From the NCBI GenBank assembly GCA_019637645.1, contig JAHBVH010000037.1, positions 1 to 64,000 on the forward strand: a DNA stretch of 64,000 nt, given 5' to 3'. The position numbers and the translations under genes were made by a program. This stretch comes from Caldilineaceae bacterium (GTDB lineage Bacteria > Chloroflexota > Anaerolineae > Caldilineales > Caldilineaceae). Position 1 is the first letter of the stretch; each line of letters begins with the position of its first letter. Of the stretch, positions 1-64,000 are shown one piece after another. The notes beneath the pieces were generated by a model that saw nothing but the letters and a program-made list of their open reading frames with translations, was not told the DNA's origin and searched no databases.

Positions 1-159
1 GTAAGATTGATCCTGCGTCGCGACATTACACAGCTAATATTTTTGCTTGAGGATGTCGGATTCGGCTGTTAATAATGGATTCTGAACAGCCCTCTTCCTT
101 GATTTATAGATTGGGGAATGAGGATATTGCAAATTCTAATAATTACATATTATGATCTG

Positions 160-206
160 AACCAGACCGTTCATATAAGTTGAACGCGTCTGGTTTTTTT
201 GTTTTG
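160..206 (+). terminator. Rho-independent terminator upstream of glmU
   Basis: An AACCAGAC-CGTTCA arm (160-173) pairs with TGAACG-c-GTCTGGTT (181-195), with one bulged base and a 7-nt loop. It runs into a seven-T stretch and then GTTTTG. It should end a plus-strand transcript from a gene left of the window. The first 159 bases show no convincing coding sequence. Confidence 0.85.
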
Positions 207-267
207 TGAATAAAGACACGGCTTTTGGGCTTTTTCGGTGCAATAATATTCTTTAGGGTGAGGTACT

Positions 268-1650
268 GTGAACGTAGCAACAGTTGTTCTAGCGGCTGGA
301 TATGGCACACGGATGAAATCGGACTTACCGAAAATGATGCACCCCGTCATGGGTCGGCCTATGATTGAGTGGGCAGTAAAAACTGCCCAAGCAGTAAGCC
401 AAGTGCCACCGGTTATCGTTGTCGGGCACAAGCGTGAGTTGATTGAAGCGCATTTAGGTGATCAGGTGCGCTATACGGTGCAGCAGGAATTGTTAGGGAC
501 GGGCCATGCTGTGATGCAGGCAACCACCCTGCTGCAAGGGCAGTCAGATGCTGTCATGGTCACCTATGGCGATATGCCTTTGTTACGCAGTGAAACCCTA
601 CAAAAGTTGCTTGACCTTTTTACTCAGTTGCACAACAATGAAGAAGTTGGGCCAGCTATCGCGATGTTGACGATCGAACGCGAGGATGCTCAAGGTTTTG
701 GCCGGGTGGTCCGGAATGCCCAAGGGGAAATTCAGGCGATTGTTGAGGAAGTGGATTGTACGCCGGAGCAAAAAGCGATCCGCGAACTCAATCCAGGTAT
801 CTATTGTTTTCACGGTGCCTGGTTATGGGAAAATCTGTCAAAGATTCCGCTTAGCGCCAAAGGTGAATACTATTTGACCGATATGGTGGGCATTGCCGTC
901 AGCCAAGGTCGCCGTGTGGTAACAATGTCGGCACCCCTGAGTGATGTTGATGGGATTAATACGCGGATCCAGTTGGCCAATGCAACGGCTGTCATGCGTC
1001 AGCGCATTTTAGAGCGTCATATGTTAGCAGGGGTTACCATTGTTGAACCAGCGACCACTTATATTGAAGATGAAGTGAGCATTGGTTCAGACACCACCAT
1101 TTGGCCGGGTACCCTATTGCAGGGGGTAACCACCATTGGTCGCCATGGTGTGATTGGGCCCCACGCCCAAATCATTGACTGTATGATTGGTGATCACTGC
1201 CGGGTTGTCTGCTCGGTGTTGGAACAAGCACGAATGGATAATCACAGTGAAATTGGGCCATTTGGGCACCTGCGTAAAGGCGCGCATTTGGGTGAACATG
1301 TGCATATGGGCAATTTTGGTGAGGTCAAAAATAGCTATTTAGGCCCTGGCACCAAAATGGGCCATTTTAGTTATATCGGTGATGCCCAAGTTGATGGCTC
1401 GGTTAATATTGGCGCAGGCACGATCACTTGCAATTACGATGGTGTGCGCAAAGCCAAAACACAGATTGGGCAAGGCGCTTTTATTGGCAGCGATACCCTC
1501 TTGGTGGCTCCGGTGACCATTGGTGCTGGCGCTACGACGGGTGCTGGCGCTGTGGTGACCAAGGATGTTGCCCCAGGCGCACTAGCCTATGGTGTGCCAG
1601 CGCGTGAACGACAGGTGACACCGCCTACCCAATCATCTGACAATGAGTAG
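268..1650 (+). CDS. glmU: Bifunctional UDP-N-acetylglucosamine pyrophosphorylase / glucosamine-1-phosphate N-acetyltransferase
   Basis: This cytoplasmic enzyme makes UDP-GlcNAc for peptidoglycan: it acetylates glucosamine-1-phosphate and then transfers UMP from UTP. The N-terminal nucleotidyltransferase carries AAGYGTRMKSDLPK (residues 9-22), QQELLGTGHA (72-81) and YGDMPLL (100-106). The C-terminal left-handed beta-helix (about 255-445) has GNFGEVKN, HFSYIGDA with the likely catalytic His366, and GAGTITCNYDG (382-392). At 460 residues it is full length. The start is GTG at 268, behind an AGGGTGAGG ribosome site. The last codons and stop (GAC AAT GAG TAG) form the first unit of a 15-bp tandem array, so every further unit repeats the in-frame stop. 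Confidence 0.96.
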   Translation: MNVATVVLAAGYGTRMKSDLPKMMHPVMGRPMIEWAVKTAQAVSQVPPVIVVGHKRELIEAHLGDQVRYTVQQELLGTGHAVMQATTLLQGQSDAVMVTYGDMPLLRSETLQKLLDLFTQLHNNEEVGPAIAMLTIEREDAQGFGRVVRNAQGEIQAIVEEVDCTPEQKAIRELNPGIYCFHGAWLWENLSKIPLSAKGEYYLTDMVGIAVSQGRRVVTMSAPLSDVDGINTRIQLANATAVMRQRILERHMLAGVTIVEPATTYIEDEVSIGSDTTIWPGTLLQGVTTIGRHGVIGPHAQIIDCMIGDHCRVVCSVLEQARMDNHSEIGPFGHLRKGAHLGEHVHMGNFGEVKNSYLGPGTKMGHFSYIGDAQVDGSVNIGAGTITCNYDGVRKAKTQIGQGAFIGSDTLLVAPVTIGAGATTGAGAVVTKDVAPGALAYGVPARERQVTPPTQSSDNE

Positions 1651-1713
1651 TATGACAATGAGTAGTATGACAATGAGTAGTATGACAATGAGTAGTATGA
1701 CAATGAGTAGTAT
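1639..1713. repeat. Five-copy 15-bp tandem repeat over the glmU stop codon
   Basis: Five identical head-to-tail units of GACAATGAGTAGTAT. The first contains the end and stop codon of glmU. The rest of the 1651-1949 gap holds only the upstream region of the next gene, with a weak TTGTTG-17-TATTTA promoter candidate at 1901-1929. Confidence 0.97.
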
Positions 1714-1949
1714 TTAATCTAGGGGTTGTAGTGTCACTTTGTTCGCTGTTTCCTTGCCGCGATGGTCTGTCTGCCCATGGCCGTAGGGAAGGCAGATTGG
1801 CTGGCTAGGTACTGGCGGGGCAAAGTCGGGCTACGATCCTTAGGTTTCACAACGCTGGTTGATCGGATCCTACCGCGATAGTGGTGGGCTGATTTTACGG
1901 TTGTTGCATAGCGATCTACCACGTATTTAACTTAATTAAGGAGTACACT

Positions 1950-3290
1950 GTGGAACCTGACCCGTTGCCGTGGTTGATGTTTGCACTCTCTCTGCTGTTG
2001 GTTGGTGTGGCAACTGCGCTTGAGGTTGTATTTACTGTTACTAGTCGTAGTGAAGTTCGGCGTAGAAGTGAACAGGGCGATCCAGCGGCTCGCCTCTTGG
2101 ATACTTACCCCCTAAATCATCGAGCTCATCTTTATCTTACCCTCAGTCTTTTTAAAAATGGTTGCCTCTTATTCCTGGGCGCAACAAGCGCTTGGGTAAC
2201 TCTTCACTCTCAATCGACCCAAATTTTTCTAACCTTTCTCGGTATCTGGTTGCTCATGGCGCTTGTTCAGCCCCTATGGCGGAGTTGGACCGTGCGCAAT
2301 GTCGATACGCTCGTCTTTCAACTGGCACCGTTGGTGCGGATCTTGGATCTGCTGCTACGACCTTTTGTTTTCTTGGTGCAACAAGTCGCGGTCTGGGCAA
2401 ATCCCTATGACCCCGCGCGCTCAGATGAAACAAACGGGTTAACGGATGAAACACTGCGTTTGCTGATGAACACAGCCGATAGTGGCGAAGCAATTGAAGA
2501 GAATGAGCGCGAGATGATTGTAAGCATTCTGGAAATGAATGATACTGTTGCCCGCGAAGTGATGGTGCCTCGCATTGATATGGTGGCAATAGATATAGAA
2601 ACATCTTTTCAGGAAGCACTTGACATTATCATTGCTGCGGGCCATAGTCGTATCCCGGTCTATGAAGATCACATCGACCGGATCCTTGGCATTTTATATG
2701 CCAAGGATCTATTGCGCTGCTTTCGTGATCAAACAACAGATGTTCCGATTCGGCAACTCCTGCGCCCACCGTACTTTATTCCAGCCAGTAAAAAAGTCGA
2801 TGCTCTCTTTCAAGAAATGCAAAAGCATCGTGTCCATATTGCCACGGTGGTTGATGAATATGGCGGTACGGCTGGCTTAGTGACCATCGAAGATATTATT
2901 GAAGAGATCGTAGGGGACATCCAGGATGAGTATGATATTGAGGAAGATATCTACGTCCAAGGCAGTGGTCCCGATACCTATCTCTTGAACTCACGGCTTG
3001 ATGTATATTCGCTGTCCAAACTATTGGATATTAACCTCGATACAGATACCGCCGACACGTTAGGTGGCTTCTTATATAGCTTGATGGAGCATGTGCCGGA
3101 GCAAGGTGAATATGTCGAACACCAAGGTTGGCGTTTTACCGTGCTATCGCTAGAAGGGCGTCGCATTGAGCAAGTGCGCGCCGAGCGCGTGCCCACGCCA
3201 TCCCAAGAAGAGCCGGATACCGCAGGGAAATCGGTGCATGAGCGGCGCTCTTCTGCCGCTTCGCTGATCAATATACAAGCGATGGAGTAG
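1950..3290 (+). CDS. HlyC/CorC (CNNM)-family membrane protein with DUF21 and paired CBS domains
   Basis: This is a 446-residue integral membrane protein of the hemolysin C / CorC type, a family linked to Mg2+/Co2+ efflux or ion homeostasis. The DUF21 part has hydrophobic segments near residues 8-28, 60-80, 90-106 and 120-147. Two cytoplasmic CBS motifs follow ([14 protein letters not shown] to about 255; [15 protein letters not shown] through [15 protein letters not shown], about 268-325). A C-terminal CorC/HlyC domain then starts around [13 protein letters not shown]. The GTG start at 1950 has TAAGGAGT six bases upstream. The gene abuts cdd with no gap, so the two are probably co-transcribed. 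Substrate cannot be read from sequence. Confidence 0.9.
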
Positions 3291-3692
3291 ATGATGCCAC
3301 AAGCAAGCAAGGCAACAGAATTGGTACAACAGGCTATCCTGGCGCGCCAACGTGCTTATGCTCCCTATAGTCATTATAGGGTTGGTGCTGCCGTCCTAAC
3401 CGCCACAGGACAAGTGATCCTCGGTTGTAATGTAGAAAACGCCTCCTATCCGGCGACAATCTGTGCGGAGCGCGTGGCCTTGACGGCCGCGGTGGCCCAA
3501 GGCCATCAGGACTTTGTGGCGTTGGCGGTGGCCACCGAAAACGGTGGTACCCCCTGTGGCATCTGTCGACAAGTGATGGCAGAATTAGGCCCAACGATGA
3601 CAGTCTATATTGCCGATGTCGCGGGCAATTTTCATGCCACAACTGTTGCGGAATTACTGCCTAGCGCTTTTGATCGCCGCAGTTTAGGATAG
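3291..3692 (+). CDS. cdd: Cytidine deaminase
   Basis: This 133-residue homotetramer-type enzyme hydrolyses cytidine and deoxycytidine to uridine and deoxyuridine in pyrimidine salvage. The zinc site is complete: CAERVALTAA supplies the first Cys and the catalytic Glu, and TPCGICRQVMAEL gives the PCxxC pair. NVENASYP is the substrate-binding motif. The ATG directly follows the TAG of the preceding gene, which implies translational coupling. A strong terminator lies 85 bases downstream. Confidence 0.95.
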   Translation: MMPQASKATELVQQAILARQRAYAPYSHYRVGAAVLTATGQVILGCNVENASYPATICAERVALTAAVAQGHQDFVALAVATENGGTPCGICRQVMAELGPTMTVYIADVAGNFHATTVAELLPSAFDRRSLG

Positions 3693-3777
3693 CTGTCGTC
3701 GCGGAAAATGTCGGTTGCCATCATCTAGACGCAACTTATGGACACGGGCAGAACTAACTTTATAAGCGACTTCTACT

Positions 3778-3817
3778 GAGTTGCCAGGAAGGCTTTCCTG
3801 GCAACTCTTTATTTTTC
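3778..3817 (+). terminator. Terminator after cdd
   Basis: Perfect 13-bp stem GAGTTGCCAGGAA / TTCCTGGCAACTC with a 4-nt loop, followed by TTTATTTTT. It closes the 1950-3692 transcription unit. Confidence 0.9.
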
Positions 3818-3876
3818 CCCTGGTCTCTTGGCGACGCTGCCGAATAAGTGTTCTTTTGGATAATTTCGATTGGCAG

Positions 3877-4012
3877 AAGCTTGCTGATGAAGGGGAACCA
3901 TGAAATTCGGTAACCTAGCGCTGATTGAAATCAGCACCGGCTCGGTCAAGCGGCGCGAAAGCGCACGAGTGAGCTCTACCGCTTTCATTGCTTACCCTTC
4001 ATCAGCAAGCTT
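3877..4012 (+). ncRNA. Candidate structured RNA element, copy 1
   Basis: An 18-bp perfect closing stem (AAGCTTGCTGATGAAGGG at 3877-3894 with its complement at 3995-4012) encloses ATGAAATTCGG, the hairpin GCTGAT-TGAA-ATCAGC and a GCGC-GAAA-GCGC tetraloop hairpin. The core recurs at 58701-58866 with about 80% identity by eye, but the closing stems are built differently. It does not match any riboswitch consensus I can recall. The strand is assigned from the direction of the flanking genes. The rest of the 3693-4327 gap holds the cdd terminator, a 9-bp ATTTTGCTT/AAGCAAAAT hairpin followed by seven T (4029-4085), and no gene. Confidence 0.55.
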
Positions 4013-4327
4013 GGTTGCTAGCCCGGGTTTATTTTGCTTGAAATTGTCAGCGCAAAGTAAGCAAAATCTTGTATTTTTTTGTGATAAAATGAATCGCCAT
4101 CTAGTAACGTTGTTCGGCTAGCGCTTATTGTGGACAGTTTTTGTTTGCCTCAGCCTAGCGTTCTAGCGAACAGATCTACGTCTGTGTAGACCATCGTAGA
4201 CCCAAGCCAACAATTGAGTCACCTATCCATTTATATCCATCGTAGGGGATATTCGTTATCATATTGGTTTGGATCGCGTCCCGGTTTACGCACCATGACC
4301 CACTTCATGCTATGAGAGAGAGCAATC

Positions 4328-5104
4328 ATGACCAAAGAGCTTTCCATTGCAACCAAGCAACGGCATACTAGCCGACGCACCTTTCCTGAAGTAGTCGGTG
4401 AGTTTATCAAGACTAGTGCTGCTGAGTGGCGCATGTCCCCTTCGATCATGGTAATCATTCTACTGACGCCTTTCCTTTTACTGGTAACCGGGGTGGTCTC
4501 AGCCCTATTTGGTAAAGCTGCCTATCTGTGGTTTACTGGGGAAGATGGCTTTGCCGAGAATCTACAGCAGCTCTTTAATGCGCTGGCCTTGGCATGGGCC
4601 GCGCTGATTATGCATCGCTACTGGCGCACTGGCGAACGCCTGATTGCTGGCCTCTACCTACTTCTCTGTGTTGGTCTCATTTTTTTGATCGGAGAAGAGA
4701 TCAGTTGGGGGCAACGGATCTTTGGCTGGGAAACCCAAGGTGTGATGGCAGAGATTAACACCCAAAATGAAACCAATATCCATAACCTTGTCGGCGCGAA
4801 AACCGCCTTCAAATGGATTCAGCTACTGGTTGGTGCTTACGGCCTGTTACCACTTGTGCTGCCCCTGGCGCGAGTTCCGCTTCGTTGGCAACGGCTCTAT
4901 ATGGCGATCATACCGCCGCTTGCCTTGCTGCCCTACTTTGGTCTGCTCTTTGTGTGGAAACTATACCGCAACTTTATTCCAGCGCCTGCCCATTGGGAAT
5001 TCCGGCTTGCCGAATATAATGAAGTCCTCGAATTAATCTTAGCCATTGGGCTTTGGCTGTTTATGGTCTTTCAACTGCGCCGAGAACGGGCTAAAAACTT
5101 GTAA
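4328..5104 (+). CDS. Conserved integral membrane protein of unknown function
   Basis: 258 residues with about six or seven hydrophobic spans: near 38-62 (IMVIILLTPFLLLVTG), 80-100, 107-120, 160-185, 195-212 and 235-252. The loop after the third span reads GEEISWGQRIFGWET, then QNETNIHNL, an acidic/aromatic signature I know from uncharacterised bacterial membrane proteins. The cytoplasmic N-terminus is basic. ATG 4328 has a purine-rich GAGAGAGAG upstream. It is followed after 24 bases by the GNAT-ankyrin gene, probably in one operon. No catalytic role can be assigned. Confidence 0.8.
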   Translation: MTKELSIATKQRHTSRRTFPEVVGEFIKTSAAEWRMSPSIMVIILLTPFLLLVTGVVSALFGKAAYLWFTGEDGFAENLQQLFNALALAWAALIMHRYWRTGERLIAGLYLLLCVGLIFLIGEEISWGQRIFGWETQGVMAEINTQNETNIHNLVGAKTAFKWIQLLVGAYGLLPLVLPLARVPLRWQRLYMAIIPPLALLPYFGLLFVWKLYRNFIPAPAHWEFRLAEYNEVLELILAIGLWLFMVFQLRRERAKNL

Positions 5105-5128
5105 AAGTAGATAAGCTTCTACCCTATT

Positions 5129-6439
5129 ATGCGCGCTCCGCAGGAACATGCACGTCAGATCCGTTGTGCCGATAATCACCAGCAATGGATGGCCGCCCAG
5201 GCTACCTTTCAGCAGGGGCATATCCATCAAGCAGAGGGCGCGCTGTGGATGCATGTCCCCGGTCAAGCGGGCGAAGTTACTTTGGCCTTTCCCAACTTGG
5301 CCGAAGATGGCGCCGCCGAACAATTGGACCATTTCTTGGCTTATTGCTATGCCCATCGCCCCATGCGCCAAGTTTCTTGTTGGTCCCTCCTGCCAAGCCA
5401 GCCCGCTGACCTTGGGGTGCGTCTCCTGGCACGGGGCTTTGAATGGGGTTGGCAACCGCACTGGATGTGGCTCGATTTTGCCCAAATGCGCACAGACCAT
5501 GCCGCCCCTGCTGGCTTGCAAATGACCCTGGTCACCCCCGCTAGCCCTTGGCTTACCCAAGATTTACCCTACGAAAACGCCGCTATCACGGCCATGTCGC
5601 GCGCGGCGAGCCAGGCCACACCCCGCCAGCTATGGCATTTCACCGCTTGGCTAGATGGCACCATTGTGGGCCACAGCATCCTTTTTGTGACGACCGGCCC
5701 CTTGGCCGCGGCGGGCATCTATAACTGTGGTGTCGTGCCAGCTATGCGCAATCGCGGGATAGGCAAAGCGGTGACAGTAGCTGCCTGCCGTCAAGCCCAC
5801 GCGCTTGGCTATGAGGGCGTTCTGCTCAATGCCACACCGCTGGGGAGACCTGTCTATGCGCAGCTAGGTTTTGAATTTATCGGTGAAGGGCAAACGTGGT
5901 GGCTGCATCAGGCGGCTTTATCAGCCTCGCCCCCGACGGCTGGGGAAATCACCCTGGTCGAAGCGGTGGGGCGTGGTGACATCGTTACACTGGCGCGGTT
6001 GGCCCCTACCCTACCACCCGCGCAACTAGATGTGCCAATCCGCAACGGGATGACCCTGCTTGAAGTCGCCGCTTTGTTACAACAACCACAGGCCGCGGAT
6101 TGGTTGGCCGCCCACGGCGCAACGCTGGACATTCTGACCGCCAGAACACTCGAATGGTCGGATCGCATTCCAGCCTTACTAGCCGCCAATCCGGCGTTAG
6201 CCAACCACCGCTCTGGCCCGAATGGTGTAACACCCCTCCATGTGGCCGCTTGGGAGGATGATCGCGAACTCATCCGGCTACTCCTGGCCGCCGGTGCCGA
6301 CACCACCCTACGTGATCAAAGCTTTCAGGCCACCGCTGCCGGTTGGGCACGCCACAACGGTCATCTCGCCGCCGCCGAACTGATCGATAAAACAGCCGCT
6401 AGCCCACACGAATTCACACACAATTCACCCCACAGTTAG
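5129..6439 (+). CDS. GNAT acetyltransferase fused to C-terminal ankyrin repeats
   Basis: 436 residues in two parts. Residues ~1-265 form a GNAT N-acetyltransferase. The acetyl-CoA loop is NRGIGKAVTVAACRQA, preceded by the beta-4 strand IYNCGVVPAM and followed by YAQLGFEFIGEG; a degenerate GNAT-like domain precedes it. Residues ~270-430 are ankyrin repeats, clearest at GVTPLHVAAWEDDRELIRLLLAAGADTTL-type positions 370-400. The ankyrin part suggests that acetylation is aimed at a protein partner, but the substrate is unknown. There is no clear ribosome site before ATG 5129, so it may depend on translation of the membrane-protein gene just upstream. Confidence 0.85.
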   Translation: MRAPQEHARQIRCADNHQQWMAAQATFQQGHIHQAEGALWMHVPGQAGEVTLAFPNLAEDGAAEQLDHFLAYCYAHRPMRQVSCWSLLPSQPADLGVRLLARGFEWGWQPHWMWLDFAQMRTDHAAPAGLQMTLVTPASPWLTQDLPYENAAITAMSRAASQATPRQLWHFTAWLDGTIVGHSILFVTTGPLAAAGIYNCGVVPAMRNRGIGKAVTVAACRQAHALGYEGVLLNATPLGRPVYAQLGFEFIGEGQTWWLHQAALSASPPTAGEITLVEAVGRGDIVTLARLAPTLPPAQLDVPIRNGMTLLEVAALLQQPQAADWLAAHGATLDILTARTLEWSDRIPALLAANPALANHRSGPNGVTPLHVAAWEDDRELIRLLLAAGADTTLRDQSFQATAAGWARHNGHLAAAELIDKTAASPHEFTHNSPHS

Positions 6440-6447
6440 TATCCAAA

Positions 6448-6476
6448 TAGACCATTCGTTCTACATGTTGTATAAT
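6448..6476 (+). promoter_or_regulatory. Promoter of the SWIM-MoxR-VWA operon
   Basis: TAGACC (6448-6453), a 17-base spacer, then a perfect TATAAT (6471-6476). Transcription would begin near 6483. That leaves a normal leader carrying AAAGGA (6501-6506) ahead of ATG 6519, and supports that start over the in-frame ATG at 6495. Confidence 0.7.
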
Positions 6477-6518
6477 GCTCGGCAAGTAAGATGAATGCTG
6501 AAAGGAACTAACTTTGGT

Positions 6519-7850
6519 ATGCAATGGCAACGCGACCAAATTATGGCGCTCGCGCCGGACGCCGCATCGGCCACGGCTGCCCAGGAATTGACGAACCCGC
6601 GCAAGTGGGCTACGCGGGGAGCCAGCACCGATCTCCTTTGGGGCGAATGCCAGGGCAGTGGGGCCAAGCTCTATCAAACCGCCATTGATCGGCGCGAGCC
6701 AGCCTTCCACTGTTCGTGTCCTAGCCGTAAATTTCCCTGTAAACATGGTTTGGCGCTCTTTTTGCTCTATAACCAAAGTCCCGATACTTTTACACCTGCC
6801 CCACCACCGGACTGGGCGCAACGTTGGCTAGATGGCCGCACCCAACGCCAGCAGGCCAAGGCGGATACCCAAGCCGTCCTGCCTGAATCCGTAGCCGCGC
6901 AAGGGCAAGTCAAACGGGCCGCGGCGCGCACCGAAAAGGTCGCGGCTGGTATCGAAGAGCTAAAGATGTGGCTGCACGACCTGGTACGCATGGGCTTTGC
7001 CGACGCCCAGCCCCAACCCGCTGCCTTTTGGCAAAGCATGGCCGCCCGTTTGGTTGATGCCCAAGCGTCCGGCCTAGCCACCCAAGTACAGCGCTTAGGC
7101 CAGCTTGCGGTTTCTGGTGAAGGCTGGGCCGAACGCCTGACCGCCGCGGTGGGGAAACTCTTTTTGTTGCTGGAAGCCTACCAACGTTTGGATACGCTGT
7201 CACCTGCCCTGCAACACGATGTCCGCACCTTGATCGGCTGGACACAACCACGGGAGGACGTGCTTACCGGTGAAGGCGTGCCAGGGCCTTGGCTGGTTTT
7301 GAGCCACACAGTGGAACAAGGGGAATCACTGCTCCAACAGCGGGTTTGGCTGCGCCACCAACACCAAGAGCGCTATGCCCTAATCGTGAACTTTGCCCAT
7401 GCGAGCAACCGGCAAAGCCTCGACGCCTTCTGGCGCTGTGGCAGCGAGGTGGCCTGTACCATCTATTATTACGCTGCCACCATACCGCTGCGCGCGGTGG
7501 CGACAGCTGCGAAAGTACTCGGCCCGATAAACTACCTCGGCGGAGCGCATCGTATCCACACGGCCTTCCGTGTCTATCAGCAAAGTCTGGCCCAACAGCC
7601 ATGGCTCACTAATTATCCTTTGCTGTTGGCCGATGTGGTGGCTCAATATCAGCCTAACGGCACGAGGCAAGCGCAGTGGTGGCTGGGCGATGGGCAGACG
7701 GCTTCGCTGCCCCTCAGTCGGCGTGCCAAGAACCAATGGCTGCTCCTCAGTATTACGGGTGGCAACCCGGCCCACTGTTTTGGTGAATGGCTGGACGATG
7801 GCTTCCTACCCCTGGGACTCTGGGCAGCAGAAAGGTATTGGTCGCTATGA
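6519..7850 (+). CDS. SWIM zinc-finger protein
   Basis: 443 residues. The SWIM zinc finger CxCx6CxH is FHCSCPSRKFPCKHGLALFL (Cys65, Cys67, Cys74, His76 from this start). It is preceded by LWGECQGSGAKLYQT, the conserved lead-in of SWIM proteins found in MoxR/VWA operons. SWIM domains bind DNA or protein. The rest is alpha-helical with no recognised enzyme fold. An in-frame ATG at 6495 lies only ~12 bases after the predicted transcription start and has no ribosome site, so 6519 is preferred. The last codon overlaps the next gene as ATGA. It is first gene of a five-gene operon whose function is not established. Confidence 0.88.
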   Translation: MQWQRDQIMALAPDAASATAAQELTNPRKWATRGASTDLLWGECQGSGAKLYQTAIDRREPAFHCSCPSRKFPCKHGLALFLLYNQSPDTFTPAPPPDWAQRWLDGRTQRQQAKADTQAVLPESVAAQGQVKRAAARTEKVAAGIEELKMWLHDLVRMGFADAQPQPAAFWQSMAARLVDAQASGLATQVQRLGQLAVSGEGWAERLTAAVGKLFLLLEAYQRLDTLSPALQHDVRTLIGWTQPREDVLTGEGVPGPWLVLSHTVEQGESLLQQRVWLRHQHQERYALIVNFAHASNRQSLDAFWRCGSEVACTIYYYAATIPLRAVATAAKVLGPINYLGGAHRIHTAFRVYQQSLAQQPWLTNYPLLLADVVAQYQPNGTRQAQWWLGDGQTASLPLSRRAKNQWLLLSITGGNPAHCFGEWLDDGFLPLGLWAAERYWSL

Positions 7851-9382
7851 CCGCCTGGGAAAGCTTGGTCCAACAGGGCATTCTAGGGACAACCCGCCAG
7901 CCAAACGCGGTGATGATGCCACCAGAATTGATCGCACTTTTGCCCCTGCCCACAATCCAGGCACCGGAAACTCACTTTTTGCAGGCCGCAGCCCTGTTAA
8001 CCCAATATCACGCGGCGGGTACGCAACCGGGGCTAGCACCCTCCGCCGTGCTGATCCAGCCCGCCCCTGCCGAGCGCAACCCACCAGCACCCAGTGGGGC
8101 CATTGCTCTGCTCCGTCAACTAGTGGGCGAGGGCGATCAGACATTGCTTGGTGAATGGCTTCAGCACGCGGCGCGCCTACCATGTCATCTGCCCCCCGAT
8201 CTCCTGCCGGCGCTCCTCACCTTGGCGACCAAACACCCAGCCTTGGCCGCTGCCCTCGCACCTTGTCTCGGCGAACGGGGCCGTTGGCTGCTGCGCCTTC
8301 ACCCTGATTGGTTGCTGACCACGGTCACGGTGGAATTGACGGCATGGGAGCAGGGCAGCCCTGAAGCGCGTCAGCACTTTCTCCAAGCTGCCCGCCAACG
8401 TGATCCCCAGGCTGCACGCACTCACTTGGAACGTACGTGGGGGCAAGAAACTGCCCAAGATCGAGCGAATTTTCTCCGTACCTTCCGCGTGGGTTTGAGT
8501 AGCGCTGACGAACCTTTTCTGCTGCAAGCGCTGGCTGACCGTAGCCAAGCGGTGCGGACCGAGGCCGCCCGACTCCTAGCCGGATTAAGCGGCTCACCGC
8601 TCCAACAACGGCTGTTAGACCAAGTTGCCACCTATATGCGTGTTGAGCGCAAGTGGTTGCGGCGCACTTTGCAAGTCAAACTACCCACCAGCTTTGCCGC
8701 TGATTGGGCGCAACTCGGTGTGCGCCAACAGTCACCGCTTGGCGTACGGATTGGCGAAAAGGCGGGTTGGTTGGTTCAGTTGGTGGCGCTTTTGCCTCCC
8801 TCACGTTTGGTGGCTCACCTTGGGCTGGACACCATCGAGTTTTTGGAATTTGTCCAGGCCAGTGACTTTGCCGAAGCGCTCGGCACAGCACTCCTAGAAG
8901 GGGCCGAATTGCAGCAGGATCATCCCTTCCTAGTCGCTGAATTGCAACATTTTCAGCGGCTCTTGGCGTTGGCGCAAGTCGCGGCGGGAGAATGGCTCGA
9001 TCGCTTTGTCCGTTACGCCCCGTTGCTCCCGCCTGCCCTTCGCGACCAGACCTTGCAGCGTTATTTGGCGACAACCCGCACCGCGGCCTTTGCCGATTGG
9101 ACAACCTTGGGAACGGTATTGCGCGTTTTTGATCAATGTTCGCCTGGCGTGACAGCGACGCTCTTGCAAGAACAACTCCCCGCTCTCTTGGCACGCACCA
9201 CGCGCGATTACGGCATTGGGCGTGTGCTGCGCGATTGTGCCTATCGTTTGGCCCCGTCCGGCTTCCCCACGGCGGCCAAACTCTTTGCCTTGCGGCCAGG
9301 TGATGAGCGGCCTGATTCTATCGAACATTTTCTGCGCATCTATCAACTGCGCCATCAGATGGAGAAGGAATTTGCGTCATGA
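7847..9382 (+). CDS. DUF5691 family protein
   Basis: 511 residues. Its opening, TAWESLVQQGILGTTR, matches the conserved start of DUF5691 proteins, which are known as neighbours of SWIM, MoxR and VWA genes. The body is helical, and DRSQAVRTEAARLLAGLSG (about 235-253) resembles a HEAT repeat, suggesting a scaffold. ATG 7847 overlaps the SWIM stop by four bases (ATGA). Upstream in-frame starts would lie inside the SWIM gene and are not needed. No catalytic motif is visible. A role as adaptor between the zinc-finger protein and the ATPase is inference. Confidence 0.82.
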   Translation: MTAWESLVQQGILGTTRQPNAVMMPPELIALLPLPTIQAPETHFLQAAALLTQYHAAGTQPGLAPSAVLIQPAPAERNPPAPSGAIALLRQLVGEGDQTLLGEWLQHAARLPCHLPPDLLPALLTLATKHPALAAALAPCLGERGRWLLRLHPDWLLTTVTVELTAWEQGSPEARQHFLQAARQRDPQAARTHLERTWGQETAQDRANFLRTFRVGLSSADEPFLLQALADRSQAVRTEAARLLAGLSGSPLQQRLLDQVATYMRVERKWLRRTLQVKLPTSFAADWAQLGVRQQSPLGVRIGEKAGWLVQLVALLPPSRLVAHLGLDTIEFLEFVQASDFAEALGTALLEGAELQQDHPFLVAELQHFQRLLALAQVAAGEWLDRFVRYAPLLPPALRDQTLQRYLATTRTAAFADWTTLGTVLRVFDQCSPGVTATLLQEQLPALLARTTRDYGIGRVLRDCAYRLAPSGFPTAAKLFALRPGDERPDSIEHFLRIYQLRHQMEKEFAS

Positions 9383-10494
9383 GTGAGCCTTTCACGGCTG
9401 GAATCCCAGCCAACAGCACGGCGATCCTCCGTCACCATGCCGAAGTCCAATACGCCGAGGAGCTAGCCAACTTGGCCGCCCAGGATCCCTATCCGCGTCC
9501 GCAAAACTGGCAACTCTCTCCCCGCGCGGTGATCACCTATCTTCTGGGCGGCACCTTGGCCGATGGCTTTGTGGTTACGCCCAAATATGTCGGCGAGCGG
9601 CGACTGATGGAAATTGCCGTCGCCACCTTGGTCACTGACCGCGCGCTGTTGCTCTACGGGGTGCCGGGTACAGCCAAGTCTTGGGTTTCCGAACATTTGG
9701 CCGCGGCCATTGCGGGCGATTCAACCTTATTGGTGCAAGGGACAGCGGGTTCTAGCGAAGAGCTGTTGCGCTACGGCTGGAACTATGCGCGGTTGCTGGC
9801 CGAAGGCCCGTCCGCCGCCGCGTTGGTGCCCAGCCCGCTACTGCGCGCCATGCGCGAAGGTCGGCTGGCGCGGGTCGAAGAGTTGACCCGCATTCCGGCT
9901 GATGTGCAAGATGCGTTGATCACCATTCTATCCGAGAAGAGTCTGCCCATCCCCGAGCTGGGGCTGGAAGTGCAGGCGCAGCGGGGGTTTAATGTGATCG
10001 CTACCGCCAACAATCGGGACCGGGGTGTCAACGAAATGTCGAGCGCGCTCAAGCGGCGGTTTAACACCGTCGTGCTACCGTTGCCCGCCACGCTAGACGA
10101 AGAAGTCACGATTGTGGAAAAGCGGGTTAAAGAGCTGGGGCGCGCGCTGGAATTGCCGGTCGAGCAACCGGCCTTGGCCGAAATGCGCCGGGTGGTAACT
10201 ATCTTCCGCGAGTTGCGTAGCGGCGCGACGCTGGATGGCAAGGAAAAGCTCAAAAGCCCTAGCAGCACCCTCAGCACTGCCGAAGCTATCTCTGTCATGC
10301 ATAGCGGCCTTAGTCTCGCCACCCACTTTGGCGACGGCGCGGTCAAAGCGGATGATGTCGCGGCCAGTTTGATCGGCGCGGTGGTTAAAGACCCGGTGCA
10401 GGATCTGGTCATCTGGAAAGAATATTTGGAAACGGTCGTCAAGGAACGGGCCGGGTGGAGCGACCTCTATCGCGCCTGTCGGGAATTGAGTTAA
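9379..10494 (+). CDS. MoxR-family AAA+ ATPase
   Basis: 371 residues, a complete AAA+ module of the MoxR/RavA clade. Walker A is GVPGTAKS (94-101). The Walker B region is ARVEELTRIP (164-173), where MoxR proteins of this kind have EE. Sensor 1 is ATANNRD (208-214) and the arginine finger is in LKRRFNT (224-230). MoxR ATPases remodel or activate partner proteins together with a VWA-domain protein, which is encoded two genes downstream. ATG 9379 overlaps the previous stop by four bases, so stoichiometric co-translation is likely. Confidence 0.93.
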   Translation: MSEPFTAGIPANSTAILRHHAEVQYAEELANLAAQDPYPRPQNWQLSPRAVITYLLGGTLADGFVVTPKYVGERRLMEIAVATLVTDRALLLYGVPGTAKSWVSEHLAAAIAGDSTLLVQGTAGSSEELLRYGWNYARLLAEGPSAAALVPSPLLRAMREGRLARVEELTRIPADVQDALITILSEKSLPIPELGLEVQAQRGFNVIATANNRDRGVNEMSSALKRRFNTVVLPLPATLDEEVTIVEKRVKELGRALELPVEQPALAEMRRVVTIFRELRSGATLDGKEKLKSPSSTLSTAEAISVMHSGLSLATHFGDGAVKADDVAASLIGAVVKDPVQDLVIWKEYLETVVKERAGWSDLYRACRELS

Positions 10495-10518
10495 GCCTAA
10501 ACACTTCCTGAAACAGCT

Positions 10519-12828
10519 ATGCAAACAACTTTCTATCTTGGGATTCGGCATCATGGCCCTGGCTCGGCCTATAGTGTGGTACAGGCGCTTGGGGAGATCG
10601 AGCCGGATCTGATCCTCATTGAAGGGCCGCCCGAAGCCGAGGACGTGTTGGCGCTGGCTCGCGATCCCCAGATGGAACCACCGGTCGCTTTGTTGGTCTA
10701 TGCCGAAGATAACGTCGCCGACGCTTCCTTCTTTCCCTTTGCCCTCTTTTCGCCAGAGTGGCAGGCGATCCAGTTTGGGGCGCGCCAGGGCATCTCGGTG
10801 CGGCTGATGGACTTGCCCCAAACCCATCACTTGGCCCTGTTGCGCCAAGCTAAAGCCCAACTTGATTCTACCCATGCGGACTCGCAACCAGCCGATTGGC
10901 CGCCTTACCTTCAAGCGCGCACGGGAATGCCGGATCCGCTCGGGGTCCTAGCCCAAGCCGCTGGCTTTACCGATGGTGAACGCTGGTGGGAACGGCTGGT
11001 CGAACAGCGCCAGGAAGGGTTGGCGGTCTTTACGGGCATTGCCGAAGCGATGACCGCCTTGCGCAGCACCCTGGATGCCGAAGGCTCCTTGCAAAGCCCG
11101 CTCGCTGCCCAAGGCGCGCTTCCCTATCGTGAGGCACTGCGCGAAGCGTGGATGCGCCAAAGCCTGCGCCGCGCCCACGCCGACGGCTTTCGTCGCATTG
11201 CTGTTATCTGTGGCGCTTGGCATGTTCCCGCCCTCCAAGCGGAAGCCGATCCCCAGGCCGATGCGGCGCTGCTCAGCCGCTTACCGCGCTGCCCCGTCGT
11301 CGCGACCTGGACGCCCTGGAGCTATGGGCGCTTAGCTACAGCTAGTGGCTATCGGGCTGGCGTGAGCGCACCGGGGTGGTACCATTTTCTTTGGGAAAGC
11401 CACGCTCGGCCAGGTGACCGTTCTACCTTTATTACAACCGGTTGGTTGGCCCATATGGCGCAACGGCTGCGGGCGGAAGGCCACCCCGTGGCAACGGCTA
11501 ATGTGATCGATGCCGTGCGGCTGAGCGAAGCGCTGACGGCTCTGCGCGACAAACCGCTGCCCGATCTGGATGAGCTGAACGAAGCTGCGTTAACCACCCT
11601 TTGCTTTGGTGACCCAAGCTTGTTGCAACTGATCTACCAAGATCTGGCGGTCAGTGAACGGCTGGGGCGTGTCCCGCCGACAACGCCGCTGACCCCACTC
11701 CAAGCCGACCTCGCCCGTTTACAGCGCTCGCTCCGCCTGAAGCCGGAAGCCGAAGAACGGATCGTAGAGCTGGATCTGCGCAAGGAGAATGGACTAGAAC
11801 GTTCCAAACTGCTGCGCCGGCTGTTGCTCTTGGCGATCCCGTGGGGGGAGTTGGTCAGTGGCCGCGCGGGCAAAGGTACCTTTAAGGAAGTGTGGCGTTT
11901 GCAGTGGCAACCGGAATTCGCCGTCCGGTTGATTGAGGCGAGCCGTTGGGGCAATTCGGTCGTCACGGCTGCGGTTGGCCGCGTGCAGCATCAGCTACAA
12001 AGCCAGACCCATTTGGCCCAACTGGCCGTGGTGATCGACCAAGCCCTGTTGGCCGATCTACCGCCGGTGGTAGATTTAGCCGTGCAGCGCCTGCAACAGG
12101 CTGCGGCCTTAGCCAACGATGTCACCGCGCTCATGGATGCCTTGCCGCCATTGGCGCGTGTCCTGCGCTATGGTCATGTGCGTGCCACCGACACCGGCCT
12201 GTTGACCCCTATTCTGCAAGGCTTTGTCACCCGGATCGTGATTGGCCTACCGGGCGCTTGTTATTCGCTCGATGATGCTGCGGCCCAAGCTATGCTTGCA
12301 CGGTTGGAGGCTTGTCATGAGGCGTTGAGCTTGGTCCAAAGCGCGGATAAGCTGGCCGAGTGGTGGGTGGTCATTCAAAAATTAGCCGATCAGGCCGGCT
12401 TGCATGGGCTGATTGCGGGCAAATGCTGTCGGCTTTTGTTCAATGCGGGCCAGATCGACAGTACCGAAGCGGCCACGCGTTTCAGCTACGCCCTTTCCTT
12501 GGCGAATCGCCCCGCGGACGCGGCGGCGTGGCTGGCGGGGCTGTTGCGCGGGAGTGGCTTGCTCTTGATTCATGACGCGCGGATCTGGCAGGTGGTCGAT
12601 AGCTGGCTGGTCAGCCTGACCGAAGAGAGTTTTATCCAGGTGCTGCCGCTGGTACGCCGTACCTTTGCGGCGTTCGCCGTGGGCGAGCGCCGCATGATGA
12701 GCGATAAGGTGAAACAGGGCGCACCGCACACTCCTTCGCGGCTGGATCAACCCGTGTCCACCTTTGATGCCGCCGCAGGCGCAGCCGCCTTGCCGCTTGT
12801 GTTACACCTATTGGGGATCAAAGCATGA
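10519..12828 (+). CDS. DUF5682 family protein
   Basis: 769 residues. The N-terminal ~290 residues carry the family hallmarks: GIRHHGPGS (8-16), IEGPPEA (34-40), CGAWHVPAL (231-239) and TPWSYGRLA. The spacing of an early acidic/His motif and a later GxxH resembles the EreA/ChaN/TraB-type superfamily, so a hydrolase-like fold is possible; this is inference. The C-terminal ~450 residues are helical with leucine-rich, alpha-solenoid-like stretches. It starts 24 bases after the MoxR gene and overlaps the VWA gene by four bases. Confidence 0.85.
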   Translation: MQTTFYLGIRHHGPGSAYSVVQALGEIEPDLILIEGPPEAEDVLALARDPQMEPPVALLVYAEDNVADASFFPFALFSPEWQAIQFGARQGISVRLMDLPQTHHLALLRQAKAQLDSTHADSQPADWPPYLQARTGMPDPLGVLAQAAGFTDGERWWERLVEQRQEGLAVFTGIAEAMTALRSTLDAEGSLQSPLAAQGALPYREALREAWMRQSLRRAHADGFRRIAVICGAWHVPALQAEADPQADAALLSRLPRCPVVATWTPWSYGRLATASGYRAGVSAPGWYHFLWESHARPGDRSTFITTGWLAHMAQRLRAEGHPVATANVIDAVRLSEALTALRDKPLPDLDELNEAALTTLCFGDPSLLQLIYQDLAVSERLGRVPPTTPLTPLQADLARLQRSLRLKPEAEERIVELDLRKENGLERSKLLRRLLLLAIPWGELVSGRAGKGTFKEVWRLQWQPEFAVRLIEASRWGNSVVTAAVGRVQHQLQSQTHLAQLAVVIDQALLADLPPVVDLAVQRLQQAAALANDVTALMDALPPLARVLRYGHVRATDTGLLTPILQGFVTRIVIGLPGACYSLDDAAAQAMLARLEACHEALSLVQSADKLAEWWVVIQKLADQAGLHGLIAGKCCRLLFNAGQIDSTEAATRFSYALSLANRPADAAAWLAGLLRGSGLLLIHDARIWQVVDSWLVSLTEESFIQVLPLVRRTFAAFAVGERRMMSDKVKQGAPHTPSRLDQPVSTFDAAAGAAALPLVLHLLGIKA

Positions 12829-14021
12829 ACAAACCCGCAGAAGAACGGCAACGGCGCTGGCGGCTCGTGCTTGGGGGCGCGGCGGAGAATAATATGCTCC
12901 AGTTGAATCGCCAAGATGCGCGGCTTGACGAAGCGCTGGGCGCGCTTTATGATCAGGGTGAAGGAGAAAACCAGGATGGGCGGCGGGGCGGCCTGGGCGG
13001 TTCTGCCCCACGCGTGGCGCGCTGGCTTGGCGACATTCGCGAATACTTTCCCAGCTCGGTGGTGCGGCTCCTCCAACAGGACGCGATTGAACGGCTCAAC
13101 CTGCAACAGTTGCTGCTCGAACCCGAGCTTTTGCAATCTGTCGAGGCCGATGTCCATCTGGTAGCCACCCTGATGTCGTTGCGCCATCTTGCGCCCGCCC
13201 CTGCCCGCGAGAGCATGCGCCAAGTGGTCAAAGGTGTGGTCGATGCTCTGCTCCAGCGGCTGAGTCAACCCATGCAGCAAGCGGTGCGCGGCAGCCTCAA
13301 CCGGGCTTGGCGCAACAACCGGCCCCGTGGCCAGGAGATCAACTGGGATCGCACGATCCGCGCCAATTTGCAGCACTATCAGCCTGCATACCAAACGGTG
13401 GTGGCGGAACGGCTGATCGGTTATGGCCGCCAGCGCAAACAGGCCGTGAAAGAGATTATCCTCTGTGTTGACCAGTCGGGCTCGATGGCGACCAGTGTGG
13501 TCTATGCCAGTATTTTTGCCGCGGTGCTGGCTTCGATCCCAGCCATCAAGACGCAGCTGATTCTCTTTGATACCGCGGTGGTGGATCTGACTGAGCTGTT
13601 GACCGACCCGGTGGATCTGCTCTTTGCCACGCAACTGGGCGGCGGTACCGACATCAATCGGGCCATGGCCTATTGCCAGACGCACATTGACCGGCCCAGT
13701 GAGACGACGCTGGTGTTGATCAGCGATCTCTACGAAGGCGGCCATGCCGAGGATCTGGTCAAACGAGTGGCGCAGATAGTCCAGAGCGGCGTCAAGCTGA
13801 TCACGTTGTTGGCGCTCAACGACGACGGTGCGCCAGCCTATCATCATGAATTGGCTCAACGCTTTGCCACCCTCGGCGTCCCGGCCTTTGCCTGCACGCC
13901 CGATCACTTTCCCGATCTCATGGCAGCCGCGCTCCAGCAGCAAGATATCGGGGCTTGGGCCTCGAGCCAAGGGCTTGTCCAAGCAGGTGCATCGGGGTCA
14001 GGCAACACGCTCATTGGCTAA
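12825..14021 (+). CDS. VWA domain-containing protein
   Basis: 398 residues. The C-terminal VWA domain (about 205-385) has an intact metal-ion-dependent adhesion site: DQSGSM (Asp216, Ser218, Ser220) and GGGTD (Thr275, Asp276), then VLISDLYEGG. The N-terminal half is helical and basic, with REYFPSSVVRLLQQDAIERL. VWA proteins are the usual partners of MoxR ATPases in metal-dependent assembly or remodelling. ATG 12825 overlaps the DUF5682 stop as ATGA. It is the last gene of the operon. A five-unit 14-bp tandem array follows, with no obvious terminator. Confidence 0.92.
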   Translation: MNKPAEERQRRWRLVLGGAAENNMLQLNRQDARLDEALGALYDQGEGENQDGRRGGLGGSAPRVARWLGDIREYFPSSVVRLLQQDAIERLNLQQLLLEPELLQSVEADVHLVATLMSLRHLAPAPARESMRQVVKGVVDALLQRLSQPMQQAVRGSLNRAWRNNRPRGQEINWDRTIRANLQHYQPAYQTVVAERLIGYGRQRKQAVKEIILCVDQSGSMATSVVYASIFAAVLASIPAIKTQLILFDTAVVDLTELLTDPVDLLFATQLGGGTDINRAMAYCQTHIDRPSETTLVLISDLYEGGHAEDLVKRVAQIVQSGVKLITLLALNDDGAPAYHHELAQRFATLGVPAFACTPDHFPDLMAAALQQQDIGAWASSQGLVQAGASGSGNTLIG

Positions 14022-14063
14022 CTTTGTCGTATGTGCTGCATGACTTCATAAATCACGTACTAC

Positions 14064-14133
14064 GCAACACGAATCACGCAACACGAATCACGCAACACGA
14101 ATCACGCAACACGAATCACGCAACACGAATCAC
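14064..14133. repeat. Five-copy 14-bp tandem repeat after the VWA gene
   Basis: Five exact units of GCAACACGAATCAC end 17 bases before the SDR start. Shorter relatives, CGAATCACGAATCACG (36870-36886) and TTACGAATCATT (16442-16453), occur in other gaps. Confidence 0.97.
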
Positions 14134-14150
14134 AAAGAAATGAGCTAGGT

Positions 14151-14978
14151 ATGAAGGTTTTTGTCACGGGCCATCGAGGTCGGATTGGCTCGATGATTAC
14201 GGAACAGTTGGTAGCCCAAGGCCATACGGTGGTGGGCTATGATCGCGCCGATGGGCAGAGTATCTTGGATGGACAGGCCGTGCGCACCGCGGCCCAAGGA
14301 TGTGACGCGGCCATTCATCTGGCGTCCCTCTTGGGAGGGCCAGACGATGACCCCGATGAAACCGTCCAGGTTAGCCTGATGGGAACTTGGCATGTGCTAC
14401 AGGCCGCCGCGGCCGAGCAGATGCAGCGGGTGATCTACTTTAGCAGTGTCAACGCCTTGGGGATCTTTATGGGGCTCAAGAAGCCCGATCATCTCCCCAT
14501 TGATGATACCTACCCGCCCCAACCGATGAGCCCCTATGGCCTTTCCAAGCGGCTGGCCGAAGAGATGTGTTTCTACTTTACCCAACGCACCGGCATTGCT
14601 ACGATCTGTTTGCGGCCACCGTGGGTGTTGCACCCGGAATATTATGAACGGCTGCGCACCTGGCGCGCCGAAGATCCCGAACGGGAATGGCAGCACTCGT
14701 GGGAGTATGGCGCTTTCTGTGATGTGCGTGATGTGGTCGCCGCGGCGGTGTTGGGCCTGACTTGTCCTGACCCTGGGCATGTCACGTTGCTGCTCTGTGC
14801 CGATGATATTAATTCCGATCACCCCAGCCGCGCACTAGCGCAGCGGGTTCACCCGGATGTACCCTGGGTGGGCGGCCCCGAATATGACCAAGACCCCTTC
14901 CGTGCCTTGGTCTCTAACCAACGGGCCAAGGACATTCTGGGCTGGCGGCCCCAATATCGGTGGCGGGACAACACCTAG
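14151..14978 (+). CDS. NAD(P)-dependent epimerase/dehydratase (extended SDR)
   Basis: 275 residues with a Rossmann fold. GHRGRIG (7-13) is the dinucleotide-binding loop, YFSSVNALG gives the active-site Ser region, and YGLSK (129-133) gives the catalytic Tyr and Lys. The protein is typical of sugar-nucleotide epimerases and dehydratases, and ICLRPPWVL and the C-terminal LGWRPQY fit that group. The exact substrate is unclear. ATG 14151 sits just after the 14-bp tandem array, with GAGCTAGGT as a moderate ribosome site. It converges on sucB across a large palindrome. Confidence 0.88.
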   Translation: MKVFVTGHRGRIGSMITEQLVAQGHTVVGYDRADGQSILDGQAVRTAAQGCDAAIHLASLLGGPDDDPDETVQVSLMGTWHVLQAAAAEQMQRVIYFSSVNALGIFMGLKKPDHLPIDDTYPPQPMSPYGLSKRLAEEMCFYFTQRTGIATICLRPPWVLHPEYYERLRTWRAEDPEREWQHSWEYGAFCDVRDVVAAAVLGLTCPDPGHVTLLLCADDINSDHPSRALAQRVHPDVPWVGGPEYDQDPFRALVSNQRAKDILGWRPQYRWRDNT

Positions 14979-14996
14979 CTAGATGCGGGAGAAATT

Positions 14997-15047
14997 AGGA
15001 CGCGGATGTGCGCGGATTTTTATTTTATCCGCGCACATCCGCGTCCT
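14997..15047. terminator. Bidirectional terminator between SDR gene and sucB
   Basis: Perfect 21-bp inverted repeat beginning AGGACGCGGATGTGCGCGGA, with a T-rich 9-base loop, placed between convergent genes. A related GGACGCGG...CCGCGTCC hairpin lies at 54600-54660, so this may be a dispersed palindrome used as a terminator. Confidence 0.8.
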
Positions 15048-15057
15048 CTGTTAACCC

Positions 15058-16293
15058 TTATCCCTCTAACAGCAGGGCCTCTGGATCTTCGATGAGTTCT
15101 TTGACCTTGACCAAGAACTGCACGGCTTCGCGGCCATCGACCATGCGATGATCGTAGCTCAGCGCGACATACATCATCGGGCGGATGACCACTTGACCGT
15201 TGAGGGCAATGGGGCGTTCTTGGATCTTGTGCATGCCCAAAATGGCGACTTGCGGCGGGTTAAGGATCGGGGTGCTGAGCAACGAGCCGAAGACGCCGCC
15301 GTTGGTGATGGTAAAGGTGCCACCGCGTAGATCATCGATGGAAAGAGTCCCTTTCTGCACCTTTTGGGCAAATTCCTTGATGGCCCGCTCAATGTCGGCA
15401 AAGGAGAGTTTATCGGCGTTGCGCAAGACGGGCACCACTAACCCCTCTTCGGCACCGACAGCGATGCCAATGTCGTAGTAGTGCTTGAGGACGATGTCTT
15501 CCCCTTGGATCTCGGCGTTGACTGGTGGGAAAGCCTTGAGCGCACCAATGACTGCTTTGGTGAAGAAAGACATAAAGCCGATCTTGATGCCGTGGCGCTT
15601 TTCAAAGCCTTCATTGCGGCGTTTGCGGAGATCCATGACCGCGCTCATGTCAATCTCATTGAAGGTCGTCAACATGGCTGCCGTCTGCTGTGCTTGTACC
15701 AGCCGTTCGGCAATAGTACGGCGACGGCGGGTCATCCGTTGACGGGTTTCGCCGCGTGGATCGGCGGCTGGTGCGGTGGTTGCTGGTGCCGCTTTTGGCG
15801 CGGCGGCTGGTGCGGCTGGTGGTTGCTGCGTGCGTACAAAATTTTCCACATCTTGTTTGGTTACACGGCCACCAGGACCCGCCCCACTGACTGCCCCTAG
15901 ATCGACGCCCTGTTCTGCCGCGACGCGTTTTGCAACCGGGGTAGCGCGCTCTTCCTTGGCTGGTTGGGCTTCTTTGGCGGGCGCTTCCTCCTTGGCTGGG
16001 GCCGGTGTGGCGGCGGCTGGTTTGGAGTCAGCTTTGGCTGGGCTAGCACCTGCTGCGCCTTCTTCGATCAAACCTAGTACATCGCCGATCTGCACATCTT
16101 CGCCAGCTTGGCGCTCAATTTTGCTGAGAATGCCATCTTTTTCGGCGGGTACCTCTAAATCGACTTTATCCGTTTCTAGCTCGACGACCGCTTCGCCTGC
16201 TTTGACGGCATCGCCCTCTTGCTTGAGCCAGCGCGCAATGGTCGCTTCCACCACCGATTCCCCTAAGGCTGGTACGGTAATATTCGTTGCCAT
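15058..16293 (-). CDS. sucB: 2-oxoglutarate dehydrogenase E2, dihydrolipoyllysine succinyltransferase
   Basis: 411 residues. It transfers the succinyl group from the E1-bound intermediate to CoA through a lipoyl arm in the TCA cycle. The lipoyl domain (1-75) has ETDKVDLEV with lipoylated Lys43. An Ala/Pro/Glu-rich linker leads to the E3-binding domain ([16 protein letters not shown]...[11 protein letters not shown], about 115-150). The catalytic domain ends with SYDHRMVDG (His382, Asp386). It starts 148 bases after the sucA stop, with AAGGA upstream. No E3 (lpd) gene is in the window. Confidence 0.95.
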
Positions 16294-16355
16294 GAGTTCT
16301 GTCCTTATTTGCTGCGTGTTACGTGATGGGCCCGGCAGCTACGTTGCTGGGATGG

Positions 16356-16382
16356 ACCCCGCTCGGATAAGTCCGAGCGGGG
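16356..16382. other. Intercistronic hairpin between sucA and sucB
   Basis: Perfect 12-bp stem ACCCCGCTCGGA / TCCGAGCGGGGT with a 3-nt TAA-type loop and no T-run, in the 148-base gap of the sucA-sucB unit. It more likely affects mRNA stability or processing than complete termination. Confidence 0.6.
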
Positions 16383-16441
16383 TGTTGCGCCGGAGAGAGC
16401 TGGCATTTTAGCCTAACAGCTCTGGCTCACTTCATCACGCG

Positions 16442-19249
16442 TTACGAATCATTGGGTTTAAATGCCTGTTCGATGAGCTCGGCCTGGTTCACCTTGTGCC
16501 AGGCCGCCGAGCCTTCGGCAGGATTGGCCCGGCGTGGGCGACCCACATAGCGAAGCGGCCAGCGGCGCTGGGTGATGGTTTCTAGCTGGGGCTTGGCCGC
16601 GGACCACGCGCCCATGTTGCGTGGCTCTTCCTGCACCCAAACAATCTCTTGGAGATTGGGATAGCTAGCCAAGAGCGGCTCCAGCTCGTAGGCGGGGAAA
16701 GGGTAGAGCTGTTCCACCCGGACAATGGCGATCGTGGGGGTCTGCTGGCGTTGCTCGTGGCTAACGAGGTCTACATAGATTTTGCCGCTACAGAGAATCA
16801 GGCGTTTTACTTCCTGGCGGGCGCGTTCCCCGCTGACCATGAGCGGATCGTCCAGCACGGGTTGCCATTTGCCTTCGGCCAGTTCGCGCACGGTCGAGCC
16901 AGAGAGGGGATGGCGGAGGAGGCTCTTGGGGCTCATGACGATCAAAGGCAATGGATCAGTCTCCAACAGCAGTGCTTGGCGGCGGAGCAGATGGAAGTAT
17001 TGGGCCGCCGTGGTGGGGTAGGCAATGCGCATATTGATCTCGGCGGCCATCTGTAAGAAGCGCTCCAGCCGTCCCGTTGAATGATCCGGGCCTTGTCCCT
17101 CATAACCGTGCGGCAGTAGCAACACGAGTGACGGGGTTTGATCCCACTTGGCGAAGCCCGAGACCACAAATTCATCGATCACCGACTGGGCTACATTAAT
17201 AAAGTCGCCATATTGCGCTTCCCAGATGACCAGGCGCTCGGGGCGCTCGATGTTATAGCCATATTCAAAGCCAATGGCCGCGGCCTCGCTCAATGGGCTA
17301 TTGTGAATTTCAAAGGCAGCTTTAGCTTGGGGAATATGATGTAACGGCGTGTACGGCGCGCCGGTTTCGGCATCAAAGAGCACCGCGTGGCGATGGCTAA
17401 AGGTGCCGCGCTTGACATCCTCTCCCGTAATGCGAATGGCCGTCCCTTCGGCCAGAATCGAGCCAAAGGCCAATTGTTCGGCAATGGCCCAATCGATTGT
17501 TCCTTCATCATCGGTTGCCAACGCGGTCTCGGCGCGGCGGCGAATGCGTTGGAGCCGCGGGTGAACTTGGAAGTCGGGGGGAACCTGGAGGAGCGCTTCA
17601 TGCAAGGCTCGTAGCTCCGCGGCGGCGATCGCCGTATGAACTTTGCGCGCTGCACCAGGCGGCGGCGGCTTGATCTCAAGTTCCACATGTTCTTCGGCCC
17701 CAATACTTTCCAGCGCCTGTTGCAATTCGTCCATGCGCTGCTGCACCAATTGATCAGGCAGCTCCGCCGCCACTGTTTGGCGGGCTACGAGTTGATCGGC
17801 CCACTGCTTGCGCACGGTGGGTAACTTGTCGATCACCGCGTACATCTTGGGTTGGGTGAAGCGGGGCTCGTCCCCTTCATTATGTCCATAGCGACGGTAG
17901 CCAATGAGGTCGATGAAAAAGTCGCGCTTGAAATGATTGCGATAAGCCATCGCGATGCGCGCCACCCGAATACAGGCAATGGGATCATCGGCATTGACAT
18001 GCACAATGGGGATTTTGAAGCCTTTGGCCAGGTCGCTGGCGTAGAGGGTACTACGGGTCTCGTTGGGATCGGTGGTAAAGCCGACTTGGTTATTGGCGAT
18101 GATATGGATGGTGCCGCCGGTGCTATAGCCCGCGAGCCGAGTAAAGTTGAGCGTTTCGGCGACAATGCCCTGCCCCGAGATGGCGGCGTCACCGTGAATT
18201 TGGATCGGCAGCGAGATGAATTGATCCTGCCGCGGTGGACCAGGCCGATCGACAAAGGAGCCTGCGGCCCGCGCCATGCCTTCGACCACCGGGTTCACAT
18301 GCTCCAAATGGCTCGGATTGGGGGCCATATCAACCGTGAGCGCGATCTCGCTGCCATCGGGAACCTCCCGTTCCGCCCCCGCGTGATATTTCACATCGCC
18401 GGTCCAGCCCAATTGGCTAAGCCGGGTCTGGGAGGCGCTGTTGATCGGATCTTTGAACTCGATCAACATTTCGCGGTAGGGTTTCTCGAGGACGTGGGTT
18501 AAGACATTGAGGCGCCCGCGGTGAGCCATGCCGATGAGAATCGCATAGATGTCGGCGGTGACGGCGCTGGCAATCACCTCGTCCAAGATCGGCACCAGCA
18601 TGTCCAGCCCTTCAATCGAAAAGCGGGTTTTGCCCGGGTAGTTCGCTTGGATAAATTGCTCAAAGACCTCGACCTGGGTCAGTCTTTCGAGGAGCCGGAT
18701 CTCGTCAATGGGCATGGTTGCCGGGCCATAGGTATCGGCCTCGACGGCATCGCGTAACCAAGTACGGACTTCGGGTAGACGCAGATGATCGAAGTCGTAG
18801 CCGATGTGCAGACCCGCATAGAGACGGCGCAGCTCGGCAATGGCTTGGGCCGCGGTCGTCGTTCGCTCGGCTACGGGACCGCCCACCAAGTTGGCGGGCA
18901 ATTGCTGGAGATCGGCTTCGGTGAGACCGTGGTAGGCGAGCGCCAAGGAGGGTTCACCAAGCGGCGTTGATCCTAAAGGGTCCAACTGGGCGGCGAGATG
19001 CCCATATTCACGGATGGCCTGGGCTAAATTGGCTACCCCTACAATCTTGAGCAGATCGACTGGCGCAGTAGGAACAGTTGGTGCACTGGCCGCGCCGTTA
19101 GAGCTGGCTAGTGGCGCAGTTGGCGGCGTCCAGGCTTGGAAAAAAGCGCGCGTAGCGCTATCCACCGCGGTGGGGTCGCGCTGATAGCGATCGTAGAGGT
19201 CGAGAATATAGCCGGCGTTCGGCCCGTGAAAGTCACTCCAAGTCAGCAT
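16442..19249 (-). CDS. sucA: 2-oxoglutarate dehydrogenase E1 component
   Basis: 935 residues, the usual size. This thiamine-diphosphate enzyme decarboxylates 2-oxoglutarate and passes the succinyl group to SucB. The N-terminal E2-binding segment reads FHGPNAGYILDLYDRYQRDP. Further motifs are GMAHRGRLNVL, GDAAISGQGIVAETLNF, NNQVGFTTDP, HVNADDP (ThDP/Mg2+ region) and YRRYGHNEGDEP. The transketolase-like C-terminal part contains YGYNIERPERLVIWEAQYGDF-type residues, with HGYEGQGPDHSTGRLER after them. It is divergent from the MFS gene across a 0.9-kb gap. Confidence 0.96.
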   Translation of the reverse strand: MLTWSDFHGPNAGYILDLYDRYQRDPTAVDSATRAFFQAWTPPTAPLASSNGAASAPTVPTAPVDLLKIVGVANLAQAIREYGHLAAQLDPLGSTPLGEPSLALAYHGLTEADLQQLPANLVGGPVAERTTTAAQAIAELRRLYAGLHIGYDFDHLRLPEVRTWLRDAVEADTYGPATMPIDEIRLLERLTQVEVFEQFIQANYPGKTRFSIEGLDMLVPILDEVIASAVTADIYAILIGMAHRGRLNVLTHVLEKPYREMLIEFKDPINSASQTRLSQLGWTGDVKYHAGAEREVPDGSEIALTVDMAPNPSHLEHVNPVVEGMARAAGSFVDRPGPPRQDQFISLPIQIHGDAAISGQGIVAETLNFTRLAGYSTGGTIHIIANNQVGFTTDPNETRSTLYASDLAKGFKIPIVHVNADDPIACIRVARIAMAYRNHFKRDFFIDLIGYRRYGHNEGDEPRFTQPKMYAVIDKLPTVRKQWADQLVARQTVAAELPDQLVQQRMDELQQALESIGAEEHVELEIKPPPPGAARKVHTAIAAAELRALHEALLQVPPDFQVHPRLQRIRRRAETALATDDEGTIDWAIAEQLAFGSILAEGTAIRITGEDVKRGTFSHRHAVLFDAETGAPYTPLHHIPQAKAAFEIHNSPLSEAAAIGFEYGYNIERPERLVIWEAQYGDFINVAQSVIDEFVVSGFAKWDQTPSLVLLLPHGYEGQGPDHSTGRLERFLQMAAEINMRIAYPTTAAQYFHLLRRQALLLETDPLPLIVMSPKSLLRHPLSGSTVRELAEGKWQPVLDDPLMVSGERARQEVKRLILCSGKIYVDLVSHEQRQQTPTIAIVRVEQLYPFPAYELEPLLASYPNLQEIVWVQEEPRNMGAWSAAKPQLETITQRRWPLRYVGRPRRANPAEGSAAWHKVNQAELIEQAFKPNDS

Positions 19250-19719
19250 GGTCGTTTCCCGTTATTTCCAGCCTACATCTGTTGAATCATCTGCATCCGG
19301 TTGATGGTCGTTGGTGTTACATGGATTGGCTCCATGTCAGTGGGCTTGCCGCGATGGCATTGTCTGGACAAGCGTCAGGTAGCGTCTATGCGCCCTGCAC
19401 CATAGTAGCAACGCGGGCAGGTACGGCATCCGCTTGGGGGCCCTATGCTGCGCCTGGTTGGGCAAGCAGCTAGGGCGATTTACCTGGAACAGAGCGTAGC
19501 GCGAAAAGGGTGCTTTGTCAAGTAGATGGCACACTTCTCTGCCGGGGTTTATGAAGGGGAAGCCTTAAATTCGGCCATCCGCCCGCGCCCAAGGCTTCCC
19601 CCGAAAAGCCACCGGGCGTTGTTCACTAGCGCGGTGCTTCAGCGCCGGGCGATCAGCGTATCCCGCAACTTTACGTTTGCCCTGTCATACTTCCGTATCC
19701 CCTTGCCTGTTTCTGCACA

Positions 19720-19748
19720 TTGACGGTTTGGCGACTCTTGCATACAAT
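19720..19748 (+). promoter_or_regulatory. Promoter in the sucA-MFS divergent gap
   Basis: TTGACG (19720-19725), 17 bases, TACAAT (19743-19748). It would give a ~430-base leader for the MFS gene or a separate short transcript. The rest of 19250-20180 holds an 11-bp GGGGAAGCCTT inverted repeat (19557-19608), the palindrome at 20076-20108, and no supported gene. Confidence 0.55.
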
Positions 19749-20049
19749 TACGAGCAAGCGCAAATCACGCTTCCTTGTTCATCCGCCAAAGGGGTGCGTT
19801 GGTGACGCCGTAACCAGCGCGTTTCATGCTGCGCCGCGCGCCTGGCTTGACGAGCCCTGCTGTAAACTTGCTTTGATACTGTAGAGGGTTTGGGGCTGAA
19901 AAACGGTAGCTTTGCGCCCAAAGATAGCGCACTCATTGGGCCATGTTTGTCGGCGTCCTACATTCCGAACCGGATGGGGTGCAATGGCCTTATTTGAACT
20001 AAAGCGGCTTGTCGCCGTAGCTATGTTTAAGCCTAATAATACCTATAGA

Positions 20050-20126
20050 AGTTACGCAGTTGGCTGGGTAACTAGAGACCTGACAGGTTTGGAAAACCTG
20101 TCAGGTCTGGCCTACGTGCGTAACTC
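20050..20126. repeat. Nested palindromic element with ACCTGACAGG core
   Basis: The inner stem AGACCTGACAGGTTT pairs with AAACCTGTCAGGTCT around GGA (20076-20108). An outer AGTTACGCA/TGCGTAACT pair encloses it. The same core is at 22374-22405, 63079-63111 and 63898-63930, and a variant at 60540-60572, always between genes. It is a REP-like family that may act as bidirectional terminators. Confidence 0.8.
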
Positions 20127-20180
20127 TTAAGCTAATATAACACTAATAATATCGTCTTAGGAAGGTAAGGAACGTCTACC

Positions 20181-21365
20181 TTGCAGCGTCAACAAACCTA
20201 TCTTGGTCTTTTGGGCTATCTCTTTATTGGCACCGCCGCGGTTCTGATGCCGTCGGTGCTGCCTTTTATCAAAGAAGAATTTGTCACGGCTGGTTTGACA
20301 CTAGCCATGATCGGGCTGATTTTTCCGGCGGGGTCGTTGGGCAGCCTCTTGGGCAATCTTGCCGCTGGCGTCGGCTCCGACTTTCTTGGCCGTGGCCGCA
20401 TGGTTTGGTTGGCGGCGCTCTTGCTGGCTACAGCCTTGGTCCTAACCGCCATGGCTAAAATTTGGGCCCTCTTTGTGATTGGGTACATTTTGGTGAGCGC
20501 GGCCCAAAGTTCCCTTTCGACCAGCATTAACGCCCTGATCGCCGACGCCAATCGGGCGTCGCGTGGGCGGGCCCTCAACACCTTGCACGGGATCTACGGC
20601 ACTGGCGCAACCCTCTCGCCTTTGGTGATTGGCTATCTCATTGAAGGCGGCTTACAGTGGCGTTGGGCGCTCGGCGGTATGGCGGTTATCTGGCTGAGCT
20701 ATGCGCTGATCAATTATCTTTTTTACCGGCGTGTCCAAGCCGAAACCCAAGGCCGCAAAGCGCAGAAGCTGGATCTGGGGATGCTACGCCAGGGACCCTT
20801 CTTGGCGCTCTTTTTGATCGCGTTTACCTATAATGGTGTGGCCTGGAGCCTGCTGGGCTGGATCGCGGTCTTTATGCAGCAAGCGGCGGGCTTTTCGGCC
20901 TTGCTCTCCCTCTCGATGATTTCCGTCTTTTATATCGCGCTCACCATTGGTCGTTTTCTCTGTGCCGCCTATGCCGAACGCTTGGGTTATTCGACCGTTT
21001 TCCTCATCTTGGCGATTGGCATTACCCTCACCTACCCCTTGGTGGTGCTGGGGAATCCATGGCTGGTGGTCGCGGGTGTCTTTCTCACCGGCCTCAGCCT
21101 CTCGGGGCTCTTCCCCACCGCATTGGCTTTTGGCTCTCGGCTCTATCCTGAACAGACCGGCACGGTGAGCGGCACCCTTAGCGTGGCAATGACCTTGGGT
21201 TCCATGGCACCACCCCTGTGGACGGCGGTCATTGCCGAGCAATGGAGCTTTCAGGTGGCGTTAGGGGTGAACTATATCATGGTACTCCCCCTGATCTTTA
21301 TCGCGCTCTACCTGGGCCGCCGTGAAAGTGGCGCACGCCCCACCCAACCCGTCCCGACGGCCTAG
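20181..21365 (+). CDS. Major facilitator superfamily transporter
   Basis: 394 residues with about twelve hydrophobic helices, an MFS permease. The MFS loop after helix 2 appears as GVGSDFLGRGRMVWLAAL, close to the GxxxDRxGRR motif. A second-half counterpart is AAYAERLGYSTVF. The C-terminal half includes TALAFGSRLYPEQTGTVSG. The start is TTG at 20181 with TAAGGA nine bases upstream. Substrate is unknown. The neighbours (PIG-L deacetylase, VOC protein) are separated from it by hairpins and give no firm clue. Confidence 0.85.
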   Translation: MQRQQTYLGLLGYLFIGTAAVLMPSVLPFIKEEFVTAGLTLAMIGLIFPAGSLGSLLGNLAAGVGSDFLGRGRMVWLAALLLATALVLTAMAKIWALFVIGYILVSAAQSSLSTSINALIADANRASRGRALNTLHGIYGTGATLSPLVIGYLIEGGLQWRWALGGMAVIWLSYALINYLFYRRVQAETQGRKAQKLDLGMLRQGPFLALFLIAFTYNGVAWSLLGWIAVFMQQAAGFSALLSLSMISVFYIALTIGRFLCAAYAERLGYSTVFLILAIGITLTYPLVVLGNPWLVVAGVFLTGLSLSGLFPTALAFGSRLYPEQTGTVSGTLSVAMTLGSMAPPLWTAVIAEQWSFQVALGVNYIMVLPLIFIALYLGRRESGARPTQPVPTA

Positions 21366-21415
21366 CCGGTGGCGTCTGTTGCTGGGAAGCGACTAGAAGG
21401 TACGCCGCGCGGATA

Positions 21416-21448
21416 AGCGCGGTCAGATTTGCCAAACCTGACCGCGCT
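21416..21448. terminator. Hairpin after the MFS gene
   Basis: 11-bp stem AGCGCGGTCAG / CTGACCGCGCT with an 11-nt loop, 50 bases after the MFS stop. There is no T-run, so termination is possible but not certain. Confidence 0.5.
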
Positions 21449-21530
21449 CTGGTAATCCTGAGCAACGGCGTAGCACCGAATGACTTTACCCTCGTTGGTG
21501 TTGCGAAAACTTCATGAGAAAAGAATGACT

Positions 21531-22352
21531 ATGACAAATCAACTGAATGTTCTCATCTTTGGCGCTCATCCCGACGATCCCGACTTTTCGGTCGGTGGCG
21601 TCGGTGCGCTCTATGCTCGGCAAGGGCACCGAGTTAAAATGGTTAGCCTGACCAATGGTGATGCTGGGCATCATGAAGAGGGGGGCGCGCCCTTGGCTTG
21701 GCGGCGGCGCGCCGAGGCGGCTGCTGCAGGTCAAGCCTTGGGCGTCGAATATATTACGCTGGACATCCATGATGGCGCGCTCTTGCCCACGTTGGAAAAT
21801 CGGAATCAGGTGATCGCGATCATCCGTTCCTTTCAGCCCGACTTGGTGATGGTCCACCGCCCCAATGATTATCATCCCGACCATCGCTATGCCTCTCAGC
21901 TCGTGCAGGATGCGTCGTATATGGTGACCGTGCCTAATGTCGTTTCCCATGTGCCGCATCTGCGGGTCATGCCGGTGATTGTCCATACTTGGGATCACTT
22001 CCAAAAGCCCTATCCCTTCCAACCCGATGTGGTGGTGGCTATTGATGATACAGTCGAGCAGAAGGTTGATGCGCTCCACTGTCACACCTCGCAGGTCTAT
22101 GAGTGGCTGCCCTACAATGGTCGCTATTTAGAAGAAGTCCCGGCTGCATTGCCCCAACGCCGGGCTTGGTTGCGCCAGCGGCTAGAGCCACGCTTGCAGC
22201 GCCAAGCGGATCTCTACCGGGAACAGCTGATCGACTTGTATGGAGCAGAACGGGGACAGCGTGTCCAGTATGCTGAATCGTTCGAGGCGTGTGAATATGG
22301 TACTCCGTTGACGGTGGAGAATCGCCAACAGCTTTTCCCATTTTTTGCGTAA
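21531..22352 (+). CDS. PIG-L family deacetylase
   Basis: 273 residues. Zinc-dependent LmbE/PIG-L fold: FGAHPDDPDF near the N-terminus (His13, Asp15, Asp16) and HPDHR (His115, His118) supply the metal ligands. The family removes N-acetyl groups from GlcNAc-type sugars. The first motif has Asp18 where Glu is common (AHPDDxE). ATG 21531 is chosen because GAGAAAAGA lies a proper distance upstream; ATG 21525 is the close alternative. The stop codon lies in the loop of a 12-bp hairpin (22329-22366). Confidence 0.88.
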   Translation: MTNQLNVLIFGAHPDDPDFSVGGVGALYARQGHRVKMVSLTNGDAGHHEEGGAPLAWRRRAEAAAAGQALGVEYITLDIHDGALLPTLENRNQVIAIIRSFQPDLVMVHRPNDYHPDHRYASQLVQDASYMVTVPNVVSHVPHLRVMPVIVHTWDHFQKPYPFQPDVVVAIDDTVEQKVDALHCHTSQVYEWLPYNGRYLEEVPAALPQRRAWLRQRLEPRLQRQADLYREQLIDLYGAERGQRVQYAESFEACEYGTPLTVENRQQLFPFFA

Positions 22353-22405
22353 AAGTGGGAAAAGCTGCCTTTACACCTGACAGGCTTTCAAAAACCTGTC
22401 AGGTG
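22329..22405. terminator. Two consecutive hairpins at the end of the PIG-L gene
   Basis: Stem CAGCTTTTCCCA / TGGGAAAAGCTG (22329-22366) encloses the stop codon in its loop. An ACCTGACAGG-family palindrome (22374-22405) follows. Together they separate the PIG-L and VOC genes. Confidence 0.65.
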
Positions 22406-22445
22406 TGGCTCAGGGGCCGAGAGCCTCTTGGATAGGATAACAAGG

Positions 22446-22931
22446 ATGAACAGTGAACCAGTAAAACCCCGTGTTGATTTGGGCCCGATGATTCAGGTGG
22501 GCTTGGTCGTTCGCGATGCCGAAGCGGCTGTCCAGGCGTGGACAGCGCGCTTTCACTTTCCCCCAGCTCGTTTTGTGGATTGGCCGCCTGCTGGGCGCAA
22601 TTTGGAAGAGACGGGCACCTATCATGGGCGGCCTGCCCATTTTCGGATGCGCCTGGCTTTTATTGAAACACCCTCCATCCAACTTGAGTTTATCCAACCG
22701 CTGGAGGGCGATAATATTTATGCCGATTGGTTAGAAGCGCATGGTGAGGGCTTGCATCACATTCTCTTTGAAGTGGATGATCCCGAAGCGGTGGCCGCGG
22801 GGTTGAATGCGCCTATTTTGCAAAGTGGTGGATCGACCTTGCGTCCTGGCGCGCTGTGGACCTATCTGGATACCCAAGAGCTATTAGGATGTATCCTTGA
22901 GTTTCGTACGCGTGTGGCCCCCAGCGCGTAA
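22446..22931 (+). CDS. VOC (glyoxalase/methylmalonyl-CoA epimerase-like) family protein
   Basis: 161 residues. The paired beta-alpha-beta-beta-beta halves and metal-ligand positions of the vicinal oxygen chelate fold can be seen: IQVGLVV (Gln), IQLEFIQP (Glu), GLHHILFEV (His) and LGCILEFR (Glu). The spacing resembles methylmalonyl-CoA epimerases, but no mutase gene is nearby, so the substrate is left open. ATG 22446 is preferred over TTG 22428 because TAGGAT lies eight bases upstream. Confidence 0.82.
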   Translation: MNSEPVKPRVDLGPMIQVGLVVRDAEAAVQAWTARFHFPPARFVDWPPAGRNLEETGTYHGRPAHFRMRLAFIETPSIQLEFIQPLEGDNIYADWLEAHGEGLHHILFEVDDPEAVAAGLNAPILQSGGSTLRPGALWTYLDTQELLGCILEFRTRVAPSA

Positions 22932-22970
22932 TCGCTCTATCTATAATTCCTTGTATAAGAAAAAGAGCGT

Positions 22971-22999
22971 TTGACAAGCGAGATAAAGTTTGTTACGCT
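22971..22999 (+). promoter_or_regulatory. Promoter downstream of the VOC gene
   Basis: Perfect TTGACA (22971-22976), 17 bases, TACGCT (22994-22999). It lies ~920 bases before the next recognised gene, so it drives a long leader or a short RNA. No convincing coding sequence was found in 22932-23921. Confidence 0.55.
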
Positions 23000-23133
23000 G
23001 AACAAAGTCATATCCCAAAGTGGGGATTGGGAAAATAAGGGCCGTCGCTTTGTCCGCCAAGCGCAATGAACTTTCCAGCCTAGAGCCTGAGTGATCTGCC
23101 GGTGTTCATGATGATTAGCGCGAACAATGGAAC

Positions 23134-23162
23134 TTGTGTTTGTTGCTCAAGCTCTGTATAAT
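23134..23162 (+). promoter_or_regulatory. Second promoter upstream of the oppD-like gene
   Basis: TTGTGT (23134-23139), 17 bases, perfect TATAAT (23157-23162), just before the 14-bp tandem array. Confidence 0.5.
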
Positions 23163-23211
23163 CTTGAGACATTGACAACTAATCGATAAACCCCTGCAAA
23201 GTCGCACAATT

Positions 23212-23281
23212 GTTCTCGTGTAAAAGTTCTCGTGTAAAAGTTCTCGTGTAAAAGTTCTCGTGTAAAAGTTCTCGTGTAAAA
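23212..23281. repeat. Five-copy 14-bp tandem repeat
   Basis: Five exact units of GTTCTCGTGTAAAA, ~50 bases after a predicted promoter in a 990-base gene-free gap. Confidence 0.97.
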
Positions 23282-23813
23282 GCAACCTTCAATGTGCGCT
23301 TTTAAATGGGTTGTCTATAAGAACAGCAGAATACCACTCGGCAGTCAAATCGGCAGTCAAAGTAGCAGTTGAACGCTTGGGTGGGTACCGTACAGCAGAG
23401 ACCACCTTGTGGCAACTCGCATTGAGTCCCAATGAGCCTAGAATGTTGTGGCATGTTCACCGATGCCACTCCCCGAATCAATCTGACGCACACCGCAAGC
23501 TAATTGCGCTCATCCACTGGAAGTATAAATACAGTATTAGCTTAAACGCCCAACTGCTTTTATGGTTTTGTCGTGCATTCTGGCAGTGCATTTACAAGAC
23601 TTTTATGCTATTGTTCCGGTTATAGCTTAGCTGGAAAATTTTGCCCTATATGATGGGGAAATGGAAGCGTGCAAAATTCCTAGTTAGAACGATAGAAGTT
23701 ACGCCGTTGCTCGTTATGACCAGCGCGCGGACAACTTTTCAAAAGCTGTCTGTGCTTGTCCAAGGGCGCAATGTCTAAAAGAATTGGTCCAATTTCATTT
23801 GGTTTGCACATTT

Positions 23814-23857
23814 GTGTAATCAACCACTGTGTAATCAACCACTGTGTAATCAACCAC
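23814..23857. repeat. Three-copy 15-bp tandem repeat before the oppD-like gene
   Basis: Units of GTGTAATCAACCACT; the third lacks its final base match. The array ends 64 bases before ATG 23922. Confidence 0.95.
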
Positions 23858-23921
23858 CTAGATCGATCACGCAGATCATCCACTTGGCTATCATCTTAAT
23901 TTGTATAAGGAGTAAGCGTCT

Positions 23922-24935
23922 ATGGCGAAATTGCTTGAAGTGAAGAATTTGAAAACCCAATTCTTCACCCAAGACGGCGTCGTTCACGCGGTAAATGGGA
24001 TTACCTATTCAGTCGCTGCCGGTGAGACGGTGGCGATCGTGGGTGAATCAGGTTCTGGCAAGAGCGTTGGTGTCATGTCCTTGATTCGTTTAATTCCACA
24101 GCCGCCTGGCAAAATTGTCGATGGGCAGGTGCTCTTCGACGGTCAAGACTTGCTCAAACTGAGCGAGGACGAACTCCGTCATGTGCGTGGGAATCGCGTT
24201 GCGATGATCTTCCAAGATCCAATGACCTCTCTCAACCCGGTGTTGACGGTAGGTCGCCAGATTACGGAAGCCTTAGAGTTGCATTTAAACATGAATCGCG
24301 AGCAGAGCCGCAAACGGGCCATTGAGTTGTTACAGATGGTGGGTATTCCGGCGGCTGAATCTCGGATTGACGACTATCCCCACCAGTTTTCTGGTGGTAT
24401 GCGTCAACGTGTGATGATCGCGATGGGCCTTAGCTGTAATCCGCAGCTCTTGATCGCCGATGAGCCAACCACGGCTTTGGATGTGACGATTCAAGCCCAA
24501 ATTGTGGATCTGGTAGGTCGCCTGAAAGAAGAACTTGGCATGGCGATCATCTGGATCACCCACGACTTGGGGGTGGTGGCTGGCATGGCCGAACGTGTGC
24601 TCGTCATGTATTCTGGCTTCATTGTCGAAGAAGCCCCCGTTGATCAAATTTATGCCCGTCCCCGCCATCCCTACACTTTGGGTTTGCTCCGCTCGATCCC
24701 GCGGCTGGACTTGGGCCGCCAAAAACGTTTAGTCCCGATCGAAGGGCTCCCACCGGATTTATTAGAAGCACCCACCCATTGTCCCTTTGCGCCACGGTGT
24801 CAATTTGCCTTTGATAAATGCTGGCAAGAGAACCCGCCGTTGGAAACCGTTGGTTCCAATCACCGGGCCGCCTGTTGGGCCGATATTTCCGATATCCCCG
24901 TGATCCAGACACAGAAAGTTGAGGAGGCGGCCTAA
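23922..24935 (+). CDS. Oligopeptide ABC transporter ATP-binding protein (OppD/DppD-like)
   Basis: 337 residues. Walker A is GESGSGKS, the Q-loop region is [10 protein letters not shown], the signature is FSGGMRQR and Walker B is [12 protein letters not shown]. The C-terminal oligopeptide extension (CPFAPRC...C) is the OppD/DppD iron-sulphur or cysteine tail. It forms a heterodimer with the next gene and powers uptake of peptides or similar solutes across the membrane. RBS AAGGAGT precedes ATG 23922. No permease or binding-protein gene is adjacent; the nearest set without its own ATPases is at 35-39 kb. Confidence 0.94.
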
Positions 24936-25948
24936 TGAGTACGACCAACGGCGCCACTACCGTAAAAAAAGGTGAAAAACTGCTTGAAGTCCAAGATCTG
25001 AAGATGCACTTCCCGATTACCCGTGGCGTCATTTTTCAGCGGCAGGTCGGGGCGATCAAAGCAGTCGATGGGATTGATTTTACCCTCTACCGCGGCGAAA
25101 CGCTGGGGCTCGTGGGCGAATCCGGTTGTGGGAAATCGACAACTGGCCGCGCGATTCTGCAATTGCATCGGCCCACTGATGGCGCAGTGATGTTTGAAGG
25201 CAAAGATCTCACCAAAACCAAAGGTGAAGATCTGCGCAAGATGCGGCGACGGATGCAGATGATCTTCCAAGATCCCTATGCCTCACTCAACCCCCGTATG
25301 ACCGTCGGCAGCATCATCGGGGAGCCACTAGAAGTTCACGGCATTGGTTCTGGCCGCAAGGATCGTCAAGAGCGGGTGCAAGCCTTGCTCAAGACCGTGG
25401 GTTTGAATCCGTACTTTGTCAACCGCTATCCCCATGAATTTTCTGGTGGTCAACGTCAGCGGATTGGGATTGCGCGTGCCTTGGCTGTCAATCCAGCTTT
25501 TATTGTCTGTGATGAACCGATCTCGGCGCTGGATGTGTCGATTCAAGCGCAAATCATTAACCTGCTGGAAGACTTGCAAGATGAATTGGATTTGACCTAC
25601 CTCTTCATCGCCCATGATCTCTCCGTTGTGCGTCACATCTCAGATCGCATTGCCGTGATGTATTTGGGCAAGATCGTTGAACTGGCCGGGCGCGATGAGC
25701 TGTATGCTGACCCCAAACACCCCTATACCCAGGCGCTATTATCCGCTGTACCCATTCCAGACCCCGTGATTGAAGGTCAACGTCGGCGGATCATTCTGGA
25801 AGGGGATGTCCCCAGCCCAGCCAATCCACCCAAGGGCTGCAACTTTAGCACACGTTGCCCGCGGGTGATGGATGTCTGCCGCCAACAAGATCCTCCCTTT
25901 AAAGAGTATGGTCAAGGCCACTACGCCGCTTGTTTCTTATATGAATAG
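24935..25948 (+). CDS. Oligopeptide ABC transporter ATP-binding protein (OppF/DppF-like)
   Basis: 337 residues. Walker [21 protein letters not shown], signature [15 protein letters not shown] and Walker [13 protein letters not shown] are all present. The C-terminal tail ends in GCNFSTRCP...C. An OppF-type insertion [16 protein letters not shown] follows the first strand. ATG 24935 shares its A with the upstream TAA (TAATG), so the pair is translationally coupled and should form the ATPase heterodimer. Confidence 0.94.
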
Positions 25949-26030
25949 CTGTTGCATCTATGGGTACGCTTGGTCTCGCACCCGCCGCCTTGCTCTGCCC
26001 CTAGCCTGCCGGCGCGCGCCATAGTATCGG

Positions 26031-26080
26031 AGGTGGGTGGCGCTGGCTTCTGCACAGGCAGAGACAAACGCCACCTTGCC
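26031..26080. other. Hairpin in the oppF-sigma gap
   Basis: AGGTGGGTGGCG pairs with CGCCACCTT (with a bulge) across a ~27-base loop. A short TTTTCTCAT/ATGAGAAAA inverted repeat (26112-26131) follows. The rest of 25949-26325 shows nothing recognisable. Confidence 0.4.
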
Positions 26081-26325
26081 CGTGATGTAACGCATTTGCC
26101 TATACCAGTAGAGTTTTCTCATTGATGAGAAAATTCAGAATTGAAAACGGGGAAAGATCCAGGATGCGACAGTTTTGCTGGCGGCAACATCCGTGGAGCC
26201 TTTCTCCGTTGTTTCCGTTTAGGGCGGGATACCGATGCCACGCTAACAAGGGCTCTCTAGGCGGCTGTTGGCAACTGCCTTTATCCAATCGACAGCGGTA
26301 GATACGGGTCAAGCAAACGTAAGCT

Positions 26326-27024
26326 ATGTCGCTAACCGATCTTAAAAATACCACACCCTGGCCACCCATTGCCATTTTGCGTGATCCACAGTGGGTTCAG
26401 TCGGCGGCCTTCGATCTTCTACGCGTCTTTCAGAAAAGCACCGGCCAGGAAAAAGCGGAAGCCTTTTCGGCGCTTTATAACCGCTATTGCCAAAGTCTAT
26501 GGGATTATATCTACCGTCAGGTAGATGGCGCTGAAGCGGATGCCAAGGACATCTTTGGTCAAGTCTGGCTGGTCGCGGTGGAAGAGCTGCAAACTTTCCA
26601 TTATCGATTGGATACCATGGCTGATGATCCGTTGCGCGCTTGGCTTTTTCGTTGTGCCGCTAATCGCATTAAACAATTCTACCGAGAGAAACGTAGCCAA
26701 GCGCCGCTTGATCTGGTGGAGGGCTTTTTGCTGGCTCGCCTTTCTGGTATGGATACGGCTCTCTATGAACTCTTTGCGCCAACTGTCAAAAGCCAAGCCG
26801 GTGATCTGCTCTATGCTGCCACCAAAGACCTGACGCCAGAGCAGAAGGTAATTTTACGCCTGCGCTATCATGGCAGTATGTCCTTTGCCGAGATTGGCAC
26901 TTATCTTGGTAAGAGTGAAGGCTCTGTGAAAGTGCAACATCATCGGCTGCTTAAAAAGCTACGTACCTTATTGGAACAAGTAATTCCCTCACCGGGCGGC
27001 TGGACCATGGCCGACGATGGCTAG
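26326..27024 (+). CDS. ECF-type RNA polymerase sigma factor
   Basis: 232 residues. Sigma-70 region 2 spans about 40-125 (ALYNRYCQSLWDYIYRQ, then AKDIFGQVWLVAVEEL and WLFRCAANRIKQFYREKR). Region 4 (about 165-222) is a helix-turn-helix: LTPEQKVILRLRYHGSMSF, then IGTYLGKSEGSVKVQHHRL. It directs RNA polymerase to alternative promoters. The next gene encodes a membrane-anchored HTH protein in the usual place of an anti-sigma factor. Its targets may include the adjacent transporter cluster (inference). Confidence 0.9.
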   Translation: MSLTDLKNTTPWPPIAILRDPQWVQSAAFDLLRVFQKSTGQEKAEAFSALYNRYCQSLWDYIYRQVDGAEADAKDIFGQVWLVAVEELQTFHYRLDTMADDPLRAWLFRCAANRIKQFYREKRSQAPLDLVEGFLLARLSGMDTALYELFAPTVKSQAGDLLYAATKDLTPEQKVILRLRYHGSMSFAEIGTYLGKSEGSVKVQHHRLLKKLRTLLEQVIPSPGGWTMADDG

Positions 27025-27068
27025 CGCGGGAGCGCACTGGATACTGCGGGCGAGATGGGTTGGGAGCG

Positions 27069-27989
27069 ATGCAAACGAATAGGCAACCACACGAGAAGTT
27101 TATCCAGGAACTAGGCCGCCGATTGGCAACCCAATGGCGCATGCCGCAATCGCTGGCCGAGCAACAAGCGCTTGCTCAGTTGGGGAGCTATGTCGGCAGT
27201 GCGCGTCGCCACGGCCAATTGACACGCGCTGCCTTAGCACAAAAAGTCGGTAAAACCGAAGTTGAAATTTATGCCTTAGAGCATGGTCTATTGCCCTATC
27301 AGGAACTTCATCGCGATTTCGTCAGTAACCTAGCCGCTGCCCTGGATGAAGCGCCAGAGACCTTTCTCCTTCTCTTAGGGCAGCCAAAGCCTGTTGCGCA
27401 TCCCCGGCGCTCCCCTGAAGCTGAATCCTTATGGTTAGGGTCTAAGCGGCGCATCACCGAGGTCATCGCAACAAACTCGAAACGTGTAGACAACGGGAAT
27501 GGCTACTGGCAGAGGCATAATCGACGATACCAGCGCTCTCTAAATTTGATCGATTCCAGCCAAGCGGGTAGACTAATTTCTAGATTGTGGACAGGTAGAT
27601 TGGCTAAGCAGTATGGTAGCTTGCGCGGCAGTATCATTATTGCTGCGTTAGTTTGCTTGCTACTCATCTGTGTTAACACTTACAGTTTATCAAATCGCTT
27701 TGGTACACAATCGGAAGGGCAAGCATCAACCCTATCTACACAGCTAATTGTTTCCCCCACCCATGAAGCTTCAGATAGATATCTACTTGATTCGATGACC
27801 GTCATTTCCGGAGCATTACCACATCAGCCAGCAAAAGCCATGACCAAAGCAATCGTTTATCCTGAAGTTGCTGCTTACCCTGCCTCTGCGCAGACTGCAA
27901 CCGCTGGCGTGCACCTATCATCCGCCGTAATCGAAGTGCAGCGGTGTGACATTCGAGTGGCAGGGCGGTTTGCCCTCTGCCGGATCTAG
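27069..27989 (+). CDS. Membrane-anchored helix-turn-helix protein, possible sigma regulator
   Basis: 306 residues. An N-terminal XRE-like HTH is visible around residues 45-95 (LTRAALAQKVGKTEVEIYALEHG). A basic linker, a single transmembrane helix near 192-212 (IIIAALVCLLLICVNTYSL) and an ~90-residue outer tail follow. HTH plus one membrane span is seen in RodZ-like and anti-sigma-like regulators. Position 44 bases after the sigma gene suggests it controls that sigma, but no zinc-binding anti-sigma motif is present. ATG 27069 is preferred to TTG 27060. Confidence 0.72.
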   Translation: MQTNRQPHEKFIQELGRRLATQWRMPQSLAEQQALAQLGSYVGSARRHGQLTRAALAQKVGKTEVEIYALEHGLLPYQELHRDFVSNLAAALDEAPETFLLLLGQPKPVAHPRRSPEAESLWLGSKRRITEVIATNSKRVDNGNGYWQRHNRRYQRSLNLIDSSQAGRLISRLWTGRLAKQYGSLRGSIIIAALVCLLLICVNTYSLSNRFGTQSEGQASTLSTQLIVSPTHEASDRYLLDSMTVISGALPHQPAKAMTKAIVYPEVAAYPASAQTATAGVHLSSAVIEVQRCDIRVAGRFALCRI

Positions 27990-28219
27990 GGCGGCAGCTA
28001 CCGAGCCGAGATGACCTATGGTCGTAACCCAGAAGGGTTGCTGGTCATTCTGTTGCTGAAGAATCAAAAGTAAGTCTTCTGAAGAACCATCTGTTTCTCA
28101 CTTATGAGTTGACCGTATTGCTTGGGCATGCTTACCGCTTGAGTAAACCAAATCCAGGTGGTGTGTATTCTCAACTCATGAGCTAAGTTCTATTCACAAG
28201 TCAAAAGGAGTAGCTTAAC

Positions 28220-30136
28220 ATGAAAACAAAAAGTTTTTCGCTGTTGGCCATCCTGGTGGTAGTCGCTTTGGCCTTTAGCGCCTGTACCCCACCAAGCGGT
28301 ACACTACCAGGGGCGGGCACGGGTGATACCGCAGCCGGCCCAATCGATGATCTGAGCCAACCTCACCCATCCTTGAGCGACCCACGTGTGCGCCAAGCGA
28401 TTGCCCATTGTATCGATCGCGATGCGCTGATCTCTTCCGTCTACACCTACGTGCCGGATGATGTCAAAGCTAGCCTGCGCATGGACAGCTTCCTGCCCAA
28501 AGATCACTGGGCCTACAGCGGTCCTTATCAGGATTACGAATATAGCGTCGAGCAAGGCGGCGCGCTGTTGGATGAAGCGGGTTGGACCTGGCCCGAAGAT
28601 TCTGCCTACCGTGTCAATGCAGATGGTGATGCCCTCGAACTGACCCTCACCACCACCAACGCCCAATTCCGCCAGACTTGGGCTGCCGTGGTCGAACAGC
28701 AGCTCGGTGAGTGTGGGATCCTTCTCATTCGCCAACACACCCCAGCTTCTTGGTGGTTCGGTGATACCACCGGTCTTGCCCGGCGTGACTTTGAATTAGG
28801 CGCTTTTGCGTGGGTTGGTCAGGCTGACCCCGGTGGTCGCACCCTCTATGCCTGTGACCAAATTCCGACGCCCAGCAATAACTGGGAAGGTCAGAATGGT
28901 ATGGGGTGGTGTAATCCGCTTGCCAGCCAAAACATCATCATCGCCACCAATACCCTGGAGCGCGATGCCCGTATTGCCGCCTACAACATTGTCCAAGAAG
29001 AATTTGCCAAGGACATGGTCTCCTTGCCGCTCTTCCAACGTGCCGAAGCGGAAGCCTGGAGCTTGAATCTGGAAGGGCTCGTCACCGACCCGACCGAATA
29101 TGGGACAGCCAGTGCGGCGAACTGGACCCTAACCGATGGTGGTGACACCATTGTGCTAGGCTTCTCCCAGGAGCCAGCCTCTATGTTTACCTTGGTAGAA
29201 AGTGCGGCTGTGCAACGCCAAATTGCCCAGATGGGGATTGGTGTCGCCACCACACAATATAGCTATGACTATCAGGCTGTGCTGCAAGAGGAGTTGAGCA
29301 CAATTGAATCTGGCTTGGCCACCAATGAATTGGTTCCTGTGACGGCTGGTGACATTGTGTATGGCGCAGATGGTAGCCCTGTCGAGCTGGCAGAGGGTGT
29401 CGAAGTCTTGGTCGATGGCGAAGTGGTGGCCTATGACGGTACGAGCGAACTGGAATTACCCCAATTGGTCGTCACCTATAAATTCAAGCCCTATACTTGG
29501 AGCGACGGTACCCCTGGCTCGATCGATGACTTCCGCCTGGGTATACAGATCAAGTGTGACCGCCAATCTGGCGCAACTACCTTTAATGGTTGTGAGACCT
29601 TTGGGACCGAAGAAGATGTTCTAAGCAATGTTACCTTCAGTGATAGCGCACTGGAATACACGATTAAGTACTGGCCTGGTGTGCAAGATCCTGGCTACTA
29701 TGTGGCGCCGTTCTCACTCACCGATGAGCCCGTTTACCCCAGCCATCGGGTCTTGAGCGATGGCCGCAACCTGCGTGATGTGCCTGCGGTTGAGTGGACA
29801 ACATTGCCCGAAATTGCCGAAAGCCCACTGAGCTTTGGCCCCTTCATGATTACCGAATGGATCAAAGGTCAGAGCCTGACTTTGGAAGCCAACCCCTACT
29901 ATGAAGGGGGGACCGGTGCCCAGAAGATCATTGTCCTCTTCATCCCTGACACCAATCAGGCCGTTGCCCAACTGCTGAGTGGTGATGTGGACTATGTCGA
30001 AAAAGCTACCTTGGCCGGTGGTGCTGAAGTACAGTTGGTGGCGGATGCTGCCGAACAAGGCACCGTGAATTTCGAGATCATTCCTAGCCCCACTTGGGAA
30101 CATATCGACATGAACCTGTTTGTCAAAGAGAAGTAA
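28220..30136 (+). CDS. Oligopeptide ABC transporter substrate-binding lipoprotein, apparently circularly permuted
   Basis: 638 residues. Signal peptide with lipobox FSAC (Cys22). Residues ~49-302 match the C-terminal half of family 5 solute-binding proteins: DPRVRQAIAHCIDRDAL (54-70), LLDEAGW, YACDQIPTPSNNWEGQN, LPLFQR, DPTEYGT. Residues ~303-634 match the N-terminal half: GFSQEPASMFTLVESAA (314-330), WSDGTP (427-432), SFGPFMITEW, IPDTNQAVAQLLSGDVDY, and end at SPTWEHIDMNL, which normally leads into DPRVRQ. Nothing obvious is lost, so it looks like a full domain with moved termini. RBS AAAAGGAGT precedes ATG 28220. It heads a complete permease-ATPase set. The rest of 27990-28219 holds an ATGAGTTGA/TCAACTCAT inverted repeat. 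Confidence 0.88.
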   Translation: MKTKSFSLLAILVVVALAFSACTPPSGTLPGAGTGDTAAGPIDDLSQPHPSLSDPRVRQAIAHCIDRDALISSVYTYVPDDVKASLRMDSFLPKDHWAYSGPYQDYEYSVEQGGALLDEAGWTWPEDSAYRVNADGDALELTLTTTNAQFRQTWAAVVEQQLGECGILLIRQHTPASWWFGDTTGLARRDFELGAFAWVGQADPGGRTLYACDQIPTPSNNWEGQNGMGWCNPLASQNIIIATNTLERDARIAAYNIVQEEFAKDMVSLPLFQRAEAEAWSLNLEGLVTDPTEYGTASAANWTLTDGGDTIVLGFSQEPASMFTLVESAAVQRQIAQMGIGVATTQYSYDYQAVLQEELSTIESGLATNELVPVTAGDIVYGADGSPVELAEGVEVLVDGEVVAYDGTSELELPQLVVTYKFKPYTWSDGTPGSIDDFRLGIQIKCDRQSGATTFNGCETFGTEEDVLSNVTFSDSALEYTIKYWPGVQDPGYYVAPFSLTDEPVYPSHRVLSDGRNLRDVPAVEWTTLPEIAESPLSFGPFMITEWIKGQSLTLEANPYYEGGTGAQKIIVLFIPDTNQAVAQLLSGDVDYVEKATLAGGAEVQLVADAAEQGTVNFEIIPSPTWEHIDMNLFVKEK

Positions 30137-30184
30137 GATGAACGGTTATTCGCGCACCTGGTAGCCACAGGCGCGTGAGAATCG

Positions 30185-30228
30185 TCAGGGCTGAAGCGCT
30201 TGCTGATGTGTGGCCGCTTCAGCCCTGA
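30185..30228 (+). other. Hairpin between binding protein and permease genes
   Basis: Perfect 14-bp stem TCAGGGCTGAAGCG / CGCTTCAGCCCTGA with a 16-nt loop and no T-run. It is likely to stabilise the upstream mRNA or reduce read-through into the permeases. Confidence 0.7.
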
Positions 30229-30288
30229 TAACCGCTTGTCGCGACCGCGTTGTCTCGCCACCGCACCACTTGCGCGAAAGGAATCACC

Positions 30289-31470
30289 ATGACAGCCTAC
30301 CTGATTCGCCGCTTTATCCAAATGATCTTTGTGATTCTTTTGGTCGCGGTGGCTACCTACTTTTTATTTAGTATCTCGCCTGGTGGTCCGCTCACCGGTC
30401 TGCGCCAATCCCAACAGCGGCTTGATGCAGAAGATATCGCGCGCATTCGCGCCCAATATGAACTGGATCTCTATTGGCCGGTTCGTTTCTCTCGTTGGCT
30501 GATTGGCGTGCCAGATGGCCCGTTGATGATCGGTGGGCGTGAACTCTTTGCCAATGTTCCCGTTGGCTGCTATTTGCGCAACATGAATACCGACGTCTGT
30601 GAAGACTATGTATACATGTCAGAGATCCCGGCATTACACCCAGCCGTGCGCAGTAGCAAAGGCATTTTGCGTGGCGATTTTGGTAAGTCAACCACAGTGC
30701 GGATTGGGCAACCGGTCTTTAATGAGATTATGTCGCGGTTGCCCGCTACCTTGCAATTGGGAATTGGCTCGCTCTTCCTTTCGCTGCTCATCGGGGTGCC
30801 GATTGGGATTGTTGGCGCGGTACGCCAGTATTCGCGCTTTGACTATTTTGTCACCAGCCTCTCCTTCTTTGGTTCGGCAATGCCGGTCTTTTTCTTTGGC
30901 ATTTTGCTGATTCTTCTCTTTTCCGTGACGCCCGTTTTCTTGGCCGATCGCTATCCTTGGTTGCCTCGTTTGCCTTCGGGGTCGTTGGAAGCGGTGCGCG
31001 ATTATACCATTGCCTCTTGGCTGCCCACGATCAAGGCCGGCTCCTTGGCGGATCGCGCCTTGCATTTTATTATGCCGCTCTTTGTGTTGACCTTTTTTAA
31101 TACTGCACAATGGAGCCGTTTTGTTCGGGCTTCGATGCTAGAAGTCCTGCGCCAAGATTATGTGCGCACGGCTCGTGCCAAAGGTTTGATCGAACGCATT
31201 GTGGTGATGAAACATGCCCTGCGTAATGCGTTGATTCCTTTCGTCACCATCTTTGTGCTGAGCCTACCGGGCATCTTTGCGGGTGCCATCATTACCGAAA
31301 CGATCTTTTCTTGGCCGGGCATGGGGCGCCTCTATTGGGATGCCCTCAACCGCAGTGATTATCCGATCGCGTTGGCTGTCATCTTTATCACCGGTGTGCT
31401 CACCGTGATCGCGACCTTGTTAGGCGACATTCTATACACGATTGTTGATCCGCGCATTAAATTTTCCTAA
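30289..31470 (+). CDS. Peptide ABC transporter permease (DppB/OppB-like)
   Basis: 393 residues. An N-terminal helix (IQMIFVILLVAVATYFLF) and a long outer loop precede the six-helix transport domain. The EAA-type loop contacting the ATPase is DYVRTARAKGLIERIVVMKH, then ALRNALIPF. The region ETIFSWPGMGRL is typical of DppB. ATG 30289 has GAAAGGAATCACC before it; an upstream TTG (30250) is in frame but has no ribosome site. It pairs with the next permease. Confidence 0.93.
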   Translation: MTAYLIRRFIQMIFVILLVAVATYFLFSISPGGPLTGLRQSQQRLDAEDIARIRAQYELDLYWPVRFSRWLIGVPDGPLMIGGRELFANVPVGCYLRNMNTDVCEDYVYMSEIPALHPAVRSSKGILRGDFGKSTTVRIGQPVFNEIMSRLPATLQLGIGSLFLSLLIGVPIGIVGAVRQYSRFDYFVTSLSFFGSAMPVFFFGILLILLFSVTPVFLADRYPWLPRLPSGSLEAVRDYTIASWLPTIKAGSLADRALHFIMPLFVLTFFNTAQWSRFVRASMLEVLRQDYVRTARAKGLIERIVVMKHALRNALIPFVTIFVLSLPGIFAGAIITETIFSWPGMGRLYWDALNRSDYPIALAVIFITGVLTVIATLLGDILYTIVDPRIKFS

Positions 31471-31518
31471 TCGATCGAACCGAAATGTTTCTGGATAGGA
31501 AGGAATAAAGGACCAACT

Positions 31519-32520
31519 ATGGCTACGGCAGCTGGCACGGTAACGGCAACCAACAAAATCATGGCGACGAAACCGGAAAGCCAGTTTCAGGTCGTACTAC
31601 GGCGCTTTCTGCGCCATCGTATGGCGGTGATTTCGTTGTTCATTATTGGCTTCCTCTTGTTAATTTCCTTGCTTGCGCCGGTGATCACCACCTTTCCGCG
31701 TGATCAAATTGATATTAGTAGCCCCGAACGACCAGCGCCGCCTGGCATTGTTGACAGCCAAGGCCGTACCCATTGGTTTGGCATTGATAACCTAGGCCGT
31801 GATCTCTTCACGCGGGTGCTCTATGCAGGCCGGATCTCCTTGGTCATTGCCTTGGCGGTGACCCTGATTGCCGAAACATTAGGCGTGATCGTCGGTGCCT
31901 TTGCTGGCTATTATGGGGGCTGGGTCGATGCCTTTATCTCGCGCCTCATTGAATTTATGTTGGCGTTGCCGCAGTTGCCCATTCTATTGATCCTCTCCAA
32001 GCTGACCTTGGACTATGGCGAGGTCATCCCACTGCCTGCCTTTCTCCGGCGTACGATTAGCGCTATCCTCTTGACCCCGGAGCGTGAGTCGCAACAGGTA
32101 GTGTTATTGATTATGATCTTGATCCTCTTTGGTTGGCTGGGGGCGGCGCGGCTCATGCGTGGGATGGCGCTCTCTTTGCGGAGCCAGGACTTTGTCGAAT
32201 CTTTGCGAGCCTTTGGGGCTTCGGATGTACGCATTATCTTCGGCCACATCATTACCAACGGGTTGGCACCCATTTGGGTCAATGCCACCCTGAGCCTCGG
32301 TGGCGTGATCATTACCGAGGCGGCGCTCAGCTTTTTGGGCTTGGGGATTCAAGATCCAACGCCAACCTGGGGCAATATGTTGGCACAATCGCAAAACTAT
32401 ATGTTCCGTCATCCTTGGTTGCCGTTGGTGCCGGGAATTCCGCTGGTGTTGGTCTCGCTCGCCTTTAACTTTGTCGGTGACGGCCTGCGCGATGCGCTCG
32501 ATCCACGCCTCAAACGATAA
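31519..32520 (+). CDS. Peptide ABC transporter permease (DppC/OppC-like)
   Basis: 333 residues. N-terminal cytoplasmic segment, a helix at about 38-58 (AVISLFIIGFLLLISLLAP), then GIDNLGRDLFTRVLYAGRIS, the DppC hallmark, and the five-helix permease domain with an EAA-like loop around FVESLRAFGASDVRIIFGHI. It ends VGDGLRDALDPRLKR. RBS AAGGAATAAAGGA precedes ATG 31519. It forms the heterodimeric channel with the preceding permease. Confidence 0.93.
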   Translation: MATAAGTVTATNKIMATKPESQFQVVLRRFLRHRMAVISLFIIGFLLLISLLAPVITTFPRDQIDISSPERPAPPGIVDSQGRTHWFGIDNLGRDLFTRVLYAGRISLVIALAVTLIAETLGVIVGAFAGYYGGWVDAFISRLIEFMLALPQLPILLILSKLTLDYGEVIPLPAFLRRTISAILLTPERESQQVVLLIMILILFGWLGAARLMRGMALSLRSQDFVESLRAFGASDVRIIFGHIITNGLAPIWVNATLSLGGVIITEAALSFLGLGIQDPTPTWGNMLAQSQNYMFRHPWLPLVPGIPLVLVSLAFNFVGDGLRDALDPRLKR

Positions 32521-32578
32521 TCGCCCAGGCCGCGTCGTTATCCATGACTGGTCATCCATGACCCGGGTCATCTCCGTC

Positions 32579-32620
32579 GCGAAAAAGTAGCCGCGAAAAA
32601 GTAGCCGCGAAAAAGTAGCC
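32579..32620. repeat. Three-copy 14-bp tandem repeat before the dppD-like gene
   Basis: Three exact units of GCGAAAAAGTAGCC, ending 18 bases before ATG 32639, so the array replaces much of the normal ribosome-site region. A GATGACCCGGGTCATC palindrome lies just upstream. Confidence 0.95.
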
Positions 32621-32638
32621 AAAAGAAATTGACGATTC

Positions 32639-33697
32639 ATGACAACTGCAAATGCATTACTGGAAGTACACGGGCTAAAAACCTATTTTTACACCGAAGA
32701 AGGGGTGGTTCAGGCCATTAATGGCGTTGATTTCACGATCAAAAAAGGTGAAATCATGGGCTTGGTTGGTGAATCGGGCAGTGGCAAAAGTGTCACCTCG
32801 TTGTCCATCATGCGCCTCTTGGCCGGTTCGGGCCAGATTGTCGATGGGAAAGTCTTGCTTGATGGCCGCGATTTGGTGCAAATGGTGGATGAGCAATTGG
32901 TAAAGCTGCGTGGCAATGAGATTTCCATGATCTTCCAGCAGCCAACCAGCTGTCTGAATCCGGTCTTTCGCATTGGCGACCAAATTGCCGAGACCATTAT
33001 GGTCCATCAGCGGCTCGACAAACGGGCGGCGTGGCAACAAGCGGTGGAGATGCTGCGCAAAGTGGGGATTCCTGCGCCGGAAAAACGGGCCACCGCCTTC
33101 CCCCATGAAATTTCTGGGGGGCAGGCCCAGCGGGTGATGATTGCCATGGCCCTTGCTTGCCAACCCCGCTTGTTGATTGCCGATGAGCCGACGACGGCGC
33201 TGGATGTGACGATTCAAGCCCAGATTCTGGATTTAATGCGCCAACTGCGTGATGAAACCAGTACGGCGATCCTCTTGATCACTCATGATATGGGGGTCAT
33301 TGCCGAAATGTGCGATTCGGTTGCGGTGATGTATGCCGGCCAAATTGTGGAATATACTAGCGTTGCCCAGATCTTTGAAAAACCCCTGCATCCCTATACC
33401 GAAGGGCTCTTGGCCGCCATTCCCATCTTGGGGGAGATGAAAGAGACGCTAGCCGTCATTCCCGGTTCGGTGCCCAACTTGATCAATCTGCCCCCTGGCT
33501 GTAAATTTGCCCCACGCTGTCCTTATGTCAAAGAAGCAATTTGCACGGTCCAAACGCCCGAACTGCGCGAGGTGACCCCAGGGCATCAGGCCCGTTGCTT
33601 TATGCGTTTTCCCGAAACTGCCCACTATTGGGCCGGCACGGAAAAGGCCGATTGGCAGTTCGAGGGGGACGAAGTGTTGGTAAGTTCTAATCCATGA
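32639..33697 (+). CDS. Peptide ABC transporter ATP-binding protein (DppD-like)
   Basis: 352 residues. Walker [19 protein letters not shown], signature ISGGQAQR (Ala in place of the usual Arg) and Walker [13 protein letters not shown]. The C-terminal tail has [15 protein letters not shown]. It powers the permease pair encoded just upstream, together with the next gene. No good Shine-Dalgarno is visible because the 14-bp array sits there; AAAAGAAAT is the nearest purine run. Confidence 0.93.
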
Positions 33698-33726
33698 CCT
33701 ATTAGCTGAGCGGTGAATTATTCATC

Positions 33727-34776
33727 ATGCCAATTTCACTTAAATCTGCTGCGAAAGACTTATTAGTCGTTGACGATCTGAAAACCTACTTCCCTATTCG
33801 TGCCGGGTTGCTCCAGCGTGTCGTGGCCCAAGTGAAAGCGGTGGATGGGGTTAGTTTTAAAATTCGGGAAGGCGAAACTTTTGGCCTAGTTGGCGAATCG
33901 GGCTGTGGGAAAACCACGGTGGGACGTACCATTCTGCGTCTCCAACCAGCGACGGCTGGTTCCGTCTTTTTTGATGGCGAAGATGTCTTTGCCAAGCGGG
34001 GCGGGGATCTAAAGGCGCTCCGCCGCAATATGCAGATTGTTTTCCAAGATCCCTACTCTTCGCTGGATCCGCGCGTCCCTGTGGGTGAGACCATTGCCGA
34101 AGGGTTAGAGATTCATGGGGTGAGTAACCGGCGCGAGCGCCAAGAAGTGGTGCTGGAGATGCTGGACAAAGTTGGGCTCAATCCCTACCATGCCAACCGC
34201 TATCCCCACGAATTTTCGGGCGGGCAACGCCAACGCATTGGGATTGCCCGCGCGCTGGCGCTGCGTCCCAAATTTATTATTTGTGATGAGCCCGTCTCGG
34301 CGTTAGATGTATCGATCCAATCGCAAATTCTCAACCTACTCCGTGATCTTTCGCAAGAATTCGGGTTAACCTATCTCTTTATTGCCCATAATTTGAGCGT
34401 GGTCGAACATATCAGTGACCGCGTTGGCGTTATGTATCTTGGTTCGTTGGTGGAAGTTGCCAATCGCCAAGAGATCTACCATAATCCTCTACACCCCTAT
34501 ACTCAAGCGCTCCTTTCGGCCATTCCAATGCCCAAACCTGGCCAGAAACGGCAGCGGATCATGTTGCGCGGCGAGATCCCTTCGCCCATTAATCCGCCTA
34601 GTGGGTGTCGTTTTCATACGCGCTGTCCGTTTGCCGCGGATATTTGTCAGCAAGTGGTGCCACCTCTCGAAGAAAAAGCCCCTGGTCACTGGGCGGCCTG
34701 TCATTTTGTCGAAACGGTAGGTAGTACAGCGCAGCTACGACCCACGGTTGTGCACCAAGCCAACAGTGTGGCCTAG
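33727..34776 (+). CDS. Peptide ABC transporter ATP-binding protein (DppF-like)
   Basis: 349 residues. Walker [21 protein letters not shown], signature [15 protein letters not shown] and Walker [13 protein letters not shown], followed by the C-terminal [14 protein letters not shown] tail. It completes a five-gene system with the permuted binding protein, two permeases and the preceding ATPase. The ~230-base gap that follows, before the next binding protein, shows no gene. Confidence 0.94.
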
Positions 34777-35005
34777 CATTGGCTGGTCGAGACAGGTGTA
34801 ACCCAATTTGTTCACGCTTTCGCACCGCTTATTGCGGAAAATTCGTCGGAATTGTCGTTGCGCAACGGTGCCAATGACGATTTCCTACACGATTTTGTCT
34901 GGTTGCCAAAACCCTCATCTTTCTATAAGATTCGTTTTATCCGTTACTTAGCTGGTTGCGGTAAAAACGCTTATACCTTCCATCCTGCTAACCGAAAGGA
35001 GCGCT

Positions 35006-36811
35006 ATGAAAGCCCACGTATCCTTACGTCTGATTCCTTTGTTTTTGCTGAGTATGTTGATCTTGGTGTTGGCAAGCTGTGCGCAGCCCGCTGCCGAAGC
35101 ACCGCCTGCTGCGGCGGAACCGACCGTCACCACGGCACCGGCTGCTGAAGAAGCGCCTACCGAAGAAACGGCGACTGAGCAAGAAGTCGTAACTTCCACC
35201 GTCGAAACCTCACCGGCCGCGCAATCGCAAGCATTACAGGGTCTTGCCGTGACCAGCGATGAGGAGGTGACTAGCCCACGTACCCACTATGGAGGTGAAT
35301 ATCACGATGTCTCGACCGCAGATGCCGTTAGCTTCCATCCGTATTTGACCACTGACACCTCTTCGAGCGGCTATCAGGGCATGGTCTATGCCGGTGGCTT
35401 GCTGCGCTTGGATGAAAATACGCTGGAATATATCCCCAACATGGCGGAAAGCTATTCGATCTCTGAGGATGGTCTGACCTTTACTTTCCACTTGCGTCAG
35501 GGGATGGTATGGAGCGATGGCGAACCGATTACGGCCCAAGACTTTAAGTGGACTTATGATCAGGCCACCAATCCTGATAATGAGTTCCCCTACCTGTCGC
35601 AATTAGGCTTTATCACTTCCTATGAAGCATTGGACGACAGCACGCTGGAAATCAAGATCGGCGAAGTCTATGCACCCGCCTTAGGCCAGATCTCGGGGTT
35701 GATTACGCCCTTGCCCAAACACATTTGGGAAAATCTCGAATGGGGTGATCCAGAAAAGAATCCCGAGATCAATCAGCCGTCGGTGGTCTCCGGCCCCTAT
35801 AAGTTGGCCGAATGGAAACGCGATCAGTATGTGATCTTCGAGGCCAATGAGAGTTACTGGTACCATGGTCGCCCCAACTTTGATCGCTATGTGATCGAAA
35901 TCGTGCCAGACCAAGATATTGCCTACCAGAAGCTGAAGAGCGGGGAAAGCGATACTGGCGATATCACGCCGGAAAATCTAGAAGAGGCGCGCCAACTCGA
36001 TAATGTTACCGTTTATGAATGGTGGCCAGCGGCGGCACGGTGGAGCTTTATTGGCCTGAATATGCGCGAAGGCTTTGCCACCAGCGATCTCAATGTCCGC
36101 CATGGGCTCAACTACGCGATTGACAAACAGCTGCTAACCGATGAAGTGATGTTGGGCCAAGCCAAGCGGCTCTGTTCGGTCTATCCCGAAACCTCGTGGG
36201 TCTACAATCCGGATGTGCCCTGCTATGACTATAACCTCGACGATGCGCTCGCAGCCTTTGCCGAGGCGGGTTATACCTTGGACGGTGATAAGCTGGTTGA
36301 TGCCAATGGCGAACAGCTAACACTCAAGTTGATCTATGGCCCTAATACCAACAAAGTGCGCGAACTGATGGCGGTAACGGTCCAGGATATGCTGAGCGAT
36401 GTGGGTGTTGCGGTCGAAGTACAGGCGCTCGAGTGGGCGAGCTTCCTCGACGCCATTCAAGCGGTCGAGCCCGATTGGGACATGTTTATTGGCGGTTGGA
36501 GCGCAACCATCGAGCCCCATATTATGTACACCATCTGGGCCGAGGAAAGCATCCCCAGCTTGAACTCTGGCGCATATATCAATAAAGAAGTAGAGCAGCT
36601 CTTCAAAGAGGGCGGCGCAACCTATGATGTCGAAGTGCGCAAAGAGAAATACCAAGAAGTACAGCGTATCATTGCCGAAGAGTCCCCCTATATTTTCCTC
36701 TTCTACAACAAAGCGTGGAGCGGCCAGAACAACCGCATCCAGGGGATCGAGCCAAGAGCCTTAGGTATTGGCTGGAATTCCGAAGATTGGTATATTGAAG
36801 CAACTGAGTAA
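35006..36811 (+). CDS. Peptide ABC transporter substrate-binding lipoprotein (family 5)
   Basis: 601 residues. Lipoprotein signal LASC (Cys25), then a Pro/Ala/Glu-rich linker. The usual family 5 order is kept: LAESYSI-like AESYSISEDGLTFTFHLRQG, WSDGEP from Trp169, VSGPYKLAEW, and much later DLNVRHGLNYAIDK (361-374) and EAGYTLDGD. This serves as a control for the permuted protein at 28220. RBS GAAAGGAG precedes ATG 35006. It is followed by two permeases but no ATPase. Confidence 0.93.
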   Translation: MKAHVSLRLIPLFLLSMLILVLASCAQPAAEAPPAAAEPTVTTAPAAEEAPTEETATEQEVVTSTVETSPAAQSQALQGLAVTSDEEVTSPRTHYGGEYHDVSTADAVSFHPYLTTDTSSSGYQGMVYAGGLLRLDENTLEYIPNMAESYSISEDGLTFTFHLRQGMVWSDGEPITAQDFKWTYDQATNPDNEFPYLSQLGFITSYEALDDSTLEIKIGEVYAPALGQISGLITPLPKHIWENLEWGDPEKNPEINQPSVVSGPYKLAEWKRDQYVIFEANESYWYHGRPNFDRYVIEIVPDQDIAYQKLKSGESDTGDITPENLEEARQLDNVTVYEWWPAAARWSFIGLNMREGFATSDLNVRHGLNYAIDKQLLTDEVMLGQAKRLCSVYPETSWVYNPDVPCYDYNLDDALAAFAEAGYTLDGDKLVDANGEQLTLKLIYGPNTNKVRELMAVTVQDMLSDVGVAVEVQALEWASFLDAIQAVEPDWDMFIGGWSATIEPHIMYTIWAEESIPSLNSGAYINKEVEQLFKEGGATYDVEVRKEKYQEVQRIIAEESPYIFLFYNKAWSGQNNRIQGIEPRALGIGWNSEDWYIEATE

Positions 36812-36820
36812 GGCAAGCTT

Positions 36821-36870
36821 GGGGGATGTGAAACGTGATTGGAAGTAATAGATCATATTTCACATCCCCC
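36821..36870 (+). other. Hairpin between binding protein and permease genes
   Basis: Perfect 13-bp stem GGGGGATGTGAAA / TTTCACATCCCCC with a 24-nt loop. CGAATCACGAATCACG then runs almost to the permease ATG, which has no Shine-Dalgarno. Confidence 0.7.
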
Positions 36871-36889
36871 CGAATCACGAATCACGCTT

Positions 36890-37930
36890 ATGATCCGCTA
36901 TATTATCCGCCGTAGTCTGCAATCGATTGTGCTGCTCTGGATTTCGACGCTGATTGGCTTCACTGTCTATCAACTCGCACCGGGCGGACCCTTACAATTT
37001 CTCGATAACGATCCCAAGCGTTCGCAAGCGGATATTGACCGGCTGACCCGCGCCTATGGGCTAGACCGGTCAGTATTGACGCAGTATGCCGCGTGGGCCT
37101 TTGGCGAAGATTGGCTCCCCGCCACCGAGACGTGGCGCAGTGGCCGTTGCCTGAGCGATGAAACCCGCTGTAGCCGCGGCATTGTCCGGCTGGACTTTGG
37201 TCGCTCCTTCTCCTTCAAAGGCCAGCCTGTCTTGGGGCTCATTATCGAGCGTATTCCGGCCACCTTCCTCTTGGCCTTTTCCAGCCTGCTCATCAGCGTC
37301 TTGATTGGCGTGCCCTTGGGGATCATCTCGGCCTTTTGGCGGGGCCGCTGGCCGGACAATCTGATCCGCCTGAGCACGGTCTTGCTCAGTACCGTGCCTG
37401 AGTGGTGGATTGGGCTCCTCCTGCTGATTATTCTGGGCGGCTACTTTGGTTTGGTGCCGCTCAGTGGCATGGAAACGATTGGGGATGGCTCCTTCCTGGA
37501 TCGCCTGCACCATCTGATCCTGCCCGCGACAGTTAGTGCGATCAGCGGTTGGATTGGCTTTTCGCGCATCCTCCGCTTTGAAATGTTGGATGTGCTCAGC
37601 CAAGATTATGTGCGTACGGCGCGGGCCAAAGGCTTGCCCAATAAGTTGGTGCTATTGCGCCATGTGCTGCGCAACGCACTCATGCCCTTTGTCACAGGGC
37701 TTAGTGGGATCTTCCTCCTGATCCTTTCTGGCTCGGTACTCTTTGAAATTGTCTTTTCTTGGCCGGGCATGGGACGGTTGACCATCAACGCCATCAATGC
37801 GCGCGACTATCCCGTGATGATGGCGCTCTTTGTCATCAGCTCTTTTCTCGGTATTTTGGGCGTCTTGTTGGTGGATATTCTCTATAGCGTCGTCGATCCA
37901 CGCGTACGCTATGACAGAACAGCGGCATAA
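36890..37930 (+). CDS. Peptide ABC transporter permease (DppB/OppB-like)
   Basis: 346 residues. Starts MIRYIIRRSLQSIVLLW, typical of DppB. Transport domain helices follow an outer loop. The EAA loop is DYVRTARAKGLPNKLVLLRH, then VLRNALMPF; EIVFSWPGMGRL follows. ATG 36890 fits the family start; a longer form from 36839 would cross the 3' arm of the hairpin and is rejected. No ribosome site is visible, so translation may be weak or coupled to structure. Confidence 0.91.
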   Translation: MIRYIIRRSLQSIVLLWISTLIGFTVYQLAPGGPLQFLDNDPKRSQADIDRLTRAYGLDRSVLTQYAAWAFGEDWLPATETWRSGRCLSDETRCSRGIVRLDFGRSFSFKGQPVLGLIIERIPATFLLAFSSLLISVLIGVPLGIISAFWRGRWPDNLIRLSTVLLSTVPEWWIGLLLLIILGGYFGLVPLSGMETIGDGSFLDRLHHLILPATVSAISGWIGFSRILRFEMLDVLSQDYVRTARAKGLPNKLVLLRHVLRNALMPFVTGLSGIFLLILSGSVLFEIVFSWPGMGRLTINAINARDYPVMMALFVISSFLGILGVLLVDILYSVVDPRVRYDRTAA

Positions 37931-37933
37931 TCT

Positions 37934-38998
37934 ATGGCACCAGGTGTAGTTTCCACAGCGCGTCAACCGACCCTGCTGACCACGCCCGTTAAAGAACAGG
38001 GCTATTGGCGGACGGTTGGGGCGGCGCTCTACCACGATAAGCTCGCGCTCTTGGCGATTGGCCTGCTTAGCGTCATTATTCTCCTCTCGGCCACCGCGCC
38101 CTGGCTGGCCACGAATGTCACCGGCTTTGACCCCACCGACACCAACCTGCGGATGCGCAGCAAACCACCCACATGGGCCGCCGCGGCTTGGCCGCTCTTT
38201 CAAGCGTTCAGCCGCAGCTGCCAAACCAATCAGGGGTGCCAATGGGCCTTATGGGGCGAGATGAGCCGTAGTTCACTCCAAGGGGTCGGTCAATGTTTCC
38301 TGGCCGAGCTAGGCCAATGTTCTTGGCTGGGCACCGATCAAGCGGGTCGTGATGTCCTGACACGCGGCCTCTATGGGGGGCGGATCTCGCTGCGGATTGG
38401 CTTTTATGTCGCCGTGGTCTCATTGACCTTGGGCGTGGTCATGGGGCTGATCAGTGGCTACTATGCGGCCACCCTGATCGATGATCTGATCAACGCAATC
38501 ATCATGACGCTCAGCAGCATCCCCTTGCTCTTTTTGCTCATTATTCTCTCGCGGATCTTTGCGCCTGGCCCCGAGGGCTTAGCCTTGTTGATTGGGCTCT
38601 TTGGGTGGATGGGCCTCTCCCGGCTCATTCGGGGGCAGATCTTTTCCGTGCGCGAGCGCGAATTTATCTATGCCAGCCGTGCCATTGGCAGCTCGCCATG
38701 GCGCATCATGTTCCAACACATTCTGCCCAACATTGCCTCCATTGTCATTGTATCGGCGATCTTTAATGTGGCCGGGGCCATCATCGCCGAAGCTAGCTTG
38801 AGCTATCTCGGTGTCGGTATTGGCCCTCCTCATGCCAGCTGGGGCAATATGATGGAAGGCTCGCTTGGTAATTTCACTAATGCCCCGTGGCTGGTGCTAG
38901 CACCGGGAATCTTTATCTTTTTCACCACCCTCTCCATCTACTTGATTGGCGATGGCCTGCGCGATGCCCTCGACCCAACCCTCAAAAATAAACGCTAG
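37934..38998 (+). CDS. Peptide ABC transporter permease (DppC/OppC-like)
   Basis: 354 residues. N-terminal helix LALLAIGLLSVIILLSATAP, a ~75-residue Trp/Cys-containing outer insertion (four Cys within 211-315 of the coding DNA region), then GTDQAGRDVLTRGLYGGRIS and the permease domain. It ends LIGDGLRDALDPTLKNKR. It begins three bases after the preceding stop. With the DppB-like partner it makes a channel that needs ATPases from elsewhere, such as 23922-25948 or 32639-34776. Confidence 0.91.
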   Translation: MAPGVVSTARQPTLLTTPVKEQGYWRTVGAALYHDKLALLAIGLLSVIILLSATAPWLATNVTGFDPTDTNLRMRSKPPTWAAAAWPLFQAFSRSCQTNQGCQWALWGEMSRSSLQGVGQCFLAELGQCSWLGTDQAGRDVLTRGLYGGRISLRIGFYVAVVSLTLGVVMGLISGYYAATLIDDLINAIIMTLSSIPLLFLLIILSRIFAPGPEGLALLIGLFGWMGLSRLIRGQIFSVREREFIYASRAIGSSPWRIMFQHILPNIASIVIVSAIFNVAGAIIAEASLSYLGVGIGPPHASWGNMMEGSLGNFTNAPWLVLAPGIFIFFTTLSIYLIGDGLRDALDPTLKNKR

Positions 38999-39183
38999 GC
39001 TTGCCAAGCATTTGTCATCCTCGGTATTTCATTGTAGGCTTACTTGGTCAAAAGACGCTTGCCAATTCCGATCAGCGTTCTGCAATGGCTGTCTTGCGCA
39101 GCCCGTTAGGCTTTCACCCCCCGAACCGTTTCCAGGATTCGACAACGCCTACTCACAATGACAACTGCTTGTCTCTTCATGGC

Positions 39184-41013
39184 ATGACAAATTCTAAGGT
39201 CTTATTCGTTTTACTGATTCTCAGCCTAGCGTTAACGCTGACGACAACGTTACGTCGGCTTATACAAGCCAATCGTGTGGCGAGTGTTAACGCTAGTGTG
39301 CAATCTGCCCCTCTTGCTGCGCATTCTGTGGCATCCTCCGCGGTGACGACAACGGTAGCACTCTCCCTAACGACGCAAGTTACTGCGCCGCAACCGGCCC
39401 TTACCACCGATCCCGCGCAACCCACCCCAGCGCAGGCCCCCCAATCTGGGGGCACCTTTGTGCAATTGGTGGCGCGTGACGCCGATACCCTCAACCCGTT
39501 GTTGACCACCCACCCCACCAGTCGCGCCGTGTTGCAGAAGATCTATCCCGTCTTGGTCGATCTCGATCCAGTTTCCGGCCTGCCCACGGTGGGGCGGGGC
39601 TTGGCAACCCACTGGCAATTGGCCGACGCCGGGCGTACGATCACCTTTACACTGCGCGACGATGTCCGCTGGAGCGATGGAGCGCCAGTGACGGCGCAAG
39701 ACGTAAAGTTCACCTACGATTTGATCCGCGACCCAGCGGTGCCAAACGCCTACCAAGATAATTTTGCCAATGTTAATACCATTGAACTGAGTGCCGACAC
39801 GCCGCCCGCACTGCTCCTTCGGCTCGCCAACGCCGACTGTGCGCTCTTCCAAACGCTGAATCAACCGATCCTACCGCGCCATCTTTACCAAGCCTGGACC
39901 GCCGCCCAACTCACCGATCCGAATCTGCTTCCCCAAGTTAGTGCGGGGCCTTTTCTCTTCATTGATTGGCTGGTGGGCCACCGGATTCTGTTGACGCGCA
40001 ATCCCACCTACTGGGACGGCGCGCCGCGCCTCGACGGCTGGGAATTTCAGATCAATCCCGATCCGCTGACGCGTTTCCAGGCGTTGGCGGCTGGCACAGG
40101 CGATTGGCTGGAGTTGACGCCCGCCCAAATCGCACAGGCCCAAGGCCAAGCAAACTTGGCAACCTATGCCGCCCCAAGTGATAGCATCATCTTTGTGGCG
40201 CTGAATCTTGCCAATCGCGCCGAGCCCCAACCAGGGCGTACTGCCGACGGCACCTTGAATCCTCAGCAACCCCACTTGATTTTAGGCGACCGCCGGATGC
40301 GTCAAGCCTTGGCCTTGGCAATTGACAAAGCGCAACTCTTGGCCGAAAGCTATGGCTCTGCGGCCCAACCCCTGGGTAGTTATCTGCCGCCAACCATTCC
40401 TTGGGCCTATGCCGCCGACGTGGCACCGGTGGGCTATGATCCGGCCGCGGCCGCGCGCCTCTTGGATGAACTGGCTTGGCGCGACAGCGACGGCGATGGG
40501 ATTCGCGATCGGGCTGGCATGCCCCTGAGCCTGTCGTTGTGGACCAACAGCGATAGTGAGCAACGCGTGCAATTGGGGATGAGATTGGCGGCCCAATGGC
40601 GCGCCGTCGGCATTGATATTCGCTTTGCCGCGCGCACCTTTACCGAAGTCACCGACAGCTTGCTGAACCAACAGTATGACATGGTCTTGATTGGCTGGGA
40701 TAATCTTGGCGCGGAACCGGCCAATAGCGATTTCTGGCACAGTCGCTACGATGCCCCAGGCAGCGGTGCCAACTTTGTCAGTTATCAAAACGCCCAGGTG
40801 GATGCTTGGCTCGACGAAGCCCGCACCACCCCCACCTGCGACCCCGCCGTGCGGGGCAAGCTCTATCGCGCGGTGCAGACGCAGATTGCGCAAGACTTCC
40901 CTTACCTTATGCTGGGGGGCCAAGTGCGACACTGGGCCTATGCCACGGCTTGGCAAGAGCTACAACCTGCTCCTTGGCGCTTTGATTACAACGCGCACCG
41001 CTGGTGGCGCTAG
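39184..41013 (+). CDS. Peptide ABC transporter substrate-binding protein (family 5), membrane-anchored
   Basis: 609 residues. The N-terminus KVLFVLLILSLALTLTTTLR is a hydrophobic anchor or signal with no lipobox Cys, unlike the other binding proteins here. A Thr/Ala-rich linker follows. Family 5 order: GGTFVQLVARDADTLNPL, WSDGAP (Trp163), then DRRMRQALALAIDK (369-382) and DELAWRDSDGDGIRDRAG. ATG 39184 is chosen to place the signal at the N-terminus; the frame is open back to 39001. It follows the permease at 38998 and may be a second binding protein for that channel. Confidence 0.88.
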   Translation: MTNSKVLFVLLILSLALTLTTTLRRLIQANRVASVNASVQSAPLAAHSVASSAVTTTVALSLTTQVTAPQPALTTDPAQPTPAQAPQSGGTFVQLVARDADTLNPLLTTHPTSRAVLQKIYPVLVDLDPVSGLPTVGRGLATHWQLADAGRTITFTLRDDVRWSDGAPVTAQDVKFTYDLIRDPAVPNAYQDNFANVNTIELSADTPPALLLRLANADCALFQTLNQPILPRHLYQAWTAAQLTDPNLLPQVSAGPFLFIDWLVGHRILLTRNPTYWDGAPRLDGWEFQINPDPLTRFQALAAGTGDWLELTPAQIAQAQGQANLATYAAPSDSIIFVALNLANRAEPQPGRTADGTLNPQQPHLILGDRRMRQALALAIDKAQLLAESYGSAAQPLGSYLPPTIPWAYAADVAPVGYDPAAAARLLDELAWRDSDGDGIRDRAGMPLSLSLWTNSDSEQRVQLGMRLAAQWRAVGIDIRFAARTFTEVTDSLLNQQYDMVLIGWDNLGAEPANSDFWHSRYDAPGSGANFVSYQNAQVDAWLDEARTTPTCDPAVRGKLYRAVQTQIAQDFPYLMLGGQVRHWAYATAWQELQPAPWRFDYNAHRWWR

Positions 41014-41065
41014 CCCAACACGGCACATCGTTGTGTATCACTCACCACTCATTACCTAAATTTCT

Positions 41066-41295
41066 TTGCGCTTCCTCCTGACACCCGCTATAATGGACGA
41101 TGCGCTTCCCATGAGGAGGAGTGCTTTGCTGCTTGCAGTGCGGGCTTGGCCCCGTTGTGAAATTTGCTAGCCGCTAGGCCGACAGCGAGAAGCTGCAAGC
41201 CGTGTGGCGTACCCAGAACCTAACCGGTTTAGCTGTACGTATCTCCTACCTGCGCTAGCTTTGCGATTATCTTACATCCAAAATTGAGGGATGGT
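41066..41295 (+). promoter_or_regulatory. metG promoter and long leader
   Basis: TTGCGC (41066-41071), 17 bases, TATAAT (41089-41094). The ~190-base leader contains a GCTTGCAG ... CTGCAAGC long-range pair and several GC-rich stems. It has no T-box or riboswitch consensus I can name. Confidence 0.5.
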
Positions 41296-43072
<1,777 letters not shown>

Positions 43073-43080
<8 letters not shown>

Positions 43081-44752
43081 TCGTAAAGACCATCGTCTTT
43101 CGGCAAGCGCTCAGCCATCTGTCTTTACGACTGCCGTCACTACTCTCTCGGAATTAGACCAGCACTATGTCCAGCGTCCGTGGCCGTGGCTGCTGCTGAT
43201 TGTCGTCGCCTATGTGGCGGTTGCCGTCAATTTTGCCCTCCAGACGCCCGCATGGCAGGCCCCGGATGAGCCTGCCCACTACAATTATATTGCCGACATT
43301 GTTGCGAACCGTGCCCTGCCTGTCCTCCACCGCGAGGATTATAGCCAACAATGCCTCGAGACTTTGATCAACAATCGCTTTCCCGTTGAACTTGGGGTGG
43401 ACTGTATTCGTTATGAATCGTATCAGCCACCCCTTTATTATTTGTTGGGTGCCCTGGTCTATAGTCTGAGCGGTGGTAGCTTATTAGCCTTACGTCTCTT
43501 GGGGATTGTGATTGGGGTGGGCATTATTTTGCTCTGTGCCTATAGCTTGCAACTGGTCTTTGCCGATAAACCGATGGTGGTCTTGGGCGCGACAGCTTTT
43601 GTCGCTTTTCTGCCCATGCACGTTGCCGTGACCGCCGCGGTCAACAACGATGCCTTTGCGGAGCTGTTGCTATTGGCCCTCCTCGCCATGCTCTTGCACT
43701 GGACGCGCCGGCAGTTTATGGCCCCGCCGGATGCCGATGTCACCCAAACCCAGCGCCAGTTGCTGTGGCTGGGCGTTCTGCTCGGGCTTGGCCTCCTGAC
43801 AAAAATTTACGCCTATCTCTTTATCCCGCTGACCTTGCTCGCGATTGTCGCGACCATCTGGCAACGGCAGCGTAGCTGGCAGAGTCTATGGACTGGTCTT
43901 TCCCTTTATCGTTGGGTGTTACTGCCCGCACTGCTCCTCGGTCTACCCTGGTGGGTGCGTAATCTCCAACTCTATGGTGGTGGGGATTTCCTGGGCCTTG
44001 CTTGGCATGATGAAGTGGTGATTGGGCAGCCACGCACCAGCGAGTGGATTGCAACCTATGGTCTTATGCCCTATAGCGAGCGTGCTTTTCGCTTTACCTT
44101 CCAAAGTTTTTGGGGTGTCTTTGGTTGGATGGGCGTCTTTATGGACGAGCGTATTTACACAGCCATGTTAATCTTTACCGGTGTACTGTTTTTGGGACTG
44201 CTTTGGACGTTGATCCGCTTGATTTCGGGTAAGCCCGACACCGATATTGATGACTATCAGCGTGCAGTCTTGATCTTCTTTGGCTTGATTGTGGTGGCCG
44301 TGGCGGCTGGTTATATTTGGTATAACACCAAGTTTGTCCAACACCAAGGTCGCTACTTCTTCTGGGGGCTATTACCCATTAGCACCTTTGTCGCCTTGGG
44401 CTGGCGGGAGGTTATGCGTCCGCTCCAAGGCTTGATCACGGGCTTTCTGGCTGTTGTCTTGGCCGGGGCCTTAATGGTGGCTGGCTTGGTCAGCGGCGGG
44501 CCAAATAAATGGACCTTGCTGACGATCGCGCCAACTGCGCTTTTGCTTTTGCTGCAACCCTTTCTCTTTATCGGCACCGCGGGCTATCCGCTCCGTTGGT
44601 TGCCACAAGGCGTTTATGCCTTCTGGGCGCGCCCGCGACCAGCTCTCCTCCGCCGTGGGTTGCGTTTTCTAGCCTGGATAATCCCCTTTTGTCTACTTGT
44701 CTTGCTTGACGCATTGATTCCCATGCTGTATATTGTGCCTCAGTTGCGTTAA
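43073..44752 (+). CDS. Membrane glycosyltransferase, GT39/ArnT-like
   Basis: 559 residues with about 12 membrane spans. An N-terminal span ([16 protein letters not shown]) leads into [14 protein letters not shown], where Asp65-Glu66 match the acidic catalytic pair of GT-C enzymes such as protein mannosyltransferases and ArnT. Later loops hold [13 protein letters not shown] and a [11 protein letters not shown] segment typical of this group. It would use a polyprenyl-phosphate sugar at the outer face of the membrane. AGGAG precedes ATG 43073, eight bases inside metG. Confidence 0.82.
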
Positions 44753-44899
44753 TGCATGAGTAAGTCGCTTGGGGTGATGAAGCTGCCCTTGTTTGTTGCG
44801 ATTTGCTCCGTTATGGTAGGTGCTACGCTTCTCGCTGATCGCTGCACACCCCGCCAGCCTGTTGGCAACCGCCAGCAATGGTAGCGCCTATCTGTTCCA

Positions 44900-46771
44900 G
44901 TGAGAATCCTTATGCACTCTACGCTTTCCTTGCCACGTGGTTCTTTGCCACCCCAAATGCGTCGCCGATTGGAACGATCCCCCGTAGACTTTGCGATCCT
45001 CTTCTTCTTGCTCCTGCTGCTGACTATCATTGCAGGCTCAATCACTTGGCAGTTCTGGCATACCAACCGCATCTATGGTGGGGTTCAGGTTGCAGGGGTA
45101 AGTATTGGTGGCTTGACCCGTGCCGCCGCCCTCCAGAAATTAGAGCAACAACTGCCCGCTGGCCCTAGCCCGGCGGTTAGTCTCCAATATGGCGATCAAC
45201 AGTGGCCTGTCTCTGCCGCCCAAGTTGCCGCCCAAACCGATCTTTTGGGGGCCGTCAACCAAGCTTACCTGGTCGGACGGCAGGGGAGTTGGGCCAATCG
45301 CCTGGTCGGACAAGGCGTGGCTTTGCTCGGCGGTACGAATATCCAGCCCGTCGTCACCTTTCACACCGAAGGGCTGCGGCAGGCATTGCGCACCATTGCC
45401 GCCCAAGTGAGCCATCCCGGCCAAGCTGCACGCCAAATCGGGGAGGTGATGCTACCCGCCGAGGCTGGCGTTACGGTGGATATTGAAGGAACCCTGTCGC
45501 GGCTTCTCACCGCCTTGCAGAGTCCTGCCACACCGACGCTCGTGCGGACGCCCCTGGCGGTTGTCGAAATGGCACCTCCCGTTGCCGCCGCGCCAACGGC
45601 CACGGCGCTCACCACCCAGCATGCGTTACCCGCCCCTTTGCAACTCTATGACAATCGCTATGGGCTACAACTGGCATTGGACCCCGTTCTGCTCAACAAA
45701 ATTATCCTCCAGCGCGATCCGATCCAGCTTGATGAGGCCACGCTGCGCCAACAGTTGACAACCTGGGCACAACAGCTCGATATTCAACCCCAAGATGCCC
45801 GCTTGCGCTTCAACGCGGCCACCGGCGGTATCACCGTGATCCAACAAAGCCAAATGGGGCGTCAACTAGACATTGAGGCAACCTTTGCCGCGGCGCGCGA
45901 GGCCTTGCTCAACCAAAGTTCCCAAGCCCAACTGGTCATGGTGGAAGCAGCGCCTGCGGTGGATATGAACCGCGTCGCTGAGATGGGCATTCGCGAGTTA
46001 GTCGCCAGCGGCACCTCCTATTTCCAAGGCAGTAGTGCCGCTCGTGTCCATAATATTGTCGTCGCCGCCGAAAAGTTTGAAGGCTTGGTGATCCCGCCTG
46101 GGGGAATCTTCAGCTTTAATGAAGGTGTCGAAGATGTTTCGGCAGCCAATGGCTTCGAAGATTCCCTGATCATCTGGGGGGATCAAACCGCAACGGGGGT
46201 TGGCGGCGGTGTCTGCCAGGTCAGTACCACCGTCTTCCGCGCCGCCTATAATGCCGGGTTGCCGATTGTCGAACGCTATAACCATGGCTATGTCGTCAGC
46301 TGGTATGGCGAACCAGGGCTCGACGCCACCATCTACACCCCCACGGTCGATTTCCGTTTCCGCAACGACACTGGCGCGTATCTGTTGATCGATCCAGTGG
46401 TAGATGCCAGCAGCGGGGTGCTTACCTTTAACCTCTATGGCACCAAGCCCAATCGCCAAGTTACAGTCGGCGCACCCCAACAACGAGATATCAAAGAGCC
46501 TAGCCCACCTGAATATCGAGTAGATGCCGCCATGGCCGCCGGTCAACAGAAGCAAGTGGAATGGGAGCAAAGGGGGATGACTGTATCGGTGACGCGCACC
46601 ATTGTGGAAAATGGCACCACGCGTACAGATACCATCACTAGCCACTACCAACCCTGGCGGGCTGTCTATTTAGTCGCGCCTGGCTCCCAACTCCCCACGC
46701 CAAGTGCTCCAGCGGCGGATCCACTAGCGGAAACCGACGCCCTCACAGAAGCCCCAGCCGAAGGGCCATAA
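44900..46771 (+). CDS. VanW family cell-wall protein with peptidoglycan-binding-like repeats
   Basis: 623 residues. One N-terminal membrane span (about 30-55, ILFFLLLLLTIIAGSITW). Two YkuD/PG_binding_4-like modules follow: GVQVAGVSIGGLTRAAALQK near 60-80, and LQLALDPVLLNKIILQRDP further on. The VanW domain (about 365-490) contains IPPGGIFSFNEGVED, GVGGGVCQVSTTVFRA and PTVDFRFRNDTGAYLLID. A C-terminal G5-like segment (VTRTIVENGTTRTDTITS) and a Pro/Ala/Glu tail end the protein. It acts outside the membrane, probably at the cell wall. GTG 44900 or ATG 44912 could be the start. Confidence 0.9.
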   Translation: MRILMHSTLSLPRGSLPPQMRRRLERSPVDFAILFFLLLLLTIIAGSITWQFWHTNRIYGGVQVAGVSIGGLTRAAALQKLEQQLPAGPSPAVSLQYGDQQWPVSAAQVAAQTDLLGAVNQAYLVGRQGSWANRLVGQGVALLGGTNIQPVVTFHTEGLRQALRTIAAQVSHPGQAARQIGEVMLPAEAGVTVDIEGTLSRLLTALQSPATPTLVRTPLAVVEMAPPVAAAPTATALTTQHALPAPLQLYDNRYGLQLALDPVLLNKIILQRDPIQLDEATLRQQLTTWAQQLDIQPQDARLRFNAATGGITVIQQSQMGRQLDIEATFAAAREALLNQSSQAQLVMVEAAPAVDMNRVAEMGIRELVASGTSYFQGSSAARVHNIVVAAEKFEGLVIPPGGIFSFNEGVEDVSAANGFEDSLIIWGDQTATGVGGGVCQVSTTVFRAAYNAGLPIVERYNHGYVVSWYGEPGLDATIYTPTVDFRFRNDTGAYLLIDPVVDASSGVLTFNLYGTKPNRQVTVGAPQQRDIKEPSPPEYRVDAAMAAGQQKQVEWEQRGMTVSVTRTIVENGTTRTDTITSHYQPWRAVYLVAPGSQLPTPSAPAADPLAETDALTEAPAEGP

Positions 46772-46813
46772 GCCCCGGCTGGCCGGTGAACAGGCGTAGG
46801 CCCAGCAAACCAG

Positions 46814-46843
46814 ACCGCTCGGTGATTCATCACCGAGCGGTTT
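46814..46843 (+). terminator. Terminator after the vanW-like gene
   Basis: 12-bp stem ACCGCTCGGTGA / TCACCGAGCGGT around a 4-base loop, with a short T-run. Confidence 0.75.
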
Positions 46844-46915
46844 CGATCTACTTCCGTAAATCGGCGCCTGCCAAGCTTCATCAGCCCGTGGCCCTTGCGG
46901 AACGAGGACGACATC

Positions 46916-48316
46916 ATGCCTAACAAGCCGCCTATCATCGAGCAACCGAGTCGCCGCCACTTTTTACGCCTAGTGGGGCTAGCCACACCGCTCTGGGTCG
47001 GTGGTGTGGTGGGAAGCGCGCTGCTGACGGCGTGTACGTCCCTACCCGCCGGGGGATTATTGCGTGCGCCCGCGCCGCCTACGCCCTTGGCCCTGGACGA
47101 AACGACCTCCGATGAAGGCGAACTCATCTTCTGGGGCGACGCCAATCATCCCATCGATCATGCCGCTGCTGGCTTTGTGGCGGCCTACCCCGCGGTGACA
47201 TGGCTCTCCCCCCACCCCCGCAACCGCGCCGCAAAGCTACAGGCCGCCCTGGCTGCTAATGAGGGTGTGCCCGATTTATACTGGGCAACAGCCGTTGAAG
47301 CGCAAGCGTTGGGGTGCCAAGCACAATTAACCGATTTGACCCCTTATTTAGAGCCCATTGCAGCGCACTATCACCCGGCCAAGCTAGCCGAGTGCTGGTC
47401 TGCCCAGACTGAACAGTACATCGGCTGGCCCGGTGATCTGGGGATCTGTGGCTGGTATTATCGCGCCGATTTATTAGAAAAGGTGGGCTGGCAGGAATCA
47501 GCGCTGGCTACCCTCACTTGGCCCGCTTTTTTCGGCTTGGCCGCAACGTTGCGCAGCCAAGGACTCTATCCCTATCGCTTCCCCGCGCAAGGCTGGCCGT
47601 TCCTCTTCTTTATGTGCTTACACCAAGTGGGGGGGACAGCCCTCGATCAAACAGGCGAAAAGATAACTGTGGGCAGTGACGAAGGTATTGCCGCCATGCG
47701 CTTGGTCAAGCAACTGTGGGAAGCTGGTGGCGGTCTGGATGCGGCGGATGGTGGCTCTGCCTACAAGAGCGCCCTCCAGACCGGCACATTGGTTGGCGAT
47801 TTTGCTCCAGCTTGGGCGTCAGCAACAGGGTCTGGCCTGCTCGCAGAGAGCCCAGCCGGCGGGCGTGGTCAATGGCGCGTTGCTCCTTTGCCAATGGGGG
47901 CTGAAATTCTCCATCGGACGGCTCTTTGGGGTGGCGGCCAGTTGATCCTTCCCAAAGCCGCGGCCAATCCTACCCGCGCCCTCCATTTTATGCACTATAC
48001 CTTGGCGAGTATCACCGGTGCCACCCGCTATGGTGTTGACGGCCTAGTGCCCGCCTACCGGCCCTATTTTCAAGCCGCGGCCTGTCAGGCGCAGCGCCTT
48101 CCCCTCTTTGGTGCTTGGCCGGTTTGTTCATTCTGGGCCAGCCAAGCAGCCGAACTCTCCTCTACCTATTACCAACCGGCGGGGTGGGGAGCGGTTGCCG
48201 CGGCAGTCCAACAGGAAATGATGGCGATTGTCCAGGATGCCTATGCCATTGAAGACGGTCTGTCGCGCATTGTCGAACGCGCCCTCCCCGCCTTTTCCCT
48301 AAGCCAGTGTCAGTAA
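46916..48316 (+). CDS. Extracellular solute-binding lipoprotein (family 1), Tat-type signal
   Basis: 466 residues. The N-terminus SRRHFLRLVG has twin Arg13-Arg14 followed by a hydrophobic core and lipobox LTAC (Cys40), so it is probably exported folded and lipidated. The body follows the MalE/UgpB-like family 1 pattern: ELIFWGDANHPIDHAA, PDLYWATAVEA, GWPGDLGICGWYYRADLLEK. Family 1 proteins usually bind sugars, yet no sugar permeases are adjacent; the next genes are a family 5 peptide system. ATG 46916 is preceded by CGAGGA. Confidence 0.85.
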   Translation: MPNKPPIIEQPSRRHFLRLVGLATPLWVGGVVGSALLTACTSLPAGGLLRAPAPPTPLALDETTSDEGELIFWGDANHPIDHAAAGFVAAYPAVTWLSPHPRNRAAKLQAALAANEGVPDLYWATAVEAQALGCQAQLTDLTPYLEPIAAHYHPAKLAECWSAQTEQYIGWPGDLGICGWYYRADLLEKVGWQESALATLTWPAFFGLAATLRSQGLYPYRFPAQGWPFLFFMCLHQVGGTALDQTGEKITVGSDEGIAAMRLVKQLWEAGGGLDAADGGSAYKSALQTGTLVGDFAPAWASATGSGLLAESPAGGRGQWRVAPLPMGAEILHRTALWGGGQLILPKAAANPTRALHFMHYTLASITGATRYGVDGLVPAYRPYFQAAACQAQRLPLFGAWPVCSFWASQAAELSSTYYQPAGWGAVAAAVQQEMMAIVQDAYAIEDGLSRIVERALPAFSLSQCQ

Positions 48317-48340
48317 AGAGCGGTTTCAACGCGAAATGCC

Positions 48341-48408
48341 GCCATGCCGGGGACAGGCCACCGCTTGTCTCCACAATGCGTGTGTGGCTGGCCTGTCCCC
48401 GGCATGGC
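48341..48408. terminator. Large palindrome between the two binding-protein genes
   Basis: Perfect 20-bp arms, GCCATGCCGGGGACAGGCCA and its complement, around a 28-nt loop, 25 bases after the family 1 gene. It is a likely terminator or transcript-end stabiliser without a T-run. Confidence 0.7.
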
Positions 48409-48619
48409 GTTGGATACTATCCAACGGGAATGTCCGCCGATTTTCGGGCTATTTGCGCGGCGTCTCAAAATATGCTGTAATATACTCCTCAATTGCGCAA
48501 CGTGTGAGAAGCTCCTACCGGTTTTACCCAAAACCGAACAACTCACCGATCGTGCAAACCACCTTACCCTAAGCGCTCATTCTCGCTTACTTAACAGAAA
48601 TTCTAAGGAGAACCAAAGC

Positions 48620-50413
48620 ATGAAGCGATTCAGTGTTCTATTGAGTTGCCTCCTCAGTGCTGCCATCTTGTTGCTCAGTGCATGTGGTGGCGGTGCCGCC
48701 CCAGCCGCGCCAGCAGCCCAAGATGCGGCCTCTACGGCTCCGGCTGCCGCCGCGCCAGCCGCTGTCCCCACGTCGGTCGGCGAAGTGCCGCGCAATCGCA
48801 CGCTCATCGTCGCTCAGAAGACATCCTATCCGCCTGGTGAAATGTGGAGCCCCTATAACTTGGGGGGCACCCACCAGGCGGGTATTCAATTCTTCTATGA
48901 GCCATTGGTCTATGCCGATATGCTCGACGGCCATGCCTACCCCTGGTTGGCGGAACGGTGGGAATATAACGAGGACGCCACCGAACTTACCTACTATTTG
49001 CGCCAAGGCGTCACTTGGAGCGACGGTGAGCCCTTTACGGCGGCGGATGTGGCCTATACGCTCAACACCCTGCGCGATCTGGGGAGCACTGTCCGCACGG
49101 GTGGCGTCTACCAGGTCTTTGTCAAGGAAGCAGTTGCGGTGGATGATCTGACCGTGAATATCGTCTTCAACTCGCCAGCCCCGCGCTTTCATGATGAAGT
49201 GATGGTTGCCAAAGGCGACTCGGCGACCTTTGTCGTGCCGCAGCACATTTGGGAAGGGCAAGATTGGGCCGAATATACCGCGTATAACGATGGCGCAGGT
49301 CCGGTGACGACCAGCCCCTGGCGCTTGGCCTTTGCCGACGACACCCGCCGCATGATCGACCGGGTGCAGAGCTGCGAAGAATGGTGGGCCTGTGCCACCG
49401 GTTTCCATGAACTGCCCCAAGTGGAGCGCTATGTCCAACTGATCATCGGGGATGATCAGAGCCAAGCGACCGCCATGATCCGCAATGAAATTGACCAAAC
49501 TCATGACCTACGCGTCGATATCATTGAAAAGATTCTGGCCGAAAACCCCGAAGCGACCACCTGGACGGGGCGCGAAGGCCCCTATGGCATGGTCTCTTGG
49601 TGGCCCACGGCGCTTCATCTGAACAACAAAGATCCCCACTTGGGCAAAAAAGAGGTGCGTTGGGCGATCAATCGCTATTTGGACCGCCAAAAGCTCATCG
49701 ACTTTGCCTATGATGGCAAGGGCCAAATTTCCGACTGGCCCTTCCCGCCTTTCAAAGGCTTGCAAGCCAGCATCGACAATCTCCAGGATCTGGCCGAACA
49801 GTACCAGCCCAATAAGTATGACGCCGCTGAGGGCGATAGCCTGTTAACGGAAGCTGGCTATACCAAGGACAATGAAGGCTTCTGGGCCGATGCCACGGGG
49901 AGCCGGATCAAGTGTAATATTACCAGCTTCTCGCTCTGGACAGATCTCGGCCCCGTCTTGGCCGAAACCCTACGCCAACATGGGATCGAGTCCAGCTACG
50001 CTGAGCCAACCGACGCCTATGATCAGCTCGCCGGTGGCAACTACGAATGTGGTCTCTTTGGGCATAACGGTTCCCAGTCGGGCAATATCTACCGAACGCT
50101 CAATCTCTACACAACCGGGAATGCCGAAAATCTCTTCCAATATTCGAACCCAGACTTTGACGCCATTGTCGAGGAGCTTTCCACCACGGCAGACGAAGCC
50201 AAAGTGCGCGAATTAGAACATGCCGCCATGGCGATCTGGCTGCAAGATCTGCCCGATGTCCAACTGGTGCAGTTCTATAACCGCACAGGAAATAACCAAC
50301 ACTATTGGACCAACTGGCCCTCGACAGCCACCGACCCCTACATGAATGGCATCCATCCGCACACGGGTTTTGCCTATACGCTGTTGAAGTTGCAAGCGAC
50401 CGACGCCCAGTAA
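48620..50413 (+). CDS. Peptide ABC transporter substrate-binding lipoprotein (family 5)
   Basis: 597 residues. Signal peptide with lipobox LSAC (Cys22), GGG and a long Ala/Pro linker. Canonical order: LAERWEYNEDATELTYYLRQ, WSDGEP (Trp133), then KKEVRWAINRYLDRQKL (from about 343). It ends in a Trp/Asn-rich segment (NQHYWTNWPS). TAAGGAG precedes ATG 48620; the open frame back to 48344 is only palindrome and spacer. First gene of a complete five-gene transporter. Confidence 0.93.
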   Translation: MKRFSVLLSCLLSAAILLLSACGGGAAPAAPAAQDAASTAPAAAAPAAVPTSVGEVPRNRTLIVAQKTSYPPGEMWSPYNLGGTHQAGIQFFYEPLVYADMLDGHAYPWLAERWEYNEDATELTYYLRQGVTWSDGEPFTAADVAYTLNTLRDLGSTVRTGGVYQVFVKEAVAVDDLTVNIVFNSPAPRFHDEVMVAKGDSATFVVPQHIWEGQDWAEYTAYNDGAGPVTTSPWRLAFADDTRRMIDRVQSCEEWWACATGFHELPQVERYVQLIIGDDQSQATAMIRNEIDQTHDLRVDIIEKILAENPEATTWTGREGPYGMVSWWPTALHLNNKDPHLGKKEVRWAINRYLDRQKLIDFAYDGKGQISDWPFPPFKGLQASIDNLQDLAEQYQPNKYDAAEGDSLLTEAGYTKDNEGFWADATGSRIKCNITSFSLWTDLGPVLAETLRQHGIESSYAEPTDAYDQLAGGNYECGLFGHNGSQSGNIYRTLNLYTTGNAENLFQYSNPDFDAIVEELSTTADEAKVRELEHAAMAIWLQDLPDVQLVQFYNRTGNNQHYWTNWPSTATDPYMNGIHPHTGFAYTLLKLQATDAQ

Positions 50414-50428
50414 CTCTGCTTCTTCATG

Positions 50429-50464
50429 GCTGCGTACCGCTGGTCATGGTCAGCGGTACGCAGC
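50429..50464 (+). other. Hairpin between binding protein and permease genes
   Basis: Perfect 14-bp stem GCTGCGTACCGCTG / CAGCGGTACGCAGC with an 8-nt loop, 15 bases after the stop. It is the third hairpin found at such a junction. Confidence 0.72.
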
Positions 50465-50616
50465 ACGCCCTACGCCACCATGACCGTCAGCATGGCAATA
50501 TCGGTCGTGGCGCGACCCAACGTATACCCCGGTCGTGGAGTGAATAGACCTAACCTGCCCACCTTGGTATGGCTGTTCAGCCCTGCTGCCGGTGAATTTG
50601 ATAAAGTTAAAGTGGT

Positions 50617-51624
50617 ATGACACTGGAATATTTACTGAAAAGGATTGCTCAATTTGTTGTCGTTGCCTTTGTGGCGGCAACTATTAACTTTTTCTTCCCC
50701 CGCATGACGGGCCAAGACCCAATTCAACAGAAGTTGGCCCAGCTTCAAATGCAGGGCGGTGGCACCGCCAATGAAGGAATTCAAGGGCTGATTGAAACGT
50801 ACAACCGGAAGTTTGGCTTGGACCAACCACTGTGGCGGCAATATCTCACCTATCTCGGCGATACGGCCCGGCTTGATTTTGGTCAGTCGATTTCCAATTA
50901 CCCAGCTACGGTCCTTTCTATGCTCCGCCAGGCGATCCCATGGTCGGTGGGGCTCTTGGCAACGGCCACCTTGATCAGCTTTACCATTGGCACCTTCATC
51001 GGCGCGTTGATTGCTTGGGGCAAAGCGCCGTGGCTGTTGCGCGCGATTTTCCCCGCCTTCTTTGTCTTTTCGGCGGTGCCTTTCTATCTCATGGGGATCC
51101 TGTTGCTCTATGTCTTTGCCTTTCGCTTTAGCTGGTTTCCCCTCTTTGGTGGCTATAGCGCCCAGCGCATCCCCGAAATGAGCCTAAGCTTCTGGTTGGA
51201 TGTCTTAGAACATGCCATCCTCCCGGCGGCTTCTATCGTCCTGGCCCAGATTGGCTTTTGGGCATTGGGCATGCGCTCGATGATGGTCACGATTCAGGGC
51301 GAAGATTACATGTTGCAGGCCGAGGCCAAAGGGCTCAAGGGGTCGCGCATTTTCTTTCGCTATGCCATGCGCAACGCTATTCTGCCCCAAATTACGGGGT
51401 TGGCATTGACCCTAGGCACGATTATTTCGGGCGCGATTCTGGTGGAAGTGGTCTTTGGCTACCCCGGTGTCGGCACTGTGCTGCGCAACGCCATCCAAGG
51501 GTTTGATTGGTTTGTGCTCCAGGGCGTTGTCTTTATGGTGATCATCACGGTCGCGTTTACCATGTTGGTTATCGACTTGATCTACCCCTGGCTCGACCCC
51601 CGCATCAGCTATAGGAGAGAGTAG
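50617..51624 (+). CDS. Peptide ABC transporter permease (DppB/OppB-like)
   Basis: 335 residues. Begins LEYLLKRIAQFVVVAFVAAT, with the first helix and then FFFPRMTGQDP. The EAA loop is EDYMLQAEAKGLKGSRIFFR, then YAMRNAILPQITGL; EVVFGYPGVGTVL follows. No ribosome site better than AAAG is seen before ATG 50617. It is separated from the next gene by one base. Confidence 0.93.
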   Translation: MTLEYLLKRIAQFVVVAFVAATINFFFPRMTGQDPIQQKLAQLQMQGGGTANEGIQGLIETYNRKFGLDQPLWRQYLTYLGDTARLDFGQSISNYPATVLSMLRQAIPWSVGLLATATLISFTIGTFIGALIAWGKAPWLLRAIFPAFFVFSAVPFYLMGILLLYVFAFRFSWFPLFGGYSAQRIPEMSLSFWLDVLEHAILPAASIVLAQIGFWALGMRSMMVTIQGEDYMLQAEAKGLKGSRIFFRYAMRNAILPQITGLALTLGTIISGAILVEVVFGYPGVGTVLRNAIQGFDWFVLQGVVFMVIITVAFTMLVIDLIYPWLDPRISYRRE

Positions 51625-51625
51625 C

Positions 51626-52537
51626 GTGCTACAAGAACGTGAACGGCGGCTTCCCGTGGCGACGGCTGTGCCCAAACCACCAAGCCGGGCTTATCAGATC
51701 TACCTGTACATTCGCCGCAATCCTGCCTTGATTGCTGGTTTATCAATCTTGGCGTTGTTGGTATTGGCCTGGGTGGTGGGGACGATGGTCACCGAACCGT
51801 CCGATGCCAAGCCCCTTTCCTACCGGCCCAGCCAACCGCCCTCGGCGGAACACTGGCTGGGCACCGATCGGTTGGGCAAAGATATTCTGGCCGTCATGGT
51901 CGAGGGCACGCCCTTAACCCTGCGGATCGGGATTACCGCTGGGGCCATTGGTGTTCTGATCGGCACTTTTCTGGCCTTTTTTAGCGGTTACTATGGTGGC
52001 GCAGTCGATGCCTTTATCAAATCCACGGTGGACATTCTCCGCACCGTGCCGCCGCTGATTGTGTTGATCGTCATTGCCATTTCGATTCCTGGCAACATCT
52101 CGGTCAATGCCATGGGGTTGATTGTGGCCGCCTTGGCCTGGCTCGACCCGACGCGCCTGCTTCGTTCCCAAGTGCTCGTGATCAAACAACAGCCCTATGT
52201 CGAGATGGCGCGCTTTACCGGCATGAGCGGCCCCGAGATCATCGTCAAAGAGATGATGCCCAATCTTATGCCCTATATTGTCTCCACCTTTGTGTTGGCG
52301 ATCTCCTCGGGTATTCTGGCCTCGATTGGCTTGGAAGCGCTCGGGCTCGGTCCCTTTGAGTCCAATACCCTCGGGATGACCATCTACTGGAATATCTGGT
52401 ATGGCTCTTTGCTCAACGGGTGGTGGTGGTGGTGGGCTCCTCCTATTCTGGTGATTGTTTTTCTGTCCATTGGCCTCTTTCTGGTCTCGCAGGGCTTGGA
52501 CGAATGGGCCAATCCGCGCCTAAGGAGAAGTGTGTAA
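51626..52537 (+). CDS. Peptide ABC transporter permease (DppC/OppC-like)
   Basis: 303 residues. After a short basic N-terminus comes the helix PALIAGLSILALLVLAWVV, then HWLGTDRLGKDILAVMVEGT, the DppC hallmark region. The EAA-like loop is around YVEMARFTGMSGPEIIVKEM. It ends FLVSQGLDEWANPRLRRSV. GTG 51626 has GGAGAGA upstream. Its TAA overlaps the next start as TAATG. Confidence 0.92.
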   Translation: MLQERERRLPVATAVPKPPSRAYQIYLYIRRNPALIAGLSILALLVLAWVVGTMVTEPSDAKPLSYRPSQPPSAEHWLGTDRLGKDILAVMVEGTPLTLRIGITAGAIGVLIGTFLAFFSGYYGGAVDAFIKSTVDILRTVPPLIVLIVIAISIPGNISVNAMGLIVAALAWLDPTRLLRSQVLVIKQQPYVEMARFTGMSGPEIIVKEMMPNLMPYIVSTFVLAISSGILASIGLEALGLGPFESNTLGMTIYWNIWYGSLLNGWWWWWAPPILVIVFLSIGLFLVSQGLDEWANPRLRRSV

Positions 52538-53562
52538 TGGCAGCTATGCAAGCATCAGCCCTGCCGGCGGCAACACCCTTGCTCGAAATTCGCGACCTCC
52601 ATGTGCACTATCATACGGAAGTCGGGGCGGTCAAAGCCGTCAGTGGTGTCAACCTGACTCTTCACAAAGGCGAACGGCTAGCCCTGGTGGGTGAATCGGG
52701 CTGTGGCAAGACGACCCTCGCCATGGCGATTATGCGGCTGACCAAGCCACCAGCTCGCATCGTCGCTGGCGAAATTTTGCTCAATGGTCGGGATCTCTTG
52801 CGCTTGAATGAAGAAGAGATGCGCCTAACACGGCTGAATGAGGTTGCGCTGGTAACCCAATCGGCCATGAATGCCCTCAACCCGGTGATGCGCATTGAAG
52901 AGCAGATCATCGACGGGCTGGAAGATCATGGCGTCAAGCAGAGCAAGCTGGCGGCGCGTGAACGGGTGCGTTCGCTGCTGGAGCATGTGGGGCTCAAGGC
53001 CAGTGTCGCGCGTATGTACCCGCACGAACTCAGTGGTGGCATGAAACAGCGCGTCGCCATGGCAACGGCCACGGCGCTTAAACCCAAGCTGATCATTGCC
53101 GATGAACCCACAAGCGCGCTGGATGTGGTTGTGCAGCGCCAAGTGATGGCGACCCTGGGGCGGCTGCAAAAAGAGACAGGGGCCGCGGTGATTTTGGTGG
53201 GGCATGATATGGGGTTGATTGCCCAATTTGCCGACCGTGTTGGCGTGATGTATGCCGGTAAGCTGGTGGATCTTGCGCCGGTGCAACAGATGGTAGAAGA
53301 GCCTTTGCACCCCTATTCCCAATTGCTACTCCAGAGCGTGCCTGGCTTGGCGGAAAAGCAGGAGCGGCTGGTCGGCATTCCGGGCATGCCCCCGCGCTTG
53401 ATCGATCTGCCTGCCGGTTGTCTCTTTCAGCCGCGCTGCCCGGTCGCGTTGGCACACTGTGCCACGCACACGCCCCAGCTTGCGCCGCCCCGTAATGGCC
53501 CGGCACAAGCGACCCGCACGGTGGCCTGTCATCTCTATTCAGAAACCCAATCGGGAGGTTGA
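52537..53562 (+). CDS. Peptide ABC transporter ATP-binding protein (DppD-like)
   Basis: 341 residues. Walker [11 protein letters not shown]-loop VTQSAMNALNP, signature LSGGMKQRVAMA, Walker B LIIADEPTSALD. The C-terminal tail is CLFQPRCPVALAHC. The start is ATG 52537 with TAAGGAG upstream, sharing one base with the preceding stop; the longer frame from 52420 lies in the permease and is not used. It heterodimerises with the next gene. Confidence 0.93.
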   Translation: MAAMQASALPAATPLLEIRDLHVHYHTEVGAVKAVSGVNLTLHKGERLALVGESGCGKTTLAMAIMRLTKPPARIVAGEILLNGRDLLRLNEEEMRLTRLNEVALVTQSAMNALNPVMRIEEQIIDGLEDHGVKQSKLAARERVRSLLEHVGLKASVARMYPHELSGGMKQRVAMATATALKPKLIIADEPTSALDVVVQRQVMATLGRLQKETGAAVILVGHDMGLIAQFADRVGVMYAGKLVDLAPVQQMVEEPLHPYSQLLLQSVPGLAEKQERLVGIPGMPPRLIDLPAGCLFQPRCPVALAHCATHTPQLAPPRNGPAQATRTVACHLYSETQSGG

Positions 53563-53565
53563 CGC

Positions 53566-54585
53566 GTGACAGCAATTCTAGAATTGCGCAATGTGACCAA
53601 GGTCTTTCGGAGCGGCACATTTCGGAAACAGCAGACTGTAGCGGTCGAAGATCTTTCCTTCGCCATTCCCACCGATCAGCCGACCATGACCGCTGTTGCT
53701 GGCGAAAGTGGTAGTGGGAAGACAACGCTGTCGCGCCTGTTGCTCGGGGTGATTGGCCCCACTTCGGGCCAAGTGCTCTATAATGGTAGCCCCTTGGCTC
53801 AGCTATCGCCCCAACAACACAAAGCCTTCTTGCGCGATGTTCAGCCCATCTATCAAGACCCGTTTGGTGTCTATAATCCTTTCTATAAAGCGGATCACCT
53901 GCTCTTTGCCGCCGTTGCCAAGTTCAATTTGGCGCGCTCCAGAGCCGAAGGGCGGCAGTTGGTCGCCCATGCGCTCGAAACAGTGGGGCTGCGCGCCGAT
54001 GAAATTCTGGGCCGCTTTCCCCATCAACTGAGTGGTGGTCAACGCCAGCGGGTGATGGTGGCCCGCGCCTTGATCCTCAAGCCGCGGGTGATTCTGGCCG
54101 ATGAACCAGTCTCCATGGTCGATGCCTCGCTGCGGGCAACCATTCTGGAAAGTCTGCGCACCCTCAATCGGGAACTTGGCATTTCGATTCTATACGTCAC
54201 CCATGACCTCACAACGGCCTATCAGATCTGTGAGAATATCATTGTCATGTACCGGGGCGCGGTGGTCGAAGCCGGTGCGGTGGCCCGCGTGATCCGCGAG
54301 CCGAAACATCCCTATACCCAACTCTTGGTGGATTCGATCCCCAAAATGCGGGCCGTGCGCGATTGGGAGCAGGATGAACAAGTCGAGCCGGCCCGCACGG
54401 CAGAAGAACCGCGTGTCTCCACCGGCTGTAAATTTGCCGACCGCTGCCCAGCTGTCATGGCCCATTGTTGGACCGAAAAACCACCCCTCTATCGCGTAGA
54501 CGCCGAACGCGTTGCTCGCTGCTTTCTCTACCACGAGAAGCCTCTCTTGGAAAGCACCGACATCACCGAGACCTTTGTGGGCTAG
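53566..54585 (+). CDS. Peptide ABC transporter ATP-binding protein (DppF-like)
   Basis: 339 residues. Walker A GESGSGKTT, YQDPFGVYNP in the Q-loop region, signature LSGGQRQRVMVARAL, Walker B VILADEPVSMVD. The D-loop reads SMVD instead of the common SALD. C-terminal CKFADRCPAVMAHC tail. GTG 53566 is preceded by GGGAGGT. It closes the third Opp/Dpp system. A GGACGCGG-type hairpin follows. Confidence 0.93.
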   Translation: MTAILELRNVTKVFRSGTFRKQQTVAVEDLSFAIPTDQPTMTAVAGESGSGKTTLSRLLLGVIGPTSGQVLYNGSPLAQLSPQQHKAFLRDVQPIYQDPFGVYNPFYKADHLLFAAVAKFNLARSRAEGRQLVAHALETVGLRADEILGRFPHQLSGGQRQRVMVARALILKPRVILADEPVSMVDASLRATILESLRTLNRELGISILYVTHDLTTAYQICENIIVMYRGAVVEAGAVARVIREPKHPYTQLLVDSIPKMRAVRDWEQDEQVEPARTAEEPRVSTGCKFADRCPAVMAHCWTEKPPLYRVDAERVARCFLYHEKPLLESTDITETFVG

Positions 54586-54599
54586 TACAAACTAAAAAA

Positions 54600-54660
54600 G
54601 GACGCGGATTAACGCGGCAGAACGCGGATTCTATCGAAAAATCCGCGTTCCACCGCGTCC
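54600..54660. terminator. Bidirectional terminator between dppF-like gene and purH
   Basis: GAACGCGGATT pairs with AATCCGCGTTC inside an outer GGACGCGG/CCGCGTCC pair, between convergent genes. It resembles the 14997-15047 palindrome. Confidence 0.65.
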
Positions 54661-54682
54661 CCGCTCTTCGTCTTTTGGCGGC

Positions 54683-56218
54683 TTAGTGGCGGAAATGGCG
54701 CGCGTCAGTCAGCACCATGACGAGCCCCAACTGATTAACCGCGTCGATCACTTCGGCGTCGCGCACCGAGCCACCGGGTTGCACCACGGCGGTAATCCCT
54801 TGTTTGGCCGCGGCCTCAATGTTGTCGGCGAAGGGGAAGAAAGCATCCGACGCCATGACGGCCCCGCGGGCGCGTTCGCCCGCCTTGTGCCCCGCCAACA
54901 TCACCGAATCGATCCGGCTCATCTGGCCTGCGCCAATGCCAACGGTGGCTTGATCTTTGACATAGACAATGGCGTTGCTCTTGACAAAGCGGGCCACCCG
55001 CCAAGCAAAGGCGAGATCCGCCAGCTGTTCGTCTGTGGGTTGGGCCGCGCTGACCACGCGCCAAGCTGCCGGGTCCATGTCGCTCTGGCTTTGATCAAGC
55101 TCCTGCACGAGTACCCCGCCGTAGATGCTGCGCAGGGTAAGTGGGTGTAGCTGGACCCCCGTGGGCTGGAGAATACGCAAGTTTTTCTTCTTTTGAAGCA
55201 ATTGCAGCGCTTCGGGCTCATAGGCTGGCGCAGCAACCACCTCGACAAAGAGCTCGGCCATGCTTTGCACAGTTGCCACATCTAGCGGGCGGTTGACCGA
55301 AATAATGCTGCCAAACGCGCTGACCGGATCACAGGCCAACGCCTTGCGATAGGCTTCGGCCAAGGTCTCGCCAGAGGCCAAACCGCAAGGATTGCCATGT
55401 TTAATAATGGCTACCGTCGGCGTGGGGAAATCTTGCGCAGCTTGCCAACTGCCGTCGAGATCCAGCCAGTTGTTGTAGCTCATCTCTTTGCCATGGAGCA
55501 CTTCAAAGGGGGCTTTCTCTCCTGCATAGGCATAGAGCCCGCCCTGTTGGTGAGGGTTCTCGCCATAGCGGTTCAGTTGCACTTGGTGTAGATCCAATTG
55601 CAGCCGCGTGGGTAGTTCAGGCGTTGGCGCGTCTTCTTCAATCTGCCCGGACAAATAGGCGGCAATTGCGGTGTCATATTCTGCGGTATGCCGAAACGCC
55701 TTGAGCGCCAGCTTTTTGCGCTGCATCATGCTGGTGCCACCATTGGCAAAGGATTGGGCGACGACCGCATAATCGGCTGGCTCGCAAACCACCGTGACAG
55801 ATTCATGGTTTTTGGCGGCGGCCCGAAGCAGGGCAACGCCACCAATGTCGATCTCTTCGACGGCGGTCGCCAGCGTAACATTCGGTTGGGCTACGGTCTG
55901 CTGAAAGGGATAGAGATTGACGACAACGAGGTCGATCGGGGCAATCTGGTAGGCATCTAACTCTTCTAGATGGTGGGCCACACGGCGGGCTAAAATCCCC
56001 CCATGAATCGCCGGGTGTAGCGTCTTGACCCGCCCGCCCAAAATTTGGGGAAAGCCGGTGACTTCATCAACCGAAGTGACGGGCAAACCGGCATCACGCA
56101 GTTGCCGGGCTGTGCCGCCGCTGGCGACCAATTGCGCGCCAGCCGCGTAAAGCTGCTGGGCAAAGTCCACTAGCCCTGTTTTGTCTGACACCGACAACAA
56201 CGCACGAAACCTTGACAT
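54683..56218 (-). CDS. purH: Bifunctional AICAR transformylase / IMP cyclohydrolase
   Basis: 511 residues. It performs the last two steps of IMP synthesis: formyl transfer from 10-formyl-THF to AICAR (ZMP), then ring closure. The N-terminal MGS-like cyclohydrolase has VSDKTGLVDFA, ASGGTARQLRDAG and GGRVKTLHPAIHGGIL. The transformylase has RYGENPHQQGGLYA and IKHGNPCGLA. GAGGAG precedes the ATG at 56218. A ZTP riboswitch and terminator upstream sense the ZMP-derived signal ZTP, which fits the enzyme's substrate. Confidence 0.96.
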   Translation of the reverse strand: MSRFRALLSVSDKTGLVDFAQQLYAAGAQLVASGGTARQLRDAGLPVTSVDEVTGFPQILGGRVKTLHPAIHGGILARRVAHHLEELDAYQIAPIDLVVVNLYPFQQTVAQPNVTLATAVEEIDIGGVALLRAAAKNHESVTVVCEPADYAVVAQSFANGGTSMMQRKKLALKAFRHTAEYDTAIAAYLSGQIEEDAPTPELPTRLQLDLHQVQLNRYGENPHQQGGLYAYAGEKAPFEVLHGKEMSYNNWLDLDGSWQAAQDFPTPTVAIIKHGNPCGLASGETLAEAYRKALACDPVSAFGSIISVNRPLDVATVQSMAELFVEVVAAPAYEPEALQLLQKKKNLRILQPTGVQLHPLTLRSIYGGVLVQELDQSQSDMDPAAWRVVSAAQPTDEQLADLAFAWRVARFVKSNAIVYVKDQATVGIGAGQMSRIDSVMLAGHKAGERARGAVMASDAFFPFADNIEAAAKQGITAVVQPGGSVRDAEVIDAVNQLGLVMVLTDARHFRH

Positions 56219-56251
56219 GATTTTGCTCCTCTAAACGCTGATGCGTGTTCC

Positions 56252-56298
56252 AAAAAAAAAGGCAGCCAAACCTGGATACCACCCACGGTCCGGCTGCC
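56252..56298 (-). terminator. Riboswitch-controlled terminator in the purH leader
   Basis: On the minus strand GGCAGCCGGACC pairs with GGTTTGGCTGCC (12 pairs, two G-T wobbles) around a 14-nt loop and is followed by nine T. It lies between the aptamer and the purH ribosome site, as expected for ligand-controlled attenuation. Confidence 0.88.
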
Positions 56299-56299
56299 C

Positions 56300-56392
56300 A
56301 GCCCAGACGAGCGACTGTAGCAAAATAAAGCTTTCTTTCCCTTGCGGTAATCTCCACAAATGCATAAGCTGCACCTTCGTCAGTCAAGAAAG
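56300..56392 (-). ncRNA. ZTP (pfl motif) riboswitch aptamer
   Basis: Minus strand: GACTGACGA near the 5' end, ACCGCAAGGGAA in the middle, and CTCGTCTGGGC at the 3' end. GACGA pairs with UCGUC directly before UGGGC, where the pfl consensus has GGCG/CGCC, so the pairing is kept with changed bases. Location just before purH is a classical place for this riboswitch. Confidence 0.85.
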
Positions 56393-56399
56393 CCACTCT

Positions 56400-56428
56400 A
56401 TTATAGAATGGGATCGGTAGCCTGTCAA
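56400..56428 (-). promoter_or_regulatory. purH: purH promoter, perfect consensus
   Basis: On the minus strand TTGACA (56428-56423), a 17-base spacer and TATAAT (56405-56400). Transcription would start near 56393, right at the aptamer. Confidence 0.85.
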
Positions 56429-56485
56429 ACCAGGCAGAATCAATAGGGCGAACGCGAACCTTAAAAAAGTAGGGCTAAAACCCTT

Positions 56486-56529
56486 AACTAACCACGAAAA
56501 GCGCCTGTGCGCGCTTTTCGTGGTTAGTT
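56486..56529. repeat. 19-bp perfect palindrome in the purH-mutL divergent gap
   Basis: AACTAACCACGAAAAGCGC and its exact complement around CTGTGC, without T-runs. It lies upstream of both divergent promoters and could be a protein-binding site, cruciform or remnant terminator. Confidence 0.75.
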
Positions 56530-56590
56530 GCCGGATTGATCCAGGCGCTATCACGAAGTTCGCTTGCCTTGCTTGTTGCCCCATAAATCA

Positions 56591-56618
56591 TTGAAAATCA
56601 CCTATAATATGGTATAAT
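56591..56618 (+). promoter_or_regulatory. mutL: mutL promoter giving a leaderless transcript
   Basis: TTGAAA (56591-56596), 16 bases, TATAAT (56613-56618); the ATG begins at 56625, where transcription should start. A second TATAAT lies at 56603-56608. No Shine-Dalgarno is present. Confidence 0.65.
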
Positions 56619-56624
56619 GCACCT

Positions 56625-58682
56625 ATGACCATTCACATTTTAGCGCCTGATGTAGCGGCCAAGATTGCCGCCGGCGAAGTGGTAGAACGTCCGGCCAATG
56701 TGGCCAAAGAATTGCTCGAAAACAGCCTGGATGCTGGTGCCACCGAGATCCGGGTCGAAATTCGGGAAGGCGGCCAGCGTTTGCTGCGCGTCATCGACAA
56801 TGGCCATGGCATGACCGCCGAAGAAGCGCCCTTGGCGCTCTTGCGCCATGCCACCAGCAAGATCCACGACGCCGACGACCTTTATCAGATTCAAACCTTT
56901 GGCTTTCGGGGCGAAGCGCTCTATAGCATTGCCGCGGTCAGCCAGATGACCATCACCACGCGCCACCAAGACGAGCCCTTTGGCACCCAATTGCGGGTGG
57001 AGGCCGGTAATATCGTCTCGCAACAGCGCGCGGGTACCCCCGTTGGCACGATCATTAACATTGAGCATCTCTTCTACAATGTCCCGGCCCGCAAAAAATT
57101 TCTGCGCAAAGCGCCTACCGAAGCCGGTCAGATCACCGCGGTCGTCCAGCGCTATGCCTTGGCCTATCCCGACCGCCGCTTTAGTTTGGTCAATGAGGGC
57201 AAGCTGATCTTTCAATCAACCGGTAGTGGCGACTTGTATGATGTGCTGGTCAAGCTCTATGGGCTAGAAAATGCCAAGCAGATGACGCCTGTGGGGCTGC
57301 CACGCGCCGCGCGCGGCAATGCGGCCGATGCCCCAACGCCACTGCTGGACGAGATCGATTTCATGCCGACGGTGGGCACGGAACCCCAGGCGGTTAGCCA
57401 CCCTTCCAAAGCGCCGATCCATGTTTTCGGCTATACCAGCCTGCCAACGTTGACCCGCGCCAATCGCAGCAATATTGATATCTTTGTCAACCGGCGTTAT
57501 GTCGAAGATCGCAGTGTGACCCACGCCATTGTCCAGGCCTATCACACCCTGTTGCCCGGCGGGCGCTTTCCCATGGCGGTGATCTTTGTGGAGATCGACC
57601 CGAGCGAGGTTGATGTCAATGTCCATCCGCAAAAGGTACAGGTGCGCTTTGTCGACGAACGGGCGATCTTTGGGGCTACCCAAAAAGCGGTGCGCCGCGC
57701 CCTTGTTCAGACTGCACCGGTCCCCGATCTGACCCTGCCCACACCAACCCCGGCAGCTACGCCATTGCATGAGGAAGTCAGCACCAATGCCGCTTGGGAG
57801 TGGACCGAGCCAGCCGACCTGTCAGCGCCACCGTGGGCCAACGAAAACGTGCCGGTCCGCCCTGTAGAACAAAGTGCTTTTGATCTATACACGCCCCCAC
57901 CCCGTCGCGACGCCCCGCCGCTCACGCCACCGCCGTTTACCTCACCGCCGGTGTCGCCTGCCCATCCTGCGCCGCCTGCGGCTACACCCGCCCCAACCAA
58001 TGGGCCTGCGGCTTGGTCAGAACGGTCGGCACCTGCTAGCCAACCGTCCGCTGGGCAAGCCCCACGCGATGTAGAGGTCACGACCCAGAAGCGCCAGATG
58101 CCACCGTTGCGGGTTGTCGGCCAGATTGGGGCCATGTACATTGTGGCCGAAGGGCCGGAAGGGATGTATCTGATTGATCAGCACGCGGCCCATGAGCGGA
58201 TTCTCTATGAAAAGTATTTAGCCCAACGCTATGGCACGGTCGAAGGCGAGGTGCCGCGCCAACATCTCCTCGAACCGCTCACCTTGCATGTGGGTCATGA
58301 ATTGACGGGGCTGATGGCCGACTACCTCACCCAATTGACCCAGGTCGGTTTTGAGATCGAAGCCTTTGGCGGCGATACCTTTCTGGTCCGCACCATTCCC
58401 AGTGTCCTTGCCGGGCAAGACCCGCTCCGCACGCTAGAGGAGATTGTCAGCGCGATGGGCCATCGGCGCAATCTGGTGGGCGAAGCGTTAGAAGCGCGCA
58501 TGGTCAAGATGATCTGCAAACGGGCGGCCATCAAGGCGGGTCAACTGTTGAGCGATCTGGAAATGCAAGAGTTGATCCATCAACTCGAAGCTTGCCAATC
58601 CCCACGCACGTGCCCCCATGGCCGCCCAACAATGATCCAACTCTCCGCAGGTGAGTTGGAAAAAGCCTTTGGGCGTGTTTAA
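56625..58682 (+). CDS. mutL: DNA mismatch repair protein MutL
   Basis: 685 residues. N-terminal GHKL ATPase: IAAGEVVERPANVAKELLEN, DNGHGM, and TSKIHDADDLYQIQTFGFRG, with VPARKKFL after it. A Pro-rich linker (about 370-495) leads to the C-terminal domain. There the endonuclease motif DQHAAHERILYE (Asp518 to Glu529) and CPHGRP (from Cys663) are intact. It should therefore nick DNA itself, as in bacteria without MutH. The predicted transcript is leaderless. Confidence 0.96.
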   Translation: MTIHILAPDVAAKIAAGEVVERPANVAKELLENSLDAGATEIRVEIREGGQRLLRVIDNGHGMTAEEAPLALLRHATSKIHDADDLYQIQTFGFRGEALYSIAAVSQMTITTRHQDEPFGTQLRVEAGNIVSQQRAGTPVGTIINIEHLFYNVPARKKFLRKAPTEAGQITAVVQRYALAYPDRRFSLVNEGKLIFQSTGSGDLYDVLVKLYGLENAKQMTPVGLPRAARGNAADAPTPLLDEIDFMPTVGTEPQAVSHPSKAPIHVFGYTSLPTLTRANRSNIDIFVNRRYVEDRSVTHAIVQAYHTLLPGGRFPMAVIFVEIDPSEVDVNVHPQKVQVRFVDERAIFGATQKAVRRALVQTAPVPDLTLPTPTPAATPLHEEVSTNAAWEWTEPADLSAPPWANENVPVRPVEQSAFDLYTPPPRRDAPPLTPPPFTSPPVSPAHPAPPAATPAPTNGPAAWSERSAPASQPSAGQAPRDVEVTTQKRQMPPLRVVGQIGAMYIVAEGPEGMYLIDQHAAHERILYEKYLAQRYGTVEGEVPRQHLLEPLTLHVGHELTGLMADYLTQLTQVGFEIEAFGGDTFLVRTIPSVLAGQDPLRTLEEIVSAMGHRRNLVGEALEARMVKMICKRAAIKAGQLLSDLEMQELIHQLEACQSPRTCPHGRPTMIQLSAGELEKAFGRV

Positions 58683-58700
58683 TGACGCAGAAGTACTGAT

Positions 58701-58866
58701 CGGTTTTGATGAAGATTACCCATGAAATTCGGCAAACCGGTGCTGATTGAAATCAGCGCCTGCTAGGGCAAGCTGCGCGAAAGCGCACTTGGTGGGGTGT
58801 AGCCCGCCTAAGCGGGGCTTCTGCTACCAGCCACAGGGCTTCAGCCTGTGCGCCTTCATCAGCCGG
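58701..58866 (+). ncRNA. Candidate structured RNA element, copy 2
   Basis: TGATGAAG (58707-58714) pairs with CTTCATCA (58854-58861), with CGG/CCG outside a small bulge. The core repeats the element at 3877-4012: ATGAAATTCGG, then GCTGATTGAAATCAGC and GCGCGAAAGCGCAC. Two extra hairpins (AGCCC..GGGCT; GCCACAGG..CCTGTGC) follow. It sits between mutL and tig. The remaining 58683-59077 gap holds the tig promoter and leader. Confidence 0.55.
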
Positions 58867-58875
58867 GCTATATTC

Positions 58876-58904
58876 TTGGTTCTCCTCCCAATGTGTGCTA
58901 TACT
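58876..58904 (+). promoter_or_regulatory. tig: tig promoter
   Basis: TTGGTT (58876-58881), 17 bases, TATACT (58899-58904). The ~165-base leader has a long-range CTTGAGT/ACTCAAG pair enclosing AACCGATCGGTT and CAGGG..CCCTG hairpins. Confidence 0.6.
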
Positions 58905-59077
58905 GGCGGATTAGCAATGAAAATGGTCAAAAAGGCAAGTGTTCACCTTGAGTGCTGCCAGAACCGATCGGTTTGCAGGGGGCGTACCCTGTGGGGGATG
59001 CACCGGCTTGCACAAGGAAGCTTGACTCAAGTGGGCGTCTGTCGTCAAAAATAATTTTTCATAGTCCTGAGGAAACA

Positions 59078-60514
59078 ATGTCGTTACAGATCAGCAAAGA
59101 AGAACGAGAAAATCGCGAATTAGTGTTAACGATAGGGGTGGACCAGGCGCGCGTTGATCAGGAATTGCGTAAGGCTGCCCGCAAGATTGCGAGCGACTAT
59201 CGGATTCCCGGCTTCCGCAAGGGGAAAGCGCCCTATCATATTATTGTTCAGCAGGTTGGCTTGCCCGCCCTGTACAACGAATTTATTGAACCATTGGGCC
59301 AGACCGTCTACCAAGAAGCGTTGACCCAAGAGGGGTTAGAGCCCTATGCGCGCGCCTCTCTGGAAGATGTGAAGCTGGAGCCATCGCTCACCTATACGCT
59401 GGCTATGCCGCTCGATCCAGAGATCGATTTGGGCGACTACAAAGCCTTGCGCGTGGAAGAAGATCCCATCACCATTGATGAGGCCGATGTCGAGAAGCAA
59501 CTGGATGAATACCGCGACAAACAGGCCAGTTGGGTTGATGTCGATCGCCCCAGCCAATATGGGGATATGCTGAATATCAATGTCTATAGTGTCTTGATCA
59601 ACGACGATGGCACGCCGAACCTGGATGAAACAGGGGCGGAAACAGTCGTCTTGCAAGAGACTGATTGGGATGTCACGCCGGATCAAGAAAACCCCATGGA
59701 GCCGCCGGGATTTGATGAGGCTTTGTTAGGTCTAACGCCTGGCGACGAAAAAGAATTCGTCCTCTCCTGGCCAGCCGAAGGGCAGAGTATCCATGCGGGC
59801 AAGCAAGCCCGTTTTCAAGTCAAGCTCAACGGGATTCAGGCTTATGAAAAAGCCGAACTGACCGATGAGTTTGCTCAAACCATTGGTCCTGACATCAATA
59901 CCCTGGATGATCTGAAAGAGAATGTCCGCGCCACACTGCGCGAACGGGCCAAAGGGCAAGCGGAAAATGCCTTTTTGGAAAAGGTGCTCGACGCGCTTCT
60001 CGCCCAGGCAAAGCTTAACTACCCACCAGTGGTCATCGAAGATCAGATCGATTCGATGATCAACGAGATGGAGATGCAGCTACGCCGCTTTGGCATTCAG
60101 GACATTGAAAGTTTCTATCGCCAAACAGGCCAAGATCGCGATCAGACGCGCACAAACTTGCGGCCCGAAGCTACGCGCCAAGCCGAGCGCAATCTTTTGC
60201 TCTCCGAACTACTGCGCATTGAGAATCTGACGATCAGCGACGAAGAAGTCGAAGCGCGCATTAATGTCTTGCTGGCCAACAATGATCCCGAAACATCCCA
60301 ACAATTAGCGGCTATGTTCCGCCACGAATCGGGACGGGCGATCCTCGAAAGCCAGTTGCTGCGCGAGAAGTCGATCGACCGCCTCCTTGCCATTGCCCGT
60401 GGTAAAGGGGATGAGGAACCCGCGCCGGCCACCGCAGCGACGCCGACTGAAGCTAGCACCGAAGGACCGGCGGGAGAGACTCCAGCCGCCGAAGCCGATG
60501 CCCCACAGGCTTAG
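59078..60514 (+). CDS. tig: Trigger factor, ribosome-associated chaperone
   Basis: 478 residues. The N-terminal domain holds the ribosome-docking signature GFRKGKAP (45-52). A PPIase-like FKBP region follows (about 150-235, YGDMLNINVYSVL to FVLSWP, with an insertion). The C-terminal arms are helical and end in an Ala/Pro/Glu-rich tail of ~35 residues. It binds nascent chains at the exit tunnel. ATG 59078 has CTGAGGAAAC upstream; the earlier in-frame region (from 58952) is leader. It lies before clpP and clpX, a common bacterial order. Confidence 0.94.
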   Translation: MSLQISKEERENRELVLTIGVDQARVDQELRKAARKIASDYRIPGFRKGKAPYHIIVQQVGLPALYNEFIEPLGQTVYQEALTQEGLEPYARASLEDVKLEPSLTYTLAMPLDPEIDLGDYKALRVEEDPITIDEADVEKQLDEYRDKQASWVDVDRPSQYGDMLNINVYSVLINDDGTPNLDETGAETVVLQETDWDVTPDQENPMEPPGFDEALLGLTPGDEKEFVLSWPAEGQSIHAGKQARFQVKLNGIQAYEKAELTDEFAQTIGPDINTLDDLKENVRATLRERAKGQAENAFLEKVLDALLAQAKLNYPPVVIEDQIDSMINEMEMQLRRFGIQDIESFYRQTGQDRDQTRTNLRPEATRQAERNLLLSELLRIENLTISDEEVEARINVLLANNDPETSQQLAAMFRHESGRAILESQLLREKSIDRLLAIARGKGDEEPAPATAATPTEASTEGPAGETPAAEADAPQA

Positions 60515-60539
60515 GGCGATTTAGGGCTTACGTAAAGCT

Positions 60540-60572
60540 AGAGCTGACAGGCGTTCAAAAGCTGTCAGCTCT
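60540..60572. terminator. Hairpin after tig
   Basis: 11-bp stem AGAGCTGACAG / CTGTCAGCTCT, a relative of the ACCTGACAGG palindromes. The remaining 60573-60935 has no gene. Confidence 0.65.
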
Positions 60573-60935
60573 GCGGCCACCATTGCCCATACGCCCACAA
60601 AGCACGCCGCCAACCGACTGGGCAGAATTCTAACAGAACACAAACAACAAACTAGAGCCAAATTACATCAGAATTGTCCATTGCTGTTTAAGGTTGATTG
60701 TAGGTAATCGGCCCAAAATCGGTGCCGACAGCCCTAAAACGGATCCGGGATGTGGTAGACGCGCTTTCGTGTTTTTATCAACGCCACTCCGTTTGGGCAA
60801 CGGCGAGCCTGGTGCTGTAACTCTTTAATTTTGCGGCTCATCTGTGCCACCTATCATGGCAGTTTGGTCATTTCTGATGAAACTAGGGCTGCTATGCTTG
60901 CGGCGCATGAGCGAACTTTTGAATGGAGAATCTCT

Positions 60936-61631
60936 ATGAATATGGTTCCACCAACCAATGTCATTCCTATGGTCATTGACAGCTCTGGGCGTGGTGAGCG
61001 GGCCTATGATATCTATAGCCTACTCCTGAAAGAGCGCATTGTCTTTTTAGGAACACCCATTAATGATCAGATCGCCAATCTCATTGTGGCGCAATTACTC
61101 TGGCTGAACAGCGAAGATCCCAATCAGCCCATCAACATGTATGTCAACAGCCCGGGCGGCCATATCCACGCTGGCTTGGCCATCTATGACACCATGCAGA
61201 TGATCAGCGCGCCAGTGAGCACGGTCGCGGTCGGGATGACTGCCAGCATGGGTACCGTCCTCTTGGCTTCGGGGGCGACGGGTCGGCGCTATGCGTTGCC
61301 CCATGCCACCATTCACATGCACCCTGCCAGCAGCGGTGCACAGGGGTATACGGAAGATGTGCGGATTGCCTTCCGGGAGCAAGAGCGCATCCAGACCCAA
61401 CTCTTCCAACTGGTGAGCAAGCATGTCAATCGCCACTGGAAAGAGATCGAACGGGACTTTGAGCGCGATCGTTACATGACTTCGCTGGAAGCCAAAGAAT
61501 ATGGTCTGGTCGATGAGGTGCTGGGCGATACTTCTAAGATCATTGCGGTAGACCGCCGGACGGGTGAATTGACCTTGCCCACCGGCGAAAAATTGCTAGA
61601 AACCCTACCGCAGAATGGGACAGGTAGCTAA
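60936..61631 (+). CDS. clpP: ATP-dependent Clp protease proteolytic subunit
   Basis: 231 residues. Serine protease forming the tetradecameric ClpP barrel. Ser104 is in GMTASMGTVLL and His129 in LPHATIHMHPAS; the triad Asp lies in ERDFERDRY (about residue 178). NSPGGHIHAGLAIYD is the oxyanion region. ATG 60936 with GGAGAA upstream gives the usual N-terminus; an open frame back to 60831 adds an unusual extension and is rejected. It abuts clpX with a three-base gap. Confidence 0.94.
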   Translation: MNMVPPTNVIPMVIDSSGRGERAYDIYSLLLKERIVFLGTPINDQIANLIVAQLLWLNSEDPNQPINMYVNSPGGHIHAGLAIYDTMQMISAPVSTVAVGMTASMGTVLLASGATGRRYALPHATIHMHPASSGAQGYTEDVRIAFREQERIQTQLFQLVSKHVNRHWKEIERDFERDRYMTSLEAKEYGLVDEVLGDTSKIIAVDRRTGELTLPTGEKLLETLPQNGTGS

Positions 61632-61634
61632 CCA

Positions 61635-63062
<1,428 letters not shown>

Positions 63063-63078
63063 CATAGCCGTTGGCTGG

Positions 63079-63111
63079 AAACCTGTCAGGTTTATCAAAC
63101 CTGACAGGTTT
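63079..63111. terminator. Terminator palindrome between clpX and rsmD
   Basis: AAACCTGTCAGGTTT / AACCTGACAGGTTT, ACCTGACAGG family, between convergent genes; its 3' end overlaps the rsmD stop region. Confidence 0.75.
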
Positions 63112-63835
63112 ATTCTTGGCCTTGTTTGTTGCGATCGTCTTTCTTATCCGCGTCGAATTCATCAGCTAGTTCGTCATCGAACTCGTCATCGAACTCGTCA
63201 TCGAACTCATCGTCAAATTCGCCCCATTCATCACCCATCTCTTCATCAACCGCCTCATCCCGGTCAGTTGCATCCTCTGCCAGGCTATGCGCCGGTGCAT
63301 AGAAGATCAAGAGAACCGAGCCATAACGACGGCGGTCATATTCCTGTAAAAAGGTCAGCGCAATGGGCTTCTCTTCGCGCGGGTGGATCTGAACGATCAC
63401 TTCGCTCTCAGCTGCTAACAGCGTTGGGCGGCTGTCGATCAGGGTCAGGGCTTGGTGCCAGAGCCCCTGATATTGGGGCGGCGCGACGTAGATCAGATCA
63501 AAGGGTTGGCCCCGGTAATTTTTGAGAACGGTGAAACTATCGGCCCGTTCGACCAATGCCATATTCTCCAGCCGACAATGGTGCAGATTCAGCCGCATGG
63601 TATCAACGGCTTTGCGATTGAGATCGACAAAATGGGCAAAGGCCGCGCCACGGCTCAACGCTTCGATCCCCACGGCACCGGTGCCGCCAAAGAGGTCAAG
63701 TAGCCGTTTCCCTTCGATCCAGCGCCCCAAAATACTAAAGAGCGCCTCTTTGGCCCGGTCGGTAATAGGGCGGGTGCTATCGCCCGGCACCGATTGTAAT
63801 TTGCGGCCTTTGGCACTGCCTGTGATCACACGCAT
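63110..63835 (-). CDS. rsmD: 16S rRNA (guanine966-N2)-methyltransferase-like protein
   Basis: 241 residues. MRVITGSAKGRKLQSV and TRPITDRAKEALFSIL open the RsmD family; LDLFGGTGAVGIEALSRGA binds S-adenosylmethionine. The catalytic DPPY motif is changed to VAPPQY (Ala118-Tyr122). I associate this variant with Chloroflexota-type RsmD. An acidic tail (about 190-228) includes DDEF tandem repeats encoded by 12-bp units (63171-63218). It methylates 16S rRNA in the small subunit. GAGGAGCTA precedes the start at 63835. Confidence 0.9.
   Translation of the reverse strand: MRVITGSAKGRKLQSVPGDSTRPITDRAKEALFSILGRWIEGKRLLDLFGGTGAVGIEALSRGAAFAHFVDLNRKAVDTMRLNLHHCRLENMALVERADSFTVLKNYRGQPFDLIYVAPPQYQGLWHQALTLIDSRPTLLAAESEVIVQIHPREEKPIALTFLQEYDRRRYGSVLLIFYAPAHSLAEDATDRDEAVDEEMGDEWGEFDDEFDDEFDDEFDDELADEFDADKKDDRNKQGQE
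63171..63218. repeat. 12-bp coding tandem repeat in rsmD
   Basis: Three exact TCGTCATCGAAC units and a fourth degenerate one, encoding repeated DDEF on the minus strand. Confidence 0.92.
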
Positions 63836-63867
63836 GTATGCTAGTAGCTCCTCTGTTCAATACATAT

Positions 63868-63930
63868 AGGCATGACGCCGTTGATCGGCGTGACCAGAGA
63901 CCTGACAGGTTTTCCAAACCTGTCAGGTCT
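63868..63930. repeat. Palindromic element near the right edge
   Basis: AGACCTGACAGGTTT / AAACCTGTCAGGTCT (63898-63930), preceded by ATGACGCCGTTG...GTGACCAGAG, similar to the flank of the 20050-20126 copy. After it, 63931-64000 shows nothing recognisable. Confidence 0.75.
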
Positions 63931-64000
63931 TCGCCAAGTCCGTAATGCCTACCATTCTTATCTTCCACCGGGCCTAGGTGGCTGTTTCGCCCTTGCCATA

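Follow-up and report, generated by a model that had tools for sequence, protein, structure and literature searches.

The open reading frame at 28220-30136 on the forward strand of the window (the whole stretch of 64,000 nucleotides analysed here) encodes a protein of 638 amino acids. With a probability of about 0.87, this protein is a naturally circularly permuted cluster C (SBP family 5) binding lipoprotein and acts as the substrate-capturing subunit of the adjoining DppBCDF-type importer. An earlier note, made from the nucleotide sequence alone, had proposed a circularly permuted family 5 binding lipoprotein at this place. The proposal is supported by the order of the sequence, by two structure models and by conservation of the order in Chloroflexota. 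Features of the locus are collected in Table 1.

Table 1. Features of the permuted gene and its operon (positions in the window)
Feature	Position	Strand	Basis
AAAGGAG, ribosome-binding-site-like	28204..28210	+	9 nt before ATG; motif recognised by eye
Lipoprotein signal, residues 1-22, lipobox FSAC, Cys22	28220..28285	+	Sequence
Low-complexity linker, residues 23-46	28286..28357	+	pLDDT <50 for residues 15-42
Canonical C-terminal half, residues 47-303, first in chain	28358..29128	+	
Predicted strand, residues 268-281, presumed continuous hinge crossing	29021..29062	+	DSSP of model
Join of old C-terminus and old mature N-terminus, residues about 303-306	29126..29137	+	Half-profile spacing
Canonical N-terminal half, residues 305-634, last in chain	29132..30121	+	
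Beta-rich insert of ~65 residues before WSDG	29267..29464	+	Alignment A1; also in a set of canonical relatives
C-terminal strand, residues 616-631, presumed other hinge crossing, free chain end	30065..30112	+	
DppB-type permease, same operon	30250..31470	+	Pfam BPD_transp_1
Enlarged DppB stretch, 94 residues from PGGP to GDFG, with Cys	30391..30672	+	
DppC-type permease	31519..32520	+	Pfam BPD_transp_1, OppC_N
DppD-type ATPase	32639..33697	+	Pfam ABC_tran, oligo_HPY
DppF-type ATPase	33727..34776	+	Pfam ABC_tran, oligo_HPY

The order of the halves

One line of evidence is the position of the landmarks. DPRVRQAIAHCIDR lies at residue 54, WSDG at 427 and SPTWEHIDMNL at 623, whereas in three paralogs in the window WSDG comes first (169, 163 and 133) and a VR..A..D-type box follows (364, 372 and 346). 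The earlier note had read a reversed box order from these positions and had taken SPTWEHIDMNL as the end of the protein; the positions are as it gave them, and the motif does lie at 623 of 638 residues.

Another line is similarity to known families. Pfam SBP_bac_5 matches two stretches of the protein with 130.2 bits (curated cut-off 32.4), the best of them placing residues 49-205 on profile positions 210-353. A phmmer alignment with Thermus thermophilus 2d5w places residues 539-634 on 210-311 of the chain and residues 51-278 on 321-554. These segments run in opposite order in query and chain, and the halves are therefore reversed. Profiles of the two halves, each of 14 rows with the window protein among them, score 435 and 472 bits, far beyond chance. 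Both halves fit SBP_bac_5 in score and fold, but the collinear order of the profile was not found. With the C-terminal half before the N-terminal half, the protein is thus classed as a permuted variant rather than as a plain member. It also fits the description of a secreted lipoprotein tied to a BCDF importer, the lipobox by motif and the operon by position. None of the NCBIfam models for named binding proteins (Opp4A, DppA, NikA and others) scores above its cut-off, the best being Opp4A with 80.8 against 650 bits. A relative with the canonical order (L087) also stays below the NCBIfam cut-off (214.6 against 650 bits), so this failure does not come from the permutation alone.

The ATG at 28220 is supported as the start by the AAAGGAG upstream of it. 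The database copy of the protein (P0001) has 597 amino acids, begins at an ATC inside the linker (window 28343) and lacks the signal, which is probably a wrong start call. Directly upstream lie a gene with sigma-70 region 4 matches (26326-27024) and one without a Pfam match (27060-27989). A scan for promoters and terminators gave three promoter-like sites, where shuffled sequence gave 1.5 on average, and no terminators, too little to base a reading on.

The join and its surroundings

The earlier note had put the join at about residue 302. It is now placed at about residues 302-306, with half-profile borders that we set at 303 and 305. The gap between the two half profiles is 0-1 residues in 195 of 199 permuted database proteins, and canonical chains stop a median of 2 residues past the point where the C-half profile ends (197 proteins). 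Together these figures show that the old termini are joined without a linker. At the other end, a WEHxDxN-type motif is present in 159 of 200 permuted database proteins. Termination follows 3-6 residues past the motif in 157 of the 159, and the remaining 2 have about 150 extra residues after it. In six canonical relatives that were compared, the RxRQAI box comes behind this motif either directly or after a short loop. About 150 additional C-terminal residues follow the permuted domain in L020:7770-10220, L030:5726-8188, P0303 and P0308; in L020 and L030, importer genes were not found adjoining the permuted gene in the available sequence.

Of the permuted relatives, 249 have a usable N-terminus (9 others do not), and 224 of the 249 show a lipobox by our own rule. 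The 25 without one include truncated starts and proteins that apparently have a membrane span instead. In five proteins (P0257, P0261, P0263, P0264 and P0265) the permuted domain is preceded by a short N-terminal stretch and what seems to be a membrane span, and there is no lipobox; by eye, these regions are reminiscent of anti-sigma-type anchors. In one protein of 994 amino acids (P0285), a kinase domain of Ser/Thr type is followed by what looks by eye like a single membrane span and by a complete permuted binding domain. This protein may be a receptor kinase whose sensor is permuted, and it represents one cluster only.

The cysteine pairs 64/165 and 212/231 are both present in 46 of 46 permuted rows. 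Among 61 canonical rows, 64/165 occurs in 22 and 212/231 in 18, each all-or-none and never together. This pattern points to two putative disulfides. A further pair, 446/458, is nearly specific to the permuted proteins (45 of 46 rows versus 2 of 61 canonical rows). The insert region before WSDG is absent from six permuted database proteins (P0259, P0260, P0269, P0270, P0272 and P0280).

Structure models

The whole-chain model of the window protein has a pLDDT of 89.9 and a pTM of 0.85. Complementary halves of it were matched onto residues 273-520 and 18-282 of Bacillus subtilis AppA (1xoc), and the two are predicted to pack together as an ordinary two-lobed fold. The earlier note had made its reading depend on the halves forming one domain, and the full model does pack as one protein. 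The structure matches of the half models are SBP family 5 type proteins among the matches listed. With the whole chain, Foldseek gives TM values by query length of 0.24-0.31 among the matches listed and is uninformative by itself, as a sequential aligner would be. The strand at 616-631 is present in the full model and absent in a model of the fragment alone. The strand at 268-281 we take to be a hinge crossing, by analogy with the canonical fold.

Could the C-lobe of one chain instead pair with the N-lobe of the next, giving a domain-swapped dimer? The join is short and the single-chain model is compatible with such an arrangement. However, the pTM of 0.85 was reached with a single chain and the old ends are directly joined, as for neighbours in one domain. 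A swapped dimer is accordingly held to be quite improbable, and a permutant folding within one chain is preferred.

Distribution and reality of the permuted order

The permuted order is real. It is conserved within Chloroflexota and occurs in several classes of the phylum. A homolog search for the same order had been suggested by the earlier note, and the order was found both among proteins and among genomes. In a search of 5.8 billion proteins (E of 0.001 or better), all 120 best of 1544 relatives are permuted, P0001 included. A scan of one genome per species for 84,980 bacterial and archaeal species, in which one of six exact 8-residue patterns was required, gave 50 loci. Of these 49 are permuted (L040, L041 and L043 partial), and the last (L046) has one half only, at a contig edge. 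Three records that are not marked as metagenome-assembled genomes (MAGs) have the permuted order, namely Chloroflexus islandicus, Oscillochloris sp. ZM17-4 and Bellilinea caldifistulae (L016, L017 and L028), and L014 is a permuted gene in a 4.69 Mb MAG chromosome. A search from a divergent member (L112) gave 82 permuted proteins, 80 of them new, and 38 canonical ones among the 120 listed.

The join itself was also searched for, with a profile (A3; 101 residues, 21 rows), in 400 genomes from the phylum to which C. islandicus belongs. Near-full-length matches, with E of 6e-17 or better, were found at 46 places in 42 of the 400 genomes. This is about a tenth and a lower bound, as no more than 12 candidates were scored in each genome and the genomes themselves are not necessarily complete. 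An additional genome (G266) has an A3 match spread over two frames. Of the A3 matches listed, the weaker ones lie for the most part on one side of the join, which is what canonical proteins should give. No match to the 101-residue join was found among 72,556 plasmid records.

The phylum titles of the 50 loci are Chloroflexota with two exceptions, L034 (labelled Planctomycetota) and L045 (labelled Gracilibacteria). L034 groups with Thermoflexus (L036) with support of 99 and 100 in the trees of the two halves, and so is probably a mislabelled bin. The organisms named in both protein searches, a minority of the rows, are all Chloroflexota among the matches listed. Single-half or frame-broken copies of permuted genes also occur (L111, L114 and L115), possibly decaying genes or assembly errors.

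These data bear on whether the gene is an artefact, that is, a tandem pair that was misassembled, frameshifted or wrongly called. The database copy without a signal might be counted in favour of this. Against it stands evidence from relatives of the window locus: the same join recurs in the three genomes not marked as MAGs, in the MAG chromosome and in the 42 of 400 genomes. The isolate genomes and the many independent assemblies exclude a misassembled tandem pair for the family, and this concern of the earlier note has not materialised. The chance that an artefact accounts for the gene is put close to nil.

Origin of the permuted gene

How did the permuted order arise? In trees of both halves the permuted proteins form one side of one branch (SH-aLRT 100), in what are quick trees without bootstrap. 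The first pair of trees held 28 permuted rows from 80 permuted open reading frames (duplicates included) and 44 of 54 canonical ones; the second held 46 permuted and 61 canonical rows, with three long canonical rows omitted and 38 database proteins added. In both half trees the permuted branch adjoins or falls among Chloroflexota canonical groups. Its sister group is a weak trichotomy in the C-half tree and is resolved differently in the N-half tree.

This last point is relevant to a second alternative, in which the C-terminal half of one binding protein was fused to the N-terminal half of another. With sister groups that differ between the two trees, two related donors are indistinguishable from one. 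Against this, each half tree gives one fully supported branch near or among the same Chloroflexota canonical groups, and both halves pack in one confident model. A chimera is therefore judged quite unlikely, and permutation of a single binding protein remains the preferred reading.

The nearest canonical sequences found are Chloroflexota relatives such as L087, L098-L100, L103, L059 and L064. Many canonical Chloroflexota relatives share the 65-residue insert before WSDG with the window protein; in 28 of 54 canonical open reading frames the N-half profile match begins no later than position 7, which is taken as presence of the insert. They differ in having the canonical order and in that the cysteine pair 446/458 is absent from 59 of 61 rows.

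Gene order offers a further clue. In L035, L037 and L048 the permuted gene has a canonical relative as its immediate upstream neighbour, at a distance of 309-335 bp. Some operons run canonical-B-C-D-F-canonical (L137, L138 and L140), and others run permuted-B-C-D-F-canonical (L105 and L106). A comparison of these orders suggests that the permuted gene moved into the leading position of an operon that already existed. Loss of the outer halves from a tandem pair, the origin proposed in the earlier note, would account for these arrangements and is compatible with the upstream canonical neighbours. No tandem intermediates (C-N-C or N-C-N) were found when the half profiles were run on 358 listed database proteins, a set of proteins of at most 1.75 times the query length, so that full double-length forms fall outside its range. 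Repeated half-profile matches were rejected as intermediates, being one half split into pieces. Beside the permuted gene of L112 lies a gene (L112:5116-7980) for a 954-residue protein in which a canonical family 5 domain comes after a binding domain of phosphonate type.

The operon and its DppB

In 50 of the 55 permuted loci considered, the gene that comes next is DppB, at most 600 bp away; L020, L030, L047, L112 and L113 do not follow this pattern. The 55 have at least 1.3 kb downstream; 4 loci were too short, and the same-genome duplicates L051-L086 and the broken L115 were omitted. The order B-C-D-F is found in 31 of the 34 DppB-adjoining permuted loci with 5.2 kb of room, counts that come from mutually related loci and are not independent events. 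Among 20 canonical contexts, DppB is the next gene in 7 (L130, L131, L137, L138, L140, L141 and L144).

The DppB proteins themselves differ. Those beside permuted genes have 392-517 amino acids (median 404, n=50), versus 320-377 beside canonical relatives (n=7). For the window DppB the true start is probably the later ATG of MTAY. The stretch from PGGP to GDxG spans 93-202 residues with at least 2 cysteines in permuted-side DppB (44 of 50 with both motifs), versus 42-63 residues without cysteine in canonical-side DppB (6 of 7 with both motifs). However, the rule is not a clean one. Six of 20 other DppB homologues have both motifs, with stretches of 40, 50, 51, 71, 106 and 106 residues, and at least 2 cysteines are present in 3 of the 6.

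In a DppB tree the permuted-side proteins form one clade (98) that also contains 2 of the 20 other homologues, and nearest outside it are the DppB proteins beside canonical relatives. The DppB difference is thus one shared evolutionary difference, which shows co-inheritance and not necessity. In E. coli DppB, a periplasmic scoop motif around residues 41-42 enters the DppA cleft (PMC12136057). The enlarged stretch would be the first periplasmic loop, and by analogy it may be the same loop as that of the scoop motif.

A probable mechanism

The permuted protein would bind its ligand in the cleft, dock on DppB and DppC and work as usual. The ligand need not be a peptide, and the alignment column W+3 gives no clear pointer to it. 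Permutation may change the mechanics of hinge and anchor. The lipid tether would be attached close to the hinge, where the old C-terminal lobe begins. The lobes would be joined covalently by one strand only (268-281), and the other hinge strand (616-631) would be a free C-terminus, held without a peptide bond.

What if the permuted protein and its DppB make up a distinct type of importer? Such an importer would have a hinge-side tether, a releasable C-terminal latch and a cysteine-bearing DppB stretch that docks on the altered hinge or cleft. This is a speculative and rather doubtful extension. If it is true, the hinge strand at the C-terminus acts as a latch without a covalent hold and may let go as the lobes open. 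Attachment at the hinge would also suit signalling, as in the relatives with a kinase or a membrane span before the permuted domain.

Comparison with known systems

The closest known systems are the cluster C (SBP_bac_5, PF00496) proteins AppA (1xoc) and 2d5w, which both halves of the window protein match by sequence and by model. A lipoprotein and an importer operon are also common to the two. In contrast to canonical cluster C proteins, the window protein has its halves reversed, the canonical termini joined and the chain opened after the WEHxDxN motif and before the RxRQAI box. Routine annotation hides this swap because Pfam simply reports SBP_bac_5. No report of a circularly permuted cluster C protein was found in the literature searched, outside which most subscription papers lay. 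The family merits the attention of specialists because its permutation is conserved, lies with its cut in the hinge region and is coupled to a difference in the permease.

To our knowledge, TpMglB-2 is the one published case of an importer binding protein that is circularly permuted in nature. TpMglB-2 (Tp0684) of Treponema pallidum is a naturally permuted, tethered binding protein of an ABC importer, for which a permuted subclass of Type I proteins, 'Type Ic / Cluster Bc', was proposed (PMC4990184). As described there, it has a Type I glucose-binding fold in which three N-lobe strands have shifted to the C-terminal end of the chain, with a fourth hinge crossing in addition (PMC4990184). The window protein does not have this shift of the first three N-lobe strands to the C-terminus. 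Unlike TpMglB-2, it has the whole C-terminal half of a cluster C protein moved to the front. The permuted family appears to belong to a different fold class from TpMglB-2 and is cut where the canonical chain crosses between the lobes. It provides a naturally occurring case for examining how closure and docking depend on hinge connectivity and on the position of the lipid tether.
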